From Achromobacter xylosoxidans A8 (lineage in GTDB: Bacteria; Pseudomonadota; Gammaproteobacteria; Burkholderiales; Burkholderiaceae_B), in NCBI RefSeq assembly GCF_000165835.1, contig NC_014640.1, forward strand, positions 1,798,001-1,862,000: a DNA stretch of 64,000 nt, given 5' to 3'. The first letter of the stretch is position 1, and every line of letters starts with the position of its first letter. Shown here piece after piece: positions 1 through 64,000 of this stretch. Under the pieces are notes generated by a model. That model was not told the DNA's origin and did not search any database. It was given only the letters and a program-made list of their open reading frames with translations. A program made the position numbers and the translations under genes.

Positions 1-1053
1 CGCACGCGCCGCCGCGAAGTCCGATACCGCCCCTGCCGGCTGGCCCAGGCGCTGGCGCGCGTAGCCGCGCTGCGCGAGCAACTGGGCTGAGCCCGGCTGG
101 CGGGCGATGGCGTCGCTCAAGCGCGCTTCCGCTTCGGCGGCTTGGGCCTTGGTGCCCGCGGCCAGCGTGGTCGTCAACAGCTGGGCGTAGCTTTCGTTGT
201 CGGGCGCTTCGGCCACGGCCTGGCGGGCCAGGACGATGGCTTCCTGGTACGCGCCCTTGTCGTAGGCGGCATAGGCGCCGGTGGCGGCCACGCTGCCCGG
301 GGCTGGCGCGGCGGGCGCCTGGCTCGCGGCGAGCTGTTTCTGGAAGGCCTGTTGCCTGGCTTGCAGCGCGGCCTTGTTGGGCGCGCCCAGCGCCAGCGCC
401 GTGTCGACGGCCTGGCTGGCGGCTTCGTAGCGCTGCTGCGCGCCCAGCGATTCCACCCACAGCAAGGCCCATTCGCCCTGCCTGGGCACGGCGCGGAAGG
501 CGCGCTCGGCGCCCGCGGCGGCGGCTGCGTAGTCCTGGCGTCCATAGTCCGCATAGGCGCGTGCCGCCACGGGGTAAGCGCGCTGGTACGGCGTCTGCGG
601 CGCGGGCTTGCGGACGGGGGGCGACGCTTGCGCCTGAACCTGTGCCTGTGCCGGCGTTTGCGCCGCGGGTTGCGCGGGCGTTGCTGCCACGGCCGGCGGA
701 CGCTGCAGGTTGGCCTTGGCCAGGCGCAGCTCAGGCGTGCCCAAACCGTCGGCGATGGCCGCGTCGGCCGCGCGCGCGGCCTCCTGGCGCTTGCCCTGTT
801 TTTCCAGGGCGTACACCAGCAGCAGACGCAGGCGGGCCACATCCGGCCGCAGGCGGATCGCGTTTTCCGCCATGACCTGGGCGGTTTCGTAATGGCCGGC
901 GTCGTACTGCTTGTAGGCCTGGTCGGCCAGTTGGTAGGCGTCGCCTTCCAGCGGACGTTCGGCTGCGGCGCCAGGTTGCGCGGCGGCTTCGGGAGCCGCC
1001 GCCGTGCACAGCAGCATGGCGGTGAAAGCCAGCGAACGGGAAATAACGGTCAT
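1..1053 (-). CDS. TPR-rich secreted protein, NfrA-like N-terminal part (truncated by window edge)
   Basis: The reading frame starts with ATG at 1053 and stays open to base 1, so only about 351 N-terminal residues are visible. A signal peptide is evident (basic MTVISR start, hydrophobic stretch, Ala-rich cleavage region near residue 25). It is followed by Ala/Gln-rich helical repeats of TPR type, with A-Y-x2-Y-x-A-x2-Y-type periodicity, separated by a Pro/Gln/Ala-rich linker around residues 130-150. Its ATG overlaps the stop of the upstream nfrB by four bases, so the two are translationally coupled. In E. coli, NfrA is the TPR-containing outer-membrane partner of NfrB and the phage N4 receptor. 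Here that role is inferred from gene order and architecture. The C-terminal part, which would hold any barrel, lies outside the window. Confidence 0.65.
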   Translation of the reverse strand, partial: MTVISRSLAFTAMLLCTAAAPEAAAQPGAAAERPLEGDAYQLADQAYKQYDAGHYETAQVMAENAIRLRPDVARLRLLLVYALEKQGKRQEAARAADAAIADGLGTPELRLAKANLQRPPAVAATPAQPAAQTPAQAQVQAQASPPVRKPAPQTPYQRAYPVAARAYADYGRQDYAAAAAGAERAFRAVPRQGEWALLWVESLGAQQRYEAASQAVDTALALGAPNKAALQARQQAFQKQLAASQAPAAPAPGSVAATGAYAAYDKGAYQEAIVLARQAVAEAPDNESYAQLLTTTLAAGTKAQAAEAEARLSDAIARQPGSAQLLAQRGYARQRLGQPAGAVSDFAAARA

Positions 1054-2753
1054 GGAGGAGAGGGCCTGTGCGATAGCGGGTCCGCGGGGTGCTCGGTTTG
1101 CGTCGGGGCGCCTTGCTGGAACGACAGCGCTTCATGCAAGGTCTTTTCGTCGAGCCAGCCCCGCTCCATCAGGATTTCGCCCAGCGGCCGCTTCTCGCGC
1201 GCCTGGATCTCCAGCGCCTGTTCCAGCATCTGGTGGTCGATCGCCTGCCAGGACAGCAGCAGGTCGCCCAGGCGCTGGCGTTGCTGCGCCAACTGGTCGG
1301 TGGACGGGAAGTCATGCATGGTCTTGTCCCAGGCCAGCCGCTTGCCTGTGATCAGGTGGCCGATGAACAGGCGCCAGGCCCGCGCCGCCGCCATGGCGTT
1401 GATGAAGTTGCCGACGATCATGCGCGGCATGGACAGCAGCGCATGTTCCCAGCCGTACATGCGGCCGACGAAGTATGCGCGCTGCACCACGCGCAGCAGC
1501 AGCGCCCCCGCGTTCAGCCACATCAGCGTCACCAGCCAGCCGCCAGGGCGGAAGTACGAGGGGTAGTAGACCTTCCACCAGCCGAAACGGTCGGCCAGGT
1601 AGAAGAGGAAGAAGTTGGCCAGCAGCAGATAGGCCAGGATCGCGATGAACGAGGTGAACAGGCCCTTGCGGTCGCGGAACAGCAGATACTTGGTCGCCAG
1701 CGATCCCGTCCATCCCACCTGCTGCCAGCCTTGCAGGCCGATGCCCAGCGTCCAGCGGGCCTTTTGCCGGTAAGCGGTGCGGAAGGTATTGGGGAAGTAC
1801 TCGCGCACCCCCAGCGGCATCTTGATGGCCGAGACTTTCTCCCGCCCCAGGCCGAACCAGGCGCGGCGGCGGGTCACGTACTCGACCTCGAACTTGCCGA
1901 AGATCTGGCGCATGCCGCGCTGGGCCAGCCGCGCGCCGATGTCGTAATCCTCGGTCAGCGTGTCGGTATTGAAGGGCTGGTTGTTCGTCTCCGCCGCCAG
2001 CACCTCCAAGGCATGGCGCGAGAAGCAGGTGCCCACGCCTGCGGACGGCACCATCCTGGACAGGCTTTCGCGCACCACCAGGTCCTTGGTGTGCCACTCG
2101 GCGAATTCGTCCATGTAGGTGCCGGCGACCAGCTCGTGCCATTCCCGTTCCAGCGAGGTCACCGGCAACTGGATGAAGTCGATGCGCGGCAGCAGGTAGT
2201 TGTAGTACTTCAGTTCCAGCGGGTGCAGCACGTCTTCGCTGTCGTGCAGGATCACGCCGGCAAAGGGCTCGGGCTGCAGCGCGTTCTGCGCGAAGATGGC
2301 CTGCACGATCCAGTTCAGGCAGTCGGCCTTGCAGGTCGGTCCGTCGTGCGGCACTTCCACGCGTATCAGCTGGCGGTAGCGGCGCCGCATGCGCTCTACT
2401 TCCTTGATGGTGCGTTCGTCGTTCTGGTAGGTGCCGGCGAAGATCGTGTAGTTCTTGTATTCCAGCGTCGACACCATGTTTTCCAGCATGGGGGCGATCA
2501 CGTCGTACTCCAGCCAGGCAGGCACCATGATCGCCAGCGGCTGTTCCTGCTTGGCGCGCAGCTGTTCCGCGGTCAGCGCCGCATACTGGCGCTTGACCGT
2601 CAGTCCGCGGCGCAGTTCGCGCAGCCAGAACCAGCCGTCGATGAACAGGTCATCCAGGCTGGACAGCAGGATGATGACGCCGACCACCGCCGTCACGATC
2701 TCCAGGCCGCGGTAGTAGTCGGCGATGAGGTAGGGCCAGTAAAGCGAGGACAT
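1050..2753 (-). CDS. nfrB: NfrB-like membrane glycosyltransferase with C-terminal c-di-GMP-binding MshEN domain
   Basis: 567 residues. A hydrophobic N-terminal segment (about 17-32) precedes a family-2 glycosyltransferase domain with the processive-synthase signatures D-S-E-D at 171-174, T-E-D at 267-269 and Q-K-A-R-W at 330-334. Further membrane segments follow at about 365-390 and 405-425. The C-terminus (494-546) holds two 24-residue MshEN motifs separated by exactly five residues: R-L-G...Leu17...Leu21...Gln24 and P-L-G...Gly10...Leu17...Gln24. In E. coli, NfrB makes a surface glycan under c-di-GMP control, using a sugar supplied by WecB. A GGAG element sits 5-8 bases before the ATG. It lies between the BcsB-like gene and the NfrA-like gene in one operon. 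It is distinct from BcsA, which uses a PilZ domain. Confidence 0.88.
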   Translation of the reverse strand: MSSLYWPYLIADYYRGLEIVTAVVGVIILLSSLDDLFIDGWFWLRELRRGLTVKRQYAALTAEQLRAKQEQPLAIMVPAWLEYDVIAPMLENMVSTLEYKNYTIFAGTYQNDERTIKEVERMRRRYRQLIRVEVPHDGPTCKADCLNWIVQAIFAQNALQPEPFAGVILHDSEDVLHPLELKYYNYLLPRIDFIQLPVTSLEREWHELVAGTYMDEFAEWHTKDLVVRESLSRMVPSAGVGTCFSRHALEVLAAETNNQPFNTDTLTEDYDIGARLAQRGMRQIFGKFEVEYVTRRRAWFGLGREKVSAIKMPLGVREYFPNTFRTAYRQKARWTLGIGLQGWQQVGWTGSLATKYLLFRDRKGLFTSFIAILAYLLLANFFLFYLADRFGWWKVYYPSYFRPGGWLVTLMWLNAGALLLRVVQRAYFVGRMYGWEHALLSMPRMIVGNFINAMAAARAWRLFIGHLITGKRLAWDKTMHDFPSTDQLAQQRQRLGDLLLSWQAIDHQMLEQALEIQAREKRPLGEILMERGWLDEKTLHEALSFQQGAPTQTEHPADPLSHRPSPP

Positions 2754-2765
2754 GGCGTCTCCGGA

Positions 2766-4979
2766 TTACTTGCTGTCCTTGTTCTTCCTGCGGCTGACGC
2801 GCAAGGCGGCGATCAGGATCAGGAGCAGGATCAACAGGCCCACGCTCAGGGCCGGCACGCTCCACGACAGGTAGTTGCGCCACTCGAAGAAGGCGCTCGC
2901 GCCCGCGCCCGGCGGCTGGCCGGCGGCGGGGTTGGCGCTGTCGATCCAGGCCAGCGGCCCCGCCGCGCCGATGATGGCGATGTTGCCGCGGTTCAGCACG
3001 AAGGGCGTCTGCGGCATGGCCGGGCGCTGGCCCAGCGTGTGCCACAGCAGGCCGTCCTGGCCCCCGGCGCGCACCACTTCGGCCGTGCTCAGGTTGTCCA
3101 GCCCGGAAATGTCCAGCCAGGGCGCGCTCTTGCCGTCCACCGTCAGCTGCTTGCGGTCCGTGACCTTGACCATGGGCTTGGCGCCGTCCACGGCGACTTC
3201 CATCGCGACGAATGGGCCGCCGGGCTTGGCCGTCTGGCCCGCCGGCGTGAGCGACAGCGCCGCGCGCGTGGCCGACAGGCCGCTGGCCGTGGCGATGCCG
3301 ATGACGCGTTGCAGGCTGGCGGGCGCGTCGGCCAGATAGGTGTCGGGGACCAGCAGCTGAGGACTGCCGGCCAGCAGCGGCAGCAGCCCCACGAAGGTGC
3401 CATCGGGCTGCGCGCGGCCCGGCTTCACGTAGCTGGTGGGCAGCACGTTCACCGGATAGCCTTGCGGGATTTCGTTGCAATCCACCGATACCGGCTGGCG
3501 CTGGAAGGTGACGCGCACCGCGTTGTTCAGGCCCAGGGCGTAGCCGGGCACGCGCGCCGTGAGGCGCTCGGGATGGCCGTCGGCGTCCATCTGTTTGGCG
3601 GCCAGCAGAATGCCGTTCCAGAACACCGAGGCGACCGGGCGCGTGGCGGAGGCGCCGGGCGCGGCGGCCAGGTCCATGACCAGTTCGTCCGGCATGCTGC
3701 CGTCCGCGGAAACGGCGGCCAGCGCGAACGTGGCGTTCCAGTCGCCGCGCGCGACCACGTCGAAGCTGGCGGACGATCCGCCCAGCGCCGTCAGGCGCAT
3801 GCCTTCCGTGGCCGAGGCTTGCGGCGGCTCGGCCGCCTTGACTTGCGCCTGGCGCGTAACCAGGATGCGGCGCCAGGCCGTGTCGAAGGCGCCCGCGCCC
3901 TGCGCGCCGGCATTGGCGGCCACCGCGATCACCGCCTGCCGGCCCAGCGGCGCCAGGCGGATCTCCTTGGATGGCAGGTCCTGGCCGGCCAGCGGCATGC
4001 GCCGCTGGCGCCATGCCTTGAAGGCCTCCGCGGCGTCGGCGTCCTGCGCCAATTGCGCCTGCAAGGCGTCCAGCGCCTCGCTGTAGCGGGCGCGCAGCGC
4101 GGCGTCCGCGATCACCACGTCGCCGCTGACCGCGGGGGCGCCCATGACCAGCAGCGCGCCGATCTCGGCGGGGCTGGCCAGCTTGTGCTTGTCATTGCCC
4201 GCCAGGGCCGCGAACGCAGGCACCTGCCCAAGTCCGTTCGGCGCCTGCAGGCCGTGGGTGTCGATCTCGTCGCCCACAGTTGGGAAGGCGTGCACCGCGA
4301 CCCGCTTGCCGCTGCGCTCCATCGCCACGCCCATGCGCCAGGCGCTGTCGAACGCCTGCTGGTCGAGCTTGGCGCCCGCCACCATCAGCACGGGCTTGCC
4401 GGGCAGGGTGCTCCAGGCCTCGTCCAGGCTGCCGATGGCCGAGGCGTCGTAGCGGTAGCTCAGGCGTGTGCGCGGCGAAATCATCAGGGCGTTGGCGGTG
4501 GCGCGGTTGCTCTCGCACTGGCGCTGCGCGATCTCCGATTGCCAGTCCACCGCCAGGCGCACGAAGCCCGTGTCGCGCACGCGCTGCTCCACGTTCAGCT
4601 TGCGCGTGGCCGATCCCTCGCCGTCGGCGATGCGCTGCGCGGTCTGCGGCACGCCGTCCACCCACAGCACCATGCTGGCGCGGCCTGGTTCGCCCTTGAT
4701 GTAGCGCGCGTCGAAGTCCAGCGTGGCATCGGCTATCGGCACGCCGCGGGGGACCGGCAGGTAGAACTCCTGGCGCGCGTCGCTATTGCTCAGCACCACG
4801 GGCTCGCGGATGCCCAGATCCTCCAGGCTGGTGTCGCGCGTGACCCAGTCGTCGCCCAGCAAGCGCCGCAAGGCGTCGCCCGCGGGACTGGCCATCGCTC
4901 CCAAGGGGAGCAGCAACCCGGCGGCGATCAGGGCGCGGCAAAGGGTGCGGGCGGCATGGGAATGCGGGGCATGGGGCAT
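2766..4979 (-). CDS. BcsB-like periplasmic glycan-export subunit, membrane anchored
   Basis: 737 residues starting at ATG 4979 (GGAG just upstream). A signal peptide (about 1-34, ending at A-M-A) precedes a large periplasmic region with two repeats of the type seen in cellulose-synthase regulator BcsB, including the E-F-Y-L-P-V-P-R-G segment near residue 70 and a conserved R-x-L-S-Y-R stretch near 160. A single transmembrane helix (about 708-728) is followed by a short Lys/Arg-rich cytoplasmic tail. BcsB forms a periplasmic channel with the synthase BcsA. Here the only synthase nearby is the NfrB-like glycosyltransferase encoded immediately downstream (12-base gap), so this protein probably escorts the NfrB product. 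The BcsB match is by overall pattern, so specific function is inferred. Confidence 0.72.
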   Translation of the reverse strand: MPHAPHSHAARTLCRALIAAGLLLPLGAMASPAGDALRRLLGDDWVTRDTSLEDLGIREPVVLSNSDARQEFYLPVPRGVPIADATLDFDARYIKGEPGRASMVLWVDGVPQTAQRIADGEGSATRKLNVEQRVRDTGFVRLAVDWQSEIAQRQCESNRATANALMISPRTRLSYRYDASAIGSLDEAWSTLPGKPVLMVAGAKLDQQAFDSAWRMGVAMERSGKRVAVHAFPTVGDEIDTHGLQAPNGLGQVPAFAALAGNDKHKLASPAEIGALLVMGAPAVSGDVVIADAALRARYSEALDALQAQLAQDADAAEAFKAWRQRRMPLAGQDLPSKEIRLAPLGRQAVIAVAANAGAQGAGAFDTAWRRILVTRQAQVKAAEPPQASATEGMRLTALGGSSASFDVVARGDWNATFALAAVSADGSMPDELVMDLAAAPGASATRPVASVFWNGILLAAKQMDADGHPERLTARVPGYALGLNNAVRVTFQRQPVSVDCNEIPQGYPVNVLPTSYVKPGRAQPDGTFVGLLPLLAGSPQLLVPDTYLADAPASLQRVIGIATASGLSATRAALSLTPAGQTAKPGGPFVAMEVAVDGAKPMVKVTDRKQLTVDGKSAPWLDISGLDNLSTAEVVRAGGQDGLLWHTLGQRPAMPQTPFVLNRGNIAIIGAAGPLAWIDSANPAAGQPPGAGASAFFEWRNYLSWSVPALSVGLLILLLILIAALRVSRRKNKDSK

Positions 4980-5008
4980 GGAGGCTCCGGTGGTGGGGAC
5001 TGGGGCGG

Positions 5009-6163
5009 CTAGCGGGCCGCGGCAGGCGCCTGAGGCGAAAACTCGGTGACGGCGCGGCCGCAGAGCGCGTCGACGATGCGCTGGCTGGCGAGGCCGTCGC
5101 CATAGGGATTGATGCGGCGCGAGAAAGCGGCGTGCAGTTCCGGGTGGTCGAGCAGGCGGTTCACTTCGGCCAGGATGCGCTGCGTGTCGGTGCCGACCAG
5201 CGTCACGGTGCCGGCCTGCACGGCCTCCGGGCGCTCGGTGACGTCGCGCATCACCAGCACCGGCTTGCCCAGGTAGGGCGCTTCTTCCTGCACGCCGCCC
5301 GAGTCGGTCAGGATCAGGTAGGCGCGCTGCATGAACCAGACGAAGTCCAGGTAATCCAGCGGGGCGATCAGGTGCACGCGCGACAGGCCGTCCAGCTGCG
5401 CCATTACTACGTTGCGCACTTGCGGATTCAGGTGCACGGGATAGACGATCTGCAGATCCTCGCGCCGCGCCAGTTCGGCCAGGGCGGCGCAGATATGCCG
5501 GAAGCCGTCGCCGAAGCTTTCGCGCCGGTGCCCGGTGACCAGCAACAGGCGGCGCTGCGGATCCAGCCAGCCGTAGCGTGTCGCCAGTTGCTGCGCCAGC
5601 GCGCCCTCGGGGGCGAGCTTGCCGCAGGTCAGGGCCAGCGCGTCGATCACGGTATTGCCGGTGACGGTGATGCGCCCCGACAGGTTTTCGCGCAGCAGGT
5701 TGGCGCGCGATTGCGCCGTGGGCGCAAACAGCCAGTCGCCCACCGCATCGACCACGCGGCGGTTCATTTCCTCGGGGAAGGGCTTGGCCAGATCGCCGGT
5801 GCGCAGGCCGGCTTCGACGTGGCCGATGCGCGCACGGCGGTGGAAAGAGGCCAGCGCGCAGGCCGACGCGGTGCTGGTGTCGCCATGGACGAGCACGCAA
5901 TCGGGCTGCTCCGCCTCCAGCACGCTGTCCACCCGGCTGATCAGCCGCGCGTACAGGCCGTTGAGCGTCTGGTTGGGCACCATGATGTCCAGGTCGTGCT
6001 GCGCCCGCAGATCGAACAAGGCCATCACCTGATCCAGCATCTCGCGATGCTGGCCCGTCACGCAGACGACGCTCTGGATCCGGGGTTCGCCTTGCAACGC
6101 GGCCACCAGGGGCGCCATCTTGATCGCTTCGGGACGGGTCCCGAATATGGAAAGGACTTTCAT
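5009..6163 (-). CDS. wecB: UDP-N-acetylglucosamine 2-epimerase (non-hydrolysing)
   Basis: 384 residues, normal length for WecB/MnaA. It interconverts UDP-GlcNAc and UDP-ManNAc in the cytoplasm. Visible family motifs are G-T-R-P-E-A-I-K at 8-15, H-G-D-T-S-T-A, H-V-E-A-G-L-R-T, P-F-P-E-E-M-N-R and T-G-H-R-R-E-S-F-G, with the Asp, Glu and His residues used in catalysis. It is the first gene of the minus-strand operon, 29 bases before the BcsB-like gene. In E. coli the NGR glycan depends on WecB, which is encoded elsewhere; here it is physically linked, supporting an aminosugar (ManNAc-type) glycan product. No clear Shine-Dalgarno element precedes ATG 6163. The function is clear; the assignment to this particular glycan is inferred from the operon. 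Confidence 0.95.
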   Translation of the reverse strand: MKVLSIFGTRPEAIKMAPLVAALQGEPRIQSVVCVTGQHREMLDQVMALFDLRAQHDLDIMVPNQTLNGLYARLISRVDSVLEAEQPDCVLVHGDTSTASACALASFHRRARIGHVEAGLRTGDLAKPFPEEMNRRVVDAVGDWLFAPTAQSRANLLRENLSGRITVTGNTVIDALALTCGKLAPEGALAQQLATRYGWLDPQRRLLLVTGHRRESFGDGFRHICAALAELARREDLQIVYPVHLNPQVRNVVMAQLDGLSRVHLIAPLDYLDFVWFMQRAYLILTDSGGVQEEAPYLGKPVLVMRDVTERPEAVQAGTVTLVGTDTQRILAEVNRLLDHPELHAAFSRRINPYGDGLASQRIVDALCGRAVTEFSPQAPAAAR

Positions 6164-6310
6164 CGCAAGAACGGGCCCCCTACGCCGGTGGCATTTTCTT
6201 GCGTAGATTATGGATTGAAAGTAATCGTAATATGTGACGGTTTATTTCATAAGAGGGCGGTTGTCGGCGAATGTGGGGGCAATCTGTTGCTTTCGCGCGA
6301 TGGCGATGGC
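6164..6310 (-). promoter_or_regulatory. AT-rich leader, presumed promoter region of the wecB-nfr operon
   Basis: This 147-base gap between two minus-strand transcription units is markedly more AT-rich than its surroundings, especially 6190-6250. It is the only non-coding space upstream of wecB, so the operon promoter is expected here. On the minus strand a CATAAT-like -10 can be seen near 6208-6213, but no convincing -35 lies at proper spacing, so I do not assign a start point. Confidence 0.35.
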
Positions 6311-7123
6311 CTATCCGGCCTCATTCGCCGGCCATTGGAAGCGCTGCGCCACCTTGTCCATGAAACGCCCTGCCGCCTCGCGGTGGTACTCGGTGGAACG
6401 GGCCACGCCCTGGCCGGCAGCCTCCAGGTCCAGCATCGCGTTCAGGTCGCTGTTGAGCGACGCGTTGAAGCCGCGCTTGGTGATCGCCAGCGCCGCCATG
6501 GGCAGTTCGGCCATGGACAGCGCGATCTGCCGCGCGCGCGCGTGGATCCGTTCCTGCGGCTGGATCTCGAACACGATGCCCATCTCCTTCGCTTCCTCGG
6601 CCTGGAATTCGCGGGTGGAGAAGGCCAGTTCCTTGGCGCGTTGCAGGCCCACCATGCGCGGCAGGGTGTACATGATCGCGCAGTCGGGGATAGCGCCCAG
6701 CCGCAGGAAGGACAGGCAAAAGCGCGCCCGCGGCGAGGCCAGGATCAGGTCGGCGGTCAGGGCCAGGCCCAGTCCGGCGCCATAGGCGGGGCCATCGACC
6801 GCCGCGATCACCGGCCGGTCCAGCGTGATCAGGCCTTCTATCGTCTGCAGCAGGCCGGCCATGCGTTGGTGCGCTTCTTCGGCGGAGCCGCCCGAGCCCA
6901 TGGTGGAAATGTCGCCGCCCGAGCAGAAAGCGCCGCCGGCGCCGGCCAGGATCACGACGCGCACGCCGCGGTCACGCCGGATCTGGCCCACCAGATGGGC
7001 CAGCTCTTCGCGCATGACCATGTCCAGCGCGTTGCGCTGAGAAGGACGGTTCAGGGTGATGGTGGCGACGCCGCCTTCGACGGTATAGAGCAGGGTCTTG
7101 AATTCGCTAGAGATGACTTGCAT
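6311..7123 (-). CDS. Crotonase-family enoyl-CoA isomerase/hydratase, PaaG-like active site
   Basis: 270 residues from ATG 7123, with GGAGA seven bases upstream; an in-frame ATG at 7138 is an alternative start. The crotonase fold is clear: oxyanion-hole segment G-A-F-C-S-G-G-D near 65-71 and G-P-A-Y-G-A-G near 111-117. Both glutamates of classical enoyl-CoA hydratase are absent (Gly at 119, Phe at 139). Instead an Asp follows Pro at 146-147 (G-A-I-P-D), the position used by PaaG and related delta3-delta2-enoyl-CoA isomerases. It is therefore more likely a double-bond isomerase than a hydratase. It is the last gene of the left-hand catabolic operon, 77 bases after the racemase-like gene. The substrate is unknown. 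Confidence 0.8.
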   Translation of the reverse strand: MQVISSEFKTLLYTVEGGVATITLNRPSQRNALDMVMREELAHLVGQIRRDRGVRVVILAGAGGAFCSGGDISTMGSGGSAEEAHQRMAGLLQTIEGLITLDRPVIAAVDGPAYGAGLGLALTADLILASPRARFCLSFLRLGAIPDCAIMYTLPRMVGLQRAKELAFSTREFQAEEAKEMGIVFEIQPQERIHARARQIALSMAELPMAALAITKRGFNASLNSDLNAMLDLEAAGQGVARSTEYHREAAGRFMDKVAQRFQWPANEAG

Positions 7124-7200
7124 CGTATCGGTCTCCATGTCTGCCTTCCAGGATGGCCAGGCCGCGCCATGCGGGCCTGGCCGCAAGTTGCCGCGGGCCG

Positions 7201-8331
7201 TCAGGCGATGGCGCCGCGCTCGCGCAATGCCTGGATCTCGGCTTGCGCCAGGCCCAGTTCCGCCAGCAATTCTTCCGTGTGCGCGCCGGGCGCGGGCACG
7301 GCGCCGGCCTGTCCCGGCGTGCGCGAAAGGCGCGGCGCGGGGGCGGGATGCACGATGCCGCCGGTTTCGATGAAGCTGCCGCGCGCCCGATGGTGGGGAT
7401 GTTGTGGCGCTTCCTCGAAGTCGAGCACCGGCGCGAAGCAGGCGTCGGTGCCTTCGAGCAGCGCGCACCATTGCTCGCGGGTCTTGCCGGCAATGATGCC
7501 GGCCAGCTTGGCGCGCAGCGGCGGCCATTGCGCGCGCTCCCATTGCTGCTGGAAGTCCGGGTCGTCGATGCCGCAGCGCTCCAGCAGCAGGCGGTAGAAC
7601 TGCGGCTCGATCGCGCCGATGGAAACGTACTTGCCATCCGCGCAGGCATAGCAGCCGTAGAAGTGGGCGCCGCCGTCCAGCATGTTGGCCTGGCGCTGGT
7701 TGACCCAGTCGCCGCTTTGCAATTTGCCGTGGTAGGCGCTGGCCAGCAGGGAGGCGCCGTCGCAGATGGCCGCGTCCACCACCTGGCCCCGGCCCGTGCG
7801 GCCAGCCTCGAGCAGGCCGCAAAGCACGCCGAAGGCCAGCATCATGGCGCCGCCGCCCATGTCGCCGACCAGATGCAGCGGCGGCGTTGGCGGCAGCCCG
7901 GCATGTCCCATGGCGTGCAGCGCGCCGGTGATGGCGATGTAGTTCAAATCATGGCCGGCCGCTTGCGCCAGCGGGCCGTCCTGGCCCCAGCCCGTCATGC
8001 GCCCGTACACCAGCCGCGGGTTGCGCGCGAGGCATTGCTCGGGTCCCAGGCCCAGCCTTTCCATGACGCCAGGCCGGAAGCCTTCCAGCAAGGCGTCCGC
8101 GCGGTCCAGCAGCCGCAGCACGATGTCGGTCGCGCCGGGTTGCTTGAGGTCCAGCGCGATCGTGCGGCGGCCCCGGTCGATGATGGTGCCGCCGCCGCCC
8201 AGGAACCCGGGCGTCAGCCGGTCGATGCGGATCACGTCCGCGCCCATGTCCGCCAACATCATGGCGCAGAAGGGGCCGGGCCCTATGCCCGCCATTTCCA
8301 CCACCGTAAATCCGCTCAGGGGACCAGCCAT
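7201..8331 (-). CDS. CaiB/BaiF family protein, alpha-methylacyl-CoA racemase-like
   Basis: About 376 residues starting M-A-G-P-L-S-G at ATG 8331, the canonical N-terminus of this subfamily. A GTG four codons upstream (8343) overlaps the only GGAG and is less likely. The G-I-G-P-G-P-F block and [11 protein letters not shown] follow. In the 380-residue frame counted from the GTG, His131 (A-G-H-D-L-N-Y) and Asp161 (V-G-D-M-G-G-G) have the same 30-residue spacing as the catalytic His/Asp pair of mycobacterial Mcr (126/156). The family moves the alpha proton of 2-methylacyl-CoA esters; true CoA transferases of the superfamily lack this His/Asp pair. Its presence suggests that the pathway handles alpha-methyl-branched acyl-CoAs. 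It sits between the IclR gene and the crotonase gene. Confidence 0.82.
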
Positions 8332-8362
8332 GTCTATCGTCACTCCATGATGTATCGGGTGC

Positions 8363-9100
8363 TCAGGATTCGAAGAATTCGGCGCGCGCGTCCAGGATGA
8401 TCTGGATGTACTGCTCCATGTTGGCGTCCATGCGGTGGGTCGGGCCGACGATGGAAAGGGCGGTCAGCTGCCCGCCCACGCGTCCCGCGATGCCGACCGC
8501 CGATACGCCTTCATTGCCTTCGTCGCGGCTGTTGAAGTAGTGCTTGGATAGCTGCGATTCGATCTGCGCGCGCAAGGTAGCGGGGTTGGTGATGGTGCTC
8601 GCCGTGACGTGTTCGAACGGCAGCGTATCGATGAGCGCATTGCGTTCCGCCGCATCCATCTCGCCCAGCAAGGCCTTGCCCAATGCCGCGGCCTGCAGGT
8701 CGAAGGTGGTGCCGGCCTTCACCACGTAGCGCAAGGCGCGCGGGCTCTCCTGGCTGGCGTAGATCTTCACCTTGTTGCCGTCGAGCAAGCCGCACATCGA
8801 CGATTCACCGGACTGGCGCGTCAGGATCTCCAGCGCTTCGGAAGCGAAGGACTGCAGCGGGTCGGCCGCCGAGATGCCCTGGGCCACGTCGAGCAGCCTG
8901 CCCGTGGGGTGGAAGTAGCGCGATTTCGGCGTGCGCAGCAGGTAGCCCGCCTGGCGTAGCGTGTAGAGCAGGTCCGAGCAGCTGCTGTCGGCCAGATCGA
9001 GAAAGCGCGCCATTTCCGAGTTCGTCAGGGGACGGCGTTCCCGCGCATAGACTTCGAAGACTTGCAGTACACGCTGTGCGGTAGGAAGGATTTGCGGCAT
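8363..9100 (-). CDS. IclR-family transcriptional regulator
   Basis: 245 residues. The N-terminal winged helix-turn-helix (about 1-65) begins with the typical A-Q-R-V-L-Q-V-F-E segment, and a C-terminal IclR ligand-binding domain (about 75-240) follows, including L-G-K-A-L-L near 140 and the G-V-S-A-V-G-I-A segment near 200. It is embedded as the fifth gene of the left operon rather than standing alone. It is the only regulator in the 6-21 kb catabolic region, so it is the natural candidate to bind the palindromes at 13796-13922. The ligand is presumably the pathway acid or its CoA ester (inferred). Confidence 0.92.
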
Positions 9101-9149
9101 AGGATGTCGGAGTTGAGTGGGGAGCCGGCCCGGGCGGTTGCGTAGTCGG

Positions 9150-10304
9150 TCATTTCAACGCGGAAATGCCCAGTACGCTCTGCGCCATGAGCAGGGCCTG
9201 GATCTGGTTGGTGCCTTCGGCAATGCTCAGGTGGCGGGCGTCGCGGTAATGACGCTCGACGGGGAACAGCGTGGTGTAGCCCGCGCCGCCATGCACCTGC
9301 ATGGACAGTTCGGCCACGCGCAGCACGGCGTCGGTGGCGTGGCGCTTGGCCATCGAACATAGCATCTGGCTGTCGGCGGCGTTGCGGTCCAGCGCGTCGG
9401 CGGCGCGCCAGCACAGCAGGCGCGAGGTTTCGACCAGCGTCATCATGTCGGCGATCATATGCTGCACCAGCTGGAAGCCGCCGATGGGCCGGCCGAACTG
9501 GACCCGGTCGCCGGCGTATTTTACCGCTGCCTCATAGGCCGCCTCGGCAATGCCCAGCGCCGAGAACGCCACCACGCAGCGGCCGATATTGAGGTATTTC
9601 TTGGCCAGCGCGAAGCCCTTGCCCTCGGTGCCGATCAGGTTGGCCGCGGGGATCTCCACGTCTTCGAACAGCAACTCGCCCAGCGGGCAGCTCAGCATGC
9701 CCATCTTGTGGATGGGGCTGGATGAGAAGCCCGGCATGGCGCGCTCGAACAGCAGGCAGGACACGCCGCGTTCGCCGCTTTGACGCTGGGTCTGCACGAA
9801 CACCACGCCCAGTTCGCACACCGTGCCCAGGCTGATGTAGAGCTTGCGGCCATTGACGCGCCAGCCAGTGGCGGTTTCCACTGCGCGCGTTTCGACATTG
9901 GCGGCGTCGGAGCCGATGTTCGGTTCGCTGAGCGCGAAGCTGGCGATCGCCTCGCCCGAGAGGACGCGCGGCAGGTACTTTTCCTTGAGATAAGGCGAGC
10001 CGCCGTCGCTCAGCACCGAGGCGGCCAGATTGCTGGTGCTGACGATGCTGCGCAGCGACGGCCAGACGCGCGCCAGCTCGGCTATCAGCATGCCGTAGGT
10101 CGTCATCGGCAAGCCATAGCCGCCGTCCTTTTCCTGCAGCATGCCGCCCAACAGGCCGAAGTCGCGCATGGCGCGGACCATTTCCTGCGGCACCACGCGG
10201 GCTTCGGCCTCGTAGCGGTTGACGATGGGCGCGACTTCGGCCGTCAGGTAGCGGCGCAGCGAGTCGCGCAATTCGATCTGGGTGGAGTCCAGTGAGAAGT
10301 CCAT
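9150..10304 (-). CDS. Acyl-CoA dehydrogenase (FAD-dependent)
   Basis: 384 residues, standard length. It has the three-part acyl-CoA dehydrogenase layout: N-terminal helical domain, middle beta domain with F-A-L-S-E-P-N-I-G-S-D near residues 118-128 for FAD/substrate contact, and C-terminal helical domain containing Q-V-H-G-G-A-G-Y-type sequence and I-A-E-G-T-N-Q-I-Q. The Glu of A-E-G-T sits at the MCAD-type catalytic-base position. It would introduce the first double bond, passing electrons to ETF (etfBA lies at 47607-49288). It sits 45 bases downstream of the ADP-forming acyl-CoA synthetase gene. Confidence 0.9.
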   Translation of the reverse strand: MDFSLDSTQIELRDSLRRYLTAEVAPIVNRYEAEARVVPQEMVRAMRDFGLLGGMLQEKDGGYGLPMTTYGMLIAELARVWPSLRSIVSTSNLAASVLSDGGSPYLKEKYLPRVLSGEAIASFALSEPNIGSDAANVETRAVETATGWRVNGRKLYISLGTVCELGVVFVQTQRQSGERGVSCLLFERAMPGFSSSPIHKMGMLSCPLGELLFEDVEIPAANLIGTEGKGFALAKKYLNIGRCVVAFSALGIAEAAYEAAVKYAGDRVQFGRPIGGFQLVQHMIADMMTLVETSRLLCWRAADALDRNAADSQMLCSMAKRHATDAVLRVAELSMQVHGGAGYTTLFPVERHYRDARHLSIAEGTNQIQALLMAQSVLGISALK

Positions 10305-10349
10305 GCGAGTCCTAGGCGGATAGGGTCGAAGAGAGAAATCCGGCGGCGG

Positions 10350-12479
10350 TCATGGCCGGCGCTGCATCAGGTCGGGCTCCGCGTCGGGGCGCAGACCGAT
10401 CAGCGCGTCCAACGGCATCGCGCCTTGCCCTTCGGCGCCGACCCAGACCGGGTTTAGCTCCAATTCCTGCAAGGCGTCGCGGTGGCTCCAGGCGAAGTCC
10501 GAGACCCGCAGGATCAGGTCTTCCAGCGCGGCGAGATCGGCTGGCGGCTGGCCGCGCACCCCGTCCAGCACTTCGGCGTAGCGGATCTCGCGCAGCAGCG
10601 CGCGCGCATCGTCGCGCGACAGCGGCACCATGCGGTGGGCCACGTCGCGGATGGTCTCGACGAAGATGCCGCCCAGGCCGAAGGTCAGCACCAGGCCGAA
10701 GGCCGCGTCGCGATGCACGCCGACCAGCACCTCGCGGCCACCCGGCGGCAGCATGCGCTCCACCAGGATGCCGTCGATGATGGCGCCGGGATGATGGCGA
10801 GCGACCGACTCGTGGATGGCCGCGTAGGCCTCGCGCGCCGCGTCGGGGTTGGCGATGCCCAGCTTGACGCCGCCCGCTTCGGTCTTGTGCGCGATCTGGG
10901 CGCTGACCACTTTCATCACCACGGGAAAGCCCAGGCGCTCGGCCTCGCTGGCCGCCTGCTCGGCGCTGGCGACCACCCGCCCTTCAGGAATCGGCAGGCC
11001 GGCTTCGCGCAGCAAGGATTTGGCCGCGGCTTCGCTGAGCATGCGGGCCTGGCCGGCCGCGCCTTCCGCGTGGCGGGGCGCAGCAGCCGTCACGCCTTCG
11101 GCCCGCTGCCACGGTATGGCTTTGGACAGGGCCGCGATCGCGTCCGACAAGGACAGGAAGGGCAGCAGGCCGGCAGTTTCCAGCAACTGGAAGCCGCCGC
11201 CCAGGCGCCGGCTCATCCAGACCGGCACGATCAGGGTGTCGGTTTCGGCCGCCACCGTGGCGATGGCCTGCGCCATGCCGTCCGTGATGCTGCCGTAGTC
11301 CATGGGAATGGGGAACAGCACCGTGCCGACCGCCGGGTCGGCGCATATCGCGCGCAGGCAGGCGGCCGAGGCTTCGGGGTTGCGCAGGATGTCGGCGGTG
11401 GTGTCGACCGGATTGTCCATGCTGGCGAAATCCGGCAACAGCTTGCGCAAGGCGGCCTTGGTTTCAGGCGCGAACACCGCCATCGGCAGCCCGGCGGCGC
11501 CGGCAATGTCGGCGGCCAGCGCGGCGGTGCCGCCCGAGAAGGTATAGATGCACAGGCCCTTGCCGCTCTTGGCGGTGATGCGCGTCAGCAGGCGCGAGGC
11601 CGCCAGCAGCTGGTCCAGGTCGTCGACTTCAATCGCGCCGAACTGGCGGAACACGGCGCTGTTGACGGCGGCCGTGCCGGCCACCGATGCCGTATGCGAC
11701 TGCGCGGCGCGCACGCCGGCTTCGGAACGTCCCACTTTCAGCACCACGACCGGCTTGTGGCGCGCGCGCGCCAGCTCCAGCGCGGCGGTCAGGCGCCTGC
11801 CGTTCTTCACGCCTTCCATCAGCAAGGCGATTACGCCGATCTTCGGATCGTTGGCCATGTGGGCGATGAAGTCCGGAATCTCCAGGTCGACCTCGTTGCC
11901 GGCGGAAAACCACAGGCCCACGCCCTGGCCATAGGACAGGCCCTGCAGCAGGTTGCGGCCCAGTCCGCCGCCCTGGGTCGCCAGACCGATCGAACCGCTG
12001 TTCAGATCGTCCTTGAAAGCGGGCGAGAAGGTCATGCCCAGGCGGTCGCGCACATTGACGAAGCCAGGACAGTTCGGTCCGTAGACGTGCAGGCCGGTGT
12101 CCTCGCACAGCTGGGCGATCTCGCGTTCCAGGCGCTGGCCTTCCTCGCCGGCTTCCGAGAAGCCGGAGGTCATGACCACCGCGAACGGAATGCCGCGCGC
12201 CGCGCATTGCCGCAGGGAATCCAGCACCAGCGACGCGTTGATCATGATCAGGGCCACGTCGATCTCGGCCTCGGGCAAGGCGCTGATGGACGGCCAGCAG
12301 GGCCGGCCGCCGATCTCCTGATAGGCCGGATTGACGGCATACACCTCGCCCGGCACCGACGAATGCAGCACCAGGTTGTCGTACAGGCGGCGTCCCTGGC
12401 TGGATTCGCGGGCGGAGGCGCCGACCACGGCGATATTGCGCGGATTGGTGAAACGGGTCAGGTCTGCGAACGGTTTCAT
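10350..12479 (-). CDS. ADP-forming acyl-CoA synthetase, fused alpha/beta subunits
   Basis: 709 residues, the usual length for the fused single-chain form. Domains in order: CoA-binding Rossmann domain (about 8-135, with I-A-V-V-G-A-S-A near 16-23), succinyl-CoA-synthetase-like flavodoxin domains (about 150-460) and a C-terminal ATP-grasp domain (about 475-695). His262 in A-Q-S-H-T-A-S-V-A-G matches the phosphohistidine loop of NDP-forming acetyl-CoA synthetases. It activates a carboxylic acid using ATP and releasing ADP. Its ATG overlaps the stop of the MaoC gene by four bases. Odd point: the divergent operon carries an AMP-forming ligase, so two different activation chemistries share one locus. 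Confidence 0.9.
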   Translation of the reverse strand: MKPFADLTRFTNPRNIAVVGASARESSQGRRLYDNLVLHSSVPGEVYAVNPAYQEIGGRPCWPSISALPEAEIDVALIMINASLVLDSLRQCAARGIPFAVVMTSGFSEAGEEGQRLEREIAQLCEDTGLHVYGPNCPGFVNVRDRLGMTFSPAFKDDLNSGSIGLATQGGGLGRNLLQGLSYGQGVGLWFSAGNEVDLEIPDFIAHMANDPKIGVIALLMEGVKNGRRLTAALELARARHKPVVVLKVGRSEAGVRAAQSHTASVAGTAAVNSAVFRQFGAIEVDDLDQLLAASRLLTRITAKSGKGLCIYTFSGGTAALAADIAGAAGLPMAVFAPETKAALRKLLPDFASMDNPVDTTADILRNPEASAACLRAICADPAVGTVLFPIPMDYGSITDGMAQAIATVAAETDTLIVPVWMSRRLGGGFQLLETAGLLPFLSLSDAIAALSKAIPWQRAEGVTAAAPRHAEGAAGQARMLSEAAAKSLLREAGLPIPEGRVVASAEQAASEAERLGFPVVMKVVSAQIAHKTEAGGVKLGIANPDAAREAYAAIHESVARHHPGAIIDGILVERMLPPGGREVLVGVHRDAAFGLVLTFGLGGIFVETIRDVAHRMVPLSRDDARALLREIRYAEVLDGVRGQPPADLAALEDLILRVSDFAWSHRDALQELELNPVWVGAEGQGAMPLDALIGLRPDAEPDLMQRRP

Positions 12480-12964
12480 GCCGCGTCCTCCATGGACCGC
12501 AGCACCATGGCGAAGTCGGCCTGGACCACCACCTCGCCGCGCTGATTGATGGCTTCGCGCCGGAACACCACTTTGTCCTTGCCGGGCCGGTATTGCCCGG
12601 CCTTCTCCGTTACCGTGACCCGCACGACGATGGTGTCGCCGATGAAGGTGGGCTTGGGAAAACGGCAGTTGATGTCGATCAGCGCCAGTACGTAGGGTTC
12701 CAGCTGGCGGTAGCCGCTGGACTGGGTGGTCAGTCCGGACAGCACGGACAACACCAGCAGGCCGTGGGCGATGCGCTGGCCGAAGGGCGTGGCGCTGGCG
12801 TATTCATGGTCGACGTGCAGACGGTTGAAGTCGCCCGACAGGCAGGCGAAGTTGACGATGTCGCTCTCGGTGATGGTGCGGCCGGCCGACTCGAAGCTGT
12901 GGCCGACTTCCAGCGGCTGCTGGATGGGACGCGGGGATTGGCAGGCAGGGCTTGCGCTTTGCAT
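12476..12964 (-). CDS. MaoC-like (R)-specific enoyl-CoA hydratase
   Basis: 162 residues with a single hot-dog fold. The hydratase-2 motif is clear: G-D-F-N-R-L-H-V-D near residues 43-51, providing the catalytic Asp and His. A-H-G-L-L follows. Members hydrate trans-2-enoyl-CoA to (R)-3-hydroxyacyl-CoA. The first 15 residues are Gln/Ser/Pro-rich and poorly conserved, so a slightly later start is possible. Second gene of the left operon, after the SDR gene (31-base gap) and overlapping the acyl-CoA synthetase gene. Confidence 0.87.
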   Translation of the reverse strand: MQSASPACQSPRPIQQPLEVGHSFESAGRTITESDIVNFACLSGDFNRLHVDHEYASATPFGQRIAHGLLVLSVLSGLTTQSSGYRQLEPYVLALIDINCRFPKPTFIGDTIVVRVTVTEKAGQYRPGKDKVVFRREAINQRGEVVVQADFAMVLRSMEDAA

Positions 12965-12995
12965 GGCTGATCGGATTCCGGAGTGGAGGGGCGTC

Positions 12996-13748
12996 TTACG
13001 AAGCGTAGCGGCCGCCAGTCACGTGCAGCAGCTCGCCCGTGATGAAGGAGGACCGCTCGGACGCCAGGAAGGCTACGGCGTTGGCGATGTCCTCGACCGC
13101 GCCCAGGCGCGGCACCGGCTGGCGCGCCAGCGCGTTGGCGCGCAGGGTCTCGTAGGTGGACAGGCCGCGCACCAGCGGCGTTTCGATCAGGCCCGGGGCG
13201 ATGGCGTTGGCGGTGATGTTGAACTTGCCCTGTTCCAGCGCCAGCGCGCGGGTGAAGCCGATCAGGCCGGCCTTGGCGGCCGAGTAGTTGGTCTGGCCGG
13301 GGTTGCCCCAGTGCGCGCGCGAGGCGATGTTGATCACGCGGCCCCACTTCCTTTCCATCATGGAGGGCAGGGCGGCCTTGGTGCAGTAGTACGCGCCCTT
13401 GAGGATGGTGTCGACCACCGAATCCCAGTCCTCCACCGGCATCTTGAGCAGGTATTTGTCGCGGGTGAAGCCGGCGTTGTTGACCAGGATGTCGATGCCG
13501 CCGAACTTGTGTGCGGCCAGTTCGGCCATGGTCTGGACCTGCTCGGGATCGCAGACGTCGAGCACGGCGCCGATAGCGTCGTGGCCGGCCTGCTGCAGGC
13601 TGCCGACGGCCTGTTCCACCGATTCGGGGTTGATGTCGGTAATGACGATGCGGGCGCCTTCCTGTGCCAGGGCCAGCGCCGACGCATAGCCGATGCCGCG
13701 GCCGGAACCCGTGATAACAGCGACTTTACCGGTGAGTTGCAGGTCCAT
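12996..13748 (-). CDS. Short-chain dehydrogenase/reductase (FabG-like)
   Basis: 250 residues from ATG 13748, with AAGGGGAA just upstream. The upstream in-frame extension is rejected because it would run across the promoters. Motifs: T-G-S-G-R-G-I-G cofactor loop near 12-19, N-N-A-G near 90, a catalytic Ser in I-A-S-R-A-H, Y-S-A-A-K with catalytic Tyr and Lys, and I-A-P-G-L-I-E-T-P. It probably oxidises a 3-hydroxyacyl-CoA with NAD(P). It is the first gene of the left operon, directly downstream of the divergent control region, which suggests it is a pathway enzyme and not a fatty-acid synthesis FabG. Confidence 0.9.
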   Translation of the reverse strand: MDLQLTGKVAVITGSGRGIGYASALALAQEGARIVITDINPESVEQAVGSLQQAGHDAIGAVLDVCDPEQVQTMAELAAHKFGGIDILVNNAGFTRDKYLLKMPVEDWDSVVDTILKGAYYCTKAALPSMMERKWGRVINIASRAHWGNPGQTNYSAAKAGLIGFTRALALEQGKFNITANAIAPGLIETPLVRGLSTYETLRANALARQPVPRLGAVEDIANAVAFLASERSSFITGELLHVTGGRYAS

Positions 13749-13836
13749 CTTTATTCCCCTTCTGTAGCTGATGGTGCAAGGCGCCCTAGGCCGAAATCCG
13801 ACATCTCGGGTAATGCGCCAAGCAGGTTTGAGTTTA

Positions 13837-13851
13837 TTCCGAGGTCCCGAA
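13837..13851. promoter_or_regulatory. Palindromic operator candidate, left promoter
   Basis: TTCCGAGGTCCCGAA is a 15-base inverted repeat covering the predicted start of the left transcript. It has the same arrangement relative to its -10 box as the 13908-13922 palindrome has on the right. A weaker, same-pattern site, ATCCGACATCTCGGG, lies at 13796-13810. The length and symmetry suit an IclR-type dimer, and the in-operon IclR is the likely ligand (inference). Confidence 0.55.
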
Positions 13852-13853
13852 CA

Positions 13854-13882
13854 AATATACACATCATCGGAAATGTTGACAA
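13854..13882 (-). promoter_or_regulatory. Sigma70-type promoter for the left catabolic operon
   Basis: On the minus strand, TTGTCA (13877-13882) and TATATT (13854-13859) are separated by 17 bases. The -35 box shares five bases with the oppositely directed -35 box of the right operon (13876-13881), so the two promoters are back to back. Transcription would start near 13847, inside the palindrome at 13837-13851. Confidence 0.7.
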
Positions 13883-13906
13883 TTGATATCGGCACATCGT
13901 TATACT
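13876..13906 (+). promoter_or_regulatory. Sigma70-type promoter for the right catabolic operon
   Basis: A perfect TTGACA (13876-13881) and TATACT (13901-13906) are separated by 19 bases (18 if TTATAC is used). The spacing is longer than optimal, which fits a regulated promoter. The palindrome 13908-13922 begins one base after the -10 box, where a bound protein would block initiation. Confidence 0.7.
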
Positions 13907-13907
13907 G

Positions 13908-13922
13908 TTCGGCATGTCGGAA
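13908..13922. promoter_or_regulatory. Palindromic operator candidate, right promoter
   Basis: TTCGGCATGTCGGAA is a 15-base inverted repeat immediately after the TATACT -10 box. Read on the opposite strand with its flank it gives TTATTCCGA...CCGAACA, matching the left site, so the two sites are mirror images about the shared -35 region. Confidence 0.55.
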
Positions 13923-13975
13923 TAAGTTGGCCCGGCATTCCCATATCTCTAAAAAAATCGGAAGGAGATCGACTC

Positions 13976-14941
13976 ATGGCAATGTTGAAGGGATTGTTGG
14001 CCGCGGTACTGAGCCTGGCTGCCGTAGGCGCAGCCAGCGGGGCCGACGCTTATCCGGACAAGCCGGTGCGGGTGTACGTGGGCTTCGCGCCCGGCGGCGC
14101 CACCGACCTGCTCGCCCGTCTTTACGCCAAAAAGCTCGGCGAACGTTTCAACCAGACTTTCATCGTGGAAAACCGCCCGGGCGCCGGCGGCAATATCGCG
14201 ATCCAGGCGCTGACGCAAGCCCCAGCCGATGGCTACACCATCGCGATGGCGGCCAACTACGTGGCGGCCAACGCCGCCATGAAACGCAATCCCTACGACT
14301 GGGAGCGCGACCTGATGCCCATAGGCATGGTGGCGTCCACGCCGAACATTCTGGTGGTGCCGCCCGGCTCCAACATCCAGGGCGTCGACGACCTGATCCG
14401 CAAGGCCAAGGCGGGCGGCAACAAGCTGACCTTCGCCTCGGCCGGCATGGGCTCGTCCATCCATCTGGCGGGTGAACTGTTCAAGGTCATGGCAGGGGTC
14501 GACATGACCCACGTGCCCTACAAGGGCGTGTCGCCGGCGGAGGTGGACCTGATGTCGGGCACGGTCGACATGATGTTCGGCAGCGTCTCCACCGCGATTC
14601 CGCTGGTGCAGTCCAAGAAGCTGAAGGCGCTGGCCGTGACCGGGCGCGAACGCATGAAGGCGATGCCGGACCTGCCCACCATCGAGGAGGCCGGACTCAA
14701 GGGCTACGACGTGGAAGCGGTGTACTTCATGGCCGCGCCCGGCAAGGTGCCGGCGCCGGTGCTGAAGACTCTGGCCGAAGCGGTGGCCGACATCAACAAG
14801 CAGCCCGATGTGCAGGAGTTCATGGACCGGATCTACGCCCGGCCCCTGACCGGCGGCCCCGAAGAGGCCCGCGCCTTCCTGAAGTCCGAAGTGAAGAAGT
14901 GGCAGGGCGTGGTCGACGCCACCGGCATGAAGGTGGATTGA
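13976..14941 (+). CDS. Bug-family (TctC-type) periplasmic solute receptor
   Basis: 321 residues from ATG 13976, with AAGGAG nine bases upstream. A signal peptide (about 1-24, ending S-G-A-D-A) leads to the family start Y-P-D-K-P-V-R. The Bug ligand loops are visible: F-A-P-G-G-A-T-D near residues 38-45, and the later H-V-P-Y-K-G block near 180. It should bind a carboxylated solute in the periplasm. No TctA/TctB membrane subunits are encoded nearby, as is common for the expanded Bug sets of Bordetella/Achromobacter, so it may share a transporter or act in signalling. First gene of the right operon. Confidence 0.93.
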   Translation: MAMLKGLLAAVLSLAAVGAASGADAYPDKPVRVYVGFAPGGATDLLARLYAKKLGERFNQTFIVENRPGAGGNIAIQALTQAPADGYTIAMAANYVAANAAMKRNPYDWERDLMPIGMVASTPNILVVPPGSNIQGVDDLIRKAKAGGNKLTFASAGMGSSIHLAGELFKVMAGVDMTHVPYKGVSPAEVDLMSGTVDMMFGSVSTAIPLVQSKKLKALAVTGRERMKAMPDLPTIEEAGLKGYDVEAVYFMAAPGKVPAPVLKTLAEAVADINKQPDVQEFMDRIYARPLTGGPEEARAFLKSEVKKWQGVVDATGMKVD

Positions 14942-14977
14942 CGCGCGGTAACGGGTCCGCCCAGCGGATTCGCAACA

Positions 14978-14996
14978 GCGGGCGCCACAAGCCCGC
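14978..14996. other. Short intergenic hairpin between the two Bug genes
   Basis: GCGGGC and GCCCGC (6-base stem, 7-base loop) lie between the stop of the first Bug gene and the ribosome-binding site of the second. There is no T-run. It may be an mRNA-stability element; evidence is weak. Confidence 0.3.
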
Positions 14997-15023
14997 GGCA
15001 TATAGAACTATCAGGAGACATAC

Positions 15024-16007
15024 ATGAACACACGCAGGCGAAACACGCTGGCAGTGCTGGCCAGCCTGATGACAGCGATGGCCTTGCCGCAGACGTCGCG
15101 CGCGGCCGATGGCTACCCGAACAAACCGTTGCGCCTGATCGCGCCCAGTTCGCCGGGCGGGATCCTGGACATCACCAGCCGCATAGTCGGCAAGAAACTG
15201 TCCGAACGGCTGGGGCAGCCGGTGGTGGTGGAAAACATGGCGGGCGCGGCCGGCATCCTGGGCATGCAAGGCCTGCTGCGCGCCGAGCCCGACGGCTACA
15301 CGATGGTCATGGGCAGCAGCGGACCCAACGCGGTCAATTACACGCTGTACAGCAAACTGCCTTACGCGATGTCCGACTTCGCTCCGGTGATCCGCATCAT
15401 CACCATGCCGAATGCGCTGGTGGTCAATGCCAATGCGCCGGTCAAGACGCTGGCGGAGTTCCGCGACTATGCCCGCAAGAAGCAGGGCAACCTGTCCATG
15501 GCCGTTTCCATGATCGGCACGTCGGGCCACCTGGGCGGCGAACTGCTGAAGAACCGCCTGGATTTCACCGCGGTGACCGTGCCCTACAAGGGCGCGGCGC
15601 CGGCGACCAACGACCTGGTCGCGGGGCAGGTCGACTTCACGGTCGAGAACGTCATCACCGTGGCGCCGCTGGTCAAGGCCGGCAGGCTGCGGGCGCTGGC
15701 CGTCACCACCCGCGAGCGCAGCCAGATCCTGCCCGATGTGCCGACGCTGGCCGAGCAAGGCTATCCCGACGTCGACGTCGGCGCCTGGCTGGGCGTTCTG
15801 GTCGCGGCGCGCACGCCGCCGGCCGTGGTGGCGCGCCTGAACACGGAACTCAACGCGGTCCTGGCCGACGAGGAAGTGAAGAAGCAGCTGGCGCAGCAGG
15901 GCGGCATTCCGCTGGGCGGCACGTCGGCCGAATTCGACAGCTTCATCCGGTCGGAAAAGGACCGCTGGGAAAAAATCATCAAGGCCGCCGGCATCAAGGC
16001 GGAATGA
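15024..16007 (+). CDS. Second Bug-family (TctC-type) periplasmic solute receptor
   Basis: 327 residues. It starts M-N-T-R-R-R-N-T with AGGAGA upstream. A signal peptide (about 1-27, cleavage after S-R-A-A) is followed by Y-P-N-K-P-L-R and the binding-loop sequence S-S-P-G-G-I-L-D; the V-P-Y-K-G block lies near residue 190. It differs enough from the first receptor to suggest a different ligand or ligand conformer. 82 bases after the first Bug gene and in the same operon; no TctAB partner nearby. Confidence 0.93.
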   Translation: MNTRRRNTLAVLASLMTAMALPQTSRAADGYPNKPLRLIAPSSPGGILDITSRIVGKKLSERLGQPVVVENMAGAAGILGMQGLLRAEPDGYTMVMGSSGPNAVNYTLYSKLPYAMSDFAPVIRIITMPNALVVNANAPVKTLAEFRDYARKKQGNLSMAVSMIGTSGHLGGELLKNRLDFTAVTVPYKGAAPATNDLVAGQVDFTVENVITVAPLVKAGRLRALAVTTRERSQILPDVPTLAEQGYPDVDVGAWLGVLVAARTPPAVVARLNTELNAVLADEEVKKQLAQQGGIPLGGTSAEFDSFIRSEKDRWEKIIKAAGIKAE

Positions 16008-16011
16008 CCAA

Positions 16012-16040
16012 CATGCCGGCGGCACGGCGCCGCCGGCATG
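16012..16040. other. Perfect 12-bp hairpin after the Bug pair
   Basis: CATGCCGGCGGC and its exact complement are separated by a five-base loop, located just after the second Bug stop and before the MaoC gene. There is no T-run, so it is unlikely to be a full terminator. Its position, after highly expressed secreted receptors and before the enzymes, suits a processing or 3'-stabilising structure. Confidence 0.5.
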
Positions 16041-16058
16041 CTCAGAGAGGCATGATTC

Positions 16059-16919
16059 ATGGCAATCGATTATCAAAACCTGCGCAACTGGAAGTTCGAG
16101 GACCGCGTCGACCGCTATAGCGCGCGCGACTGCATGATCTATGCGCTGGGACTGGGTTACGGCAGCGATCCGGCCGATGAAGCCGAGCTGCGCTACGTGC
16201 ATGAAGAAGGGACGGCCGTGGTGCCGACCTTCCTGGCCACCATCGGCGCGCCCAACGGCTGGGCGGCGGATCCGGCCACCGGCATAGACTGGCTCAAGAT
16301 CCTGCACGGCGAGCACCGCATGACCTTCCATGCTCCGCTGGCCGCGGCCGGCTGCGTGCGCAGCCAGACCCGCGTCACGCGGGTGGTGGACAAGGGCGCC
16401 AGCAAGGGCGCGCTGGTGGTGACCGTGCGCGACATTTCCGACGCCGATAGCGGGGCGCCGCTGGCCACGGTGGAGCATGTGTCGTTCTGCCGCGCCGATG
16501 GCGGCTTCGGCCAGGGCGACGAAGCGCCCGAAGCCCTGCCGGCCACGCCGCAACGCGAACCCGACCAAGTCGTGCTGCTGTCCACGCTGCCGCAGCAGGC
16601 CTTGCTCTATCGTCTGAACGGCGATCTCAATCCGGTGCATGCGCTGCCTCATATGGCGCAAGCGGCCGGCTTTGACCGGCCTATCCTGCATGGCCTTTGC
16701 ACCTACGGCATGGCGGCGCGTGCCCTGCTGCAGGCTTGCGCGTCCTCGACGCCACAACGCCTGGGCGCCATCGCCGCGCGCTTTTCGGCGCCGTTCTTCC
16801 CGGGCGAGACGCTGCGCGTGGAGATCTGGCGCGACGGCGACAACCTGCAATTCCGCGCACTGGCCCATGAGCGCGGCACCGTGGTGCTGAGCAACGGCGT
16901 CGCCAGCCTGGCGCATTGA
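16059..16919 (+). CDS. MaoC-type enoyl-CoA hydratase 2, double hot-dog
   Basis: 286 residues, the length of the two-domain hydratase-2 proteins (as in MFE-2 and ChsH-type hydratases). The N-terminal hot-dog (about 10-135) has A-L-G-L-G-Y-G and is catalytically silent. The C-terminal domain carries Y-R-L-N-G-D-L-N-P-V-H near residues 187-197, providing catalytic Asp and His, then P-I-L-H-G-L-C-T-Y-G. It should add water across an enoyl-CoA. With the thiolase-fold/DUF35 pair downstream, the hydroxyacyl-CoA formed could go to retro-aldol cleavage (inferred). Confidence 0.88.
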   Translation: MAIDYQNLRNWKFEDRVDRYSARDCMIYALGLGYGSDPADEAELRYVHEEGTAVVPTFLATIGAPNGWAADPATGIDWLKILHGEHRMTFHAPLAAAGCVRSQTRVTRVVDKGASKGALVVTVRDISDADSGAPLATVEHVSFCRADGGFGQGDEAPEALPATPQREPDQVVLLSTLPQQALLYRLNGDLNPVHALPHMAQAAGFDRPILHGLCTYGMAARALLQACASSTPQRLGAIAARFSAPFFPGETLRVEIWRDGDNLQFRALAHERGTVVLSNGVASLAH

Positions 16920-16937
16920 GCAAACTGGAGAGTCCTC

Positions 16938-18467
16938 ATGTCCGCACTTGAAGACCATGCCCGGCAGATGCCCGACCGCATCGCCTATCGCATGATTCCG
17001 TCGGGAACCACGGTGACCTGGCGCGAACTGGAGCAGCGCAGCCGCAAATGCGCGGCGGCCCTGCTGGACGCCGGCCTGCAGGCCGGCGATGTGATCGCGG
17101 TGTTCCTGGAAAACCATCCGCGCTTCTTCGAACTGCTGTGGGCCGCGCACCGTATCGGCCTGTACTACACCACCATCAGCCGCCATCTCAAACGCGACGA
17201 GGCGCGCTACATCATCGACAACTGCGATGCGCGCGTGCTGTTCTACTCCGGCCACACACAGGCCGAAACGGATGCGGACAGCCTGGATGCGCGCGGCGTG
17301 CTGCGCGTCTGCATGGACGGCGCGGACGCCAGCGCGATCCAGTACGAGGCTTGGGTCGGGCGTTATGCCGATGACGTGGCCCTGCCAGAAACCCCGGAAG
17401 GCACGGACTTCCTGTATTCGTCCGGCACCACCGGCCTGCCCAAGGGCATCAAGCGCCCGCTGTCCGTGGCCAACCGCTACTTCCGCGTCGGCGACGCGCC
17501 CAGCAGCGCCTGGAAGGCCTTCGACCGCGACACGGTCTATCTGTCCACCGCGCCGTTCTATCACGCGGCCCCGGTGCGCTGGAACATGGCGGCGCTGCGC
17601 GCAGGCGGCAGCTGCGTCATGATGGAAAAATTCGACGCGGCCGCGGCGCTTGAGGCGATTGCCACCTACGGCGTCACGCATTCGCAATGGGTGCCGACCA
17701 TGTTCATCCGCCTGCTGCGCCTGCCGCAGGAAGCGCGTGCGCGCCACGACCTGTCCACGCTGCGCTACGCGGTGCATGCGGCCGCGCCGTGCCCGGCCGA
17801 CGTCAAGGAAGCCATGATCGCGTGGTGGGGGCCGATCCTGTACGAGTACTACAGCGGCACCGAACTGGTGGGGCGCACCTCGCTGGGCTCCCATGAGTGG
17901 CTGGCGCACCGCGGCTCGGTCGGCCGGCCGGAGTTCGGCCAGGCGCACATCATGAGCGAGGATGGGTTGAACGAATTGCCCTTGGGCCAGCCCGGCGTCA
18001 TCTATTTTTCGGGCGGCGGTTCCTTCGAATACCACAAGGATCCGGACAAGACGCGCGGCGCCTACAACGCGCGCGGCTGGGCCACCTATGGCGATATCGG
18101 CTACCTGGACCAGGACGGCTATCTGTACCTGACCGATCGCCTTTCCAACATGATCGTGTCGGGCGGGGTCAACATCTATCCCCAGGAAGCGGAGAACTTG
18201 CTGAGCACGCATCCGGCGGTGGCCGACGTGGCGGTGGTGGGCGTGCCGAACGCGGAGTTCGGCGAGGAGGTCAAGGCGGTCGTGCAATTGCGCGATCCCG
18301 CCGCTGCCAGCTCCGACCTGGCGCAGCAGCTGATCGCCTATTGCCGCGACCGGATCTCGCCCATCAAGTGCCCCAAGAGCGTGGACTTTTCCAGCGATAT
18401 GCCGCGCACCGAGACCGGCAAGCTGCTCAAGCGCCTGGTCAAGCAGCGCTACTGGCCGCAAGCCTAG
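16938..18467 (+). CDS. AMP-forming acyl-CoA ligase (ANL superfamily)
   Basis: 509 residues. The adenylate-forming signatures are in order: Y-S-S-G-T-T-G-L-P-K-G-I near 158-169 (P-loop-like), Y-E-Y-Y-S-G-T-E near 301-308, Y-G-D-I-G-Y near 383, L-T-D-R-L-S-N-M-I-V-S-G-G-V-N-I-Y near 399 (hinge), and a C-terminal catalytic Lys in R-T-E-T-G-K. It makes acyl-CoA via an acyl-adenylate. Placed 18 bases after the hydratase gene. Substrate cannot be read from sequence; the context suggests the acid captured by the Bug receptors. Confidence 0.92.
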   Translation: MSALEDHARQMPDRIAYRMIPSGTTVTWRELEQRSRKCAAALLDAGLQAGDVIAVFLENHPRFFELLWAAHRIGLYYTTISRHLKRDEARYIIDNCDARVLFYSGHTQAETDADSLDARGVLRVCMDGADASAIQYEAWVGRYADDVALPETPEGTDFLYSSGTTGLPKGIKRPLSVANRYFRVGDAPSSAWKAFDRDTVYLSTAPFYHAAPVRWNMAALRAGGSCVMMEKFDAAAALEAIATYGVTHSQWVPTMFIRLLRLPQEARARHDLSTLRYAVHAAAPCPADVKEAMIAWWGPILYEYYSGTELVGRTSLGSHEWLAHRGSVGRPEFGQAHIMSEDGLNELPLGQPGVIYFSGGGSFEYHKDPDKTRGAYNARGWATYGDIGYLDQDGYLYLTDRLSNMIVSGGVNIYPQEAENLLSTHPAVADVAVVGVPNAEFGEEVKAVVQLRDPAAASSDLAQQLIAYCRDRISPIKCPKSVDFSSDMPRTETGKLLKRLVKQRYWPQA

Positions 18468-18497
18468 GCGGCCCACCATGACAGATCAGGAGATGGC

Positions 18498-19637
18498 ATG
18501 AACCAGCGGCGCAAGCTTTTCTCGGCGGAGCACGAACTGTTCCGCGACACCGTGGCGCGCTTCATCGCGGATGAGATCACGCCCCACCACTACCAATGGG
18601 AACAGGAAGGCCTGGTGCCGCGCGACTTGTGGCGCAAGGCCGGCGCGGCCGGCATCCTGCTGCCCAGCACACCCGAGGAATACGGCGGGGGCGGCGGCGA
18701 TTTCCTGCACACCATCATCGTGGTGGAGGAGATCGCCCGCGCGCTGGCCACCGGCGTCACCGGCTTCACCACCCATTCCGACATCGTCGCGCCCTATCTG
18801 CTGAACTTCGGCAGCGAGCGCCAGAAGCTGCGCGACCTGCCCGGCATGGCACAGGGCGACATCGTGGCGTCCATCGCGATGACCGAGCCGGGCGCGGGCA
18901 GCGACGTCAAGGCCATCCGCACCGCGGCGGCCAAGGCGCAGGGCGGCTACGTCATCAACGGCCAGAAGACCTTCATCACCAACGGCTTCCATGCCGACCG
19001 CGTGCTGGTGGTGGCCAAGACTGATCCCGCCGCGGGCGCGCGCGGCATCAGCCTGTTCTGGGTCGACGCCGCGACGCCGGGATTCACGCGCGGCCGTCTC
19101 CTGGACAAGGTCGGGCAAAAGGCACAGGACACGGCCGAACTCTTTTTCCAGGACATGTTCGTGCCGGACGAGGACATGCTGGGCGAACCGGGGCAGGGCT
19201 TCGGCTACCTGATGAAGGAACTGGTGCGCGAGCGCCTGATGATCGCGGTGCGCTGCGCCATGGCGCTGGAGAGCGCGCTGCAATGGACGGTGGACTACAC
19301 CAAGGACAGGCGCGCCTTCGACAAAGCCTTGATCGACAACCAGCACATCCGTTTCAAGCTGGCCGACATCAAGACCCTGGCCGCCGCCACCCGTGCCTTC
19401 GTCGACGGCTGCGTGCAACAGTACCTGGACGGCGAACTCGACGCCGGCGGCGCGGCCATGGCCAAGCTGTGGGCTTCCGAGGCCACCAGCGCCATCGACG
19501 ACCTGCTGCAGTTCCACGGCGGCTACGGCTACATGCGCGAATACCCCATCGCCCGCGCCTACACCGATGTGCGGCCCAACCGGATTTACGGCGGCGCCTC
19601 GGAGGTCATGCGCGAGCTGATCGCCCGCACGCTTTGA
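18498..19637 (+). CDS. Acyl-CoA dehydrogenase, long-chain/LCAD-like subgroup
   Basis: 379 residues. The FAD/substrate strand A-M-T-E-P-G-A-G-S-D lies near 129-138 and the C-terminal arm ends I-Y-G-G-A-S-E-V-M-R-E-L-I-A-R. The Glu at the MCAD position (Y-E-G-T) is Gly here, as in LCAD-type enzymes, so the catalytic base must lie elsewhere (an upstream helix is used in LCAD and isovaleryl-CoA dehydrogenase). It begins 30 bases after the ligase gene. The left operon has a second dehydrogenase of the other active-site type, consistent with two separate oxidation steps or substrates. Confidence 0.9.
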   Translation: MNQRRKLFSAEHELFRDTVARFIADEITPHHYQWEQEGLVPRDLWRKAGAAGILLPSTPEEYGGGGGDFLHTIIVVEEIARALATGVTGFTTHSDIVAPYLLNFGSERQKLRDLPGMAQGDIVASIAMTEPGAGSDVKAIRTAAAKAQGGYVINGQKTFITNGFHADRVLVVAKTDPAAGARGISLFWVDAATPGFTRGRLLDKVGQKAQDTAELFFQDMFVPDEDMLGEPGQGFGYLMKELVRERLMIAVRCAMALESALQWTVDYTKDRRAFDKALIDNQHIRFKLADIKTLAAATRAFVDGCVQQYLDGELDAGGAAMAKLWASEATSAIDDLLQFHGGYGYMREYPIARAYTDVRPNRIYGGASEVMRELIARTL

Positions 19638-19674
19638 ACCTTCTTCTTCGACTTCGACAGGAACAGATCCCTAC

Positions 19675-20832
19675 ATGAGCAAGCATCTATCGAAATCGGT
19701 CGCCATCGTCGGCGCCGCCGAATCCGACCTGGGGAAAGTGCCCGGGATGACCTCGCTGGACCTGCAGGCGCAGGCAGCGGCCCGCGCCTTGCGCGATGCC
19801 GGGCTGACGCTCAAGGACGTCGACGGCGTGTTCGCGCACGTGGACGACAAGTTCGCCGGACTGCATCTGGCGGAATACCTGGGCATACGGCCGCGCTATG
19901 TGGATTCGACCAGCGTGGGCGGCATGTCCAGCGTCATGCACATCCGCCACGCCATGGCCGCCATCGAGGCCGGCATGTGCGAGGTGGCGCTGGTGGCCTA
20001 CGGCAGCACCCAGCTGTCGGACGGCACGCGCAAGGTGGGCGGCACGCCCGAGGACATGCGCCTGCCGCGCGGACAGTTCATCACGCCGTATGGGCAGCTG
20101 AGCCCCATCGGCTATTACGCGATGGTGGCGCAACTGCACATGCAGCGCTACGGCACCACTCACAAGGACCTGGCCGAAGTGGCGGTGGCGGCGCGCAAGT
20201 GGGCGCAACTCAACCCCAAGGCCTACCGTCGCGAGGACACCTCGATCGAGGAAGTCATGGCTTCCAAAATGATTGCCGATCCCTTGCGCCAGCGCGATTG
20301 CTGCCTGGTAACCGACGCCGGCGGCGCCGTTATCATCACCTCCGCCGCCCGTGCCCGCGAGCTCAAGCGGCCGCCGGTCTACGTGATGGGCATCGCCGAG
20401 TCCTTCTCGCACCATTACACGCCCTTCAATACGGCGGACTGGCTGGACACCAATGTGGCGCAGACGGCGGATGCCGCGCTCGCCATGGCCGGCGTCACGC
20501 GCGCCGATATCGACGTGGTGCAGATCTACGATCACTTCACCATCGGCGTGATCCAGTCCCTGGAAGAGCTGGGTTTCTGCAAGCGCGGGGAGGGCGGGGC
20601 CTTCGTGGCGGACGGACGCCTGGCGCCGGGGGGCGATTTCCCCATCAATACCTCGGGCGGCGGCCTGTCCTATAACCACCCCGGCCAGTTCGGCATGCTG
20701 CTGCTGCTCGAGGCCGTGCATCAACTGCGCAAGGAATGCGGGGAACGCCAATTGCCTAAGGCCGAACTGGCCCTGGTGCATGCGCCCGGCCTGGTTTTTT
20801 CCTGCAACACCACCCTGATCCTCGGAGTCTGA
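19675..20832 (+). CDS. Thiolase-fold protein lacking the nucleophilic Cys; probable acyl-CoA retro-aldolase or lyase
   Basis: 385 residues, related to SCPx-type thiolases. The nucleophilic Cys expected near residue 83 (C-S-T-G in SCP2 thiolase) is replaced by V-G-G-M-S-S at 81-86. The C-terminal N-H-P-G motif (Y-N-H-P-G-Q-F-G) remains. The stop is two bases from the start of the DUF35 gene. Ltp2, a steroid side-chain retro-aldolase, is a Cys-less thiolase homologue that needs a DUF35 partner (ChsH2), so this pair most likely cleaves a 3-hydroxyacyl-CoA by retro-aldol chemistry rather than thiolysis. That is inference; an ordinary acyltransferase role or a structural thiolase subunit is possible. 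Confidence 0.78.
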   Translation: MSKHLSKSVAIVGAAESDLGKVPGMTSLDLQAQAAARALRDAGLTLKDVDGVFAHVDDKFAGLHLAEYLGIRPRYVDSTSVGGMSSVMHIRHAMAAIEAGMCEVALVAYGSTQLSDGTRKVGGTPEDMRLPRGQFITPYGQLSPIGYYAMVAQLHMQRYGTTHKDLAEVAVAARKWAQLNPKAYRREDTSIEEVMASKMIADPLRQRDCCLVTDAGGAVIITSAARARELKRPPVYVMGIAESFSHHYTPFNTADWLDTNVAQTADAALAMAGVTRADIDVVQIYDHFTIGVIQSLEELGFCKRGEGGAFVADGRLAPGGDFPINTSGGGLSYNHPGQFGMLLLLEAVHQLRKECGERQLPKAELALVHAPGLVFSCNTTLILGV

Positions 20833-20834
20833 CC

Positions 20835-21245
20835 ATGGACCAAGTTCAACGCCCGCTGCCGCAACCGACCCGGATCACCCAGCCCTACTGGGATGCGGCG
20901 AAGGAAAACCGCCTGGTCGTCCAGCAATGCGGCTGCTGCAAGACGCGCCAATTCTATCCGCGCGAATTCTGCACGGCCTGCCTGTCCGACAGCATCGAGT
21001 GGATCGAGTCCGCTGGCCAGGGAACCGTCTACACCTACACCATCAACCGGCGCCCGAGCAACGCGGCCCTGAGCGAAAAAGTGCCTTATGTCGTCGCCAT
21101 GATCGACCTGGACGAAGGCGTGCGCATGATGGCCAACATTATCGACAGTCCGCCCGAGGCGGTCAGGATAGGCAGCCGGGTGCGGGTGTGTTTCGAGCGG
21201 GTGTCGGATGAGATCACCTTGCCGCAGTTCAGGCTGGAAGCCTGA
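20835..21245 (+). CDS. DUF35 OB-fold acyl-CoA-associated protein with zinc ribbon
   Basis: 136 residues. The N-terminal helix leads to a rubredoxin-like zinc ribbon with Cys pairs in Q-C-G-C-C near 32-35 and F-C-T-A-C near 46-50, followed by an OB fold (about 60-130) beginning G-T-V-Y-T-Y-T. This is the ChsH2-type/DUF35 partner of Cys-less thiolase homologues. It is the last gene of the right operon, two bases after the thiolase-fold gene, implying a stable complex. There are no catalytic residues of its own; it probably positions the acyl-CoA substrate. Confidence 0.9.
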   Translation: MDQVQRPLPQPTRITQPYWDAAKENRLVVQQCGCCKTRQFYPREFCTACLSDSIEWIESAGQGTVYTYTINRRPSNAALSEKVPYVVAMIDLDEGVRMMANIIDSPPEAVRIGSRVRVCFERVSDEITLPQFRLEA

Positions 21246-21282
21246 TTGCGCGGCGCGGGAACCGGGTGATTTGCCTTCCGCA

Positions 21283-21323
21283 CAAAGAAAAAACCGGTCC
21301 GACTGGAAAGTCGGACCGGTTTT
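21283..21323. terminator. Bidirectional rho-independent terminator between DUF35 gene and ssrA
   Basis: A 14-base perfect stem (21290-21303 with 21310-21323) and a six-base loop. The T-run is strong on the minus strand (TTTTTTCTTTG), terminating ssrA. On the plus strand it ends TTTTAG, so it may also end the right catabolic operon. Confidence 0.85.
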
Positions 21324-21343
21324 AGTCTTGCGTCTGCGGTATT

Positions 21344-21733
21344 TGGTGGAGCCGGGGGGAATTGAACCCCCGTCCGCAAGCCCTCTGCAATCAGTTCTAC
21401 ATGCGTAGTCGATTTATTTAGTTTTAACCTTGGACTTAGCCAACCGACAGGCCGGACCAAAGCGATTCACGTAATTTAAATTTGAACCGTGTGACCCCAG
21501 TTCAAACCGATTCCTTGTGAATGTCGCTGCTGCGGTTCGAGGGTTACCCCCCTAGGAAGTTGCCTTCCTCCGCCTGACCCAAGGACAGATCAGTGCAGCG
21601 GCTCACCGCTTAAGCGGCGAGAGCGAAACGCTCGTCGTTGGCGTTTGTAGTGTTTCCAGTGGTTTAACGAGCGTACTGGTGCTCGGCATGCCCTGAGTTG
21701 TTTCGCGACCCACGTCGAATCCGGATCGGCCCC
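21344..21733 (-). ncRNA. ssrA: tmRNA (transfer-messenger RNA)
   Basis: On the minus strand the 5' end reads GGGGCCGATCCGGATTCGAC and the 3' end has the tRNA-like T-arm GGTTCAATTCCCCCCGGCTC followed by CACCA-type termination at 21344. The length is 390 nt. The tag reading frame at 21642-21610 encodes ANDERFALAA and then TAA. This tag is characteristic of Bordetella/Achromobacter-type beta-proteobacteria. It rescues stalled ribosomes with SmpB and marks the peptide for proteolysis. The intervening pseudoknot region contains the G-rich stretch expected. It is not a protein gene, although short frames run through it. Confidence 0.97.
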
Positions 21734-21824
21734 AAGAACATCTATTGTACTGGTAAATGCCATAGCCTGCTGTCCCGCCCGCGCAGCCTTGCCCCGGCGT
21801 GGCGCGGACGATACAGGCGGCCGT

Positions 21825-23009
21825 TCAGGCCGCGTTGGCGCAGACCGCCTTGGGCTCGTGGCGCGGGCGCGAGGCTGCCATCAGCGCCAAGGCCAGGATC
21901 ACGGAAATGGCGACGATGACGGCCGCGGCCCAGCCCAGCGAGGCCAGTCCGTAGTTGTCGATGACATGTCCGCCGACCACGGCGCCCAGGCCGATCCCGG
22001 TGTTGGCGCCCGAGATGTTCAGGGAGGCGGCAAAAGCCGGCGCTTCCGGCGCGGATTTCATCAGGCGCACGTGGCAGACGATGAAGAGCGCGGCTTGCGC
22101 GATGCCCCAGACGCCCAGCGCCACGGCCAGCAGACCATGCGACTGCATCACGGGGGCGATCGCCGCCAGTCCTGCCGCCATCAGCGCCGAAAAGAGCGCG
22201 GTCGCGCCCAGCGGGCTGCGGTCCACCATACGGCCGCCCAGGGTATTGCCGACCAGGCCGACGGCGCCAAATGCCATCATCGTCCAGCCCACGATCTGGC
22301 CGTTGAAGCCGGCCAGCCGCTCCAGCATGTCCGCCAGATAGGTGTAGGCAGTGAACATGCCGGTGAAGACCAGCAGCGACAACAACACGTGGCCCACCAC
22401 GATGGGATTGCGCAGGATACGCAACTGCGTGACGAGTTTGACGCTGTCGGCGCGGATGCGGGTGCTGGGGAAGGCGAACAACAATAGCAGCGCCTTGGCG
22501 AACGCCACCGCCGAGAGCAGGCCGAAGGCGGCGCGCCAGCCGAATGCGTCCGAGATCAGCACGCCGATGGGGATGCCGAACACCGTGGCCGCGACGATGC
22601 CGAAGGCGACCATGGAGATGGCCCGGCCGGCGCGCGCCGGGCCGACCAGTTCCACCGCCGTGGCGCTGGCCAGCGACCAGAACACGGGCAGGGCCAGGGC
22701 AGGGAAGAGGCGCGCCACGGCCATGACCCAGATGTTCGGCGCGGCGGCCGCCAGGGCGTTGGACAGGCCGAACAGCACCAGCACGCCGATGAACAGCCGC
22801 TTGCGCTCGACGTTGGCCATCAGCGCCGTGAGCAGCGGGCCGGTCGCCGCCACCGTGAAGGCGAACAGCGAAACCAGCAGGCCGGCCTGGGAAACGGTGA
22901 CGTTCAGATCGCGGGCCAGGCCGGGCAGCAGCCCGATGATCAGGAATTCTGTCGTCAGGATGGTGAAACCGGCTGCGGAAAGTAACAGGATGGGCAATAG
23001 CATAGGCAT
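21825..23009 (-). CDS. MFS transporter, DHA1 (AraJ/YdhP-like) family
   Basis: 394 residues with twelve predicted membrane helices in two groups of six. The first helix starts L-P-I-L-L-L-S-A-A-G-F, followed by F-L-I-I-G-L-L-P as in AraJ/NepI/YdhP exporters. Typical motifs are N-V-E-R-K-R near 66 (cytoplasmic loop 2-3) and A-R-L-F-P-A-L near 100. It is a proton-coupled exporter of drugs, sugars or metabolites; substrate unknown. It is isolated, upstream of ssrA and divergent from no neighbour. An inverted repeat about 210 bases upstream may be its operator. Confidence 0.85.
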   Translation of the reverse strand: MPMLLPILLLSAAGFTILTTEFLIIGLLPGLARDLNVTVSQAGLLVSLFAFTVAATGPLLTALMANVERKRLFIGVLVLFGLSNALAAAAPNIWVMAVARLFPALALPVFWSLASATAVELVGPARAGRAISMVAFGIVAATVFGIPIGVLISDAFGWRAAFGLLSAVAFAKALLLLFAFPSTRIRADSVKLVTQLRILRNPIVVGHVLLSLLVFTGMFTAYTYLADMLERLAGFNGQIVGWTMMAFGAVGLVGNTLGGRMVDRSPLGATALFSALMAAGLAAIAPVMQSHGLLAVALGVWGIAQAALFIVCHVRLMKSAPEAPAFAASLNISGANTGIGLGAVVGGHVIDNYGLASLGWAAAVIVAISVILALALMAASRPRHEPKAVCANAA

Positions 23010-23352
23010 TCCTCTGGCGCGGCGCTGGAGGGCGGCGCGCGGGCGGCGTTGTAGGCGGTCTAAAAAAGGTCAGGGGTGCGCCGGCTTCTATGCCGGGCAA
23101 CTGCATCGGGGTCGAAGGACGCCGGTGCGTGGGATCAATGGTGGCGGGCGGCAGTGTCCGCAACCTCCGGCAATAGCCGGAAAAGGCAATCGGGAAGCAC
23201 CCGCATGCCTTGCATGAGTCACACTTTAAGTGACTTTGGTTTCAGGATAAAGGCCTTGGTCTGGGAAAGATTGTTCGGCAAACTCAACTAATTTTCGCGA
23301 ACCATCATCAGGCCGGAAACGGGCCGCGCGGCGGCGGCCCGGCCGAGCGGAA
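23010..23352. other. Intergenic region with inverted repeat, presumed control region of the MFS gene
   Basis: This 343-base gap has no gene I can support. It contains AGTCAC-ACTTTAA-GTGACT (23217-23235), a 19-base inverted repeat in an AT-richer island (23215-23295), which is the likely promoter/operator of the leftward MFS gene. The remainder is GC-rich without clear signals. No T-run terminator follows gph. Confidence 0.4.
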
Positions 23353-24027
23353 TCAGCGCAGGTCGCTGGGCAACAGCGGCTGGATGGCGGACCAGAGTTC
23401 CGCGGGGGAATTGGCGCAGGTTTCCGCTTCCCAGGTCGTGATGTTGTCGTCTTCGCCGACGTAGCCGTATGCGGCGGCCACGGCCGGCATGCCTGCCGCG
23501 TGCGCGGCCTGGATGTCGCGCAGGTCGTCGCCGACATAGACGCAACGGTCGACGGAAAAACCTGCTTCGCGCGCGGCGTGCTGCAGCGGCAGCGGGTGCG
23601 GTTTGGCGTGCGCCGTGGTGTCGCCGCAGACCAGGACCGCGCTGTCGCGCGTCAGGTCCAGGTATTCGACGATGGGCAGGGTCAGGTAGGTGACCTTGTT
23701 GGTCACGATGCCCCAGGACAGCCCGCGGTCGCGGATATCGGCGAGCAACGCTTCGATGCCGGGAAACAGCTTGCTGTGGACGGTGGAGCCGGCGGCGTAG
23801 TCTTCCAGGAACTGCAGGCGGGTCGGCTCGTAATCGGCGTCGCCCGGCTTGAGGTCCAGCGCCACGCGCAGCAGGCCGCGCGCGCCCTGGGACGCGACGG
23901 GCCGCAGGGCCTCGTACGGCATGGGTTCCAGACCCTTGCGGGTACGCTGGCGGTTGGCCGCGGCGGCCAGATCGGGGGCAGTGTCGGCCAGCGTGCCGTC
24001 GAAGTCGAACAGGATCAGGGCGCTCAT
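23353..24027 (-). CDS. gph: Phosphoglycolate phosphatase (HAD superfamily)
   Basis: 224 residues. HAD motif I is D-F-D-G-T-L-A-D-T (nucleophile Asp8, acid/base Asp10), motif II is I-V-T-N-K near 107, and motifs III/IV are K-P-H-P near 142 and V-G-D-D near 166. It dephosphorylates 2-phosphoglycolate formed during DNA repair. The start overlaps the stop of ubiG by four bases, an arrangement common in beta-proteobacteria. Related N-acetylmuramate-6-phosphate phosphatase MupP is an alternative for Gph homologues next to ubiG and gyrA, as in Pseudomonas. Confidence 0.85.
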
Positions 24028-24752
24028 TTGCGGGTAGCCATCAGGTAATTGACCGAGGTGTCGGACGACAGGGTGTAGATCTGGGTGATCGGGTTGTATT
24101 CCATGCCGCGCATGCTCACCGGTTCCAGCCTGGCGCCGCGCGCCGCCGCCGACAGCTCGCTGGGCTTGATGAACTGGTCATAGCTGTGCGTGCCGCGCGG
24201 CAACAGGCGCAAGACGTACTCGGCGCCCACGATGGCGAACAGGAAGGACTTGGGATTGCGGTTCAAGGTCGAAAAGAACACCCAGCCGCCCGGTTTGACC
24301 AGCGTGGAGCACGCGCGCACGATCGAAGCCGGATCCGGCACATGTTCCAGCATTTCCATGCAGGTCACCACGTCATACTGACCGGGTTGCTCCGCGGCAA
24401 GTTCCTCCACGGGAACCTTGCGGTACTCCACCTTCACGCCGGATTCCAGGCCGTGCAGGCGTGCCACCTTCAGGGACTTGTCGGCCAGATCGATGCCAGT
24501 GACCTCGGCGCCACTGTGCGCCATGGCTTCGGACAGGATGCCGCCGCCGCAGCCCACGTCCAGGACCTTTTTGCCCGCCAGGCTGCCGGCGCATTCCTGG
24601 ATCCATTCCAGCCGCAGCGGATTGATCGCGTGCAGGGGCTTGAACTCGCTTTCGGGATCCCACCAGCGGCTGGCCAGGGCGCCGAACTTGTCCAGTTCGG
24701 CCTGGTCGGCGTTGATCGCGGGGCGGGCAGTGTCGTGCGTTTGCGTGGTCAT
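24024..24752 (-). CDS. ubiG: Ubiquinone biosynthesis O-methyltransferase
   Basis: 242 residues. Class I SAM-dependent fold with motif [10 protein letters not shown] near 65-73, the N-terminal L-A-S-R-W-W-D-P segment and L-N-R-N-P-K-S-F-L near 170, all typical of UbiG. It performs both O-methylations in ubiquinone synthesis. Followed by gph with a four-base overlap. A 16-base palindrome lies 23 bases upstream of its ATG. Confidence 0.95.
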
Positions 24753-24774
24753 GGGCAGGTCCAGCGTAAGGCGA

Positions 24775-24790
24775 CTCTATATATATAGAG
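24775..24790. promoter_or_regulatory. Perfect 16-base AT palindrome upstream of ubiG
   Basis: CTCTATATATATAGAG is self-complementary and lies 23-38 bases before the ubiG start. The TATATA core could serve as the -10 box of the ubiG promoter, but I cannot pair it with a convincing -35. Confidence 0.4.
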
Positions 24791-24852
24791 GGGGTCCGTC
24801 GCGCTAGGCGAGGGAAGGGCGCAGCCTTGCACCGCTTTGGTGCGTGGCCGGC

Positions 24853-24881
24853 GAAAAAAAGGGCCTCGCTATGCGAGGCCC
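24853..24881 (-). terminator. Rho-independent terminator of ompA
   Basis: GGGCCTCGC-TAT-GCGAGGCCC hairpin; in the ompA (minus) direction it is followed by seven T residues. It starts 23 bases after the ompA stop. Confidence 0.93.
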
Positions 24882-24904
24882 TCTTATTGTAGCTAGTCCA
24901 GCAA

Positions 24905-25486
24905 TTACTTGCGGCTACCCACGATTTCGATCTCAACGCGACGGTTTTGGGCGCGGCCTTCCTTCGTCTTGTTGGAAGCGATCGGGTTCAGCTCACCCTT
25001 GCCTTCCGTGTAGATACGGTTCGGGTCGATACCCTTGCTGACCAGGTAGGTCTTGACCGAAGCGGCGCGGCGCTCGGACAGCTTCTGGTTGTAGGCTTCC
25101 GTACCGATCGAGTCGGTGTGGCCCACAGCAATGATGGTTTCGAGGTCGATACCGCGAGCTTGCTGGGCGACTTGGTCCAGCAGCTGACGGCCTTCGGGCT
25201 TCAGCGTCGACTTGTCGAAGTCGAAGAACGTGTCAGCGTTGAACACGACCTTGGCCGCCATCGGGGCCGGCTTCGCCTTCTGTTGTGCAACCGGAACGCC
25301 GTCGCAACCGGGGATACCGGTGGCCGGGGTCCAGAATGCATCGCGCCAGCACAGTTCGTTCGTGCCGTTCTTCCAAACGTCACCGAACGGGTTGCGCCAG
25401 TTGTCCACGGTTTGCGCGGAAGCTACACCAGAGGCCGTGACGGCGGCGAAGGCGAGCGCCAGAGCGAATTTGGAGGGTTTGTTCAT
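24905..25486 (-). CDS. ompA: OmpA-family peptidoglycan-associated protein without beta-barrel
   Basis: 193 residues. Signal peptide 1-24 (cleavage after A-S-A), a short 55-residue N-terminal segment with two Cys (E-L-C-W and P-G-C-D, possibly a disulfide) and a complete OmpA_C domain (about 75-190) containing F-D-F-D-K-S, G-H-T-D-S-I-G, S-E-R-R-A and G-K-G-E-L. The Asp and Arg that bind diaminopimelate are present. There is no space for an eight-strand barrel. It has a strong promoter, an excellent ribosome site (GAGGAGAAAC) and a strong terminator, so it should be abundant. The Bordetella protein named OmpA has this form. Codons are highly biased. Confidence 0.93.
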   Translation of the reverse strand: MNKPSKFALALAFAAVTASGVASAQTVDNWRNPFGDVWKNGTNELCWRDAFWTPATGIPGCDGVPVAQQKAKPAPMAAKVVFNADTFFDFDKSTLKPEGRQLLDQVAQQARGIDLETIIAVGHTDSIGTEAYNQKLSERRAASVKTYLVSKGIDPNRIYTEGKGELNPIASNKTKEGRAQNRRVEIEIVGSRK

Positions 25487-25561
25487 GTTTCTCCTCGTTG
25501 AGCTTGAAGCTGGATAAGTGACTCGCAGCGAACCCCCGCCGCATATCAGGAAAACGGGGCC

Positions 25562-25589
25562 AGTATAGCAACGCCAAGAGCTGGTTCAA
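25562..25589 (-). promoter_or_regulatory. ompA promoter
   Basis: On the minus strand, TTGAAC (25584-25589) and TATACT (25562-25567) are separated by 16 bases. This gives a leader of about 70 bases ending in GAGGAGAAAC before ATG 25486. Confidence 0.7.
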
Positions 25590-25818
25590 AGGAATAGCTA
25601 CTGGGTTTCCTGCGTGCTGGAAACAATCTTAAGGCATTTGGGGGGCTTTGGCTTCCCTGGAGAGGCGCATTGGCGCTGGATATGACGTTTTCGGCGCTCC
25701 TTCGGTTTTCCATGTTGGTTTTTGACAACAGGGCCGCAGGACGCGGGCTGACGCGCGGCCGGTCGCGGCCCCATGTCCGCCGCTCCGGACCGCCGAGGCG
25801 CTGCTTGGGGAGGCGCTT

Positions 25819-25848
25819 CTGACCGCTCGGGGAATCGGATGATAGAAT
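25819..25848 (+). promoter_or_regulatory. Probable gyrA promoter (extended -10)
   Basis: TGATAGAAT (TAGAAT at 25843-25848, with the extended TG) is preceded at 18 bases by CTGACC (25819-25824). The rest of the 414-base ompA/gyrA divergent gap (25487-25900) holds the ompA promoter and no gene I can support. Confidence 0.45.
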
Positions 25849-25900
25849 TTCCTGTTTACCCGGCCCGGGTTCCTCCTTACACGATTCTGTCGTTATATAT

Positions 25901-28570
25901 ATGGATTCCTTTGCCAAGGAGACGCTTCCGGTATCGCTGGAAGAAGAGATGCGCCGCAGTTACCTCGATTACGCGATGAGCGTGATCGTCGGTCGGGCGC
26001 TACCGGATGTGCGGGACGGCCTCAAGCCCGTCCACCGGCGCGTGCTCTACGCGATGCACGAACTGAACAACGACTGGAACCGCGCCTATAAGAAGTCGGC
26101 GCGTATCGTCGGGGACGTCATCGGTAAATACCACCCCCACGGCGACCAGTCCGTCTACGACACCATCGTCCGCATGGCGCAGGATTTCTCCATGCGCTAT
26201 ATGCTGGTCGACGGCCAGGGCAACTTCGGCTCGATCGACGGCGATAACGCCGCGGCGATGCGTTACACCGAAATCCGCCTGGCCAAGATCGCCCACGAAT
26301 TGCTGGCCGACATCGACCAGGAAACGGTGGACTTTGGCCCCAATTACGACGGCAGCGAACAAGAACCGCTGCTGTTGCCGTCGCGCCTGCCCAACCTGCT
26401 GGTCAACGGCAGCTCGGGCATCGCGGTGGGCATGGCCACCAACATTCCGCCCCACAACCTCCAGGAAGTGGTCGACGGCTGCCTGTACTGCCTGCGCAAT
26501 CCGGGCTGCTCGGTCGATGAGCTCATGGAGCTCATCCCGGCCCCCGATTTCCCCACCGGCGGCATCATTTACGGCATGTCCGGCGTGCGGGAAGGCTACC
26601 GCACCGGTCGCGGCCGCGTCATCATGCGCGCCAAGACCCACTTCGAAGACATGGAGAAGGGCAACCGCCAGGCCATCGTGGTCGACGCGATCCCCTACCA
26701 GGTCAACAAGAAGACGCTGCAGGAACGCATCGCCGAGCTCGTCAACGACAAGAAGATCGAAGGCATCTCGGACATCCGCGACGAGTCCGACAAGGACGGG
26801 ATGCGCCTGGTCATCGAACTCAAGCGCGGCGAGGTTCCCGAGGTCGTCCTGAACAACCTCTACAAGAACACGCAGCTGCAAGACACCTTCGGGATGAACC
26901 TGGTGGCGCTGGTCGACGGCCAGCCCCGCCTGCTCAACCTGAAGCAGATGATCGACTACTTCCTGCAGCATCGCCGCGAAGTGGTCACGCGCCGCACGGT
27001 ATTCCAGCTGCGCAAGGCCCGCGAACGCGGCCACGTGCTGGAAGGCCTGGCGGTCGCGCTCGCCAACATCGACGACTTCATCGCCATCATCAAGGCGGCG
27101 CCGACCCCCCCGGTCGCGCGCCAGGAACTGATGGCCAAGTCGTGGGATTCCTCGCTGGTGCGCGAAATGCTGTCGCGCGCCGACGGCGACACGCCGGGAG
27201 GCCGCGCGGCCTTCCGTCCGGACGACCTGGGCACCGAGTTCGGCCTCCAGGGCGACGGTATGTACCGCCTGAGCGACACGCAGGCCCAGGAAATCCTGAA
27301 CATGCGCCTGCAACGCCTGACCGGGCTGGAGCAGGACAAGATCGTCGGCGAATACAAGGACATCATGTCCACCATCGCCGACCTGCTGGACATCCTGGCG
27401 CGCCCCGAGCGCATCACCACGATCATCTCCGACGAGCTGCAGGCCATCAAGGCGGAATTCTCGACCGGCGTGAAGGATACGCGCCGCTCGGACATCGAGC
27501 TGAACGCCACCGAGCTCGACACCGAAGACCTGATCACGCCGACCGACATGGTCGTGACGCTGTCGCACGGCGGCTACATCAAGAGCCAGCCGCTGTCCGA
27601 GTACCGTTCGCAAAAGCGCGGCGGACGTGGCAAGCAGGCCACGGCCATGAAGGAAAACGACTGGATCGACCAGTTGTTCATCGCCAACACGCACGACTTC
27701 CTGCTGTGCTTCTCCAACCGCGGCCGCGTGTACTGGCTGAAGGTCTGGGAAGTGCCGCAAGGCACGCGCAACTCGCGCGGCAAGCCCATCGTCAACATGT
27801 TCCCGTTGACTGAAGGCGAGAAGATCACCGTGGTGCTGCCGGTCAAGGAATTCAGCGAAGACCACTACGTCTTCATGGCGACCTCGCGCGGCACGGTCAA
27901 GAAGACTCCGCTGTCCGACTTCTCCAATCCGCGCAAGGCCGGCATCATTGCCGTGGACCTGGACGATGGCGATTACCTGATCGGCGCCGACCTGACCGAC
28001 GGCAAGCATGACGTCATGCTGTTCTCGGACGCCGGCAAGGCCGTGCGTTTCGACGAGAACGATGTGCGTCCGATGGGCCGCAATGCCCGCGGCGTGCGCG
28101 GCATGATGCTGGAAGACACCCAGACCGTCATCGCGTTGCTGGTGGCTGGCGACGAAACGCAAAGCGTGCTGACCGCCACCGAAAACGGCTACGGCAAGCG
28201 TACGCCGATCACCGAGTACACGCGCCACGGCCGCGGCACCAAGGGCATGATCGCCATCCAGACCAGCTCGCGCAACGGCAAGGTCGTGGGCGCAGTGCTG
28301 GTCATGCCTTCGGACGAGATCATGCTGATCACGACCGGCGGCGTGCTGGTGCGCACCCGCGTCTCGGAAATCCGCGAAATGGGCCGCGCCACGCAAGGCG
28401 TTACGCTCATCAACGTCGATGACGGCAGTTCGTTGTCCGGCGTGCGCCGCGTCGTCGAAAGCGATGCGGACGATGATGGCGACCTGGGCGAAGACGGCCA
28501 GGAAGCGGATGGCGGCGACGACAACGGCGCTGCGGACTCGACGGATTCGACGGAACCTACGGAGCAATAA
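25901..28570 (+). CDS. gyrA: DNA gyrase subunit A
   Basis: 889 residues. Numbering matches E. coli exactly through the breakage-reunion domain: catalytic Tyr122 in A-A-M-R-Y-T. The quinolone-determining region reads [10 protein letters not shown], so position 83 is Gln rather than Ser and position 87 is Asp. The GyrA box Q-K-R-G-G-R-G-K is at 571-578, followed by the six-blade C-terminal DNA-wrapping domain and an acidic Asp/Glu/Gly-rich tail after about residue 850. It introduces negative supercoils with GyrB. No Shine-Dalgarno element is seen before the ATG (TCGTTATATAT). Its stop shares one base with serC. Confidence 0.99.
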
Positions 28571-29700
28571 TGGCCCGCCCCTGGAACTTCTCGGCAGGCC
28601 CCTCGGCCTTGCCCGAGGTGGTGCTGCAGCAAGCCGCTGCGGAAATGCTGGACTGGCACGGCAGCGGCATGTCCGTGATGGAAATGAGCCATCGCGGCAA
28701 GCATTTCGTGCAGATCTGCGATGAAGCCGAGTCCGATCTGCGCGACTTGCTGGGCCTGCCGGCGGACTACGCCGTGATGTTCATGCAAGGCGGCGGTTCC
28801 GGGGAAAACGCCATCGTCCCCATGAATCTCATGGGGCGCCGCGGCACGCCGGCAGCCGACTTCGTCGTGACGGGCCATTGGTCCAAGCGTTCGTACAAGG
28901 AAGCCGGCCGCTATGGCAGTACCCATGTGGCGGCAAGCAGCGAGCAGGCCATCCAGTTGGATGGCCGCGAGCAGGCGCCGCTGACCTGGGTGCCGCCGGT
29001 CGATACCTGGCAGGTGCGCCCGGATTCGGCCTATCTGCATCTTTGCAGCAATGAAACCATCGGCGGCGTCGAGTTCATGGACTGGCCCGACACCGCCGCG
29101 CTGGGCGCGCCCGACGTACCGTTGGTCGTCGACGCGTCCTCGCATTTCCTGTCGCGTTCGATGGACGTGACGCGCACCGGCATGATGTATGCCGGCGCGC
29201 AGAAGAACGCCGGTCCGGCGGGCGTGACCATGGTCATCGCGCGCCGCGACCTGATCGGCCACGCCTTGCCGATCTGCCCGTCCGCGTTCGACTACGCCAA
29301 TGTGGCCGCCGAGCATTCGCGCTACAACACGCCGCCGACCTTCGCTATCTACGTCGCCGGCCTGGTGTTCAAGTGGGTCAAGGCCAATGGCGGCGTGGCC
29401 GGCATGGAAGCGGCGAACAAGGCCAAGGCCGATCTGCTGTACGGCTACCTGGACAGCACCAGCTTCTATCGCAATCCCATCCACGCACCCGTGCGCTCGC
29501 GCATGAACGTGCCGTTCGTGCTGCGCGACGAATCGCTCAACGACGCCTTCCTGCAAGGCGCGGACGCGGCCGGCCTGACCCAGCTCAAGGGCCACAAGAG
29601 CGTGGGCGGCATGCGCGCCTCCATTTATAACGCCGTGCCCCTGGCAGGGGTGTCGGCGCTGGTCGAGTACCTCAAGGAATTCGAGCGTCGCTATGGATGA
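28570..29700 (+). CDS. serC: Phosphoserine aminotransferase
   Basis: 376 residues, beginning [11 protein letters not shown] typical of SerC. The PLP-binding Lys is in [12 protein letters not shown] near residue 211, and H-R-G-K-H-F near 39 binds phosphate. It makes phosphoserine (serine) and 4-phosphohydroxythreonine (pyridoxal). The ATG overlaps the gyrA stop (TAATG), so translation is coupled, an unusual gyrA-serC linkage that is nevertheless typical of beta-proteobacteria. The stop overlaps the pheA start by eight bases. Confidence 0.98.
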
Positions 29701-30778
29701 CGATCTGCAGCGCAAGCTGCTCCCCCTGCGTCAGCGCATCGACGCCTTGGACGCCCAGATCCTCGACCTCCTGACGCAGCGCGCGAGCGCCGCGCTGGAA
29801 GTGGGCGAGGCCAAGCACGCCGCGAACGCCGATGGCCCCGTGCTGCGCCCCGAGCGCGAAGCCGATGTCATCCGCCGTTTGCAGCAGGCCAATCCCGGTC
29901 CGTTTCCGAACGCTGGCGTGGCTGCGGTCTGGACCGAAATCATCTCGGCCTGTCGCGGCCTGGAGCGCGGCATGACGGTCGCTTTCCTGGGGCCTCAAGG
30001 TTCGTTCTCCGAGCAGGCGGCGCGAGAGCATTTCGGGCAGGCCGTGCAGAAACTGCCGTGCGCCTCGTTTGACGAGGTTTTCCGCGCCGTCGAGGCAGGA
30101 CAGGCGGACGTGGGCATGGTGCCGGTCGAGAACTCCACCGAAGGCGCGGTCAACCGCAGCCTGGATCTGCTGCTCAACACGCCCCTGAAGATCCTGGGCG
30201 AGCGTTCGCTGGTGATACGCCATTGCCTGATGTCGCAGTCCGGCAGCATGGACGGCATCAAGACGATATCCGCGCATCCGCAAGCGCTGGCCCAGTGCCA
30301 GGGCTGGCTCACGCGCAACTATCCCGACGTGGCCCGGGTGGCCGCGTCCAGCAATTCCGAGGCCGCGCGCGCGGCGGCGTCCGACCCGAGCATCGCGGCG
30401 ATCGCCGGCGAGGTGGCGGCGCCCGCCTGGAGCCTGCAGATCGTCGCTGCGGGCATCCAGGACGATCCGCACAATCGCACGCGCTTCCTGGCGATCGGCA
30501 ACATCGAGCCGCTGGTCAGCGGCAAGGACAAGACCAGCCTGATCCTGGCAGTGCCGAACCGTGCGGGCGCCGTTTACGAAATGCTGGCGCCGCTGGCGGC
30601 CAACGGCGTCTCCATGACGCGCTTCGAGTCGCGGCCCGCGCGCACCGGGCAGTGGGAATACTATTTCTATGTGGACGTGCTGGGTCACCGCAATGATCCG
30701 AACGTCGAACGCGCCCTTGCTGCCTTGCAGGCGCAGGTTGCCTACCTGAAAGTGCTGGGTTCCTACCCGGCGCCGTGA
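29693..30778 (+). CDS. pheA: Bifunctional chorismate mutase / prephenate dehydratase
   Basis: 361 residues. AroQ chorismate mutase helices (1-85; L-R-Q-R-I-D-A-L-D start), prephenate dehydratase domain (about 95-270; P-Q-G-S-F-S-E near 99 and V-E-N-S-T-E-G-A-V near 143) and a C-terminal ACT domain (about 280-355) with the E-S-R-P Phe-binding motif. It converts chorismate to phenylpyruvate and should be Phe-inhibited. The start lies inside the end of serC; the stop overlaps the hisC GTG by four bases. Confidence 0.97.
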
Positions 30779-31911
30779 GCCTCTCCGACATGACCACCGC
30801 ACCCAAGCCCCTTGTTGCTCCCGCGCACGTCAGCGCCATCGCGCCTTACCAGGCCGGCAAGCCTATCGAAGAACTGGCCCGCGAATTCGGGCTGGATCCT
30901 GCCGGCATCGTCAAGCTGGCGTCCAATGAAAACCCGCTGGGCATGCCCAAGTCGGCGCGCGAGGCCATGCTGGCCGCGGCCGAGTCGCTGGCGCGCTATC
31001 CCGATCCCAACGGCTTTGATCTGAAGGCGGCATTGGCCGAGCGCTACGGCGTGCCGATGAGCTGGGTCACGTTGGGCAACGGTTCCAACGACATCTTGGA
31101 AATCGCGGCGCTGGCGCTGCTGGAGCCGGGCGTGTCGGCGGTGTACGCGCAGCATTCGTTCGCGGTGTATCGCCTGGCGACCCAGGCGCGCGGCGCGCGC
31201 CACATCGTGGTGCCGGCCAAGGACTACGGCCATGACCTGGACGCGATGTTCGACGCCATCGCCGACGATACGCGGCTGCTGTTCATCGCCAACCCGAACA
31301 ATCCGACCGGTACCTTCGTGCCGGGCGACCAGATCGCGGCCTTCCTGGAGCGTGTCCAGGCCGCCCACGGCGACCGCGTGACGGTGGTGTTGGACGAGGC
31401 TTACAACGAGTACCTCGATCCCGAGTTCCGCTTCGACAGCACGGCGCTGGTGCGCCGCTATCCGAATCTGATCGTGTCGCGCACGTTCTCCAAGGCCTAC
31501 GGCCTGGCGGGCCTGCGGGTGGGCTTCGCCGTGGCGCAACCCGTCCTGACGGATCTGCTGAACCGCGTGCGCCAGCCGTTCAACGTCAATACGCTGGCGC
31601 AGGCCGCGGCCATCGCCGCGCTGCGCGACGCGGCCTACCTGGAAGAGGCCTACGCCTCGAACAAGGCGGGCAAGGCGCAACTGTGCGCCGCGTTTGAACG
31701 TCTGAAGCTGCGCTACGTCCCCAGCTACGGCAACTTTGTGCTGGTGCACGTGGGCGACGCTCCGCGCATCAACCTGGAACTGCTCAAGCGCGGTGTGATC
31801 GTGCGCCCGGTGGCCGGCGACGGCTTGCCGGAGTGGCTGCGGGTGTCCATCGGGCTGCCGCAGGAAAACGACCGATTCATTGACGCGCTGACCGCCATCC
31901 TTTCCGCATGA
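30775..31911 (+). CDS. hisC: Histidinol-phosphate aminotransferase
   Basis: 378 residues from GTG 30775, which overlaps the pheA stop (GTGA); ATG 30790 is an alternative. Class II-like PLP aminotransferase: L-A-S-N-E-N-P-L near 43-50, N-P-N-N-P-T-G near 174, D-E-A-Y near 208, and the PLP Lys in T-F-S-K-A-Y-G-L-A-G-L-R near 238. In an aromatic operon it probably also transaminates phenylpyruvate/4-hydroxyphenylpyruvate, as HisC2/HisHb enzymes do (inferred). Its ATGA stop overlap couples it to tyrA. Confidence 0.93.
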   Translation: MSLSDMTTAPKPLVAPAHVSAIAPYQAGKPIEELAREFGLDPAGIVKLASNENPLGMPKSAREAMLAAAESLARYPDPNGFDLKAALAERYGVPMSWVTLGNGSNDILEIAALALLEPGVSAVYAQHSFAVYRLATQARGARHIVVPAKDYGHDLDAMFDAIADDTRLLFIANPNNPTGTFVPGDQIAAFLERVQAAHGDRVTVVLDEAYNEYLDPEFRFDSTALVRRYPNLIVSRTFSKAYGLAGLRVGFAVAQPVLTDLLNRVRQPFNVNTLAQAAAIAALRDAAYLEEAYASNKAGKAQLCAAFERLKLRYVPSYGNFVLVHVGDAPRINLELLKRGVIVRPVAGDGLPEWLRVSIGLPQENDRFIDALTAILSA

Positions 31912-32810
31912 ACGACGCGTCACCGAAATCCGATCAGGGGGCCGCTGGCCCCCTGATTCCTGTATTGGCCGTCGTAGGCGTGGGCCTGATCGGCGGCTCC
32001 TTCGCCGCGGCCTTGCGCCGGGCCGGCCAGGTTGGCCGGGTGCTGGGGGTGGGGCGCAACGCGCAATCCCTGGCCCGCGCCGTTGAATTGGGGCTGATCG
32101 ACGAGGCCGCTTCCGTCGAGGAAGCCGCGGCTCGTGCCGACCTGATCCTGCTGGCGACGCCGGTGGGCGGGCTGGCCGACGCGTTGTCGCGCATGCGCGC
32201 GCACCTGCGTCCCGGCACCGTGCTGACCGATGGCGGCAGCACCAAGGTGGAAGTGGTTGCGGCCGCGCGCGCCGCCCTGGGTGACCGGGCCGCGCAGTTC
32301 GTGCCTGGCCATCCCATCGCCGGCGCCGAGCGCACCGGGCCGGAGGCGGCCGATGCCGACCTGTACCGCAAGCGCACCGTCATTCTGACCCCCCTGGCCG
32401 AGAACGGCGCGGCCTCGCTGGACCTGGTGCGCCGCGCGTGGCAGGCTTGCGGGGCGGGCGTGATCGACATGGACGCCGACGCCCATGACCGGGTGCTGGC
32501 CTCGGTCAGCCATCTGCCGCATTTGCTGTCGGCGGCGTACATGGAACAGGTGGCCGAGGCCTCCGACGCCGCCACGCGCCTGGATCTCGCGGGCAGCGGC
32601 TTTCGCGACTTCACGCGCATCGCCGCGGGTTCGCCCGAGATGTGGCGCGACATCTTTCTGTCCAACCGCGACGCGATGCTGGCCGAACTGGCCGACGTGC
32701 GCGCGGTGCTGGATCGTGCCGAACGCGCCATTGCCGACGGCGATGGCGCGGCTTTGCTGAAGCTGCTGGACACGGCGGCCCGCGCCCGCCGCAACTGGCG
32801 CAAGGAGTAG
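31908..32810 (+). CDS. tyrA: Prephenate dehydrogenase
   Basis: 300 residues. N-terminal Rossmann fold with [10 protein letters not shown] near 20-29, G-H-P-I-A-G-A-E near 126 (active-site His), and a helical C-terminal domain with S-H-L-P-H near 200. It oxidises prephenate to 4-hydroxyphenylpyruvate. No ACT domain, so no obvious Tyr-binding regulatory domain. The ATG overlaps the hisC stop by four bases; aroA follows five bases after. Confidence 0.95.
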
Positions 32811-32815
32811 CTGAC

Positions 32816-34138
32816 ATGGGTGCTTTGCCTTATCTCGATCTGCCGCGCGTGCGGCAAGCGCGGGGCGTGATTGCCCTGCCAGGTTCCAAAAGTATTTCCA
32901 ACCGTGTGCTGCTGCTGTCCGCCATCGCTGAAGGCAGCACGGTCATCACTGGGTTGCTGGACTCCGACGACACCCGCGTCATGCTCGGCGCCTTGCGCCA
33001 ACTGGGCGTGCAGGTGTCGGAACTGGACGCGGGCAGCGTCACGGTGCAGGGCGTGCGCCGCTTTCCCGTGGAAAGCGCTGACCTGTTCATGGGCAATGCC
33101 GGCACCGCGATCCGGCCGCTGACTGCCGCGCTGGCGCTGATGGGCGGCGACTACCGCCTGTCGGGCGTGCCGCGCATGCACGAACGTCCCATCGGCGATC
33201 TGGTCGACGCGCTCAAGGGCCTGGGCGCCAGCATCGATTATCTGGGCCAGCCTGGTTATCCGCCGCTGCGCATCGGCCGCGGCGAGATCGCGGCGGACGC
33301 GGTCACGCGCGTGCAGGGTTCGGTGTCCAGCCAGTTCCTCACGGCCTTGTTGATGGCCGCGCCGCTGCAGGCCGGCCGCAGCGGCAAGCCCGTCACGATC
33401 GAAGTGCTGGGCGAACTCATTTCCAAGCCCTACATCGAGATCACGTTGAACCTGATGGCGCGCTTCGGCGTGCAGGTGCGGCGCGACGGCTGGAGCCGCT
33501 TCGTCATCGACGGCGGGGCGGCCTACCGCAGCCCCGGGCAGATTGCGGTCGAAGGCGATGCCTCCACGGCTTCCTATTTTTTGGCGCTGGGCGCGATCGG
33601 CGGTGGGCCGCTGCGCGTGACCGGCGTGGGCGCTGACAGCATCCAGGGCGACGTCGCCTTTGCTGCCACCCTGGCCGACATGGGCGCCTCGGTGAGCTAC
33701 GGCCCCGATTGGATCGAAGTGTCGGGCGCGCGCGTGGCCCAGGGCGAACGCCTGAAAGCCTTCGACACCGATTTCAACCTGATCCCGGACGCCGCCATGA
33801 CCGCGGCTGCCCTGGCGCTGTACGCCGACGGCCCGTGCCGCCTGCGCAATATCGGCAGCTGGCGGGTCAAGGAAACCGACCGCATCCACGCCATGCAGAC
33901 CGAGCTGGAAAAGCTGGGTGCCCAGGTGGAATCGGGGCCGGATTGGCTGCGCGTGACGCCGCCGGCGCAGGATGCCTGGCGCGATGCGCACATCGGCACC
34001 TGGGACGACCACCGCATGGCCATGTGCTTCTCGCTGGCGGCTTTCGGGCCGGCGGCGGTTCGTATCCTCGATCCGGGTTGCGTCAGCAAGACCTTCCCGG
34101 GTTACTTTGATGTTTACGCGGGCCTGGTTGCGGCCTAG
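32816..34138 (+). CDS. aroA: 3-phosphoshikimate 1-carboxyvinyltransferase (EPSP synthase)
   Basis: 440 residues from ATG 32816, with AAGGAG ten bases upstream. Class I enzyme: [10 protein letters not shown] near 20-29 and [11 protein letters not shown] near 92-102, where the Gly and Pro associated with glyphosate sensitivity are retained. [10 protein letters not shown] near 318 and T-W-D-D-H-R-M-A-M near 394 complete the active site. It makes EPSP for chorismate. It lies between tyrA and cmk in the aromatic operon. Confidence 0.98.
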
Positions 34139-34151
34139 CGAAGAATTGCCC

Positions 34152-34838
34152 ATGACTTCGATTTCCCCTGAAACTGCTTCTGTCCCCGTCATCACCATCG
34201 ACGGCCCCACCGCATCCGGCAAGGGCACGGTGGCCCACCGCGTCGCCAAGGCCCTGGGCTGGGACGTGCTGGACAGCGGCGCGCTCTATCGCCTGACGGC
34301 CCTGGCGGCGCTCAACCGCGGCTTGTCCGCCGAAGACGAGCCCGCCGTGGCGCGCGTGGCCGAAACCCTGGATGTGCGTTTCGAGGGCCCCCATGTCTAC
34401 CTCGAAGGCGCGGACGTGGGCCACGAGATCCGCCGTGAGGAAGTCGGCAATTTCGCCTCGCGCGTGGCCGCCTTCCCGGGCGTGCGGCAGGCGCTGCTCG
34501 AGCGCCAGCGCGCTTTCCGGGTGGCGCCGGGCCTGGTTGCGGACGGGCGCGATATGGGTACGGTGGTGTTTCCCGATGCGCCCCTGAAGGTGTTTCTGGT
34601 CGCCGATGTGGTCGCGCGGGCGCAGAGGCGCTGTAAGCAGTTGATCGAAAAGGGAATTTCTGCTAATCTTGATGACCTCCTACGGGATATGCGCGAGCGG
34701 GACGCCCGCGATATGGGGCGAACTACAGCGCCCTTGGCTCCCGCAGCGGATGCACACGTGCTGGATTCGTCTGATTTGACGATTGCGGAAACGGTGCAGG
34801 CAATACTGGATTTCTGGAAGAAGGCCGCTGCGGATTGA
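34152..34838 (+). CDS. cmk: Cytidylate kinase
   Basis: 228 residues, typical size. The P-loop G-P-T-A-S-G-K-G-T lies near 18-26, D-S-G-A-L-Y-R near 41, V-A-D-G-R-D-M-G-T near 131, and R-x2-R-D-A-R-D near 184 (lid). It phosphorylates CMP/dCMP. Start at ATG 34152 (M-T-S-I-S-P); only a weak GAAGAA ribosome site. Position between aroA and rpsA is conserved across proteobacteria. Confidence 0.97.
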
Positions 34839-34998
34839 GCGATCGGTCCCGGACTTTCCCCAAGAATCCTCCGTAGTTTTCTGTTTTTTATCGGCCCTGT
34901 TCACGCCAGGCGCAACCCCCACGGGCCACCCCGCAAGGGCGAACCGGCAAACAGGCATTTTGACTCCACTGTGGCGGGCAATCCGCTGCGGTGTGTTT

Positions 34999-35019
34999 TT
35001 AACGGCCATTTCGGCCTAA
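34999..35019 (+). other. Possible leader hairpin before rpsA
   Basis: TTA-AC-GGCC-ATTTC-GGCC-TAA can fold into a small stem ending 14 bases before the rpsA ATG, where no Shine-Dalgarno sequence exists. S1 autoregulates its own translation through structured leaders in E. coli; here this is only suggested. Confidence 0.3.
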
Positions 35020-35033
35020 TGGATTTCAACCCC

Positions 35034-36749
35034 ATGTCTTCCGTTTCCACTACCGTCGCCACCGGCGGCGAAAGCTTCGCCGACCTTTTCGCACAGAGCC
35101 TCAAGAGCCAGGACATGAAGTCCGGCGAGGTCATCAGCGCCGAAGTCGTCCGCGTCGACCACAACTTTGTCGTCGTCAACGCCGGCCTGAAGTCCGAAGC
35201 GCTGATCCCCCTGGAAGAGTTCCTGAACGACCAGGGCGAGCTCGAAGTGCAACCCGGCGATTTCGTCTCGGTGGCCATCGATTCCCTGGAAAACGGCTAC
35301 GGCGACACCATCCTGTCGCGTGACCGCGCCAAGCGCCTGTCGGCCTGGCTGCAGCTGGAAAAGGCCCTGGAAAACGGCGAGCTGGTTACCGGCACCATCA
35401 CCGGCAAGGTGAAGGGCGGCCTGACCGTCATGACCAACGGCATCCGCGCGTTCCTGCCGGGTTCGCTGGTGGACCTGCGTCCGGTCAAGGACACCACCCC
35501 GTACGAAGGCAAGACCCTCGAATTCAAGGTCATCAAGCTCGACCGCAAGCGCAACAACGTCGTTCTGTCGCGTCGCCAAGTGCTGGAAGCCAGCATGGGC
35601 GAAGAGCGCCAGAAGCTGCTCGAAACCCTGCACGAAGGTGCTGTGGTCAAGGGCGTGGTCAAGAACATCACCGACTACGGCGCGTTCGTGGACCTGGGCG
35701 GCATCGACGGCCTGCTGCACATCACCGACATGGCCTGGCGCCGTGTGCGTCACCCCTCCGAAGTCCTGCAAGTGGGTCAGGAAGTCGAAGCCAAGGTGCT
35801 CAAGTTCGACCAGGAAAAGAGCCGCGTCTCCCTGGGCGTCAAGCAGCTGGGCGAAGATCCGTGGGTGGGCCTGGCTCGCCGCTACCCGCAAGGCACCCGC
35901 CTGTTCGGCAAGGTCACGAACCTGACCGACTACGGCGCGTTCGTTGAAGTCGAAGCCGGCATCGAAGGCCTGGTGCACGTCTCCGAAATGGACTGGACCA
36001 ACAAGAACGTCGATCCGCGCAAGGTCGTGACCCTGGGCGAAGAAGTCGAAGTCATGGTCCTGGAAATCGACGAAGACCGTCGTCGCATCTCGCTGGGCAT
36101 GAAGCAGTGCCGCCAGAACCCGTGGGAAGAGTTCGCCACCAACTTCAAGCGTGGTGACAAGGTCCGCGGCGCCATCAAGTCGATCACCGACTTCGGCGTG
36201 TTCGTCGGCCTGCCCGGCGGCATCGATGGCCTGGTTCACCTGTCCGACCTGTCGTGGACGGAAACCGGCGAAGAAGCCGTGCGCAACTTCAAGAAGGGCG
36301 ACGAGATCGAAGCCGTGGTTCTGGGCATCGATACCGACAAGGAACGCATCTCGCTGGGCATCAAGCAGCTGGAAGGCGATCCCTTCAACAACTTCGTTGC
36401 CACCTTCGACAAGGGCGCCGTTGTTCCGGGCACCATCAAGTCGGTCGAAGCCAAGGGCGCTGTCGTCACGCTGTCCGTGGACGTTGAAGGCTACCTGCGC
36501 GCTTCCGAGATCTCCTCGGGCCGCGTCGAAGATGCCACCACCGTTCTGAACGCTGGCGAAAACATCGAAGCCATGATCGTCAACATCGACCGCAAGACGC
36601 GTTCGATCCAGCTGTCGATCAAGGCCCGCGACAACGCCGAAACCGCCGAAACGATCCAGCGCATGTCCGACGCCAGCGCTTCGTCCGGCACCACCAACCT
36701 CGGCGCGCTGCTGAAGGCCAAGCTGGACCAACAGCGCAACGACGGTTAA
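35034..36749 (+). CDS. rpsA: 30S ribosomal protein S1
   Basis: 571 residues from ATG 35034 (M-S-S-V-S-T-T), chosen because [10 protein letters not shown] follows as in other S1 N-termini; an ATG at 35019 is an alternative. Six S1/OB RNA-binding repeats are visible, four of them with the G-x-V-x-N-I/L-T-D-Y/F-G-A/V-F pattern. It unfolds mRNA on the ribosome. There is no purine-rich ribosome site before the ATG, as known for rpsA in E. coli. Codon bias is strong (high expression). ihfB starts three bases after its stop. Confidence 0.98.
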
Positions 36750-36752
36750 TTC

Positions 36753-37112
36753 GTGACCAAGTCGGAGCTGATCGCCGCCTTGGCGGCCCGCTATCCTCAG
36801 CTGGCCGCCCGCGACACCGATTACGCGGTCAAGACCGTGCTCGACGCAATGACCCAGGCCCTGGCCTCGGGTCAGCGCATCGAGATCCGCGGTTTTGGCA
36901 GCTTCTCGTTGTCGCAGCGGTCTCCCCGCATCGGTCGCAATCCGAAATCCGGCGAACAGGTGCTGGTGCCTGGCAAACAGGTGCCGCACTTTAAGGCGGG
37001 CAAGGAATTGCGCGAGCGGGTGGACTTGGCCGGCGGCAATGACGAGGACGCTCAATCCTCTGGATCGAGTGAACCGATGCCGTCGATGGTGAGTCTGCAC
37101 GCCATGCATTGA
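36753..37112 (+). CDS. ihfB: Integration host factor subunit beta
   Basis: 119 residues from GTG 36753. HU/IHF fold: M-T-K-S-E-L-I start, E-I-R-G-F-G-S-F near 47-54, R-x-G-R-N-P-K-S-G near 62 with the DNA-intercalating Pro of the beta arm. It is longer than E. coli IHF-beta (94) by about 25 residues of Ser/Met/Asp-rich tail after residue 94, as in some beta-proteobacteria. Three bases after rpsA, the conserved pairing, and followed by a terminator. Confidence 0.97.
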
Positions 37113-37159
37113 CGGCACGGCAGTAAGGCCGCCTTCGGGCGGATCGGACCGAGAACCTG

Positions 37160-37191
37160 GCCCCTTGAGAAATCAAGGGGCTTTGTTTTTT
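37160..37191 (+). terminator. Rho-independent terminator after ihfB
   Basis: GCCCCTTGA-GAAA-TCAAGGGGC stem-loop with TTTGTTTTTT. It closes the gyrA-to-ihfB gene run. Confidence 0.95.
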
Positions 37192-37251
37192 GGCGCCAGG
37201 CGGGATCCGTCGCTTACAATTGATAGTCTTGAATTCTTTGGAGCATGCGCC

Positions 37252-37566
37252 ATGCGCTACCTAGTCTGGGCCCTGCGATTGCTCGTGTTTGTTGCAGTAT
37301 TGATGTTCGCGTTGAAAAACACGGACCCGGTCGCCGTGAAGTTCTACGCCGATTACGTGGTGCAGGACGTTCCGCTCATCGTCGTGATGCTGGTCGTGTT
37401 CGTGCTGGGCGCCTTGTTCGGCCTGCTGCTGACCGTGCCCGCCGCCATGCGCCGCCGCCGCGAAGCCATGCGCCTGCGCCGCGAACTGGACCGCGTTCAG
37501 GCCGCCGTGGCCGGTACCACGCCTGCGGTGCCGCCGGAGGCCGTGGCCCCGATGTCGCCGCTGTAA
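37252..37566 (+). CDS. lapA: LapA/YciS-family membrane protein (DUF1049)
   Basis: 104 residues from ATG 37252, with GGAG eight bases upstream. Two membrane helices (about 5-22 and 41-65) with the conserved A-L-K-N-T-D-P-V between them, then an Arg-rich cytoplasmic helix and a Pro/Ala tail. LapA works with LapB in LPS assembly control. 54 bases upstream of lapB. Confidence 0.9.
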   Translation: MRYLVWALRLLVFVAVLMFALKNTDPVAVKFYADYVVQDVPLIVVMLVVFVLGALFGLLLTVPAAMRRRREAMRLRRELDRVQAAVAGTTPAVPPEAVAPMSPL

Positions 37567-37620
37567 CGCGCGCCGGCCCCGTATCCCTTTCCGCACTGAA
37601 TTACCGCAAGAGCCCGCATA

Positions 37621-38835
37621 GTGGATTTTGAACCTTGGTGGTTGATTTTCGTGCCGGTATTGTTCGCGCTGGGCTGGCTGGCCGCGCGCTTCGATATCCG
37701 GCAAATGCTGCGGGAAACCCGCAGCCTGCCCGACTCCTATTTCCGCGGGCTGAATTTCCTGCTCAATGAAGAGCCGGACCGCGCCATCGACGCCTTCGTC
37801 GAAGTGGCCAAGCTGGATCCGGAAACCACCGAGCTGCACTTTGCGCTGGGCAGCCTATTCCGTCGCCGGGGCGAAATGGAGCGCGCCATCCGCGTGCACC
37901 AGAGCCTCTTGAACCGGTCCGACCTGCCCGCCGCCGAGCGCGAGCATGCGCAGCACGAATTGGCGCAGGACTTCCTCAAGGCGGGCATGCTGGACCGCGC
38001 CGAAAGCGGCTTCGAGCAGCTCAAGGACACTCGCTACGCCTTGCCCGCGCTACGCTCGCTGATCCGCATCTATGAATCCGAGCACGACTGGCCGCGCGCC
38101 ATCGAGGCCGTGAAGACGCTGCAGGGCCTGGTCGACGAGCCGGTGCCGCAGATCGTGCACTACTACTGCGAACAGGCCCAGACCGCGCTGTCGGCCAAGC
38201 CGGCCGATATCGACGCGGCCCACAAGGCGCTGGACGCCGCAGACCATGCCTTGTCGGCCATCGACCCTGCTTCCAGCAAGGGCGCCATGGTGCGCACCGC
38301 GATGCTGCGCGCGCGCCTGGCCCTGATCGAACAGGACCCCAAGCGCGAACGTCTGTACCTGGAGTCAATCATGACCGACGCTCCGGAGTACGCCGGCCTG
38401 GTGGCCGAGCAGGTCCTGGCCAACTACCGCGCGGCCAACCAGGAGGAAGCCGGGCTGGACGTGCTGCAGAAGCAGTACGCGCGCCACGCTTCGCTGGACC
38501 TGTTCAACGTGCTGTTCCGCGAACTGCGCGTCCAGCAGGGCGCGGCGCCTTCATGGGCCTTTGCCCGCAACGCATTGCGCAGCCATCCGTCGCTGCTGGG
38601 TCTGGACCGCCTGCTGGAGGCCGAGCTGGCCAATCCGGAAGGCGGCGCCGAGCAGGCGCCGGTGCCGGGCGCCGACCTGACGCTGTTGCGCAGCCTGATA
38701 CACAAGCATACGCAGCGGCTGGACCGCTACGCATGCCGCAGTTGCGGTTTTCAAGCGCGTCGCTTTTACTGGCAATGTCCCGGCTGCAATGCCTGGGAAA
38801 CCTATGCGCCGCGCCGTCTGGAAGAACTTGAATGA
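37621..38835 (+). CDS. lapB: LPS assembly protein B (TPR and rubredoxin-type metal domain)
   Basis: 404 residues from GTG 37621. One N-terminal membrane helix (about 5-22), then TPR repeats (about 36-350) and a C-terminal rubredoxin-like zinc knuckle with C-R-S-C and C-P-G-C pairs near 372-390. LapB (YciM) presents LpxC to the FtsH protease and so limits LPS synthesis. Its position before heptose genes fits LPS control. Four-base overlap with rfaE. Confidence 0.95.
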   Translation: MDFEPWWLIFVPVLFALGWLAARFDIRQMLRETRSLPDSYFRGLNFLLNEEPDRAIDAFVEVAKLDPETTELHFALGSLFRRRGEMERAIRVHQSLLNRSDLPAAEREHAQHELAQDFLKAGMLDRAESGFEQLKDTRYALPALRSLIRIYESEHDWPRAIEAVKTLQGLVDEPVPQIVHYYCEQAQTALSAKPADIDAAHKALDAADHALSAIDPASSKGAMVRTAMLRARLALIEQDPKRERLYLESIMTDAPEYAGLVAEQVLANYRAANQEEAGLDVLQKQYARHASLDLFNVLFRELRVQQGAAPSWAFARNALRSHPSLLGLDRLLEAELANPEGGAEQAPVPGADLTLLRSLIHKHTQRLDRYACRSCGFQARRFYWQCPGCNAWETYAPRRLEELE

Positions 38836-39773
38836 ACTCTTTTCCCGCCGAAGCCATTTCGCATAGCCGCGTCCTCGTGGTGGGCGATGTGATGCTGGAC
38901 CGGTACTGGTTCGGCGAAGTCGAACGCATCTCGCCGGAAGCGCCGGTTCCCGTGGTGCGCGTGGCGCGTCGCGAAGACCGCCTGGGCGGAGCCGCCAACG
39001 TGGCCCGCAACGTGGCGGCCCTGGGCGGCCATGTCACGCTGGTGGGCGTGCTGGGCGAAGACGAGGCCGGCGACAGCGTCCGGCGCCTGTCGGCGGAAGC
39101 CGGCATACAAGCCGAACTGGTCGCCGATCCGTCCCTGCACACCACCTTGAAAATGCGCGTGCTGGGCCGCCAGCAGCAGCTGCTGCGGGTGGACTTCGAA
39201 CAGCATCCGGCGCAGGCCGCGCTGGATAATGTCGATGCGGCTTTCGCCCGCCACCTGGCCAACCACGACATCGTCGTGCTGTCCGACTACGCCAAGGGCG
39301 TGCTGACGCGGGTCGAGTCGCTGATCGCCCTGGCCCGCAACGCGGGCGTGCCGGTGCTGGTGGACCCCAAGGGCCATGACTACGCCCGCTACCGCGGCGC
39401 TACCCTGGTCACGCCCAACCGCTCGGAAATGCAGGAGGCCGTGGGCCGCTGGAATGCCGAGGCAGAGCTTACCGATCGCGCGCAGCGCCTGCGCGCCGAC
39501 CTGGATCTGGAAGCCTTGCTCGTGACGCGGTCCGAGCAGGGCATGACTTTGTTTACCGCAGCGGGACGCGACCACATCGATGCGCAAGCGCACGAAGTGT
39601 TCGACGTGTCAGGCGCGGGCGATACCGTGCTGGCCACGCTGGCCGTGTCGCGCGCCATCGATCTGCCCTGGGTCGAGGCGATGGGCTGGGCCAACAAGGC
39701 CGGCGGCATCGCCGTGGGCAAGCTCGGCACGTCCATCGTCACCGCCGCGGAATTGGCAGGAGAATCCTCATGA
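38832..39773 (+). CDS. rfaE: D-glycero-beta-D-manno-heptose-7-phosphate kinase (single-domain HldA type)
   Basis: 313 residues. PfkB-family sugar kinase: N-terminal [11 protein letters not shown] near 16-26, G-G-A-A-N-V-A-R-N near 53, and the anion-hole/catalytic motif D-V-S-G-A-G-D-T near 258-265. E. coli HldE also carries a nucleotidyltransferase domain, which is absent here, so adenylyl transfer to heptose-1-phosphate must be done by a separate protein. Overlaps both lapB and hldD by four bases. Confidence 0.94.
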
Positions 39774-40759
39774 TCGTCGTTACCGGAGCCGCGGGCTTCA
39801 TAGGCAGCAACCTGGTGCGCGGGCTCAACCGCCGCGGCATCCAGGACATCATCGCGGTCGATGACCTGACCGAAGGCGACAAGTTCGTCAACCTGGTCGA
39901 TTGCCAGATCGCCGACTACATGGACAAGGACGACTTCCGGCGCCGCGTCCTCGACGGCAGCCTGCGCGAAGTCCGCGCCGTGCTGCATCAAGGCGCGTGC
40001 TCGGACACGACCGAGCGCAACGGCCGCTACATGCTCGACAACAACTACCGCGTCACGCTGGAGTTGTTCGAGTTCTGCCAGGAGCGCCGCATTCCGTTCC
40101 TGTACGCCTCCTCGGCGGCGGTCTATGGTGGTTCGTCCATCTACGTGGAAGATCCCGCCAACGAAGGCCCGCTGAACGTCTACGGCTATTCCAAGCTGCT
40201 GTTCGACCAGGTCCTGCGCCAGCGCATGGACAGCCTAACCGCACAGGTCGTGGGCCTGCGCTACTTCAACGTCTACGGTCCGCACGAACAGCACAAGGGC
40301 CGCATGGCTTCGGTGGCGTTCCACAACATGAACCAGTTCCTGGAGCATGGGCATGTGCGCCTGTTCGCCGGTTGGGACGGCTATGTCGATGGCGGCCAGA
40401 GCCGCGACTTCATCTCGGTCGAGGACGTGGTTGCCGTCAATCTGCATTTCCTGGATCACCCGGAACAGTCCGGCATCTTCAACTGCGGCACGGGCCGGGC
40501 GCAGCCCTTCAACGACGTGGCGGCCGGCGTGGTCAATGCGCTGCGCGCCGAGCGCGGCGAAGCCGAACTGACGCTGGCGCAGCTGGTCGAGCTGGATCTG
40601 ATCCGCTACATCCCCTTCCCGGACGACCTGAAGGGGCGCTACCAGAGCTACACGCAGGCCGACGTCACGCGTCTGCGCGCGGCGGGATTCCAGGCGCCCA
40701 TGCGCGATGTGCGGACTGGCGTCACCGAATACGTTCGCTATTGGCGCGCCCGGAAGTAA
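39770..40759 (+). CDS. hldD: ADP-L-glycero-D-manno-heptose 6-epimerase
   Basis: 329 residues. Extended [12 protein letters not shown] near 6-14 for NADP binding, S-S-A-A-V-Y-G near 115, catalytic Y-G-Y-S-K near 139-143, and R-Y-F-N-V-Y-G-P near 163. It converts ADP-D,D-heptose to ADP-L,D-heptose for the LPS inner core. Last gene of lapA-lapB-rfaE-hldD, followed by a terminator. Confidence 0.97.
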
Positions 40760-40795
40760 AGGCCCGCGGCGCCGCAGCAGCGGCGTCTCCGCATG

Positions 40796-40822
40796 AAAAC
40801 CACCGCTCGCGGTGGTTTTTTT
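40796..40822 (+). terminator. Rho-independent terminator after hldD
   Basis: ACCACCGC-TC-GCGGTGGT (extended by AAA/TTT) followed by a run of seven T residues. Confidence 0.94.
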
Positions 40823-40943
40823 ACGCCTGGCGGTTTGCCGGGGCGGATGTTTCCGTTCACTGCGCCGCCGCGGGCGGGAAGGGCGCCGGCATGATCTGGA
40901 CGTGGCGTGACAGCCGTTGCGCCAGACTCCAGGGAGACCTTCC

Positions 40944-41438
40944 ATGAATCCATTTCTTCAATCCGCCGCAGCCCGGCCCGCGCCCCGTGCGCGGTGGCGC
41001 AGGCAGCGCTCGCCCGCCGGTTCCGGCGCCCGGCCGCGCCCCTTGCGGCAGGTCCTGGGCGCTTTGCTGGTGACGGCCGGCCTGGGTTTTGCCGCGCCGC
41101 TGGCGCACGCGCTCGACGTCAATCAGGCCAATGCCCAGCAGCTCGAGGGCGTGCGCGGCATAGGCCCGCGCATGGCTGAGATCATCGTGAAGGAGCGCGA
41201 GCGGGGCGGCAAGTTCGAGTCGCTGAACGACCTGGCTGAACGCGTGCGCGGCATCGGTCCGAAAAAGGCCCAGGCCCTGCAAGAGGCCGGCCTGCTGGTG
41301 GGCGGCGCCGGGGCTCAGGCCGGGCCGGGCGAGGCAGCGGCCAAGCCGGCGCAGGTCAGGGCGGCAGCGCCCAAGCCCGAAGCCAAGCCCGAAGCCAGGC
41401 CGCCATCCTCCCAGCCCGCGGCCCGCGCCCGGCCCTGA
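40944..41438 (+). CDS. ComEA-like helix-hairpin-helix protein
   Basis: 164 residues from ATG 40944 (GGGAG nine bases upstream). A long Arg/Pro-rich N-terminus (about 1-38) precedes a hydrophobic segment (about 40-55) ending A-H-A, so it is probably exported. Two helix-hairpin-helix motifs follow: V-R-G-I-G-P-R-M-A and V-R-G-I-G-P-K-K-A (about 69-110). The C-terminus is Ala/Pro/Lys-rich with K-P-E-A repeats. ComEA proteins bind incoming DNA in the periplasm during natural transformation; no other competence genes are here. The unusual length of the leader should be treated with caution. Confidence 0.8.
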   Translation: MNPFLQSAAARPAPRARWRRQRSPAGSGARPRPLRQVLGALLVTAGLGFAAPLAHALDVNQANAQQLEGVRGIGPRMAEIIVKERERGGKFESLNDLAERVRGIGPKKAQALQEAGLLVGGAGAQAGPGEAAAKPAQVRAAAPKPEAKPEARPPSSQPAARARP

Positions 41439-41520
41439 CTGCGCCGGTCGGCGCGGGTAGCCCTGGCGGGAGCGCGGCCTTTGGCGCCGCGCGCCGCCGG
41501 GCAAGGTTATGATCGTCCGC

Positions 41521-42429
41521 ATGACTACTACCTATCCCACTATCGAGCAAACCGTCGGCAACACGCCGCTGGTGCGCCTGCAGCGCATTCCCGGGGCCGC
41601 GGGCGCTGCCCGAGGCAATGTCATCCTGGCCAAGCTGGAGGGTAACAACCCCGCCGGCTCCGTGAAGGACCGTCCGGCCCTGTCGATGATCGCGCGCGCC
41701 GAAGAGCGCGGCGACATCAAGCCGGGCGACACCCTCATCGAGGCGACCAGCGGCAATACCGGCATCGCGCTGGCCATGGCGGCCGCCATGCGCGGCTACC
41801 GCATGATCCTGATCATGCCGGACAACCTGTCGGTGGAACGGCGCGCGGCCATGACGGCCTATGGCGCCGAGCTGATCCTGACGCCGGCGGACAAGGGCGG
41901 CATGGAATATGCCCGCGACCTGGCTTCCGCCATGCAGGCGGACGGCCGCGGGCTGGTGCTGGACCAGTTCGCCAATCCCGACAACCCGCGCGCTCACATC
42001 GAGACCACCGGGCCGGAAATCTGGAACCAGACAGAAGGGCGCGTCACCCACTTCGTGAGCGCCATGGGCACCACGGGCACCATCATGGGCGTGTCGACCT
42101 ATCTGAAGTCGCGCAACCCGGCGGTGCAGGTAGTGGGCGCGCAGCCTGCCGAAGGATCGTCGATCCCGGGCATACGCAAGTGGCCCGAAGCCTATCTGCC
42201 CAAGATCTTCGACCGCAGCCGGGTCGACGCCTACGAATCCATCGAACAGGCGGAAGCCGAACAGATGGCGCGCCGGCTGGCGGCGGAAGAGGGCATCTTC
42301 GGCGGGATTTCCTCCGCGGGTGCGCTGGTTGCGGCCCTGCGCGTGGCCGAACGCGTCAACGATGCCACCATCGTGTTCATCGTGTGCGACCGCGGCGACC
42401 GCTATCTGTCCACGGGCGTTTTCAACTGA
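41521..42429 (+). CDS. cysM: Cysteine synthase B (O-acetylserine sulfhydrylase)
   Basis: 302 residues from ATG 41521 (M-T-T-T-Y-P-T-I-E), chosen by fit to CysM N-termini; ATG 41509 is an alternative. PLP Lys in N-P-A-G-S-V-K-D-R near 38-46, the phosphate loop T-S-G-N-T-G near 75, and the M-G-T-T-G-T loop. CysM accepts thiosulfate as well as sulfide. Stand-alone gene with a terminator shared with the convergent Bug gene. Confidence 0.95.
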   Translation: MTTTYPTIEQTVGNTPLVRLQRIPGAAGAARGNVILAKLEGNNPAGSVKDRPALSMIARAEERGDIKPGDTLIEATSGNTGIALAMAAAMRGYRMILIMPDNLSVERRAAMTAYGAELILTPADKGGMEYARDLASAMQADGRGLVLDQFANPDNPRAHIETTGPEIWNQTEGRVTHFVSAMGTTGTIMGVSTYLKSRNPAVQVVGAQPAEGSSIPGIRKWPEAYLPKIFDRSRVDAYESIEQAEAEQMARRLAAEEGIFGGISSAGALVAALRVAERVNDATIVFIVCDRGDRYLSTGVFN

Positions 42430-42455
42430 ACGCCCGGCTGTAGCCGAACTCAACA

Positions 42456-42493
42456 AAACCGCCATGCCGGGGCAGCCCGACATGGCGGTTTTT
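42456..42493. terminator. Bidirectional terminator between cysM and the convergent Bug gene
   Basis: AAACCGCCATG and CATGGCGGTTT form an 11-base stem around a 14-base loop. T-runs are present on both strands (five T rightward, four T leftward). Confidence 0.88.
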
Positions 42494-42533
42494 CATTAGA
42501 AGGGCGCGGCGGGCGCCCCGGTCTTTTGCCTGC

Positions 42534-43514
42534 TTACTCGGGCTGGATGCCGGCGTCCTGCATCACTTTGATCCAGCGCTGGCTTTCCGCGAGGTTGAAG
42601 GCTTCCGCTTCCTGGGAGCTCATGGCGCTGGGCAGGGTGCCCTGCGATTTCAGCGCTTCCACCACCTTGGGCGATTGCGACGCTTCGATCATGGCCTTGT
42701 TCAGCTTGGCGATGATGGGTTGCGGCGTATCCTTGGGCGCCCACATGCCGTACCAGGTGACGATGTCGAAACCGGGCAGGACGCTCTCCGCGATGGTCGG
42801 CACATCGGGCAGCTCAGCCAGGCGCGTCTTGGTCGTGACGGCGATCGGGCGGATCTTGCCGCTCTGGATGAGGGGCAAGGCCGGTGCCAGCGGCGCGTAC
42901 ATCAGGTCCACGTGGCCGCCCGCGACGTCGGTCAGGGCCGGGCTGCTGCCGCGGTAGCCGACGTGGGTGATCTTGGCCTTGGTGGAGGTATTGATCAGCT
43001 CGCCCGCCAGGTGCGGCAAGGTGGCGACGCCGGGGGAAGCGAAGGTCAGCGAGCCGGGCTGCGCCTGGGCCTGCTTGATCAGTTCGCCGAAGGTCTTGAA
43101 TTTGGAATTGGGCGGGACGACGGCCACCATCGGCACCGTGCCCAGCACGCCCACCATCTGGAAGTCCTTGATCGGGTCAAAGCTCAGATTCTTGAATTGG
43201 GCCGGGTAGATGCCCTGCACCGACGGGTTCATCAGCAAGGTGTAGCCGTCGGCAGGCGCCTTGGCCACCTGGGCGGTACCGATGGTGCCGCTGGCCCCCG
43301 CGCGGGTTTCGATCACCAGCGGCTGGCCCAGGATCTCTCCCATCTGCACCGCGATCACGCGGCCGACCACGTCCGTCGGCCCGCCCGCCGCCCACGGCAT
43401 GATCACGCGGATGGGCTTGTCGGGATAAGCCGCCTGCGCGTAGGCGTTTGCTGCCGGCAACGCTGCCGTGGCGATCGCCGAGCATGCCGCGGCGAGGAAA
43501 GTGCGTTTGTTCAT
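42534..43514 (-). CDS. Bug-family (TctC-type) periplasmic solute receptor
   Basis: 326 residues. Signal peptide about 1-27 (A-N-A-Y-A-Q-A), then Y-P-D-K-P-I-R-V and the binding loop W-A-A-G-G-P-T-D. The mid-protein block H-V-G-Y-R-G replaces the commoner V-P-Y-K-G. Its ATG overlaps the stop of the upstream IclR gene by four bases, so receptor and regulator are co-expressed. Divergent from the cyclase-family hydrolase, suggesting that it captures that enzyme's substrate. No membrane partner nearby. Confidence 0.93.
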   Translation of the reverse strand: MNKRTFLAAACSAIATAALPAANAYAQAAYPDKPIRVIMPWAAGGPTDVVGRVIAVQMGEILGQPLVIETRAGASGTIGTAQVAKAPADGYTLLMNPSVQGIYPAQFKNLSFDPIKDFQMVGVLGTVPMVAVVPPNSKFKTFGELIKQAQAQPGSLTFASPGVATLPHLAGELINTSTKAKITHVGYRGSSPALTDVAGGHVDLMYAPLAPALPLIQSGKIRPIAVTTKTRLAELPDVPTIAESVLPGFDIVTWYGMWAPKDTPQPIIAKLNKAMIEASQSPKVVEALKSQGTLPSAMSSQEAEAFNLAESQRWIKVMQDAGIQPE

Positions 43515-44287
43515 CTACTGTCTACTCCTACAAAGGTGAGATTGGCCGAGGGCAGCGCCGCCTGCAGCATCGCCTTGACCTCGGTCAGCTGTTTCCCCGT
43601 GGTGGCTTCGTTCTTCAGCATCCGGCTCAGCGGGCCGGCCACCACGATGGCAAAGGGTTGTTCGTATGCCCGGAATCCGAGCGAAATGGACATCACGTCC
43701 TCGACGTTTTCGCCCACCGAGCGCTGCCAGCCGCGCGCCACGCCCGCTTCCAGGTCGCGGTCGAAGGCTTCCCGGCTGGTGAGCGTGCTGTCCGTGTAGG
43801 CGGCAAATCCGCTGTAGGCCTTGAACCACTTCTGCCGTTCGTCCTGGGACAGCACCGACAGCAGCGCCTTGCCCGAGCTGGTCGCGTGCACCGCCTTGAA
43901 GCCGCCGGGCTGATGCGAGAAGCGGATCGTCTGCTTGGATTCCGCGACGATCAGGTACACGACCTTGTCGTCGGCCAGCTTGGCCAGCAAGGCCGTCTCG
44001 CCCGTCAGGTCCCGCACCCGGGCCAGCACCGGCTCGATCACCGCGTTGAGCGGGTCGCTATGGCAGATCAGGGTGGCCACGTGGATCAGCTTCTGGGTCG
44101 GGTAGTAGCCATGCTTCTTGCCGATTTCATAGAGATAGCCGCGCGCCACCATGGTCTTCAGGAGACCGTGGCAGCTGGAGAGCGGAATTTCCATCTGGGC
44201 AGCGATTTCGCTGTACAGCAAGGGCTTCTGCGCCTCGGCGAAGAGGTTCAGCACATCCAGCACACGGCCTGCAGTTTTCACATCCAT
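43511..44287 (-). CDS. IclR-family transcriptional regulator
   Basis: 258 residues. Winged helix-turn-helix at about 5-65 (V-L-D-V-L-N-L-F) and an IclR effector domain at about 80-250 (A-T-S-S-G-K-A-L-L near 132). The start codon (44287) lies only six bases beyond a good -10 box and has no ribosome-binding site, so the mRNA may be leaderless. It is co-transcribed with the Bug receptor and divergent from the cyclase-family gene; it probably controls both. Confidence 0.92.
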   Translation of the reverse strand: MDVKTAGRVLDVLNLFAEAQKPLLYSEIAAQMEIPLSSCHGLLKTMVARGYLYEIGKKHGYYPTQKLIHVATLICHSDPLNAVIEPVLARVRDLTGETALLAKLADDKVVYLIVAESKQTIRFSHQPGGFKAVHATSSGKALLSVLSQDERQKWFKAYSGFAAYTDSTLTSREAFDRDLEAGVARGWQRSVGENVEDVMSISLGFRAYEQPFAIVVAGPLSRMLKNEATTGKQLTEVKAMLQAALPSANLTFVGVDSR

Positions 44288-44293
44288 GATGTT

Positions 44294-44323
44294 AGTATCC
44301 TATACGTGATAAATTTATGTCAA
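44294..44323 (-). promoter_or_regulatory. Promoter of the IclR-Bug operon
   Basis: On the minus strand, perfect TTGACA (44318-44323), an 18-base spacer and GATACT (44294-44299). The expected start falls at or next to the IclR ATG at 44287. The AT-rich stretch must also house the rightward promoter of the cyclase gene. Confidence 0.65.
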
Positions 44324-44354
44324 ACAGCATTCAATCGACCAGGAGTTGCAAGGC

Positions 44355-45404
44355 ATGAGATGGAACAACCGTCCCGAGGGATCGAACTGGGGAGATTTCG
44401 GGCCTGACGACCAGCGAGGTTGCCTGAATTACATCACCCCCGCGAACGTGCTGAGCGGCATGCGGGAAGTCCGCGAAGGACTGAGCTTCTGCCTGTCGCT
44501 GCCGCTGGATTACCCGGGCGGCAATGGCGTGAACGTGCGTCGTCATCCGCCCAAGCTGCGGCCTACCGAGAGGGATGGCGACCAGTACCTGAACTTTCCG
44601 TTGGGACGCCTGCGTCCCGGCTGCGTCGACGTGCTCAGCGACGACATTGTCGAAATGAGCTTGCAGTACTCGACGCAATGGGATTCGCTGGCCCACGTCG
44701 GCGCGCTGTTTGACGCCAATGGCGACGGCCTGCCCGAGCGTGTCTACTACAACGGCTATCGGCCCAACGAGCATGTTGTGGGCCCGGTGGACTACGACGT
44801 GGACAATGGCTATGCCAAGACCGACCTGGGGCAGGGGCCGGCCTCCAACGCCAAAAAGCTGGACATCACACAGCTGGCCGAATCGTGCCTGCAGACGCGC
44901 GGGGTAATGGTCGATCTGGCGCGCCACTACGGGCGAGAGCAGAAGTCGGTCGGCTATGACGACCTGATGCGCATTCTGGAAGCGGACCGGATCGAGATCG
45001 AGCAGGGCGATATCGTGCTGTTCCATACGGAATTCGGCGACGCCCTGCTGGAAAAGAACCGCGAGCCCGACCCCCACACGCTGCACGAAATCTGCGCCGG
45101 CCTGGACGGCAGCGACGAGAAGCTGCTGCAGTGGATCACCGACTCGAAGGTGGCGGCCATGGCGTCAGACAACCATGCGCTGGAAATCTATCCCACGCAG
45201 AAGCCCAATGCCTGCTGCGCCGCATTGCCCTTGCACCACCACTGCATCTTCAAGCTGGGCCTGCCGATAGGCGAGATGTGGTATCTCGGGGCGCTGGCGC
45301 GTTGGCTGACGGCCAACGGCCGCAGCCGCTTCCTGCTGACGGCGCCGCCGCTGAACCTGCCTGGCGCCGTGGGTTCGCCCGTGACGCCGGTCGCGACGGT
45401 GTAA
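44355..45404 (+). CDS. Cyclase-family (PF04199-like) metal hydrolase
   Basis: 349 residues from ATG 44355 (GGAG ten bases upstream). It resembles the cyclase/kynurenine-formamidase superfamily: W-D-S-L-A-H-V-G near residue 110 holds the metal-binding His, V-M-V-D-L-A-R-H near 185, and I-V-L-F-H-T near 220. The usual H-x-G-T-H-x-D-x-P-x-H motif is not fully preserved, as in the larger 'cyclase family' members. It probably hydrolyses an amide, lactone or ring in a small organic acid. Regulated, by context, with the adjacent Bug receptor and IclR protein. Substrate unknown. Confidence 0.75.
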   Translation: MRWNNRPEGSNWGDFGPDDQRGCLNYITPANVLSGMREVREGLSFCLSLPLDYPGGNGVNVRRHPPKLRPTERDGDQYLNFPLGRLRPGCVDVLSDDIVEMSLQYSTQWDSLAHVGALFDANGDGLPERVYYNGYRPNEHVVGPVDYDVDNGYAKTDLGQGPASNAKKLDITQLAESCLQTRGVMVDLARHYGREQKSVGYDDLMRILEADRIEIEQGDIVLFHTEFGDALLEKNREPDPHTLHEICAGLDGSDEKLLQWITDSKVAAMASDNHALEIYPTQKPNACCAALPLHHHCIFKLGLPIGEMWYLGALARWLTANGRSRFLLTAPPLNLPGAVGSPVTPVATV

Positions 45405-45407
45405 AGC

Positions 45408-45434
45408 GGGCCACGGCGTCGGACGCCGCGGCCC
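45408..45434. terminator. GC-rich hairpin between convergent genes
   Basis: GGGCC-A-CGGCGT / ACGCCG-C-GGCCC with a three-base loop, between the stops of the cyclase and mltB genes. There is no T-run, so termination would be weak or factor-assisted. Confidence 0.45.
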
Positions 45435-45443
45435 AGGGGGCTG

Positions 45444-46601
45444 TCAGCGGCCCACGCGGGCTTCGATCTCGCTCGCCAGATCCGCCACCGAGGTCGCGTA
45501 GAAGTAGCTGCGGTTGTACTTGGTGAGCGCGAAGAAGTTGGGCGTGCCGACGCGGTATTGCGCCGTGCCGCGGGCTTCCTCGACCAGATCGACCACGCCC
45601 AGCGGCTGGCTGCCCCAGCCGGCGGCCGAGGCGCCCGGCTGCAGGCGGGCGCCCGCCGCCGTGAGCGTGCCCCAGCTCTGCTTGGGTTCCAGCCCGCCGT
45701 CGACCAGCGGTGCAGGATCCGTGGGCAACACCACCGGGGCAAACACCGGCAGGCCGCGCTGCCAGCCGTGCTGCGACAGGAAGCTGCCCACGGACATGAT
45801 CGCGTCGCGCGTGTTGTTGCTCAGGTCGATATGGCCGTTGTCGTCGCCGTCCACCGCGTAATGCATGACGCTGGTGGGCATGAACTGGGGCATGCCTATG
45901 GCGCCGGCGTAGGAGCCGCGCGTTTCCAGGTCCAGTTTGTCCTTCATGACCAGGGTCAGGAAATCCGCCAACTGGCCGCGGAACATGGTGGCGCGCTCGG
46001 GCTTGGCCGGGTCCGGATAGTCGAAGGCCAGCGTGGTCAGCGCGTCCAGCACGCGGAAATTGCCCATATTGCGGCCATACAGCGTTTCCACGCCGATGAT
46101 CGAGGCGATCACGGGCGCCGGGACGCCGAAGCGCTGCGCTGCCTGGTTGAGCAGGTCGCGGTTCTCGTTGTAGAACTCCACGCCCCAGCCGATGCGCTTG
46201 GGTTCGACGAAGCGCGAGCGATAGGTCAGCCAGCTGCGCCAGATTTTCTTGCCCGGCGGCGACGGCGCGATCAGGCGCGCGACGGTGGCGTTGTAGCGCG
46301 AACCGGCCAGCGCGGCGACCATGGGGTCCAGCGGCAATTGGCGTTCGGTGGCCAGGTTTTCGACAAAGGAACGGACTTCAGGCCGCAGCGCGCCATTGGC
46401 GCCCAGCGCGGCGGGACCGTCGTCCGCCAGTTCAGAACCAGGTGTCGGCGCGCTGGGTCCGATGCGAATGGGGGCCGGGGTTGATTCGGCGGCCGGCTGG
46501 CCGGCGGCGGTGTTGGTGGTGGCAGAGGGAGCGGTGGTGGAGCAGCCCGCCAGCAGGGCGGAAAGCGTTCCGAGTTGCAGTAAACGCCGACAGATGAACA
46601 T
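45444..46601 (-). CDS. mltB: Membrane-bound lytic murein transglycosylase B
   Basis: 385 residues from ATG 46601, with AAGGAAG upstream. A lipobox L-L-A-G-C places the acylated Cys at residue 20. The SLT_2 domain follows, with catalytic Glu in I-I-G-V-E-T-L-Y-G-R near 159-168, and A-I-G-M-P-Q-F-M-P-T near 230. It cleaves peptidoglycan glycan strands to 1,6-anhydro ends at the outer membrane. Its start is only 19 bases from the start of the divergent deacetylase-family gene. Confidence 0.95.
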   Translation of the reverse strand: MFICRRLLQLGTLSALLAGCSTTAPSATTNTAAGQPAAESTPAPIRIGPSAPTPGSELADDGPAALGANGALRPEVRSFVENLATERQLPLDPMVAALAGSRYNATVARLIAPSPPGKKIWRSWLTYRSRFVEPKRIGWGVEFYNENRDLLNQAAQRFGVPAPVIASIIGVETLYGRNMGNFRVLDALTTLAFDYPDPAKPERATMFRGQLADFLTLVMKDKLDLETRGSYAGAIGMPQFMPTSVMHYAVDGDDNGHIDLSNNTRDAIMSVGSFLSQHGWQRGLPVFAPVVLPTDPAPLVDGGLEPKQSWGTLTAAGARLQPGASAAGWGSQPLGVVDLVEEARGTAQYRVGTPNFFALTKYNRSYFYATSVADLASEIEARVGR

Positions 46602-46620
46602 AATCTTCCTTATGGAGACC

Positions 46621-47535
46621 ATGTATCTTACCCACCCGGCATGCCGCTTGCATGAAATGGGCAGTTGGCATCCCGAAAGCCCCCAGAGGCTGGACGCCAT
46701 TTCAGACCAGTTGCTTGCCAGCGGATTGATGCCCTACCTGGATGACCGCCAGGCGCCGCAGGCATCCCGCCATGACATATTGCGGGTGCACACTGTCCAG
46801 TATCTGAACAGTTTGCGCGAACATTTGCCGGAGCAAGGGTATTTCCCTATCGATCCGGATACCCTGATGAATCCCCACACCTACGAGGCTGCCCTCTACG
46901 CGGCGGGCGCGGGCGTGGCGGCGGTGGATGCCGTGATGGGGGGGGAAGCCCGTACGGCGTTCTGCGCGGTGCGGCCTCCCGGGCATCACGCCTGCCGTTC
47001 CCAGGCCATGGGATTCTGCTTTCTGAACAACGTCGCCATTGCAGCGCAACATGCACTGGACTTCCACGGCCTGTCGCGTGTGGCCATCGTCGATTTCGAT
47101 GTGCACCACGGCAATGGCACCGAAGACATCTTCGCTGGCGACGATCGGGTGCTGATGTGCAGCTTCTTCCAGCATCCCTTTTTTCCAAACAGCGGCACCG
47201 AGAATCCCGCCTCGAACATGCTGAACGTGCCGGTGGCCGCCTATACCGGAGGGGCCGCGGTCAAGACTATCGTGACGGATACCTGGCTGCCTGCGCTGGA
47301 GGCGCACCGCCCCGAACTGATTCTGGTGTCGGCGGGTTTCGACGCGCACCGCGAGGACGACATGGGCCAGATGGGCCTGGTCGAGGCCGACTACGCCTGG
47401 ATAACCGAACAGCTCGTGGAGGTGGCCGAGCGCCACTGCCAGGGGCGGATCGTCAGCACGCTCGAGGGCGGTTACAACCTGTCAGCCCTGGGCCGCAGCG
47501 TGGTTGCGCATATACGAGCGCTTGCGAAGCTGTAG
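46621..47535 (+). CDS. Histone deacetylase / acetylpolyamine amidohydrolase family protein
   Basis: 304 residues from ATG 46621; an in-frame ATG at 46612 is an alternative. The arginase/deacetylase fold has all expected residues: R-P-P-G-H-H (paired His) near 117-122, [10 protein letters not shown] near 155-164 (zinc Asp and His), A-G-F-D-A-H near 245 (second zinc Asp), and G-G-Y near 286 (catalytic Tyr). It removes acetyl groups from lysine or polyamines; the bacterial target is unknown. It lies 71 bases upstream of etfB, a pairing that suggests a metabolic role. Confidence 0.9.
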
Positions 47536-47606
47536 AATCAAGAAAAAATTGTGCAATGCGATCCCGGCGCATGCCGGGTAATTATTTTCCATTTGGAGGC
47601 AGCGGG

Positions 47607-48356
47607 ATGAAGGTATTGGTACCTGTCAAGCGCGTCGTTGACTACAACGTCAAGGTGCGCGTCAAGTCTGATCAAACCGGCGTGGATATCGCCAATGTGA
47701 AGATGTCCATGAACCCCTTTGACGAAATTGCCGTCGAGGAAGCGACCCGCCTGAAGGAGAAGGGCGCGGTGGCCGAGGTCGTGGCGGTTTCTTGCGGCGT
47801 TGCGCAATGCCAGGAAACGCTGCGCACGGCCATGGCCATCGGCGCCGACCGCGGCGTGCTGGTCCAGACCGATGCCGAACTGCAGCCGCTGGCCGTGGCC
47901 AAGCTGTTGAAGGCGCTGGTCGACAAGGAACAGCCGCAGCTGGTGATCCTGGGCAAGCAAGCCATCGACGACGACGCCAACCAGACCGGCCAGATGCTGG
48001 CCGCGCTGCTGGACTGGCCGCAAGCCACGTTCGCCAGCAAGGTCGAGCTGGCCGACGGCAAGGTGACGGTCACGCGCGAAGTCGACGGCGGCCTGGAAAC
48101 GCTGACCTTGAAGCTGCCGGCCATCGTCACCACCGACCTGCGCCTGAACGAGCCGCGCTACGTCACGCTGCCCAACATCATGAAGGCCAAGAAGAAGCAA
48201 CTGGACACCGTCACGCCGGAAGAGCTGGGTGTGGACGCCGCGCCGCGCCTGAAGACGCTGAAGGTCAGCGAGCCGCCCGCCCGCAAGGCCGGCATCAAGG
48301 TGGCCGATGTCGCGGCCCTGGTGGACAAACTCAAGAACGAAGCGAAGGTGGTCTGA
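47607..48356 (+). CDS. etfB: Electron transfer flavoprotein subunit beta
   Basis: 249 residues from ATG 47607 (TTGGAGG upstream). [10 protein letters not shown] start, [11 protein letters not shown] near 37, G-K-Q-A-I-D-D-D near 112, and the signature [12 protein letters not shown] near 154. It pairs with EtfA to take electrons from acyl-CoA dehydrogenases to ETF:quinone oxidoreductase. Two bases before etfA. It serves the three acyl-CoA dehydrogenases in this window. Confidence 0.98.
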
Positions 48357-48358
48357 AC

Positions 48359-49288
48359 ATGACGACGCTGGTTATTGCCGAACACGATAACGCCCAGCTC
48401 AAGGGCGCAACCCTGAACGCCGTCGCCGCCGCCGCCAAGATCGGAGGCGACGTGCACGTGCTGGTCGCCGGCGCCAACGCGCGCGCCGTGGCCGACCAGG
48501 CCGCCGCCGCCGCAGGCGTCTCCAAGGTCCTGCTGGCCGACGCGCCGCAACTGGCCGACGGCCTGGCCGAGAACGTCGCCGCCCAGGTGCTGGCGGTGGC
48601 CTCGGGCTACAGCCACATCCTGTTCCCGGCGACCGCCTCGGGCAAGAACGTGGCCCCGCGCGTGGCTGCCAAGTTGGACGTGGCACAGATCTCCGACATC
48701 ATCGGCGTGGAATCCGCCGACACCTTCCAGCGCCCGATCTACGCCGGCAACGCGATTGCCACGGTGCAGTCGGCCGACGCCGTCAAGGTCATCACTGTGC
48801 GCACCACCGGCTTTGACGCCGTGGCCGCGCAGGGCGGTTCCGCCGCGGTGGAGGAAATCGCCGCCGTCGCCGATTCGGGGCTGTCCACCTTCGTGGGCCG
48901 CGAAGTCGCCAAGAGCGACCGTCCGGAGCTGGCCGGCGCGCGCGTCGTCGTCTCCGGCGGCCGCGGCCTGGGCAGCGCCGAGAACTTCAAGATCCTGGAT
49001 CCGCTGGCCGACAAGCTGGGCGCGGCACTCGGCGCCTCGCGCGCCGCGGTCGACGCAGGCTATGCGCCTAACGACTGGCAAGTCGGTCAAACCGGCAAGA
49101 TCGTCGCGCCGCAGCTGTATGTGGCGGTTGGTATCTCGGGTGCCATCCAGCACTTGGCCGGCATGAAGGATTCGAAGGTCATCGTGGCCATCAACAAGGA
49201 TCCGGAAGCGCCGATCTTCGGCGTGGCCGATTATGGCCTGGTGGGCGATCTGTTCCAGGTCGTGCCTGAACTGACCGGCGCGCTGTAA
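48359..49288 (+). CDS. etfA: Electron transfer flavoprotein subunit alpha
   Basis: 309 residues from ATG 48359. The C-terminal FAD domain has G-R-G-L-G-S near 201-206, [14 protein letters not shown] near 230-243, and [14 protein letters not shown] near 254-267. It binds FAD in the electron-bifurcation-free ETF. Directly downstream of etfB and followed by a strong terminator. Confidence 0.98.
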
Positions 49289-49313
49289 GTCTTATCGCGC
49301 TGCAGTATTGAAG

Positions 49314-49344
49314 GCCCGCCAGCTTCGCGCTGGCGGGCTTTTTT
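49314..49344 (+). terminator. Rho-independent terminator after etfBA
   Basis: GCCCGCCAGC-TTCGC-GCTGGCGGGC followed by six T residues. Confidence 0.96.
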
Positions 49345-49370
49345 ATTTTTGACGCCAGGACCACACATCA

Positions 49371-49402
49371 TTTGATTTCAATATCCCAAATCTTTTGATT
49401 TC
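49371..49402 (+). promoter_or_regulatory. Repeated TTTGATTTC element upstream of aspT
   Basis: TTTGATTTC occurs at 49371-49379 and 49394-49402, 23 bases apart; the second overlaps an inverted repeat AAATC-TTTT-GATTT (49388-49401). A GATAAT -10-like box follows at 49414-49419. This AT-rich patch is the only promoter space before the aspT/asdA genes and may hold an activator site. Confidence 0.4.
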
Positions 49403-49483
49403 TCGAAAGATTCTGATAATGTGTTCCGCGCGCAGCTAGATTCGCGCAAGTGCTCGACCTGTACAGAACGAAGGAGATTCGGG

Positions 49484-51175
49484 ATGGAATGGTTCTTTGA
49501 CACTCTGCGAAAATATCCGGAACTTGCGATATTCCTTACCCTGGGTGTTGGGTACTGGATAGGCGCCAAGAAGATCTTCGGATTCAATCTGGGAGCCGTG
49601 ACCGGCACGCTGCTGGTCGGCGTGCTGGTGGGACAGCTCAATATCACGATCGCTCCCGTCCTCAAGCAGGTCTTCTTCCTGCTCTTCCTGTTCGGTCTGG
49701 GTTACGGCGTCGGACCGCAGTTCTTCCGAGGGATGAAAAGCGATGGCCTTCCCCAGGTCATCTTTGCCGTCATTATTTGCGTGATCTGCCTGTTGGTGAC
49801 ATGGGCGACAGCCGTAGGCTTCGGCTTCGATGCCGGCACCGGCGCGGGCCTGTTGTCAGGGGCCCAAACCATTTCCGCGGTCATGGGCGTGGCGACGGAC
49901 ACCATCAACGGTTTGGGCATAGACGCAGCCACCAAAAAGAAATGGATCGACAGCATTCCTGTCGCCTACGCGGTCTGCTACATCTTCGGCACGGTCGGAA
50001 GCGCCTGGATCCTGGCATCCCTGGGCCCGAAGCTGATGCGCGTGGACATCGTGAAGGAGTGCCAGGAATACGAAGCCAAGATGTCCGGCGGCGCCGACTC
50101 GATGGAATTGTCGGGCTATCGCAAGTTCATTGCGCGCGCCTACAAGCTGGACCGCGAGGAATTTGTCGGCAAGACGGTGGGAGATCTGGAGTCCCGCTTC
50201 GTCGAGGCTCGAGTGTTCGTGGAACGCATCCGGCGCGGCGACCAGATCATCGACAGCGATGCCAAGACGGTGCTGCAGCAGGGCGACATACTGGGCGTGA
50301 CCGGCAGGCATGACGCGCTGGTCACCCAGGCCGCTGGCATCATCGGCACCGAGGTCGAGGACCGCGACCTGATCAGCATGCCCGCCGAGGTCGTCGAGGT
50401 CGTGCTGACCAACAAGAACATCGCCGGCAAGACCATCAAGGAAATCGCGGACAGCGAAGCAGGCCGCGAACTGGGACGCGGCGTGTTCCTGCGCAAGGTC
50501 GTGCGCGGCGGCCACGACATGCCGGTCAACTGGGGCCTGAAGCTGGACCGCGGCGATCGCCTGTTCGTACTGGGCGCCAAGCGCGACGTTGAGCGCGTGG
50601 TCGGCCGGCTGGGCTACGTGGACCGCGCCACCAGCCAGACCGACATGGTCTTCGTCGGTTTCGGCATCCTGCTCGGCGGCCTGTTCGGCTCGCTGGTGCT
50701 GACCGTGGGCGGCGTTCCCGTCACCTTGTCGACCTCCGGCGGCGCGCTGATTTCCGGCCTGATCTTCGGCTATCTGCGCTCGGTGCATCCGACCTTCGGC
50801 CGGGTGCCGGAACCGGTGCACTGGTTCCTGACATCGGTGGGGCTGACGACGTTCGTTGCGGTCGTGGGCATATCTTCAGGGCCGGGATTCGTGCTGGGCT
50901 TCCAGCAATTGGGCGCCAAGCTCTTCATCGCGGGCATCATCGCCACCAGCGTTCCGATGATCGTGGGCGTGTACATTGCGCGGTACGTATTCAAGTTCCA
51001 TCCCGCCATTGCGTTGGGAGTCTGCGCCGGAGCCCGGACCACCACCGCGGCCATCGGCCAGATCACCGAAACGGCGAAGAGCCAGGTGCCCGCACTGGGC
51101 TACACGGTTCCCTACGCCATCGGCAATACCCTGCTCATCATCTGGGGGATTGTCATCGTCATGCTCATGTCCTAG
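49484..51175 (+). CDS. aspT: AspT-family aspartate:alanine-type exchanger
   Basis: 563 residues from ATG 49484 (AAGGAG nine bases upstream). Architecture of the AAE family: five membrane helices (about 13-175), a large cytoplasmic region with two TrkA-C-like domains (about 215-290 and 300-385), then five or six helices (about 388-562). A-G-A-R-T-T-T-A and G-Y-T-V-P-Y-A-I-G-N-T-L-L near the end match AspT. It exchanges aspartate for alanine; with AsdA this makes a proton-motive decarboxylation cycle. Paired with asdA after a hairpin. Confidence 0.9.
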   Translation: MEWFFDTLRKYPELAIFLTLGVGYWIGAKKIFGFNLGAVTGTLLVGVLVGQLNITIAPVLKQVFFLLFLFGLGYGVGPQFFRGMKSDGLPQVIFAVIICVICLLVTWATAVGFGFDAGTGAGLLSGAQTISAVMGVATDTINGLGIDAATKKKWIDSIPVAYAVCYIFGTVGSAWILASLGPKLMRVDIVKECQEYEAKMSGGADSMELSGYRKFIARAYKLDREEFVGKTVGDLESRFVEARVFVERIRRGDQIIDSDAKTVLQQGDILGVTGRHDALVTQAAGIIGTEVEDRDLISMPAEVVEVVLTNKNIAGKTIKEIADSEAGRELGRGVFLRKVVRGGHDMPVNWGLKLDRGDRLFVLGAKRDVERVVGRLGYVDRATSQTDMVFVGFGILLGGLFGSLVLTVGGVPVTLSTSGGALISGLIFGYLRSVHPTFGRVPEPVHWFLTSVGLTTFVAVVGISSGPGFVLGFQQLGAKLFIAGIIATSVPMIVGVYIARYVFKFHPAIALGVCAGARTTTAAIGQITETAKSQVPALGYTVPYAIGNTLLIIWGIVIVMLMS

Positions 51176-51178
51176 CAG

Positions 51179-51213
51179 AACGCCCCGCAAGCCCCGCGCT
51201 TGTGGGGCGTTTT
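51179..51213 (+). terminator. Intra-operon terminator/attenuator between aspT and asdA
   Basis: ACGCCCC...GGGGCGT with an inner CAAGC/GCTTG stem and TTTT after it. It begins three bases after the aspT stop. It would reduce read-through into asdA unless asdA has its own promoter. Confidence 0.7.
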
Positions 51214-51279
51214 GCAAGCGCGCCGGCCCGGCCGGCGACGCTCAGCGCCTGTCACCACGCAAACCAGGAGTACTGAACA

Positions 51280-53100
51280 ATGGCTTCCACCGCGCCTCTC
51301 ACCGTCAGCCTGGCCTCGGCCTTGAAAACTACCCGTTCGCGCCAACGCGACCTCGAACAGCTTTCTCCGTTTGAACTGAAGGACTACCTGATCACGCTGG
51401 CCAAGGACAACCAGCACACCGCCGCCATCACCATGTTGAACGCCGGCCGCGGCAATCCGAACTGGATCGCCACCGAACCGCGCGACGCCTTCTTCCTGAT
51501 GGGCCAGTTCGCCATGAAGGAAGCCCGCCGCGTGCGCGACGAGTCCATTCTGGCGGGCATGCCGGCCAGGAAGGGCTGCGCCGATCGGATGCGCAAATTC
51601 CTGTCCAAGCACAAAGGCATGGACGGCTACGATTTCCTGGTCGGCGTGCTGGAGTACGGCGTCAAGGTCAAGGGCTTCGATCCCGACGCATGGGTCCATG
51701 AATTGACCGACAGCATCATCGGCGACAACTATCCCGTGCCGCCGCGCGCGCTGGTCCATCTTGAACAGATCGTGCACGATTACCTGATCAAGGAAATGTG
51801 CGACGGCCGTCCGCCCAAGGGCAAGTTCGACCTGTTCCCGGTCGAAGGCGGCACGGCGGCCATGTGCTACATCTTTGATTCGCTGATGCAGAACGGCCTG
51901 CTGAAGCAAGGCGACACCATCGCGCTGTTCCTGCCCACCTTCACGCCCTACATCGAGATCTCGCATCTGGAGCGCTTCCAGTTCAAGATCGTCCCGATCA
52001 ACGCCAGCAGCCTGCGGGCCGACGGCACCCATGATTGGCACTATCCGGCGTCTGAAATCGCCAAGCTGGAAAATCCCAAGATCAAGCTGGCGGTCACGGT
52101 CAACCCCAGCAACCCGCCGTCGGTGGCGTTCAGTCCGGTCGAGATGAAGCAGATCGTGCGCCTCATCCGCAAGAACCCGGACCTGGTGCTGGTGACGGAC
52201 GACGTGTATGGCACGTTCGTACCGAACTTCCGCTCTCTGATGGCTGAAGTACCGCACAACACCATATGCGTGTATTCGTTCTCCAAGAACTTCGGCTGCA
52301 CGGGATGGCGCCTGGGCGTGATCGCGACCCATGAAAAGAACACCATGGACCGCCGCATCGCCGAACTGCCGGCGTCCTGGAAGCAGCGCCTGAACAAGCG
52401 CTACGGCGCCATGACGATGGAGCCCGAAAAGCTCAAGTTCATCGACCGGCTGGTGGCCGACAGCCGCAATGTCGCGCTGAACCATACGGCGGGCCTGTCC
52501 CTGCCGCAGCAGGTGCAGATGGGCTTTTTCGCGTTGTCGCATCTGATGGACCTGAAGGACTCGTACAAGCACCTGACGATGAAGATCGTGCGCGCGCGGC
52601 GCGATGCGCTGTGGCGCGGCCTGGGCATCCCCATGCCGCCCGAAGATCCGATGCGCGCCTGGTACTACGTCGAGCTGGATTTCATGGTCTGGGCCAAGAT
52701 CACGTATGGCGAGGCGTTCTGCAAGTACATGATGTCCAACTATGAGCCGGTCGACTTCCTGTTCCGCCTGGCCGAGAAGTCCGGCGTGGTGCTGATGGAC
52801 GGCGGCGGCTTCGGCGGCCCGCCGTGGTCGATCCGTGTCTCGCTGGCGAATCTGGACGATGGCGACTACGCCAAGATCGGCAAGCACATGGTCGAAGCCG
52901 CGACCGAATACGTCGAGGCGTGGAAGGCCGGCGAGCTGGTGCGTTCGGGCCCGACGGCCGGCAAGGGCCAGACCACGAAGGCGCCCGCAGCCAAGCGCAA
53001 GGCGGGCAAGACCGCGGTCGCCAAAAAAGCCGTCAAGAAAGCGGTGAAGAAGGCCGACGTGGCGGTGAAGTCCGTCAAGAAGGCGGCCGCGCGCAAGTAG
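51280..53100 (+). CDS. asdA: Aspartate 4-decarboxylase with lysine-rich H1-like C-terminal tail
   Basis: 606 residues. Bifunctional fold-type I PLP enzyme of the aspartate 4-decarboxylase/aminotransferase type: N-A-G-R-G-N-P-N-W near 53, F-P-V-E-G-G-T-A-A near 186, D-D-V-Y-G near 307, and PLP Lys336 in Y-S-F-S-K-N-F-G-C-T-G-W-R. It turns aspartate into alanine and CO2. Known AsdA enzymes are about 530-550 residues; here residues 566-606 form an extra tail with 14 Lys and 2 Arg in 41 positions, in A-K-K-A-V-K-K repeats like bacterial histone H1 proteins (BpH1 of Bordetella). The tail keeps frame and codon bias. AGGAG precedes the ATG by eight bases. Flanked by two AspT-type genes. Confidence 0.92.
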   Translation: MASTAPLTVSLASALKTTRSRQRDLEQLSPFELKDYLITLAKDNQHTAAITMLNAGRGNPNWIATEPRDAFFLMGQFAMKEARRVRDESILAGMPARKGCADRMRKFLSKHKGMDGYDFLVGVLEYGVKVKGFDPDAWVHELTDSIIGDNYPVPPRALVHLEQIVHDYLIKEMCDGRPPKGKFDLFPVEGGTAAMCYIFDSLMQNGLLKQGDTIALFLPTFTPYIEISHLERFQFKIVPINASSLRADGTHDWHYPASEIAKLENPKIKLAVTVNPSNPPSVAFSPVEMKQIVRLIRKNPDLVLVTDDVYGTFVPNFRSLMAEVPHNTICVYSFSKNFGCTGWRLGVIATHEKNTMDRRIAELPASWKQRLNKRYGAMTMEPEKLKFIDRLVADSRNVALNHTAGLSLPQQVQMGFFALSHLMDLKDSYKHLTMKIVRARRDALWRGLGIPMPPEDPMRAWYYVELDFMVWAKITYGEAFCKYMMSNYEPVDFLFRLAEKSGVVLMDGGGFGGPPWSIRVSLANLDDGDYAKIGKHMVEAATEYVEAWKAGELVRSGPTAGKGQTTKAPAAKRKAGKTAVAKKAVKKAVKKADVAVKSVKKAAARK

Positions 53101-53137
53101 GCAGGCCAGGCAGCAACCTCCAGGGCGACATGACGAC

Positions 53138-54838
53138 ATGACTTGCACCGTCGGGTTTTTCAATAGCGTTCCCATCGCAGTGCTGTTCGTGACGGTGGGC
53201 TTGGGATACCTGATCGGCAAGCTCAAAGTCGGGCCGATCCAGCTGGGCGGCGTGTGCGGAACACTCATCGTCGCCCTGCTGATCGGCCAGACGGGTTGCC
53301 AGATGCGCGGCGACCTGAAGGAAGTCGCGTTCGCCCTGTTCATCTTCGCAATGGGATATTCGGGCGGGCCGCAGTTCTTCGCCAACCTGAACCGCTCCAG
53401 CCTGCGCTACATCGCGCTGCCCCTCATTGAAGCCTTGCTGGTGCTGACCATCGTGCTGTCGGCAGTGCCGCTGTTCGGCCTGGACGCGGGGACGGCGGCG
53501 GGCCTTGCGGCGGGCGCGGCCACCGAATCAGCCGTGGTCGGGACCGCTGCCGAGGCGCTCAAGCACCTGGGCCTGGCGGACGCCGAGGTCCAGCGCATGG
53601 AAGCCAATATTGCCACGGCCTATACGCTGACCTACCTGGTGGGTCTGATCAGCATTGTGTTCTTCACCAGCCAGATCGCGCCGGCGCTGTTGCGCATGAA
53701 TCTGCGCGAGGCCTCCAAGGCGTTGGAGGAAAAGCTGGGCGTCGCCGGGGGCGAGGGCGAGGACGCGAACATGCCCACCTTGCCGCGGCTCGTGGGACGC
53801 TCGCACGTGGTCAAGGACGCCGATGGCAAAAGCGTGGCCGAAGTGGAGTCCGCGCTGGGCGGGCGCACGGTCATCAGCCGCATCCTGCGCAATGGCGAGG
53901 CGGTGGACGCCACGCCCGAGGACATGTTGGCCACGGGCGATATCGTGGTGGTGCTGGGCTTGCGCCGCTTCGCGCTGCGTGCGGGTTCCGTCATCGGACC
54001 CGAAATCCAGTTGCCGGAAGCGCATGCCGACGATCTGCAACTCAGCGAGCTGGCCGTCATCGTCAACAAGAAGACGGTCAACGGCCATACCGTCGGGGAA
54101 CTGGCGAAGCGGCCGAACGCCCGCCGGGCGCGCGGCGTCTTCCTGCAATCCATTGTGCGCTCGGGCCACTCCTTGCCGATCACGCTATCCACGGTGGTGC
54201 AGTATGGCGACCTGGTCACGCTGGTCGGCGCCGAGCCCGAATTGTCGGAAGCCGGTGCGGCCCTGGGCAACGAACTGCGGCGCAGCGGCGTGACCGACCT
54301 GGTGTTTCTGGCTTTCGGCATCCTCGCGGGCCTGATGATAGGCAGCCTGAGCGCACGGCTCTGGGGCATACCCGTGTCGCTGGGCAGCGGCGGCGGGGCG
54401 CTGGTCAGTGGCCTGGTCTGCGGCTGGATCAACGCCAAGCGGCCGGCGATAGGGCATATGCCGGACCATGCCGTGCAGTTGTTGAAGGACCTGGGGCTGG
54501 CGGTGTTCGTGGCCTGCGTCGGACTGTCGGCGGGACCCGAGGCCATTGCCTTGATCCGTGAACATGGCGCGGTGCTGCCGCTTATCGGCCTGCTGGTTTC
54601 GTTGGGGCCGGCCTGCCTGTCGCTTTGGCTGGGCCACAAGATCCTGAAGATCGAAGGGCCCCTGCTGGTCGGCGCCATCGCCGGCCAGCATGTCAGCACC
54701 CCGGCCATTAGCGCCATCCTGACGTCCAGCGGCAGTTCCGTGCCGCTGCTGGGCTACACGGTGACCTACGCCATCGCCAACGTGCTGTTGCCGGTGCTGG
54801 GGCCGATCATCGTGTCGCTGGCGCATCATTTGGCCTAG
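53138..54838 (+). CDS. Second AspT-family exchanger
   Basis: 566 residues with the same layout as the first: about five helices, cytoplasmic TrkA-C pair (about 200-375), and a second helix group (about 385-566). G-A-A-T-E-S-A-V-V-G near 128 and G-Q-H-V-S-T-P-A-I near 515 differ from the A-G-A-R-T-T-T-A of the first copy, so substrate preference may differ. It starts 37 bases after asdA, and its stop overlaps the stop of the convergent LysR gene by three bases. Known aspartate-decarboxylation systems need one exchanger; the second is unexplained. Confidence 0.85.
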   Translation: MTCTVGFFNSVPIAVLFVTVGLGYLIGKLKVGPIQLGGVCGTLIVALLIGQTGCQMRGDLKEVAFALFIFAMGYSGGPQFFANLNRSSLRYIALPLIEALLVLTIVLSAVPLFGLDAGTAAGLAAGAATESAVVGTAAEALKHLGLADAEVQRMEANIATAYTLTYLVGLISIVFFTSQIAPALLRMNLREASKALEEKLGVAGGEGEDANMPTLPRLVGRSHVVKDADGKSVAEVESALGGRTVISRILRNGEAVDATPEDMLATGDIVVVLGLRRFALRAGSVIGPEIQLPEAHADDLQLSELAVIVNKKTVNGHTVGELAKRPNARRARGVFLQSIVRSGHSLPITLSTVVQYGDLVTLVGAEPELSEAGAALGNELRRSGVTDLVFLAFGILAGLMIGSLSARLWGIPVSLGSGGGALVSGLVCGWINAKRPAIGHMPDHAVQLLKDLGLAVFVACVGLSAGPEAIALIREHGAVLPLIGLLVSLGPACLSLWLGHKILKIEGPLLVGAIAGQHVSTPAISAILTSSGSSVPLLGYTVTYAIANVLLPVLGPIIVSLAHHLA

Positions 54839-55770
54839 CGCGAGCCTTGTTGTAGCAGCGCGCATCCCTGCCAGGTCTGATCGTCGATCAGGCGCTTTAT
54901 TTCGTCCTTGCACAGATCGATGACCCGGCTTACCGCCGGCGTGGGAGGCAGACTCTCGCTGGCGCAGAGCACCAGTTCACGCGACAGGGTTTCGTCCAGC
55001 GCGTGCGCCACGATCGATCCGTCCGCGATTTCAGGTTGGGCTGCCGAGGACGGCAGTATCGTGGCTGCCATTCCGCTGCGCACCGCCGGAACAAGGATCG
55101 CCGACGTGCTCGCTTCGGCGAACAGATTGCAGGTCAGGCCTGCCGTCAGGAAGGCATGGTCGAGGCGCGCGCGCAGGGTATTGGGCAGGCTGGGCAGGAC
55201 GAGCGGCAAGGCGGCGAAGTCCGCAATGGCCAGGGTACGGCGCGGCAGCGTCACGCTGGCGTGGGCCAGCAAGAACAGGTTTTCCCGCAGCAGCGGCGTG
55301 CGCAGCAGGCCCTGGATAGGCTGCTGGTCCGGCGACAGGGAAAAATCGATGCGCCCCTGCAGAACCAGCTTGGTCAGGTCCGCGCTGGGCACGTCGACGA
55401 TTTCCAGCACCACCGAGGGCAGTTCCGCCTTGGCGCGGCGCATCAGCGGCAGGGCCAGCATGCGGGCGGTGCTGGAGGCCAGCCCGATCGATACCGTGCC
55501 GGTGACCTGATCCGTGGTCTTGGAGAGCAGGCTGCGGGTGCTGTCGACCTGACGCAGAATGGTTTGCGCATGCCGGTACAGCAGCAGGCCTTCGGCGGTG
55601 GGCTGCGCGCCCTTGACGCCGCGCACCAGCAACGAGACGCCCAGGCTTTCCTCCAGCAGCGCCATCTGTTGGCTCAGCGCCGGCTGCGCGACGTGCAGGC
55701 TTGCCGCTGCGCGGGTCATGTTGCGCATTTCAACGACACGGACAAAGTACTTGAGTTGGCGCAGATTCAT
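54835..55770 (-). CDS. LysR-family transcriptional regulator
   Basis: 311 residues from ATG 55770. LysR helix-turn-helix near 1-60 (M-N-L-R-Q-L-K-Y-F-V-R-V-V-E start and A-Q-P-A-L-S-Q-Q-M-A-L-L-E-E-S-L-G near 28-44), then a periplasmic-binding-protein-like effector domain (about 90-300). Divergent from the CoA-transferase gene with a T-N11-A palindrome right before its start, so it most likely controls the 55.9-60.7 kb operon and itself. It resembles the NAC/CbbR/AlsR-like group that starts N-L-R-Q-L-K-Y-F. Confidence 0.93.
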   Translation of the reverse strand: MNLRQLKYFVRVVEMRNMTRAAASLHVAQPALSQQMALLEESLGVSLLVRGVKGAQPTAEGLLLYRHAQTILRQVDSTRSLLSKTTDQVTGTVSIGLASSTARMLALPLMRRAKAELPSVVLEIVDVPSADLTKLVLQGRIDFSLSPDQQPIQGLLRTPLLRENLFLLAHASVTLPRRTLAIADFAALPLVLPSLPNTLRARLDHAFLTAGLTCNLFAEASTSAILVPAVRSGMAATILPSSAAQPEIADGSIVAHALDETLSRELVLCASESLPPTPAVSRVIDLCKDEIKRLIDDQTWQGCALLQQGSR

Positions 55771-55773
55771 TGA

Positions 55774-55788
55774 ATAAGAGAATCTTAT
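55774..55788. promoter_or_regulatory. LysR-type T-N11-A operator
   Basis: ATAAGA-GAA-TCTTAT is a perfect inverted repeat with the T-N11-A spacing of LysR recognition sites, three bases upstream of the LysR ATG. A possible -10 for the rightward gene is TAGAAT at 55834-55839. Confidence 0.65.
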
Positions 55789-55865
55789 GGATAGATCGGA
55801 AAATAGTATTTTCGGCGCTCTCGAGGTGCTGCCTAGAATGGGCTTCGCATCAAGGGAGAACGAAA

Positions 55866-57071
55866 ATGAGTCTGCCGTTGGCAGGGTTGAAAGTGCTGGA
55901 TCTGACCCGAGCGCTCTCCGGACCGTTCTGCACAATGATTCTCGGAGACCTGGGCGCTGAAGTCGTCAAGGTGGAGCCCATGCCGGCGGGCGAAATGGCG
56001 CGGCAATGGGGCCCCTTCGAAGAAGATATAAGTGTTTATTATCTTAGTGCCAATCGTAGCAAGCAAGGTATAGGCGTGGACTTCCGCAAGCCGGAGGGAC
56101 TGGCGCTGCTGCGCAGAATGGCCCTGGCGTCCGACATCGTGGTCGAGAACTTCAAGGTCGGAACCATGGATGCGATGGGCCTGGGTTACGAGGCGCTGGC
56201 GCAGGAACAGCCGGGGCTGATCATGGCGTCGATCTCCGGTTTCGGCAGCAAGGGGCCGGCGCGGGACTGGGCTGGCTTTGACCAGGTCGCGCAAGGCTAC
56301 TCCGGCTTCATGAGCCTGACGGGCTCGCCGGAGTCGGGGCCGATGCGAGTGGGCGTGGCCGTCGGCGACCTGACCGCAGGCATGTGGCTGGCGATAGGGA
56401 TCCTGTCCGCCGTCGCGCAGCGTTCGTCGACCGGACGTGGGCAGCATGTGGAAACGTCGCTGCTGGCTGGACTCATGGCATTACTCAGCGTCCAGGGCCA
56501 GCGCTACCTCAGCAAGGGGGAAATCCCCGAACCCTGCGGCAACGTGCATCCGGTCATCGCGCCCTACGGTACCTTCGAGACCGCGGACGGGCCGCTCAAT
56601 CTGGCGCCGGCGACCCAGGCGATGTGGGTCAAGCTCTGCGGCATTCTCGGGCTCCCCCATCTGGTGTCCGACGAGCGCTTCCTAACGAACGCGGAGCGCA
56701 TGCAGCACCGCTATGCGTTGAAGCAGGAGCTGGAGGCTGGCCTCCAGCGCAAGACGCGCATGGAGTGGACTGCGCTGATGATCGAAGGCGGCATTCCCGC
56801 CGGACCCATCAATACCCTGGAAGACGTGTTCGCCGATGCGCAGGTGCAGGCATGTGGACTGGTGCGCACCCTGGACCACCCGCTGCTGGGCGAACTGCGG
56901 CAGGTGGACCTGCCCCTGGGCCTGAGCGCCGCGAGCACGGCAAGCCGCCGCGCCCCGCCTGTCTTCGGCCAGCACACGCGTGAAGTGTTCGCGCGCTACG
57001 GGATGGCAGATGCCGAGATCGATCGCCTGTTGGCGGACGGGGTGGCGCATCAGGCGGAGGTCTACGCATGA
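55866..57071 (+). CDS. CaiB/BaiF family CoA-transferase
   Basis: 401 residues from ATG 55866 (GGGAGAACGAAA upstream). Class III CoA-transferase: L-D-L-T-R-A-L-S-G-P-F near 11-21, G-A-E-V-V-K-V-E-P near 30-38, N-R-S-K-Q near 63, and Asp168 (V-G-V-A-V-G-D-L-T) at the place of the catalytic Asp169 of formyl-CoA transferase. No racemase His/Asp pair, so a true CoA-transferase is likely. It activates a carboxylic acid by CoA transfer. First gene of the LysR-controlled operon; its end overlaps the next gene by four bases. Confidence 0.9.
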   Translation: MSLPLAGLKVLDLTRALSGPFCTMILGDLGAEVVKVEPMPAGEMARQWGPFEEDISVYYLSANRSKQGIGVDFRKPEGLALLRRMALASDIVVENFKVGTMDAMGLGYEALAQEQPGLIMASISGFGSKGPARDWAGFDQVAQGYSGFMSLTGSPESGPMRVGVAVGDLTAGMWLAIGILSAVAQRSSTGRGQHVETSLLAGLMALLSVQGQRYLSKGEIPEPCGNVHPVIAPYGTFETADGPLNLAPATQAMWVKLCGILGLPHLVSDERFLTNAERMQHRYALKQELEAGLQRKTRMEWTALMIEGGIPAGPINTLEDVFADAQVQACGLVRTLDHPLLGELRQVDLPLGLSAASTASRRAPPVFGQHTREVFARYGMADAEIDRLLADGVAHQAEVYA

Positions 57072-57835
57072 CGGCGCCTTCCGATACACCCAGCTTGTCC
57101 ATTGACGGACACGTTGCCACCGTCCGCCTGCGCAGGCCTGGCCATGCCAACCGGCTCGGTCCCCAGGACCTGGCTGTTCTCAGGGAGCATTTGGATCGGG
57201 TCAATGCGGACGACGCGGTCAGGGTGCTGCGCTTCCAGTCCGAGGGCAAGTATTTCTGCAGCGGCTATGACATTTCGTCCCTGGCGTCGGACCAGGCGCC
57301 CAGCTCTCTTTATTTTGGCCAGACCATGGACCTGATCGAGGCGGCGCGGCCAGTGACGATAGCGGCGGTCCAGGGCGGGGCCTATGGCGGCGGCACCGAC
57401 CTGTGCCTGGCCTGCGATTTCCGCATCGGCACGCCGCAGGCGGATATGTTCATGCCGGCCACGCGGCTGGGCCTGCATTTCTACGCTGGCGGCATGTCGC
57501 GTTATGTGGCGCGGCTTGGCCTGGATCAGGCCAAGCGGCTGTTCCTGACCGCGGAAAAGCTCCAGGCCGACGAAATGCTGCGCATCGGATTCCTGACCGA
57601 ACTGGTGCCCGAGGAGACGCTGGCGGCGCGGCTGGACGCCTTGAGCGCGCAGATAGCAGCGATGGCGCCGATCCCGCTGTTCGGCGTCAAGGCGCACCTG
57701 AACCGCATCGCGCGGGGCGAACTCGATCTGGCCGGAATCGAACAGGGGGTATTGCGTTCCGAGCGGTCGCATGACCTGGCTGAAGGCGCGGCGGCCTGGA
57801 AGGAGAAGCGCGCGCCGCATTTCACCGGCTGCTGA
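57068..57835 (+). CDS. Crotonase-family protein with altered active site
   Basis: 255 residues. Crotonase core: F-C-S-G-Y-D-I near 63-69 and G-A-Y-G-G-G-T-D near 104-111. The first hydratase Glu is Asp111 and the second is Ala131 (M-P-A-T-R-L-G), so simple hydratase chemistry is doubtful; a hydrolase, isomerase or ligase-type crotonase reaction is possible. Four-base overlap with the CoA-transferase gene indicates that they act on the same substrate. Confidence 0.82.
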   Translation: MTAPSDTPSLSIDGHVATVRLRRPGHANRLGPQDLAVLREHLDRVNADDAVRVLRFQSEGKYFCSGYDISSLASDQAPSSLYFGQTMDLIEAARPVTIAAVQGGAYGGGTDLCLACDFRIGTPQADMFMPATRLGLHFYAGGMSRYVARLGLDQAKRLFLTAEKLQADEMLRIGFLTELVPEETLAARLDALSAQIAAMAPIPLFGVKAHLNRIARGELDLAGIEQGVLRSERSHDLAEGAAAWKEKRAPHFTGC

Positions 57836-57900
57836 CGCAGCCGGCGCATGAGCAGAGAGCCGCAGCACAAGCGGCTCCGATTCCACCAAAGGAGACACCG

Positions 57901-58878
57901 ATGAAACCCGCTATCGCCGCCTGCGGCGCCGTACTTGCCGCTGTTGCCACTTTGTCCGCGATGCCCGGAGGAGCGCACGCGGCCGCTCCTTACCCCTCCA
58001 AGCCCTTGACGCTGGTGATCGGATTTCCGCCTGGCGGCGGGGCGGATCAGGTGGGCCGCGTCTATGCGAACGCACTTGCCAGGCAGTTGAAGCAGCCGGT
58101 CGTCATCGAAAACCGTCCTGGCGCAGGATCGACCATCGGCGCCAGCCTCGCCGCACGCGCCGCCGCCGATGGCTACACGCTGTACCTGGGCAATTCCAGC
58201 GTCATGGGCAGCGACAGCGCGCTGTACAAGGTGGATTACACGCCGGACAGCTTCGTGCCCGTGGCGCAGCTGACCACCGGTCCCATGGTGCTGATTGCGA
58301 ACGCCAAGCTGGGGCTGAAAGACGTGCAGGACCTGATCGACCGGGCCAAGAGCAAGCCGGGGTCCATCAACGTCGCGTCGTCCGGCAACGGCGTCATCAC
58401 GCACCTGGCGGCGGTCGAGTTCATGACGCTCTCCGGGGTGAAGCTGATGCATATTCCCTTCAAGGGAGGGGCCGCAGCGGCGCAATCCGTGGCAGCGGGC
58501 GACACCGACGTCTCGTTCGCCACGGCGCCGTCGGCCAAGTCGGTGATCGACACCGGCAAGGTGGTGGCGCTGGCGGTCACGTCCGGCCAGCCCTCCCGGC
58601 TGTTGCCCTATCCTCCCATTTCGCAGACCGTGCCCGGCTATGACCTCTCCAACTGGTGGGGCATCTTCGCTCCCAAGGGCACGCCGGCGGAAGTGCTGGA
58701 GACGCTGTTCAAGGCCAGCAATGAGGTGCTGGCTCAGCCCGACGTGCAGCAGGGCATGGCCGCCGGCTATGAAGAAGTGACGCCGTCCGCGTCCCTGGCC
58801 GCGTTCGGGGACTATGCCCGCAAGGAAGGAGGCAAGGGTTTAAGATTGGCCAAAGAAAGCCTAGAGACTGCCAATTGA
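57901..58878 (+). CDS. Bug-family (TctC-type) periplasmic solute receptor
   Basis: 325 residues. Signal peptide about 1-26 (G-G-A-H-A-A-A), then Y-P-S-K-P-L-T and the loop P-P-G-G-G-A-D. H-I-P-F-K-G replaces the usual V-P-Y-K-G block. It lies between crotonase and acyl-CoA dehydrogenase genes, so it should capture the acid degraded by this operon. No TctAB partner is encoded in the window. Confidence 0.93.
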   Translation: MKPAIAACGAVLAAVATLSAMPGGAHAAAPYPSKPLTLVIGFPPGGGADQVGRVYANALARQLKQPVVIENRPGAGSTIGASLAARAAADGYTLYLGNSSVMGSDSALYKVDYTPDSFVPVAQLTTGPMVLIANAKLGLKDVQDLIDRAKSKPGSINVASSGNGVITHLAAVEFMTLSGVKLMHIPFKGGAAAAQSVAAGDTDVSFATAPSAKSVIDTGKVVALAVTSGQPSRLLPYPPISQTVPGYDLSNWWGIFAPKGTPAEVLETLFKASNEVLAQPDVQQGMAAGYEEVTPSASLAAFGDYARKEGGKGLRLAKESLETAN

Positions 58879-58888
58879 TGGAGACACC

Positions 58889-60715
58889 ATGCCCTACGTA
58901 ACCCCGCTGCAGGACTTCCGCTTCGCCTTGAACGAGCTGGCCGGACTCGGCGAAGTCCTGAAGCTCCCCGGCTTCGAAGAGGTCACGCCGGATCTGGTGG
59001 ACGCCATCCTGGAAGAAAACGGCCGCTTCGTCGAACAGGCCGTGGCGCCGCTGAACGTGCCGGGCGACACGCAGCCACCGGTCTGGAAAGACGGCCAGGT
59101 CACCACCACGCCGGGCTATGCGCAGGGTTTCAGGGACTACGCGGCGGGCGGCTGGCAGGGCTTGCAGCATCCCGTGGCCTGGGGCGGGCAGGGGCTGCCC
59201 AAGCTGGTTGCGGCGGCGCCGGGCGAGAACATCCAGGCGGCCAGCCTGGCGTTTTCCTTGTGTCCCATGCTGACGGACGGCGTGATCGAAGCCCTGCTCA
59301 CGGTCGGATCCGAAGCGCAGCGCAAGCAGTACGTGCCGCAACTGATCGGCGGCAAATGGACCGGCACGATGAACCTGACCGAGCCGCAGGCCGGTTCGGA
59401 CCTGGCCCAGGTCGCGACCCGCGCGGTGAAGCAGGCTGACGGCAGCTACCGGCTGAGCGGCCAGAAAATCTTCATCACCTATGGCGACCACGACCTGGCC
59501 GAGAACATCATCCATCTGGTGCTGGCGCGCACCCCGGACGCGCCCGCCGGGGTGAAGGGCATCTCGCTTTTCATCGTGCCCAAGTTCCTGGTTCAGGCCG
59601 ACGGCAGCCTGGGCAAGCGCAACGACGTCTGGTGCGCGTCGCTGGAGCACAAGCTGGGCATCCACGGCAGCCCCACCGCCGTGTTGCTGTACGGCTCGGG
59701 CAAGGGCGAAGTGGGCGAGGGCGCCATCGGCTATCTGGTCGGCGAACAGAACCGCGGCCTGGAATACATGTTCATCATGATGAATGCCGCCCGCTATTCG
59801 GTGGGGCAGCAGGGTATAGGCGTGTCGGAGCGGGCCTGCCAGCACGCGCTGGCCTATGCGCGCGAGCGCGTACAGGGGCGGGCGGTCGAAGGCTCCGCCG
59901 CTGCCGTGGCCATCGTGCGCCATCCCGACGTACAGCGCATGCTGATGACCATGAAGGCGCTGACCGAGGCGGCGCGCGCCGTGTCCTATGTGACGGCGGC
60001 AGCGCATGACAAGGGCACGCATCATCCCGATCCGGAGCAGCGCTCGCGCAACCGGGCCTTCTATGAATACATGGTGCCCATCGTCAAGGGCTTTTCGACC
60101 GAGACTGCGGTCGAGGTCGCATCCTTGGGCCTGCAGGTGCATGGCGGCATGGGCTACATCGAGGAAACCGGGGCGGCGCAGTACTACCGCGACGCACGCA
60201 TCCTGCCCATCTACGAGGGCACGACCGCGATCCAGGCCAACGACCTGGTCAGCCGCAAGACGCAGCGCGACGGCGGCGCTACCGCCCATGCCGCGATCGC
60301 GGCGATGCGGGAGACGTTGCGCGCCGTGGAGACCGAGGCGAAGCGCGCGTCCGCGGGCGAGCAGGAGGGGCTGCGCCTGCTGCGCGACAACCTGGACAGC
60401 GCCATCCAGGCCTACGAGGCCGGCGTGGCCTTCATCCTGGAACAATCGCCGACCAATATCAGGGCGGTCTATTCCAGCAGCGTGCCTTATCTGATGCTGG
60501 CCGGGGTGGTGCACGGCGGCTGGCAGATGGCGCGGGCCGTGCTGGCCTGCCGGCGCCACCTGGCGGCTGGGTCCACCGATCCGTTCCATACAGCCAAGCT
60601 GGCGACCGGATTGTTCTACGGCGCCCACATCCTGCCGCGGGCGCTGGCCCTGTCGGCCGCGGTGCGGGCGGGAGTGGTGGCGGACGCCTGCGGCGCCAGC
60701 TTGAATATTGCATAA
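58889..60715 (+). CDS. Large acyl-CoA dehydrogenase (DmdC-type, 600-residue class)
   Basis: 608 residues, about 220 longer than classical enzymes. An N-terminal extension (1-70; L-Q-D-F-R-F-A-L-N-E-L) precedes the dehydrogenase core with M-N-L-T-E-P-Q-A-G-S-D near 165-175 and L-Q-V-H-G-G-M-G-Y-I-E-E near 414. P-I-Y-E-G-T-T-A-I-Q near 440 supplies the catalytic Glu. A C-terminal helical domain (about 465-608) follows. This class includes 3-methylmercaptopropionyl-CoA dehydrogenase DmdC, but substrate cannot be assigned. It feeds ETF. Last gene of the operon, ten bases after the Bug gene. Confidence 0.9.
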   Translation: MPYVTPLQDFRFALNELAGLGEVLKLPGFEEVTPDLVDAILEENGRFVEQAVAPLNVPGDTQPPVWKDGQVTTTPGYAQGFRDYAAGGWQGLQHPVAWGGQGLPKLVAAAPGENIQAASLAFSLCPMLTDGVIEALLTVGSEAQRKQYVPQLIGGKWTGTMNLTEPQAGSDLAQVATRAVKQADGSYRLSGQKIFITYGDHDLAENIIHLVLARTPDAPAGVKGISLFIVPKFLVQADGSLGKRNDVWCASLEHKLGIHGSPTAVLLYGSGKGEVGEGAIGYLVGEQNRGLEYMFIMMNAARYSVGQQGIGVSERACQHALAYARERVQGRAVEGSAAAVAIVRHPDVQRMLMTMKALTEAARAVSYVTAAAHDKGTHHPDPEQRSRNRAFYEYMVPIVKGFSTETAVEVASLGLQVHGGMGYIEETGAAQYYRDARILPIYEGTTAIQANDLVSRKTQRDGGATAHAAIAAMRETLRAVETEAKRASAGEQEGLRLLRDNLDSAIQAYEAGVAFILEQSPTNIRAVYSSSVPYLMLAGVVHGGWQMARAVLACRRHLAAGSTDPFHTAKLATGLFYGAHILPRALALSAAVRAGVVADACGASLNIA

Positions 60716-60862
60716 GGTTATATGACTTGCGTATTTCCCCAGCTACAGGTTTGATGGAAGAATCGTTTCACAGGCGCTAGCTTGCGCCAAGAAACGCTGT
60801 TCTGCGCCGCCTGCCGCGACGGGCGGCCAGCCCCTCACCTGCATCCGCACACAGGAGACACC

Positions 60863-61504
60863 ATGAGTCATCTACGCCTGGGCGACACCGCCCCTGATTT
60901 CGAACAGGAATCCTCGGCTGGACCGATCCGCTTCCATGAGTATCTGGGTAACAGCTGGGGTGTGCTTTTCTCGCACCCGGCCGATTTCACGCCCGTCTGC
61001 ACCACCGAACTGGGCTACACCGCCAAGCTGGCCGACGAGTTCGCCAAGCGCAACGTGAAGGTGCTGGCGCTGTCAGTGGACGGCACTGATTCGCATACCA
61101 AGTGGATCGAGGACATCAACGACACGCAGTCCACCAGGGTCAACTTCCCGATCCTGGCCGACAAGGACCGCAAGGTGTCCGAGCTCTACGACATGATCCA
61201 CCCGAACGCCAACGCCACGCTGACGGTGCGTTCGGTGTTCATCATCGACCCCAACAAGAAGGTGCGCCTGACCATTACGTATCCGGCCAGCACCGGCCGC
61301 AACTTCAACGAAATCCTGCGAGTCATCGACTCCCTGCAACTGACCGACAGCCACAGCGTTGCCACGCCGGTGAATTGGGAAGATGGCGACGACGTAATCA
61401 TCGTTCCGTCGCTGCAGGACGAGGCCGTGATCAAGCAGAAATTCCCCAAGGGCTACAAGGCCGTGCGCCCCTATCTGCGCATCACGCCGCAGCCTAATAA
61501 GTAA
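60863..61504 (+). CDS. 1-Cys peroxiredoxin (Prx6 group)
   Basis: 213 residues from ATG 60863 (AGGAGA upstream); an upstream in-frame extension is poorly supported. The peroxidatic Cys46 is in H-P-A-D-F-T-P-V-C-T-T-E. No resolving Cys is present elsewhere in the protein. The C-terminal Prx6 domain (about 165-210) includes P-S-L-Q-D-E-A. It reduces hydrogen peroxide and alkyl hydroperoxides in the cytosol. Single gene with its own terminator, between the catabolic operon and the sulfate operon. Confidence 0.95.
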   Translation: MSHLRLGDTAPDFEQESSAGPIRFHEYLGNSWGVLFSHPADFTPVCTTELGYTAKLADEFAKRNVKVLALSVDGTDSHTKWIEDINDTQSTRVNFPILADKDRKVSELYDMIHPNANATLTVRSVFIIDPNKKVRLTITYPASTGRNFNEILRVIDSLQLTDSHSVATPVNWEDGDDVIIVPSLQDEAVIKQKFPKGYKAVRPYLRITPQPNK

Positions 61505-61536
61505 ATTCGGAAACCGCAGGGGCTGGTCCCCGTTCG

Positions 61537-61573
61537 AAACCGCCGCCTGCCCTTTGGGGAGGCGGCGGTTTTT
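61537..61573 (+). terminator. Rho-independent terminator after the peroxiredoxin gene
   Basis: AAACCGCCGCCT and AGGCGGCGGTTT form a 12-base stem, followed by TTTTT. Confidence 0.92.
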
Positions 61574-61727
61574 CATTGGGGCGCGCGTGGGGGCAGGGCA
61601 GATTCCCATTGCTGGGACGCCGGTCCTATATGCCTGCGAGCGATGAGCAACCAAATAATGATTCGTTCCGTTCAGAACGCCCAGCCAGCACACTTGCTCC
61701 CACATTGCCGAACACAGGGAGCATGGG

Positions 61728-62756
61728 ATGTCTTTCAGGAAAGCCGGTTGGTTGGCCGCCTTGGCCGCAGTGACGATGTCGTTTGCCGCGATCGCGCCGG
61801 CGCAGGCGCAGCAGAAGCAGACGCTCCTGAACGTCTCGTATGACCCGACCCGCGAGCTGTATCGCGCGATCGACGACGCGTTCATCAAGCAATACAAGGA
61901 AAAGGCCAACGTCGACCTGACCATCCGCCAATCGCACGGCGGTTCCGGCCGCCAGGCGCGCTCCGTCATCGACGGCCTGGAAGCCGACGTGGTGACCCTG
62001 GCGCTGGCCTACGACATCGACGCCGTCGCCGACCGCGGGCTGCTGCCTGCCGACTGGCAGGCCCGCCTGCCGCAGAACAGTTCGCCCTATACCTCCACCA
62101 TCGTGTTCCTGGTGCGCAAGGGCAACCCCAAGCAGATCAAGGACTGGGACGACCTGGTCAAGGACGGCGTACAGGTCATCACGCCCAATCCCAAGACCTC
62201 GGGCGGGGCGCGCTGGAACTACCTGGCGGCCTGGGCCTACGCGCTGGAGAAGAACGGCGGCAGCGAGGACAAGGCGCGCGCCTTCGTCGGCGACCTGCTC
62301 AAGCACGTGCCGGTGCTGGATACCGGCGCGCGCGGCGCTACCACCACCTTCGTGGAGCGCGGCGTGGGCGACGTGCTGCTGGCCTGGGAAAACGAAGCCT
62401 TCCTGGCGTTGGAAGAGCTGGGTCCGGACAAGTTCGACATCGTGGTGCCGTCGCTGTCCATCCTGGCCGAACCGCCGGTGGCCGTAGTCGACAAGGTCGT
62501 GGACAAGAAGGGCACCCGCGCTGCGGCGCAGGCCTACCTGGAATTCCTCTACACGCCCGCCGCGCAGGAAATCATTGCCAGGAACTACTACCGGCCCATC
62601 GACAAGACCGTGGCCGCCAAGTACGAAAGCAAGTTCCCCAAGGTCAAGCTCGTGACCATCAACGACCAGATCTTCGGCGGCTGGCGCAAGGCGCAGAAGG
62701 ATCACTTCAGCGACGGCGGCACCTTCGACCAGATCTATCTGCCGCAAAAGAAATAA
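61728..62756 (+). CDS. sbp: Sulfate ABC transporter substrate-binding protein
   Basis: 342 residues from ATG 61728 (AGGGAG upstream). Signal peptide about 1-27 (A-Q-A-Q), then [13 protein letters not shown] (Sbp signature) and [21 protein letters not shown] near 152-161 completes the sulfate site. It binds sulfate or thiosulfate in the periplasm for CysTWA. 18 bases before cysT. The AT-rich patch at 61645-61665 is a likely CysB-controlled promoter, unproven. Confidence 0.96.
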
Positions 62757-62774
62757 GCACATCACGATCGGACG

Positions 62775-63671
62775 ATGGCCATGACTACAGCCTCGAACCC
62801 GGCGGCAAGCGGCGCGCAAGCGCCTTTTGCCTTTCGGCGCAACAGCCCGGGCGTGCTGCCCGGATTCGGCATCTCGATGGGTTACGCGGTGCTGTACCTC
62901 AGCATTCTCGTGCTCATCCCGCTGGCGGCCTTGCCGATCAAGAGCGCGGGACTGGGCTGGCAGGGCTTCTGGGACACCGTGACCGCGCCGCGCGTCGTGG
63001 CTTCGTACCAGCTGACCTTCGGCGCATCGCTGATCGCGGCGCTGGTGAATCTGGTGTTCGGCACGGTGGTGGCCTGGGTGCTGGTGCGCTACCGTTTCCC
63101 GGGCAAAAAAATCCTGGACGCGCTGGTGGACCTGCCGTTCGCGCTGCCGACGGCGGTGGCCGGCATTGCGCTGACCTCGCTGTATTCGCAGAAGGGCTGG
63201 CTGGGCGGGCCGCTGGCCGACTGGTTCGGCTGGAAGGTGGCGTTCACGCCGCTGGGCATCGTCATCGCGCTGATCTTCATCGGCGTGCCGTTCGTGGTGC
63301 GCACGGTGCAGCCCGTGCTGGAAGACGTGGAGCGCGAGATCGAGGAAGCCGCGGCCAGCCTGGGCGCCAACCGCTGGCAGACCATACGCCGGGTATTGCT
63401 GCCCATCATCATGCCGGCCCTGATGACTGGCTTCGCGCTGGCCTTTGCGCGCGCGGTGGGCGAGTACGGCTCGGTGGTGTTCATCGCGGGCAATATGCCC
63501 ATGGTGTCCGAGATCACGCCGCTCTTGATCATCGCCAAACTCGAGGAATTCGACTACGCCGGCGCCGCCGCCATCGCCACGGTGATGCTGGCGCTGTCCT
63601 TCGCGTTGCTGCTCGTCATCAATCTGCTGCAGGGCTGGCAGGCTCGCCGCAACCTCGGGAGGCTCGCATGA
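62775..63671 (+). CDS. cysT: Sulfate ABC transporter permease CysT
   Basis: 298 residues with six membrane helices. The EAA loop for ATPase contact is E-E-A-A-A-S-L-G-A-N-R-W-Q-T near 194-207, and L-P-F-A-L-P-T-A-V-A-G near 119 is typical of CysT (CysU). Forms the membrane channel with CysW. Its stop overlaps the cysW ATG (ATGA). A Pro/Ala-rich N-terminal 20 residues precede the first helix. Confidence 0.96.
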   Translation: MAMTTASNPAASGAQAPFAFRRNSPGVLPGFGISMGYAVLYLSILVLIPLAALPIKSAGLGWQGFWDTVTAPRVVASYQLTFGASLIAALVNLVFGTVVAWVLVRYRFPGKKILDALVDLPFALPTAVAGIALTSLYSQKGWLGGPLADWFGWKVAFTPLGIVIALIFIGVPFVVRTVQPVLEDVEREIEEAAASLGANRWQTIRRVLLPIIMPALMTGFALAFARAVGEYGSVVFIAGNMPMVSEITPLLIIAKLEEFDYAGAAAIATVMLALSFALLLVINLLQGWQARRNLGRLA

Positions 63672-64000
63672 GCGCCGCGGACCGTCCCGCCCATCTGACC
63701 GAGCCGCGCTGGGTGCGCGGCGTGCTGCTCTTCATCGCGCTGGGATTCCTGGCGCTGTTCCTGCTGGTGCCGCTGGCGGCGGTATTCGTCGAGGCGTTCA
63801 AGAGGGGCTGGCAGCTGTACCTGGACGCCATTATTGAACCGGACGCGCTCGCGGCCATCCGCCTGACGCTGCTGGTCGCGGCTATCGCGCTGCCGGTGAA
63901 CCTGGTGTTCGGCGTGGCAGCGGCCTGGGCCATCACCAAGTTCCAGTTTCGCGGCAAGCAGTTCCTGATCACCTTGATCGACTTGCCGTTCTCGGTGTCG
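63668..64000 (+). CDS. cysW: Sulfate ABC transporter permease CysW (truncated by window edge)
   Basis: 111 N-terminal residues are visible from ATG 63668. First helix near 20-42, second near 65-87, and the L-I-D-L-P-F-S-V-S end matches the CysW L-P-F motif of family members. It overlaps cysT by four bases, and cysA would be expected next. Incomplete only because the window stops. Confidence 0.93.
   Translation, partial: MSAADRPAHLTEPRWVRGVLLFIALGFLALFLLVPLAAVFVEAFKRGWQLYLDAIIEPDALAAIRLTLLVAAIALPVNLVFGVAAAWAITKFQFRGKQFLITLIDLPFSVS

Follow-up and report, generated by a model that had tools for sequence, protein, structure and literature searches.

An operon in Achromobacter xylosoxidans A8 that holds wecB, a BcsB-like gene, nfrB and an nfrA-like gene raises the question of whether all parts of a glycan synthesis and export apparatus of the NGR (Nfr) type can be carried in one place. 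Computation yields the gene content and order, the predicted folds and the conserved functional residues, and by these the operon very probably specifies a self-contained machine of this type for synthase-dependent polysaccharide production. In the proposed mechanism WecB would convert UDP-GlcNAc to UDP-ManNAc. NfrB, an inner-membrane GT2 synthase, would be activated by c-di-GMP at a C-terminal MshEN motif, polymerise the sugar and drive the chain through the membrane. The BcsB-like protein would be anchored next to NfrB and, in the role that BcsB has for cellulose, take up and guide the chain within the periplasm, and NfrA, composed of a TPR region and an outer-membrane barrel, would release it. 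The product would be a polymer of ManNAc translocated to the cell surface, where it may act as a receptor. The homologue of YbcH encoded convergently to the operon would most likely act in the periplasm as a glycoside hydrolase, trimming or clearing the chain.

Organisation of the operon

The window, i.e., the whole 64,000-nucleotide stretch of DNA that was analysed, corresponds to G000:C1:1798001-1862000 of a 7.36-Mb genome. The genes wecB, bcsB-like, nfrB and nfrA follow each other head to tail on the minus strand as one packed unit, with 29 bp between the first two, 12 bp between the BcsB-like gene and nfrB, and a 4-bp overlap of nfrB and nfrA, in agreement with the tightly packed operon described in a first-pass annotation of this DNA. 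The first gene, wecB (5009..6163), encodes a non-hydrolysing UDP-GlcNAc 2-epimerase of 384 aa. It is followed by the gene for the BcsB-like periplasmic, membrane-anchored subunit (2766..4979, minus strand), which is 737 aa long; the 1044-aa open reading frame listed for it by the program starts too early, inside wecB. The third gene, nfrB (1050..2753, minus strand), encodes a processive-type GT2 synthase of 567 aa with a C-terminal MshEN-type motif. Positions 1..1053 on the same strand hold the 5′ part of nfrA, 351 of its 775 codons, comprising a signal-peptide-like start (by inspection) and the TPR region. This gene is cut by the window edge and continues to G000:C1:1796726; reading on downstream, as had been advised, gives a complete protein of 775 aa (G000:C1:1796726-1799053). 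By the gene coordinates, 147 bp of intergenic DNA lie upstream of wecB (6164..6310, unstranded). This stretch is the likely site of the operon promoter, and a scan of it with the sigma-70 consensus returned zero sites.

The span first annotated, 1..6163, captures the operon but stops before the rest of nfrA and before two further genes, one for a 144-aa protein that looks secreted and one, convergent, for the 326-aa DUF4434 protein that is the homologue of YbcH. Farther out, a YidB-like gene and a lytic transglycosylase gene (Pfam) lie on the same strand as ybcH, and crotonase-like and CoA-transferase-like frames, named by inspection of their translations, occupy the other flank of the operon. 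The 144-aa protein between nfrA and ybcH (L002:6226-6660, or G000:C1:1796226-1796660, minus strand) is without a Pfam match and has homologues in only two, L020 and L027, of the 80 best-matching named NfrB loci, which were taken from at least 573 candidates.

The NfrB synthase

An alignment of NfrB with its E. coli counterpart covers 543 residues at 43% identity (E 7e-143, 419 bits), and two GT2 families of Pfam match the A8 protein at E 8.6e-39 and 1.1e-34. The NCBIfam NfrB model gives 571 bits, under its curated cut-off of 1170, and a related unnamed glycosyltransferase model gives 939 bits, above its cut-off of 537. The GT2 motifs DxD, TED and QxxRW are present and form invariant alignment columns. 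Residues D171, D269, W334, L495, G496 and L543 are equivalent to D169, D267, W330, L490, G491 and L537 of the E. coli protein. In the parts of Junkermeier and Hengge (2021, PMC8669469) that were available, phage N4 plating is not complemented by the D169A, D267A and W330A variants of E. coli NfrB and is moderately reduced with L490A and L490/537A, the strongest reduction being that of G491L.

The MshE-related c-di-GMP-binding motif of NfrB extends over residues 494-546 (1116..1274, minus strand). It is matched by NCBIfam NF053729 with 58.3 bits (cut-off 38), and phmmer against PDB sequences aligns the stretch with MshE (5htl, E 5.7e-4) and PilF (6f8l, E 4.5e-7). The Pfam MshEN model matches E. 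coli NfrB at 542-628 but not the A8 protein, which ends earlier, so that the stretch matched in E. coli is missing here. The distance from the start of the WDKTxH motif to the end of the protein is 93 residues, as against 276 in E. coli. Because NfrB ends before the MshEN-matched stretch, its binding of c-di-GMP may be weaker or absent. The short form is present in 33 and the longer form in 47 of the best 80 of at least 573 candidate loci. The A8 NfrB shares 98% identity with that of Achromobacter xylosoxidans B_1 (L020), and the two group in the tree with a support of 100/97. In this tree the BcsA and PgaC outgroup branches are maximally long; its rooting was therefore left unused and it is uninformative on any grouping with BcsA or PgaC.

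Several irregular NfrB frames were encountered. The E. coli-type frames of L111 and L112 (516 and 488 aa) end 15-16 residues after the WDKTxH start and are devoid of the c-di-GMP motif; wecB and ybcH are present in these loci and nfrA was unrecognised. The NfrB matches of genomes G419, G437 and G428 each contain two in-frame TGA codons, representing frameshifted tails or broken copies. Two different NfrB loci are found in one Alcaligenaceae MAG (L045 and L060) and in Paraburkholderia unamae (L031 and L070).

Distribution of the gene set

Under a strict coordinate rule, 62 of the 80 named loci show all four genes closely packed in this order, and some of the misses stem from the rule itself, contig ends or broken frames. 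Scored gene by gene, anywhere in the locus above the score threshold, the BcsB-like protein is found in 78, WecB in 71 and NfrA in 79 of the 80. Since these loci are the best-matching ones of at least 573 candidates, all counts over them describe near relatives and not NfrB proteins at large. The co-occurrence of the four-gene set exceeds chance. A gene-order search for E. coli-type loci gave wecB in 8 of 8 and the BcsB-like gene in none of the eight that were evaluable. In a survey of the genus, NfrB was present in 33 of 43 genomes.

The convergent YbcH homologue

The YbcH homologue belongs to the DUF4434 family (Pfam, E 7.1e-49) and is 25% identical to E. coli YbcH over 259 residues (E 7e-10); a PDB sequence search with its profile gave no relative (best E 0.47). 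It is present in 35 of the 43 genomes of the genus and shares a contig with NfrB in 32 of the 33 that are NfrB-positive. The predicted model is a TIM barrel of the glycoside-hydrolase type in which strands 153-162 and 257-261 carry Glu. The signature of clan-A-like (4/7) glycoside hydrolases is a TIM barrel with catalytic Glu residues ending strands 4 and 7. The model displays this signature, with Glu161 at the end of strand 4 and Glu261 at the end of strand 7, and both residues, together with Asp229 after strand 6, are invariant in 28 of 28 aligned sequences, E. coli YbcH included. On the strength of the model, YbcH is probably a glycoside hydrolase; it is placed in no particular family of these, since many barrel families match it.

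The three invariant acids and the type of barrel argue against a non-catalytic scaffold or carbohydrate-binding protein, comparable to the 'putative scaffold protein' of E. coli, although the structure matches spread over many barrel families, with sugar epimerases and other non-hydrolase barrels among them. Such a role is unlikely without being negligible. In many clan-A hydrolases the strand-4 acid is preceded by Asn, and YbcH lacks this residue, which favours the scaffold. So does the behaviour of E. coli YbcH, which the available parts of PMC8669469 describe as dispensable for phage N4 infection, with a ybcH deletion that suppresses the motility defect only partly.

NfrA and the sugar probably provided by WecB

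The C-terminus of NfrA is matched by Pfam NfrA_C at residues 634-770 (E 2.6e-27), so that the TPR gene does have the outer-membrane C-terminus expected of it. TPR_19 reaches E 3.2e-4 and 21.4 bits, under its cut-off of 25. In pairwise comparison the protein is barely alignable with E. coli NfrA (best segment 1e-4).

WecB is assigned by Pfam Epimerase_2 (E 2.7e-116) and by NCBIfam TIGR00236 with 462.8 bits (equivalog cut-off 210). A second Epimerase_2 gene of the genome scores 220 bits with TIGR00236, just above the cut-off. This UDP-GlcNAc 2-epimerase is located at L105 (G000:C1:6755501-6775500) in an O-antigen-like cluster, amid dehydratase/epimerase and glycosyltransferase genes of polysaccharide synthesis. 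Because of its existence, linkage alone is no proof that NfrB uses ManNAc. The operon-borne WecB could serve another pathway, e.g., O-antigen synthesis, and NfrB could polymerise a different sugar, which would make the linkage incidental. The fact that a ManNAc polymer is proposed or postulated, and not chemically shown, in what was available of the two 2021 papers (PMC8669469, PMC8669472) lends this some room. It is nevertheless improbable, as wecB accompanies nfrB in the 71 of the best 80 loci and the eight E. coli-type loci counted above, and as the second epimerase has an O-antigen-like cluster of its own. Moreover, the accessible text of Junkermeier and Hengge (PMC8669469) reports frequent linkage of nfrB and wecB, with direct association wherever another wecB is lacking. 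UDP-ManNAc would be the substrate in the favoured mechanism.

The BcsB-like subunit

Pfam BcsB matches the second gene product over residues 48-181 only (E 1e-4, 21.3 bits, cut-off 21). The predicted model has the full BcsB fold, with a match over the periplasmic part of BcsB at 7-13% identity to BcsB chains in structure comparison. In the model, residues 698-736 (2772..2888, minus strand) form a C-terminal helix that is a probable transmembrane anchor in the inner membrane. At E 0.01 the family profile leaves the bcs locus of E. coli unmatched, it found no relative among PDB sequences (best E 0.35), and a search with PF03170 found no second BcsB in the A8 genome.

The BcsB fold speaks for a variant Bcs or Pga (PNAG) system, with NfrB as a BcsA-related glucan synthase or a synthase of the PgaC kind, but this is very improbable, since NfrB scores 20.0 bits with E. 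coli BcsA and 22.7 bits with PgaC, i.e., at chance level, against the 419 bits with E. coli NfrB, the PilZ domain of a BcsA-type synthase is absent from it (Pfam, E 0.01), its 19.3 bits with the PgaC model TIGR03937 (NCBIfam, cut-off 422) set it apart from PgaC-type synthases, neither a PgaB-type deacetylase nor a BcsZ-type hydrolase is among the nine locus proteins scanned with Pfam, and the linked sugar enzyme is WecB. The claim that the glycosyltransferase sides with NfrB and not with BcsA or PgaC is therefore upheld by pairwise comparison, and the sequences support the assignment of the genes as a putative NGR-type synthase and export locus.

A predicted acylation module in sister loci

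In a number of sister loci the operon is joined by genes for acylation. In L126, from the same genus, the order is wecB, bcsB-like, nfrB, nfrA, two algX-like genes, MBOAT, carrier, adenylating enzyme, algF-like, acyl-CoA dehydrogenase and convergent ybcH. The A8 genome has no match to AlgX (PF16822), for which the positive controls G138 and G133 were matched, and thus is without the module. Of the 33 genomes in the genus that have NfrB, 20 score above cut-off for AlgX; the 13 others include A8 and the next eight genomes by NfrB score (91-98% identity). G419 (NfrB identity 91%) and G437 (90%) are AlgX-positive. In the 10-kb flanks around the named 80 loci, YbcH and the module had looked like alternatives. 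This was rejected, as every one of the 33 genomes with NfrB in the genus has a YbcH relative and ybcH lies just past the module in the four module-bearing or variant clusters followed beyond the flank (L126-L129).

Among the best 80 of at least 573 candidate loci, 33 have the MBOAT of this family, and all 33 proteins terminate in FLYFQF. This end fits the acyl-shuttle motif FXYXXF, which PMC12148441 (in the part available) gives for DltX and for fused MBOATs. A homologous carrier protein and adenylating enzyme accompany the MBOAT in 28 of the 33 (28/80). Each of these 28 module loci has two AlgX-like places, an AlgF-like gene and a carrier serine in a G-[LI]-x-D-S context, and the two carriers tested are matched by Pfam PP-binding (E 9.2e-9 and 2e-9), as is appropriate for a phosphopantetheine serine. 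The adenylating enzyme is encoded on the MBOAT strand in 22 loci and on the opposite strand in 6. Its best families are the DltA models; the three enzymes tested reach 310-329 bits with TIGR01734 (cut-off 560). For the SGNH proteins tested, the matching family is PF16822 AlgX and not DltD. AlgF comes last in 18 of the 28 loci. An acyl-CoA dehydrogenase follows it in 16, all of them among these 18, and was not found in the other two, L033 and L060, within the locus DNA examined.

Variants of the module exist. In L054, L061 and L088 a shorter MBOAT (453-471 aa) occurs without carrier or adenylating enzyme, fitting an acetylation of the acetyl-CoA type. In L031 and L034 there is a weak carrier match, and an FkbH-like protein replaces the adenylating enzyme (L031:16936-18840 and L034:16755-18704), possibly for a glyceryl-type group; L031 also has a glyoxalase-like gene. 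In the cluster of G405 (L127), a gap at the site of the FkbH-like protein of the variant agrees with it in size. AlgF-, MBOAT- and AlgX-like genes are also seen in an Achromobacter genome without NfrB (L130, G410), as part of another acylated polymer locus. The A8 genome itself carries a separate DltD-DltB-DltA operon (L123:5762-9878, G000:C1:673762-677878), which may correspond to the dra locus of Bordetella.

In the module loci the DltA-like enzyme would load an amino acid or related acid onto the dedicated carrier, from which the group would pass to the MBOAT with its fused acyl-shuttle end, on to the AlgX-like transferases and to the polymer. Because the module depends on a carrier protein with DltA-like loading, the decoration would not be simple acetate from acetyl-CoA. 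The carrier-bound group may also be oxidised, as hinted by the dehydrogenase that is present where AlgF is last (16 of 18 loci). A name for the acyl group was rejected, the adenylating enzyme being nearest to DltA yet under its cut-off. This enzyme is 52% identical to the DltA-like enzyme of the A8 DltD-DltB-DltA operon, and both have Gln where a Gram-positive DltA has an aligned Cys, a residue that matters for D-alanine. Nor is the acyl-CoA dehydrogenase usable to name the group, as it matches several families, all under cut-off, a prolyl-carrier dehydrogenase among them.

The joint reading, with arguments for belief and doubt in about equal balance, is that the NGR-type glycan of the BcsB-bearing family is processed by YbcH as a dedicated retaining glycoside hydrolase and, in the 28 module loci of the best 80, decorated by carrier-dependent acylation, the A8 lineage having the version without the module.

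Relation to known systems

The locus resembles nfrBA-ybcH of E. coli K-12, which specifies NGR, the N4 glycan receptor, in having NfrB with its glycosyltransferase and c-di-GMP residues, NfrA, YbcH and WecB. In E. coli wecB is part of the ECA operon, whereas in A8 it is inside the nfr operon, and A8 has a BcsB-like subunit unlike the E. coli locus. NfrB is 567 aa long in A8 compared to 745 in E. coli, NfrA 775 compared to 990, and ybcH is convergent in A8 and last in the operon in E. coli. The BcsB fold is held in common with the Bcs cellulose synthase, but the A8 synthase is NfrB and not BcsA.

The clustering of nfrA, nfrB, wecB and a BcsB homologue is already in print. In the available parts of Sellner et al. 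(2021, PMC8669472), an A. xylosoxidans cluster is described with the same four core genes, essentially the same finding in the same genus. That cluster has O-acetyltransferase homologues, in contrast to the A8 genome with its lack of AlgX (PF16822). New here are the fold-level support for BcsB from the predicted model and the distribution among near relatives, the prediction of YbcH as a hydrolase with its genus-wide co-occurrence, and the carrier-dependent acylation module. The main texts of both 2021 papers, as available, name acetyltransferases and are free of the terms 'Dlt' and 'alanyl'. A listing-level literature search and the part of PMC12148441 available gave no recognised publication of a carrier-dependent module acting on an exopolysaccharide.

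Elements of dlt/dra D-alanylation (Dlt in Gram-positives, dra in Bordetella) and of alginate O-acetylation (AlgI/J/X/F) are combined in the sister module, with its DltA-like enzyme, carrier and MBOAT beside AlgX- and AlgF-like proteins. The differences are that AlgX-like SGNH proteins replace DltD, that the MBOAT carries FLYFQF as a fused end and that 16 of the 18 AlgF-last loci add the acyl-CoA dehydrogenase.

A role of the glycan as phage receptor in Achromobacter, suggested by Sellner et al. (PMC8669472, in the text available), is contested and may be proposed with caution. The N4-like phage phiAxp-3 is reported to bind LPS, and its tail sheath protein shares 54% identity with gp65 of N4 (PMC5862860, in the part available).

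The BcsB-bearing, wecB-linked operon is a compact system in which a synthase and its periplasmic guide come together with an exporter and an enzyme that probably degrades the product. If the module delivers carrier-bound acyl groups, it would depart from the pattern in the available part of PMC12148441, where non-Dlt MBOAT/SGNH pathways are without a similar carrier protein. In what is available of the 2021 papers (PMC8669469, PMC8669472), the chemistry of the NGR glycan is only postulated. YbcH, if it is a hydrolase, would be a ready tool to free NGR oligosaccharides and settle their composition.
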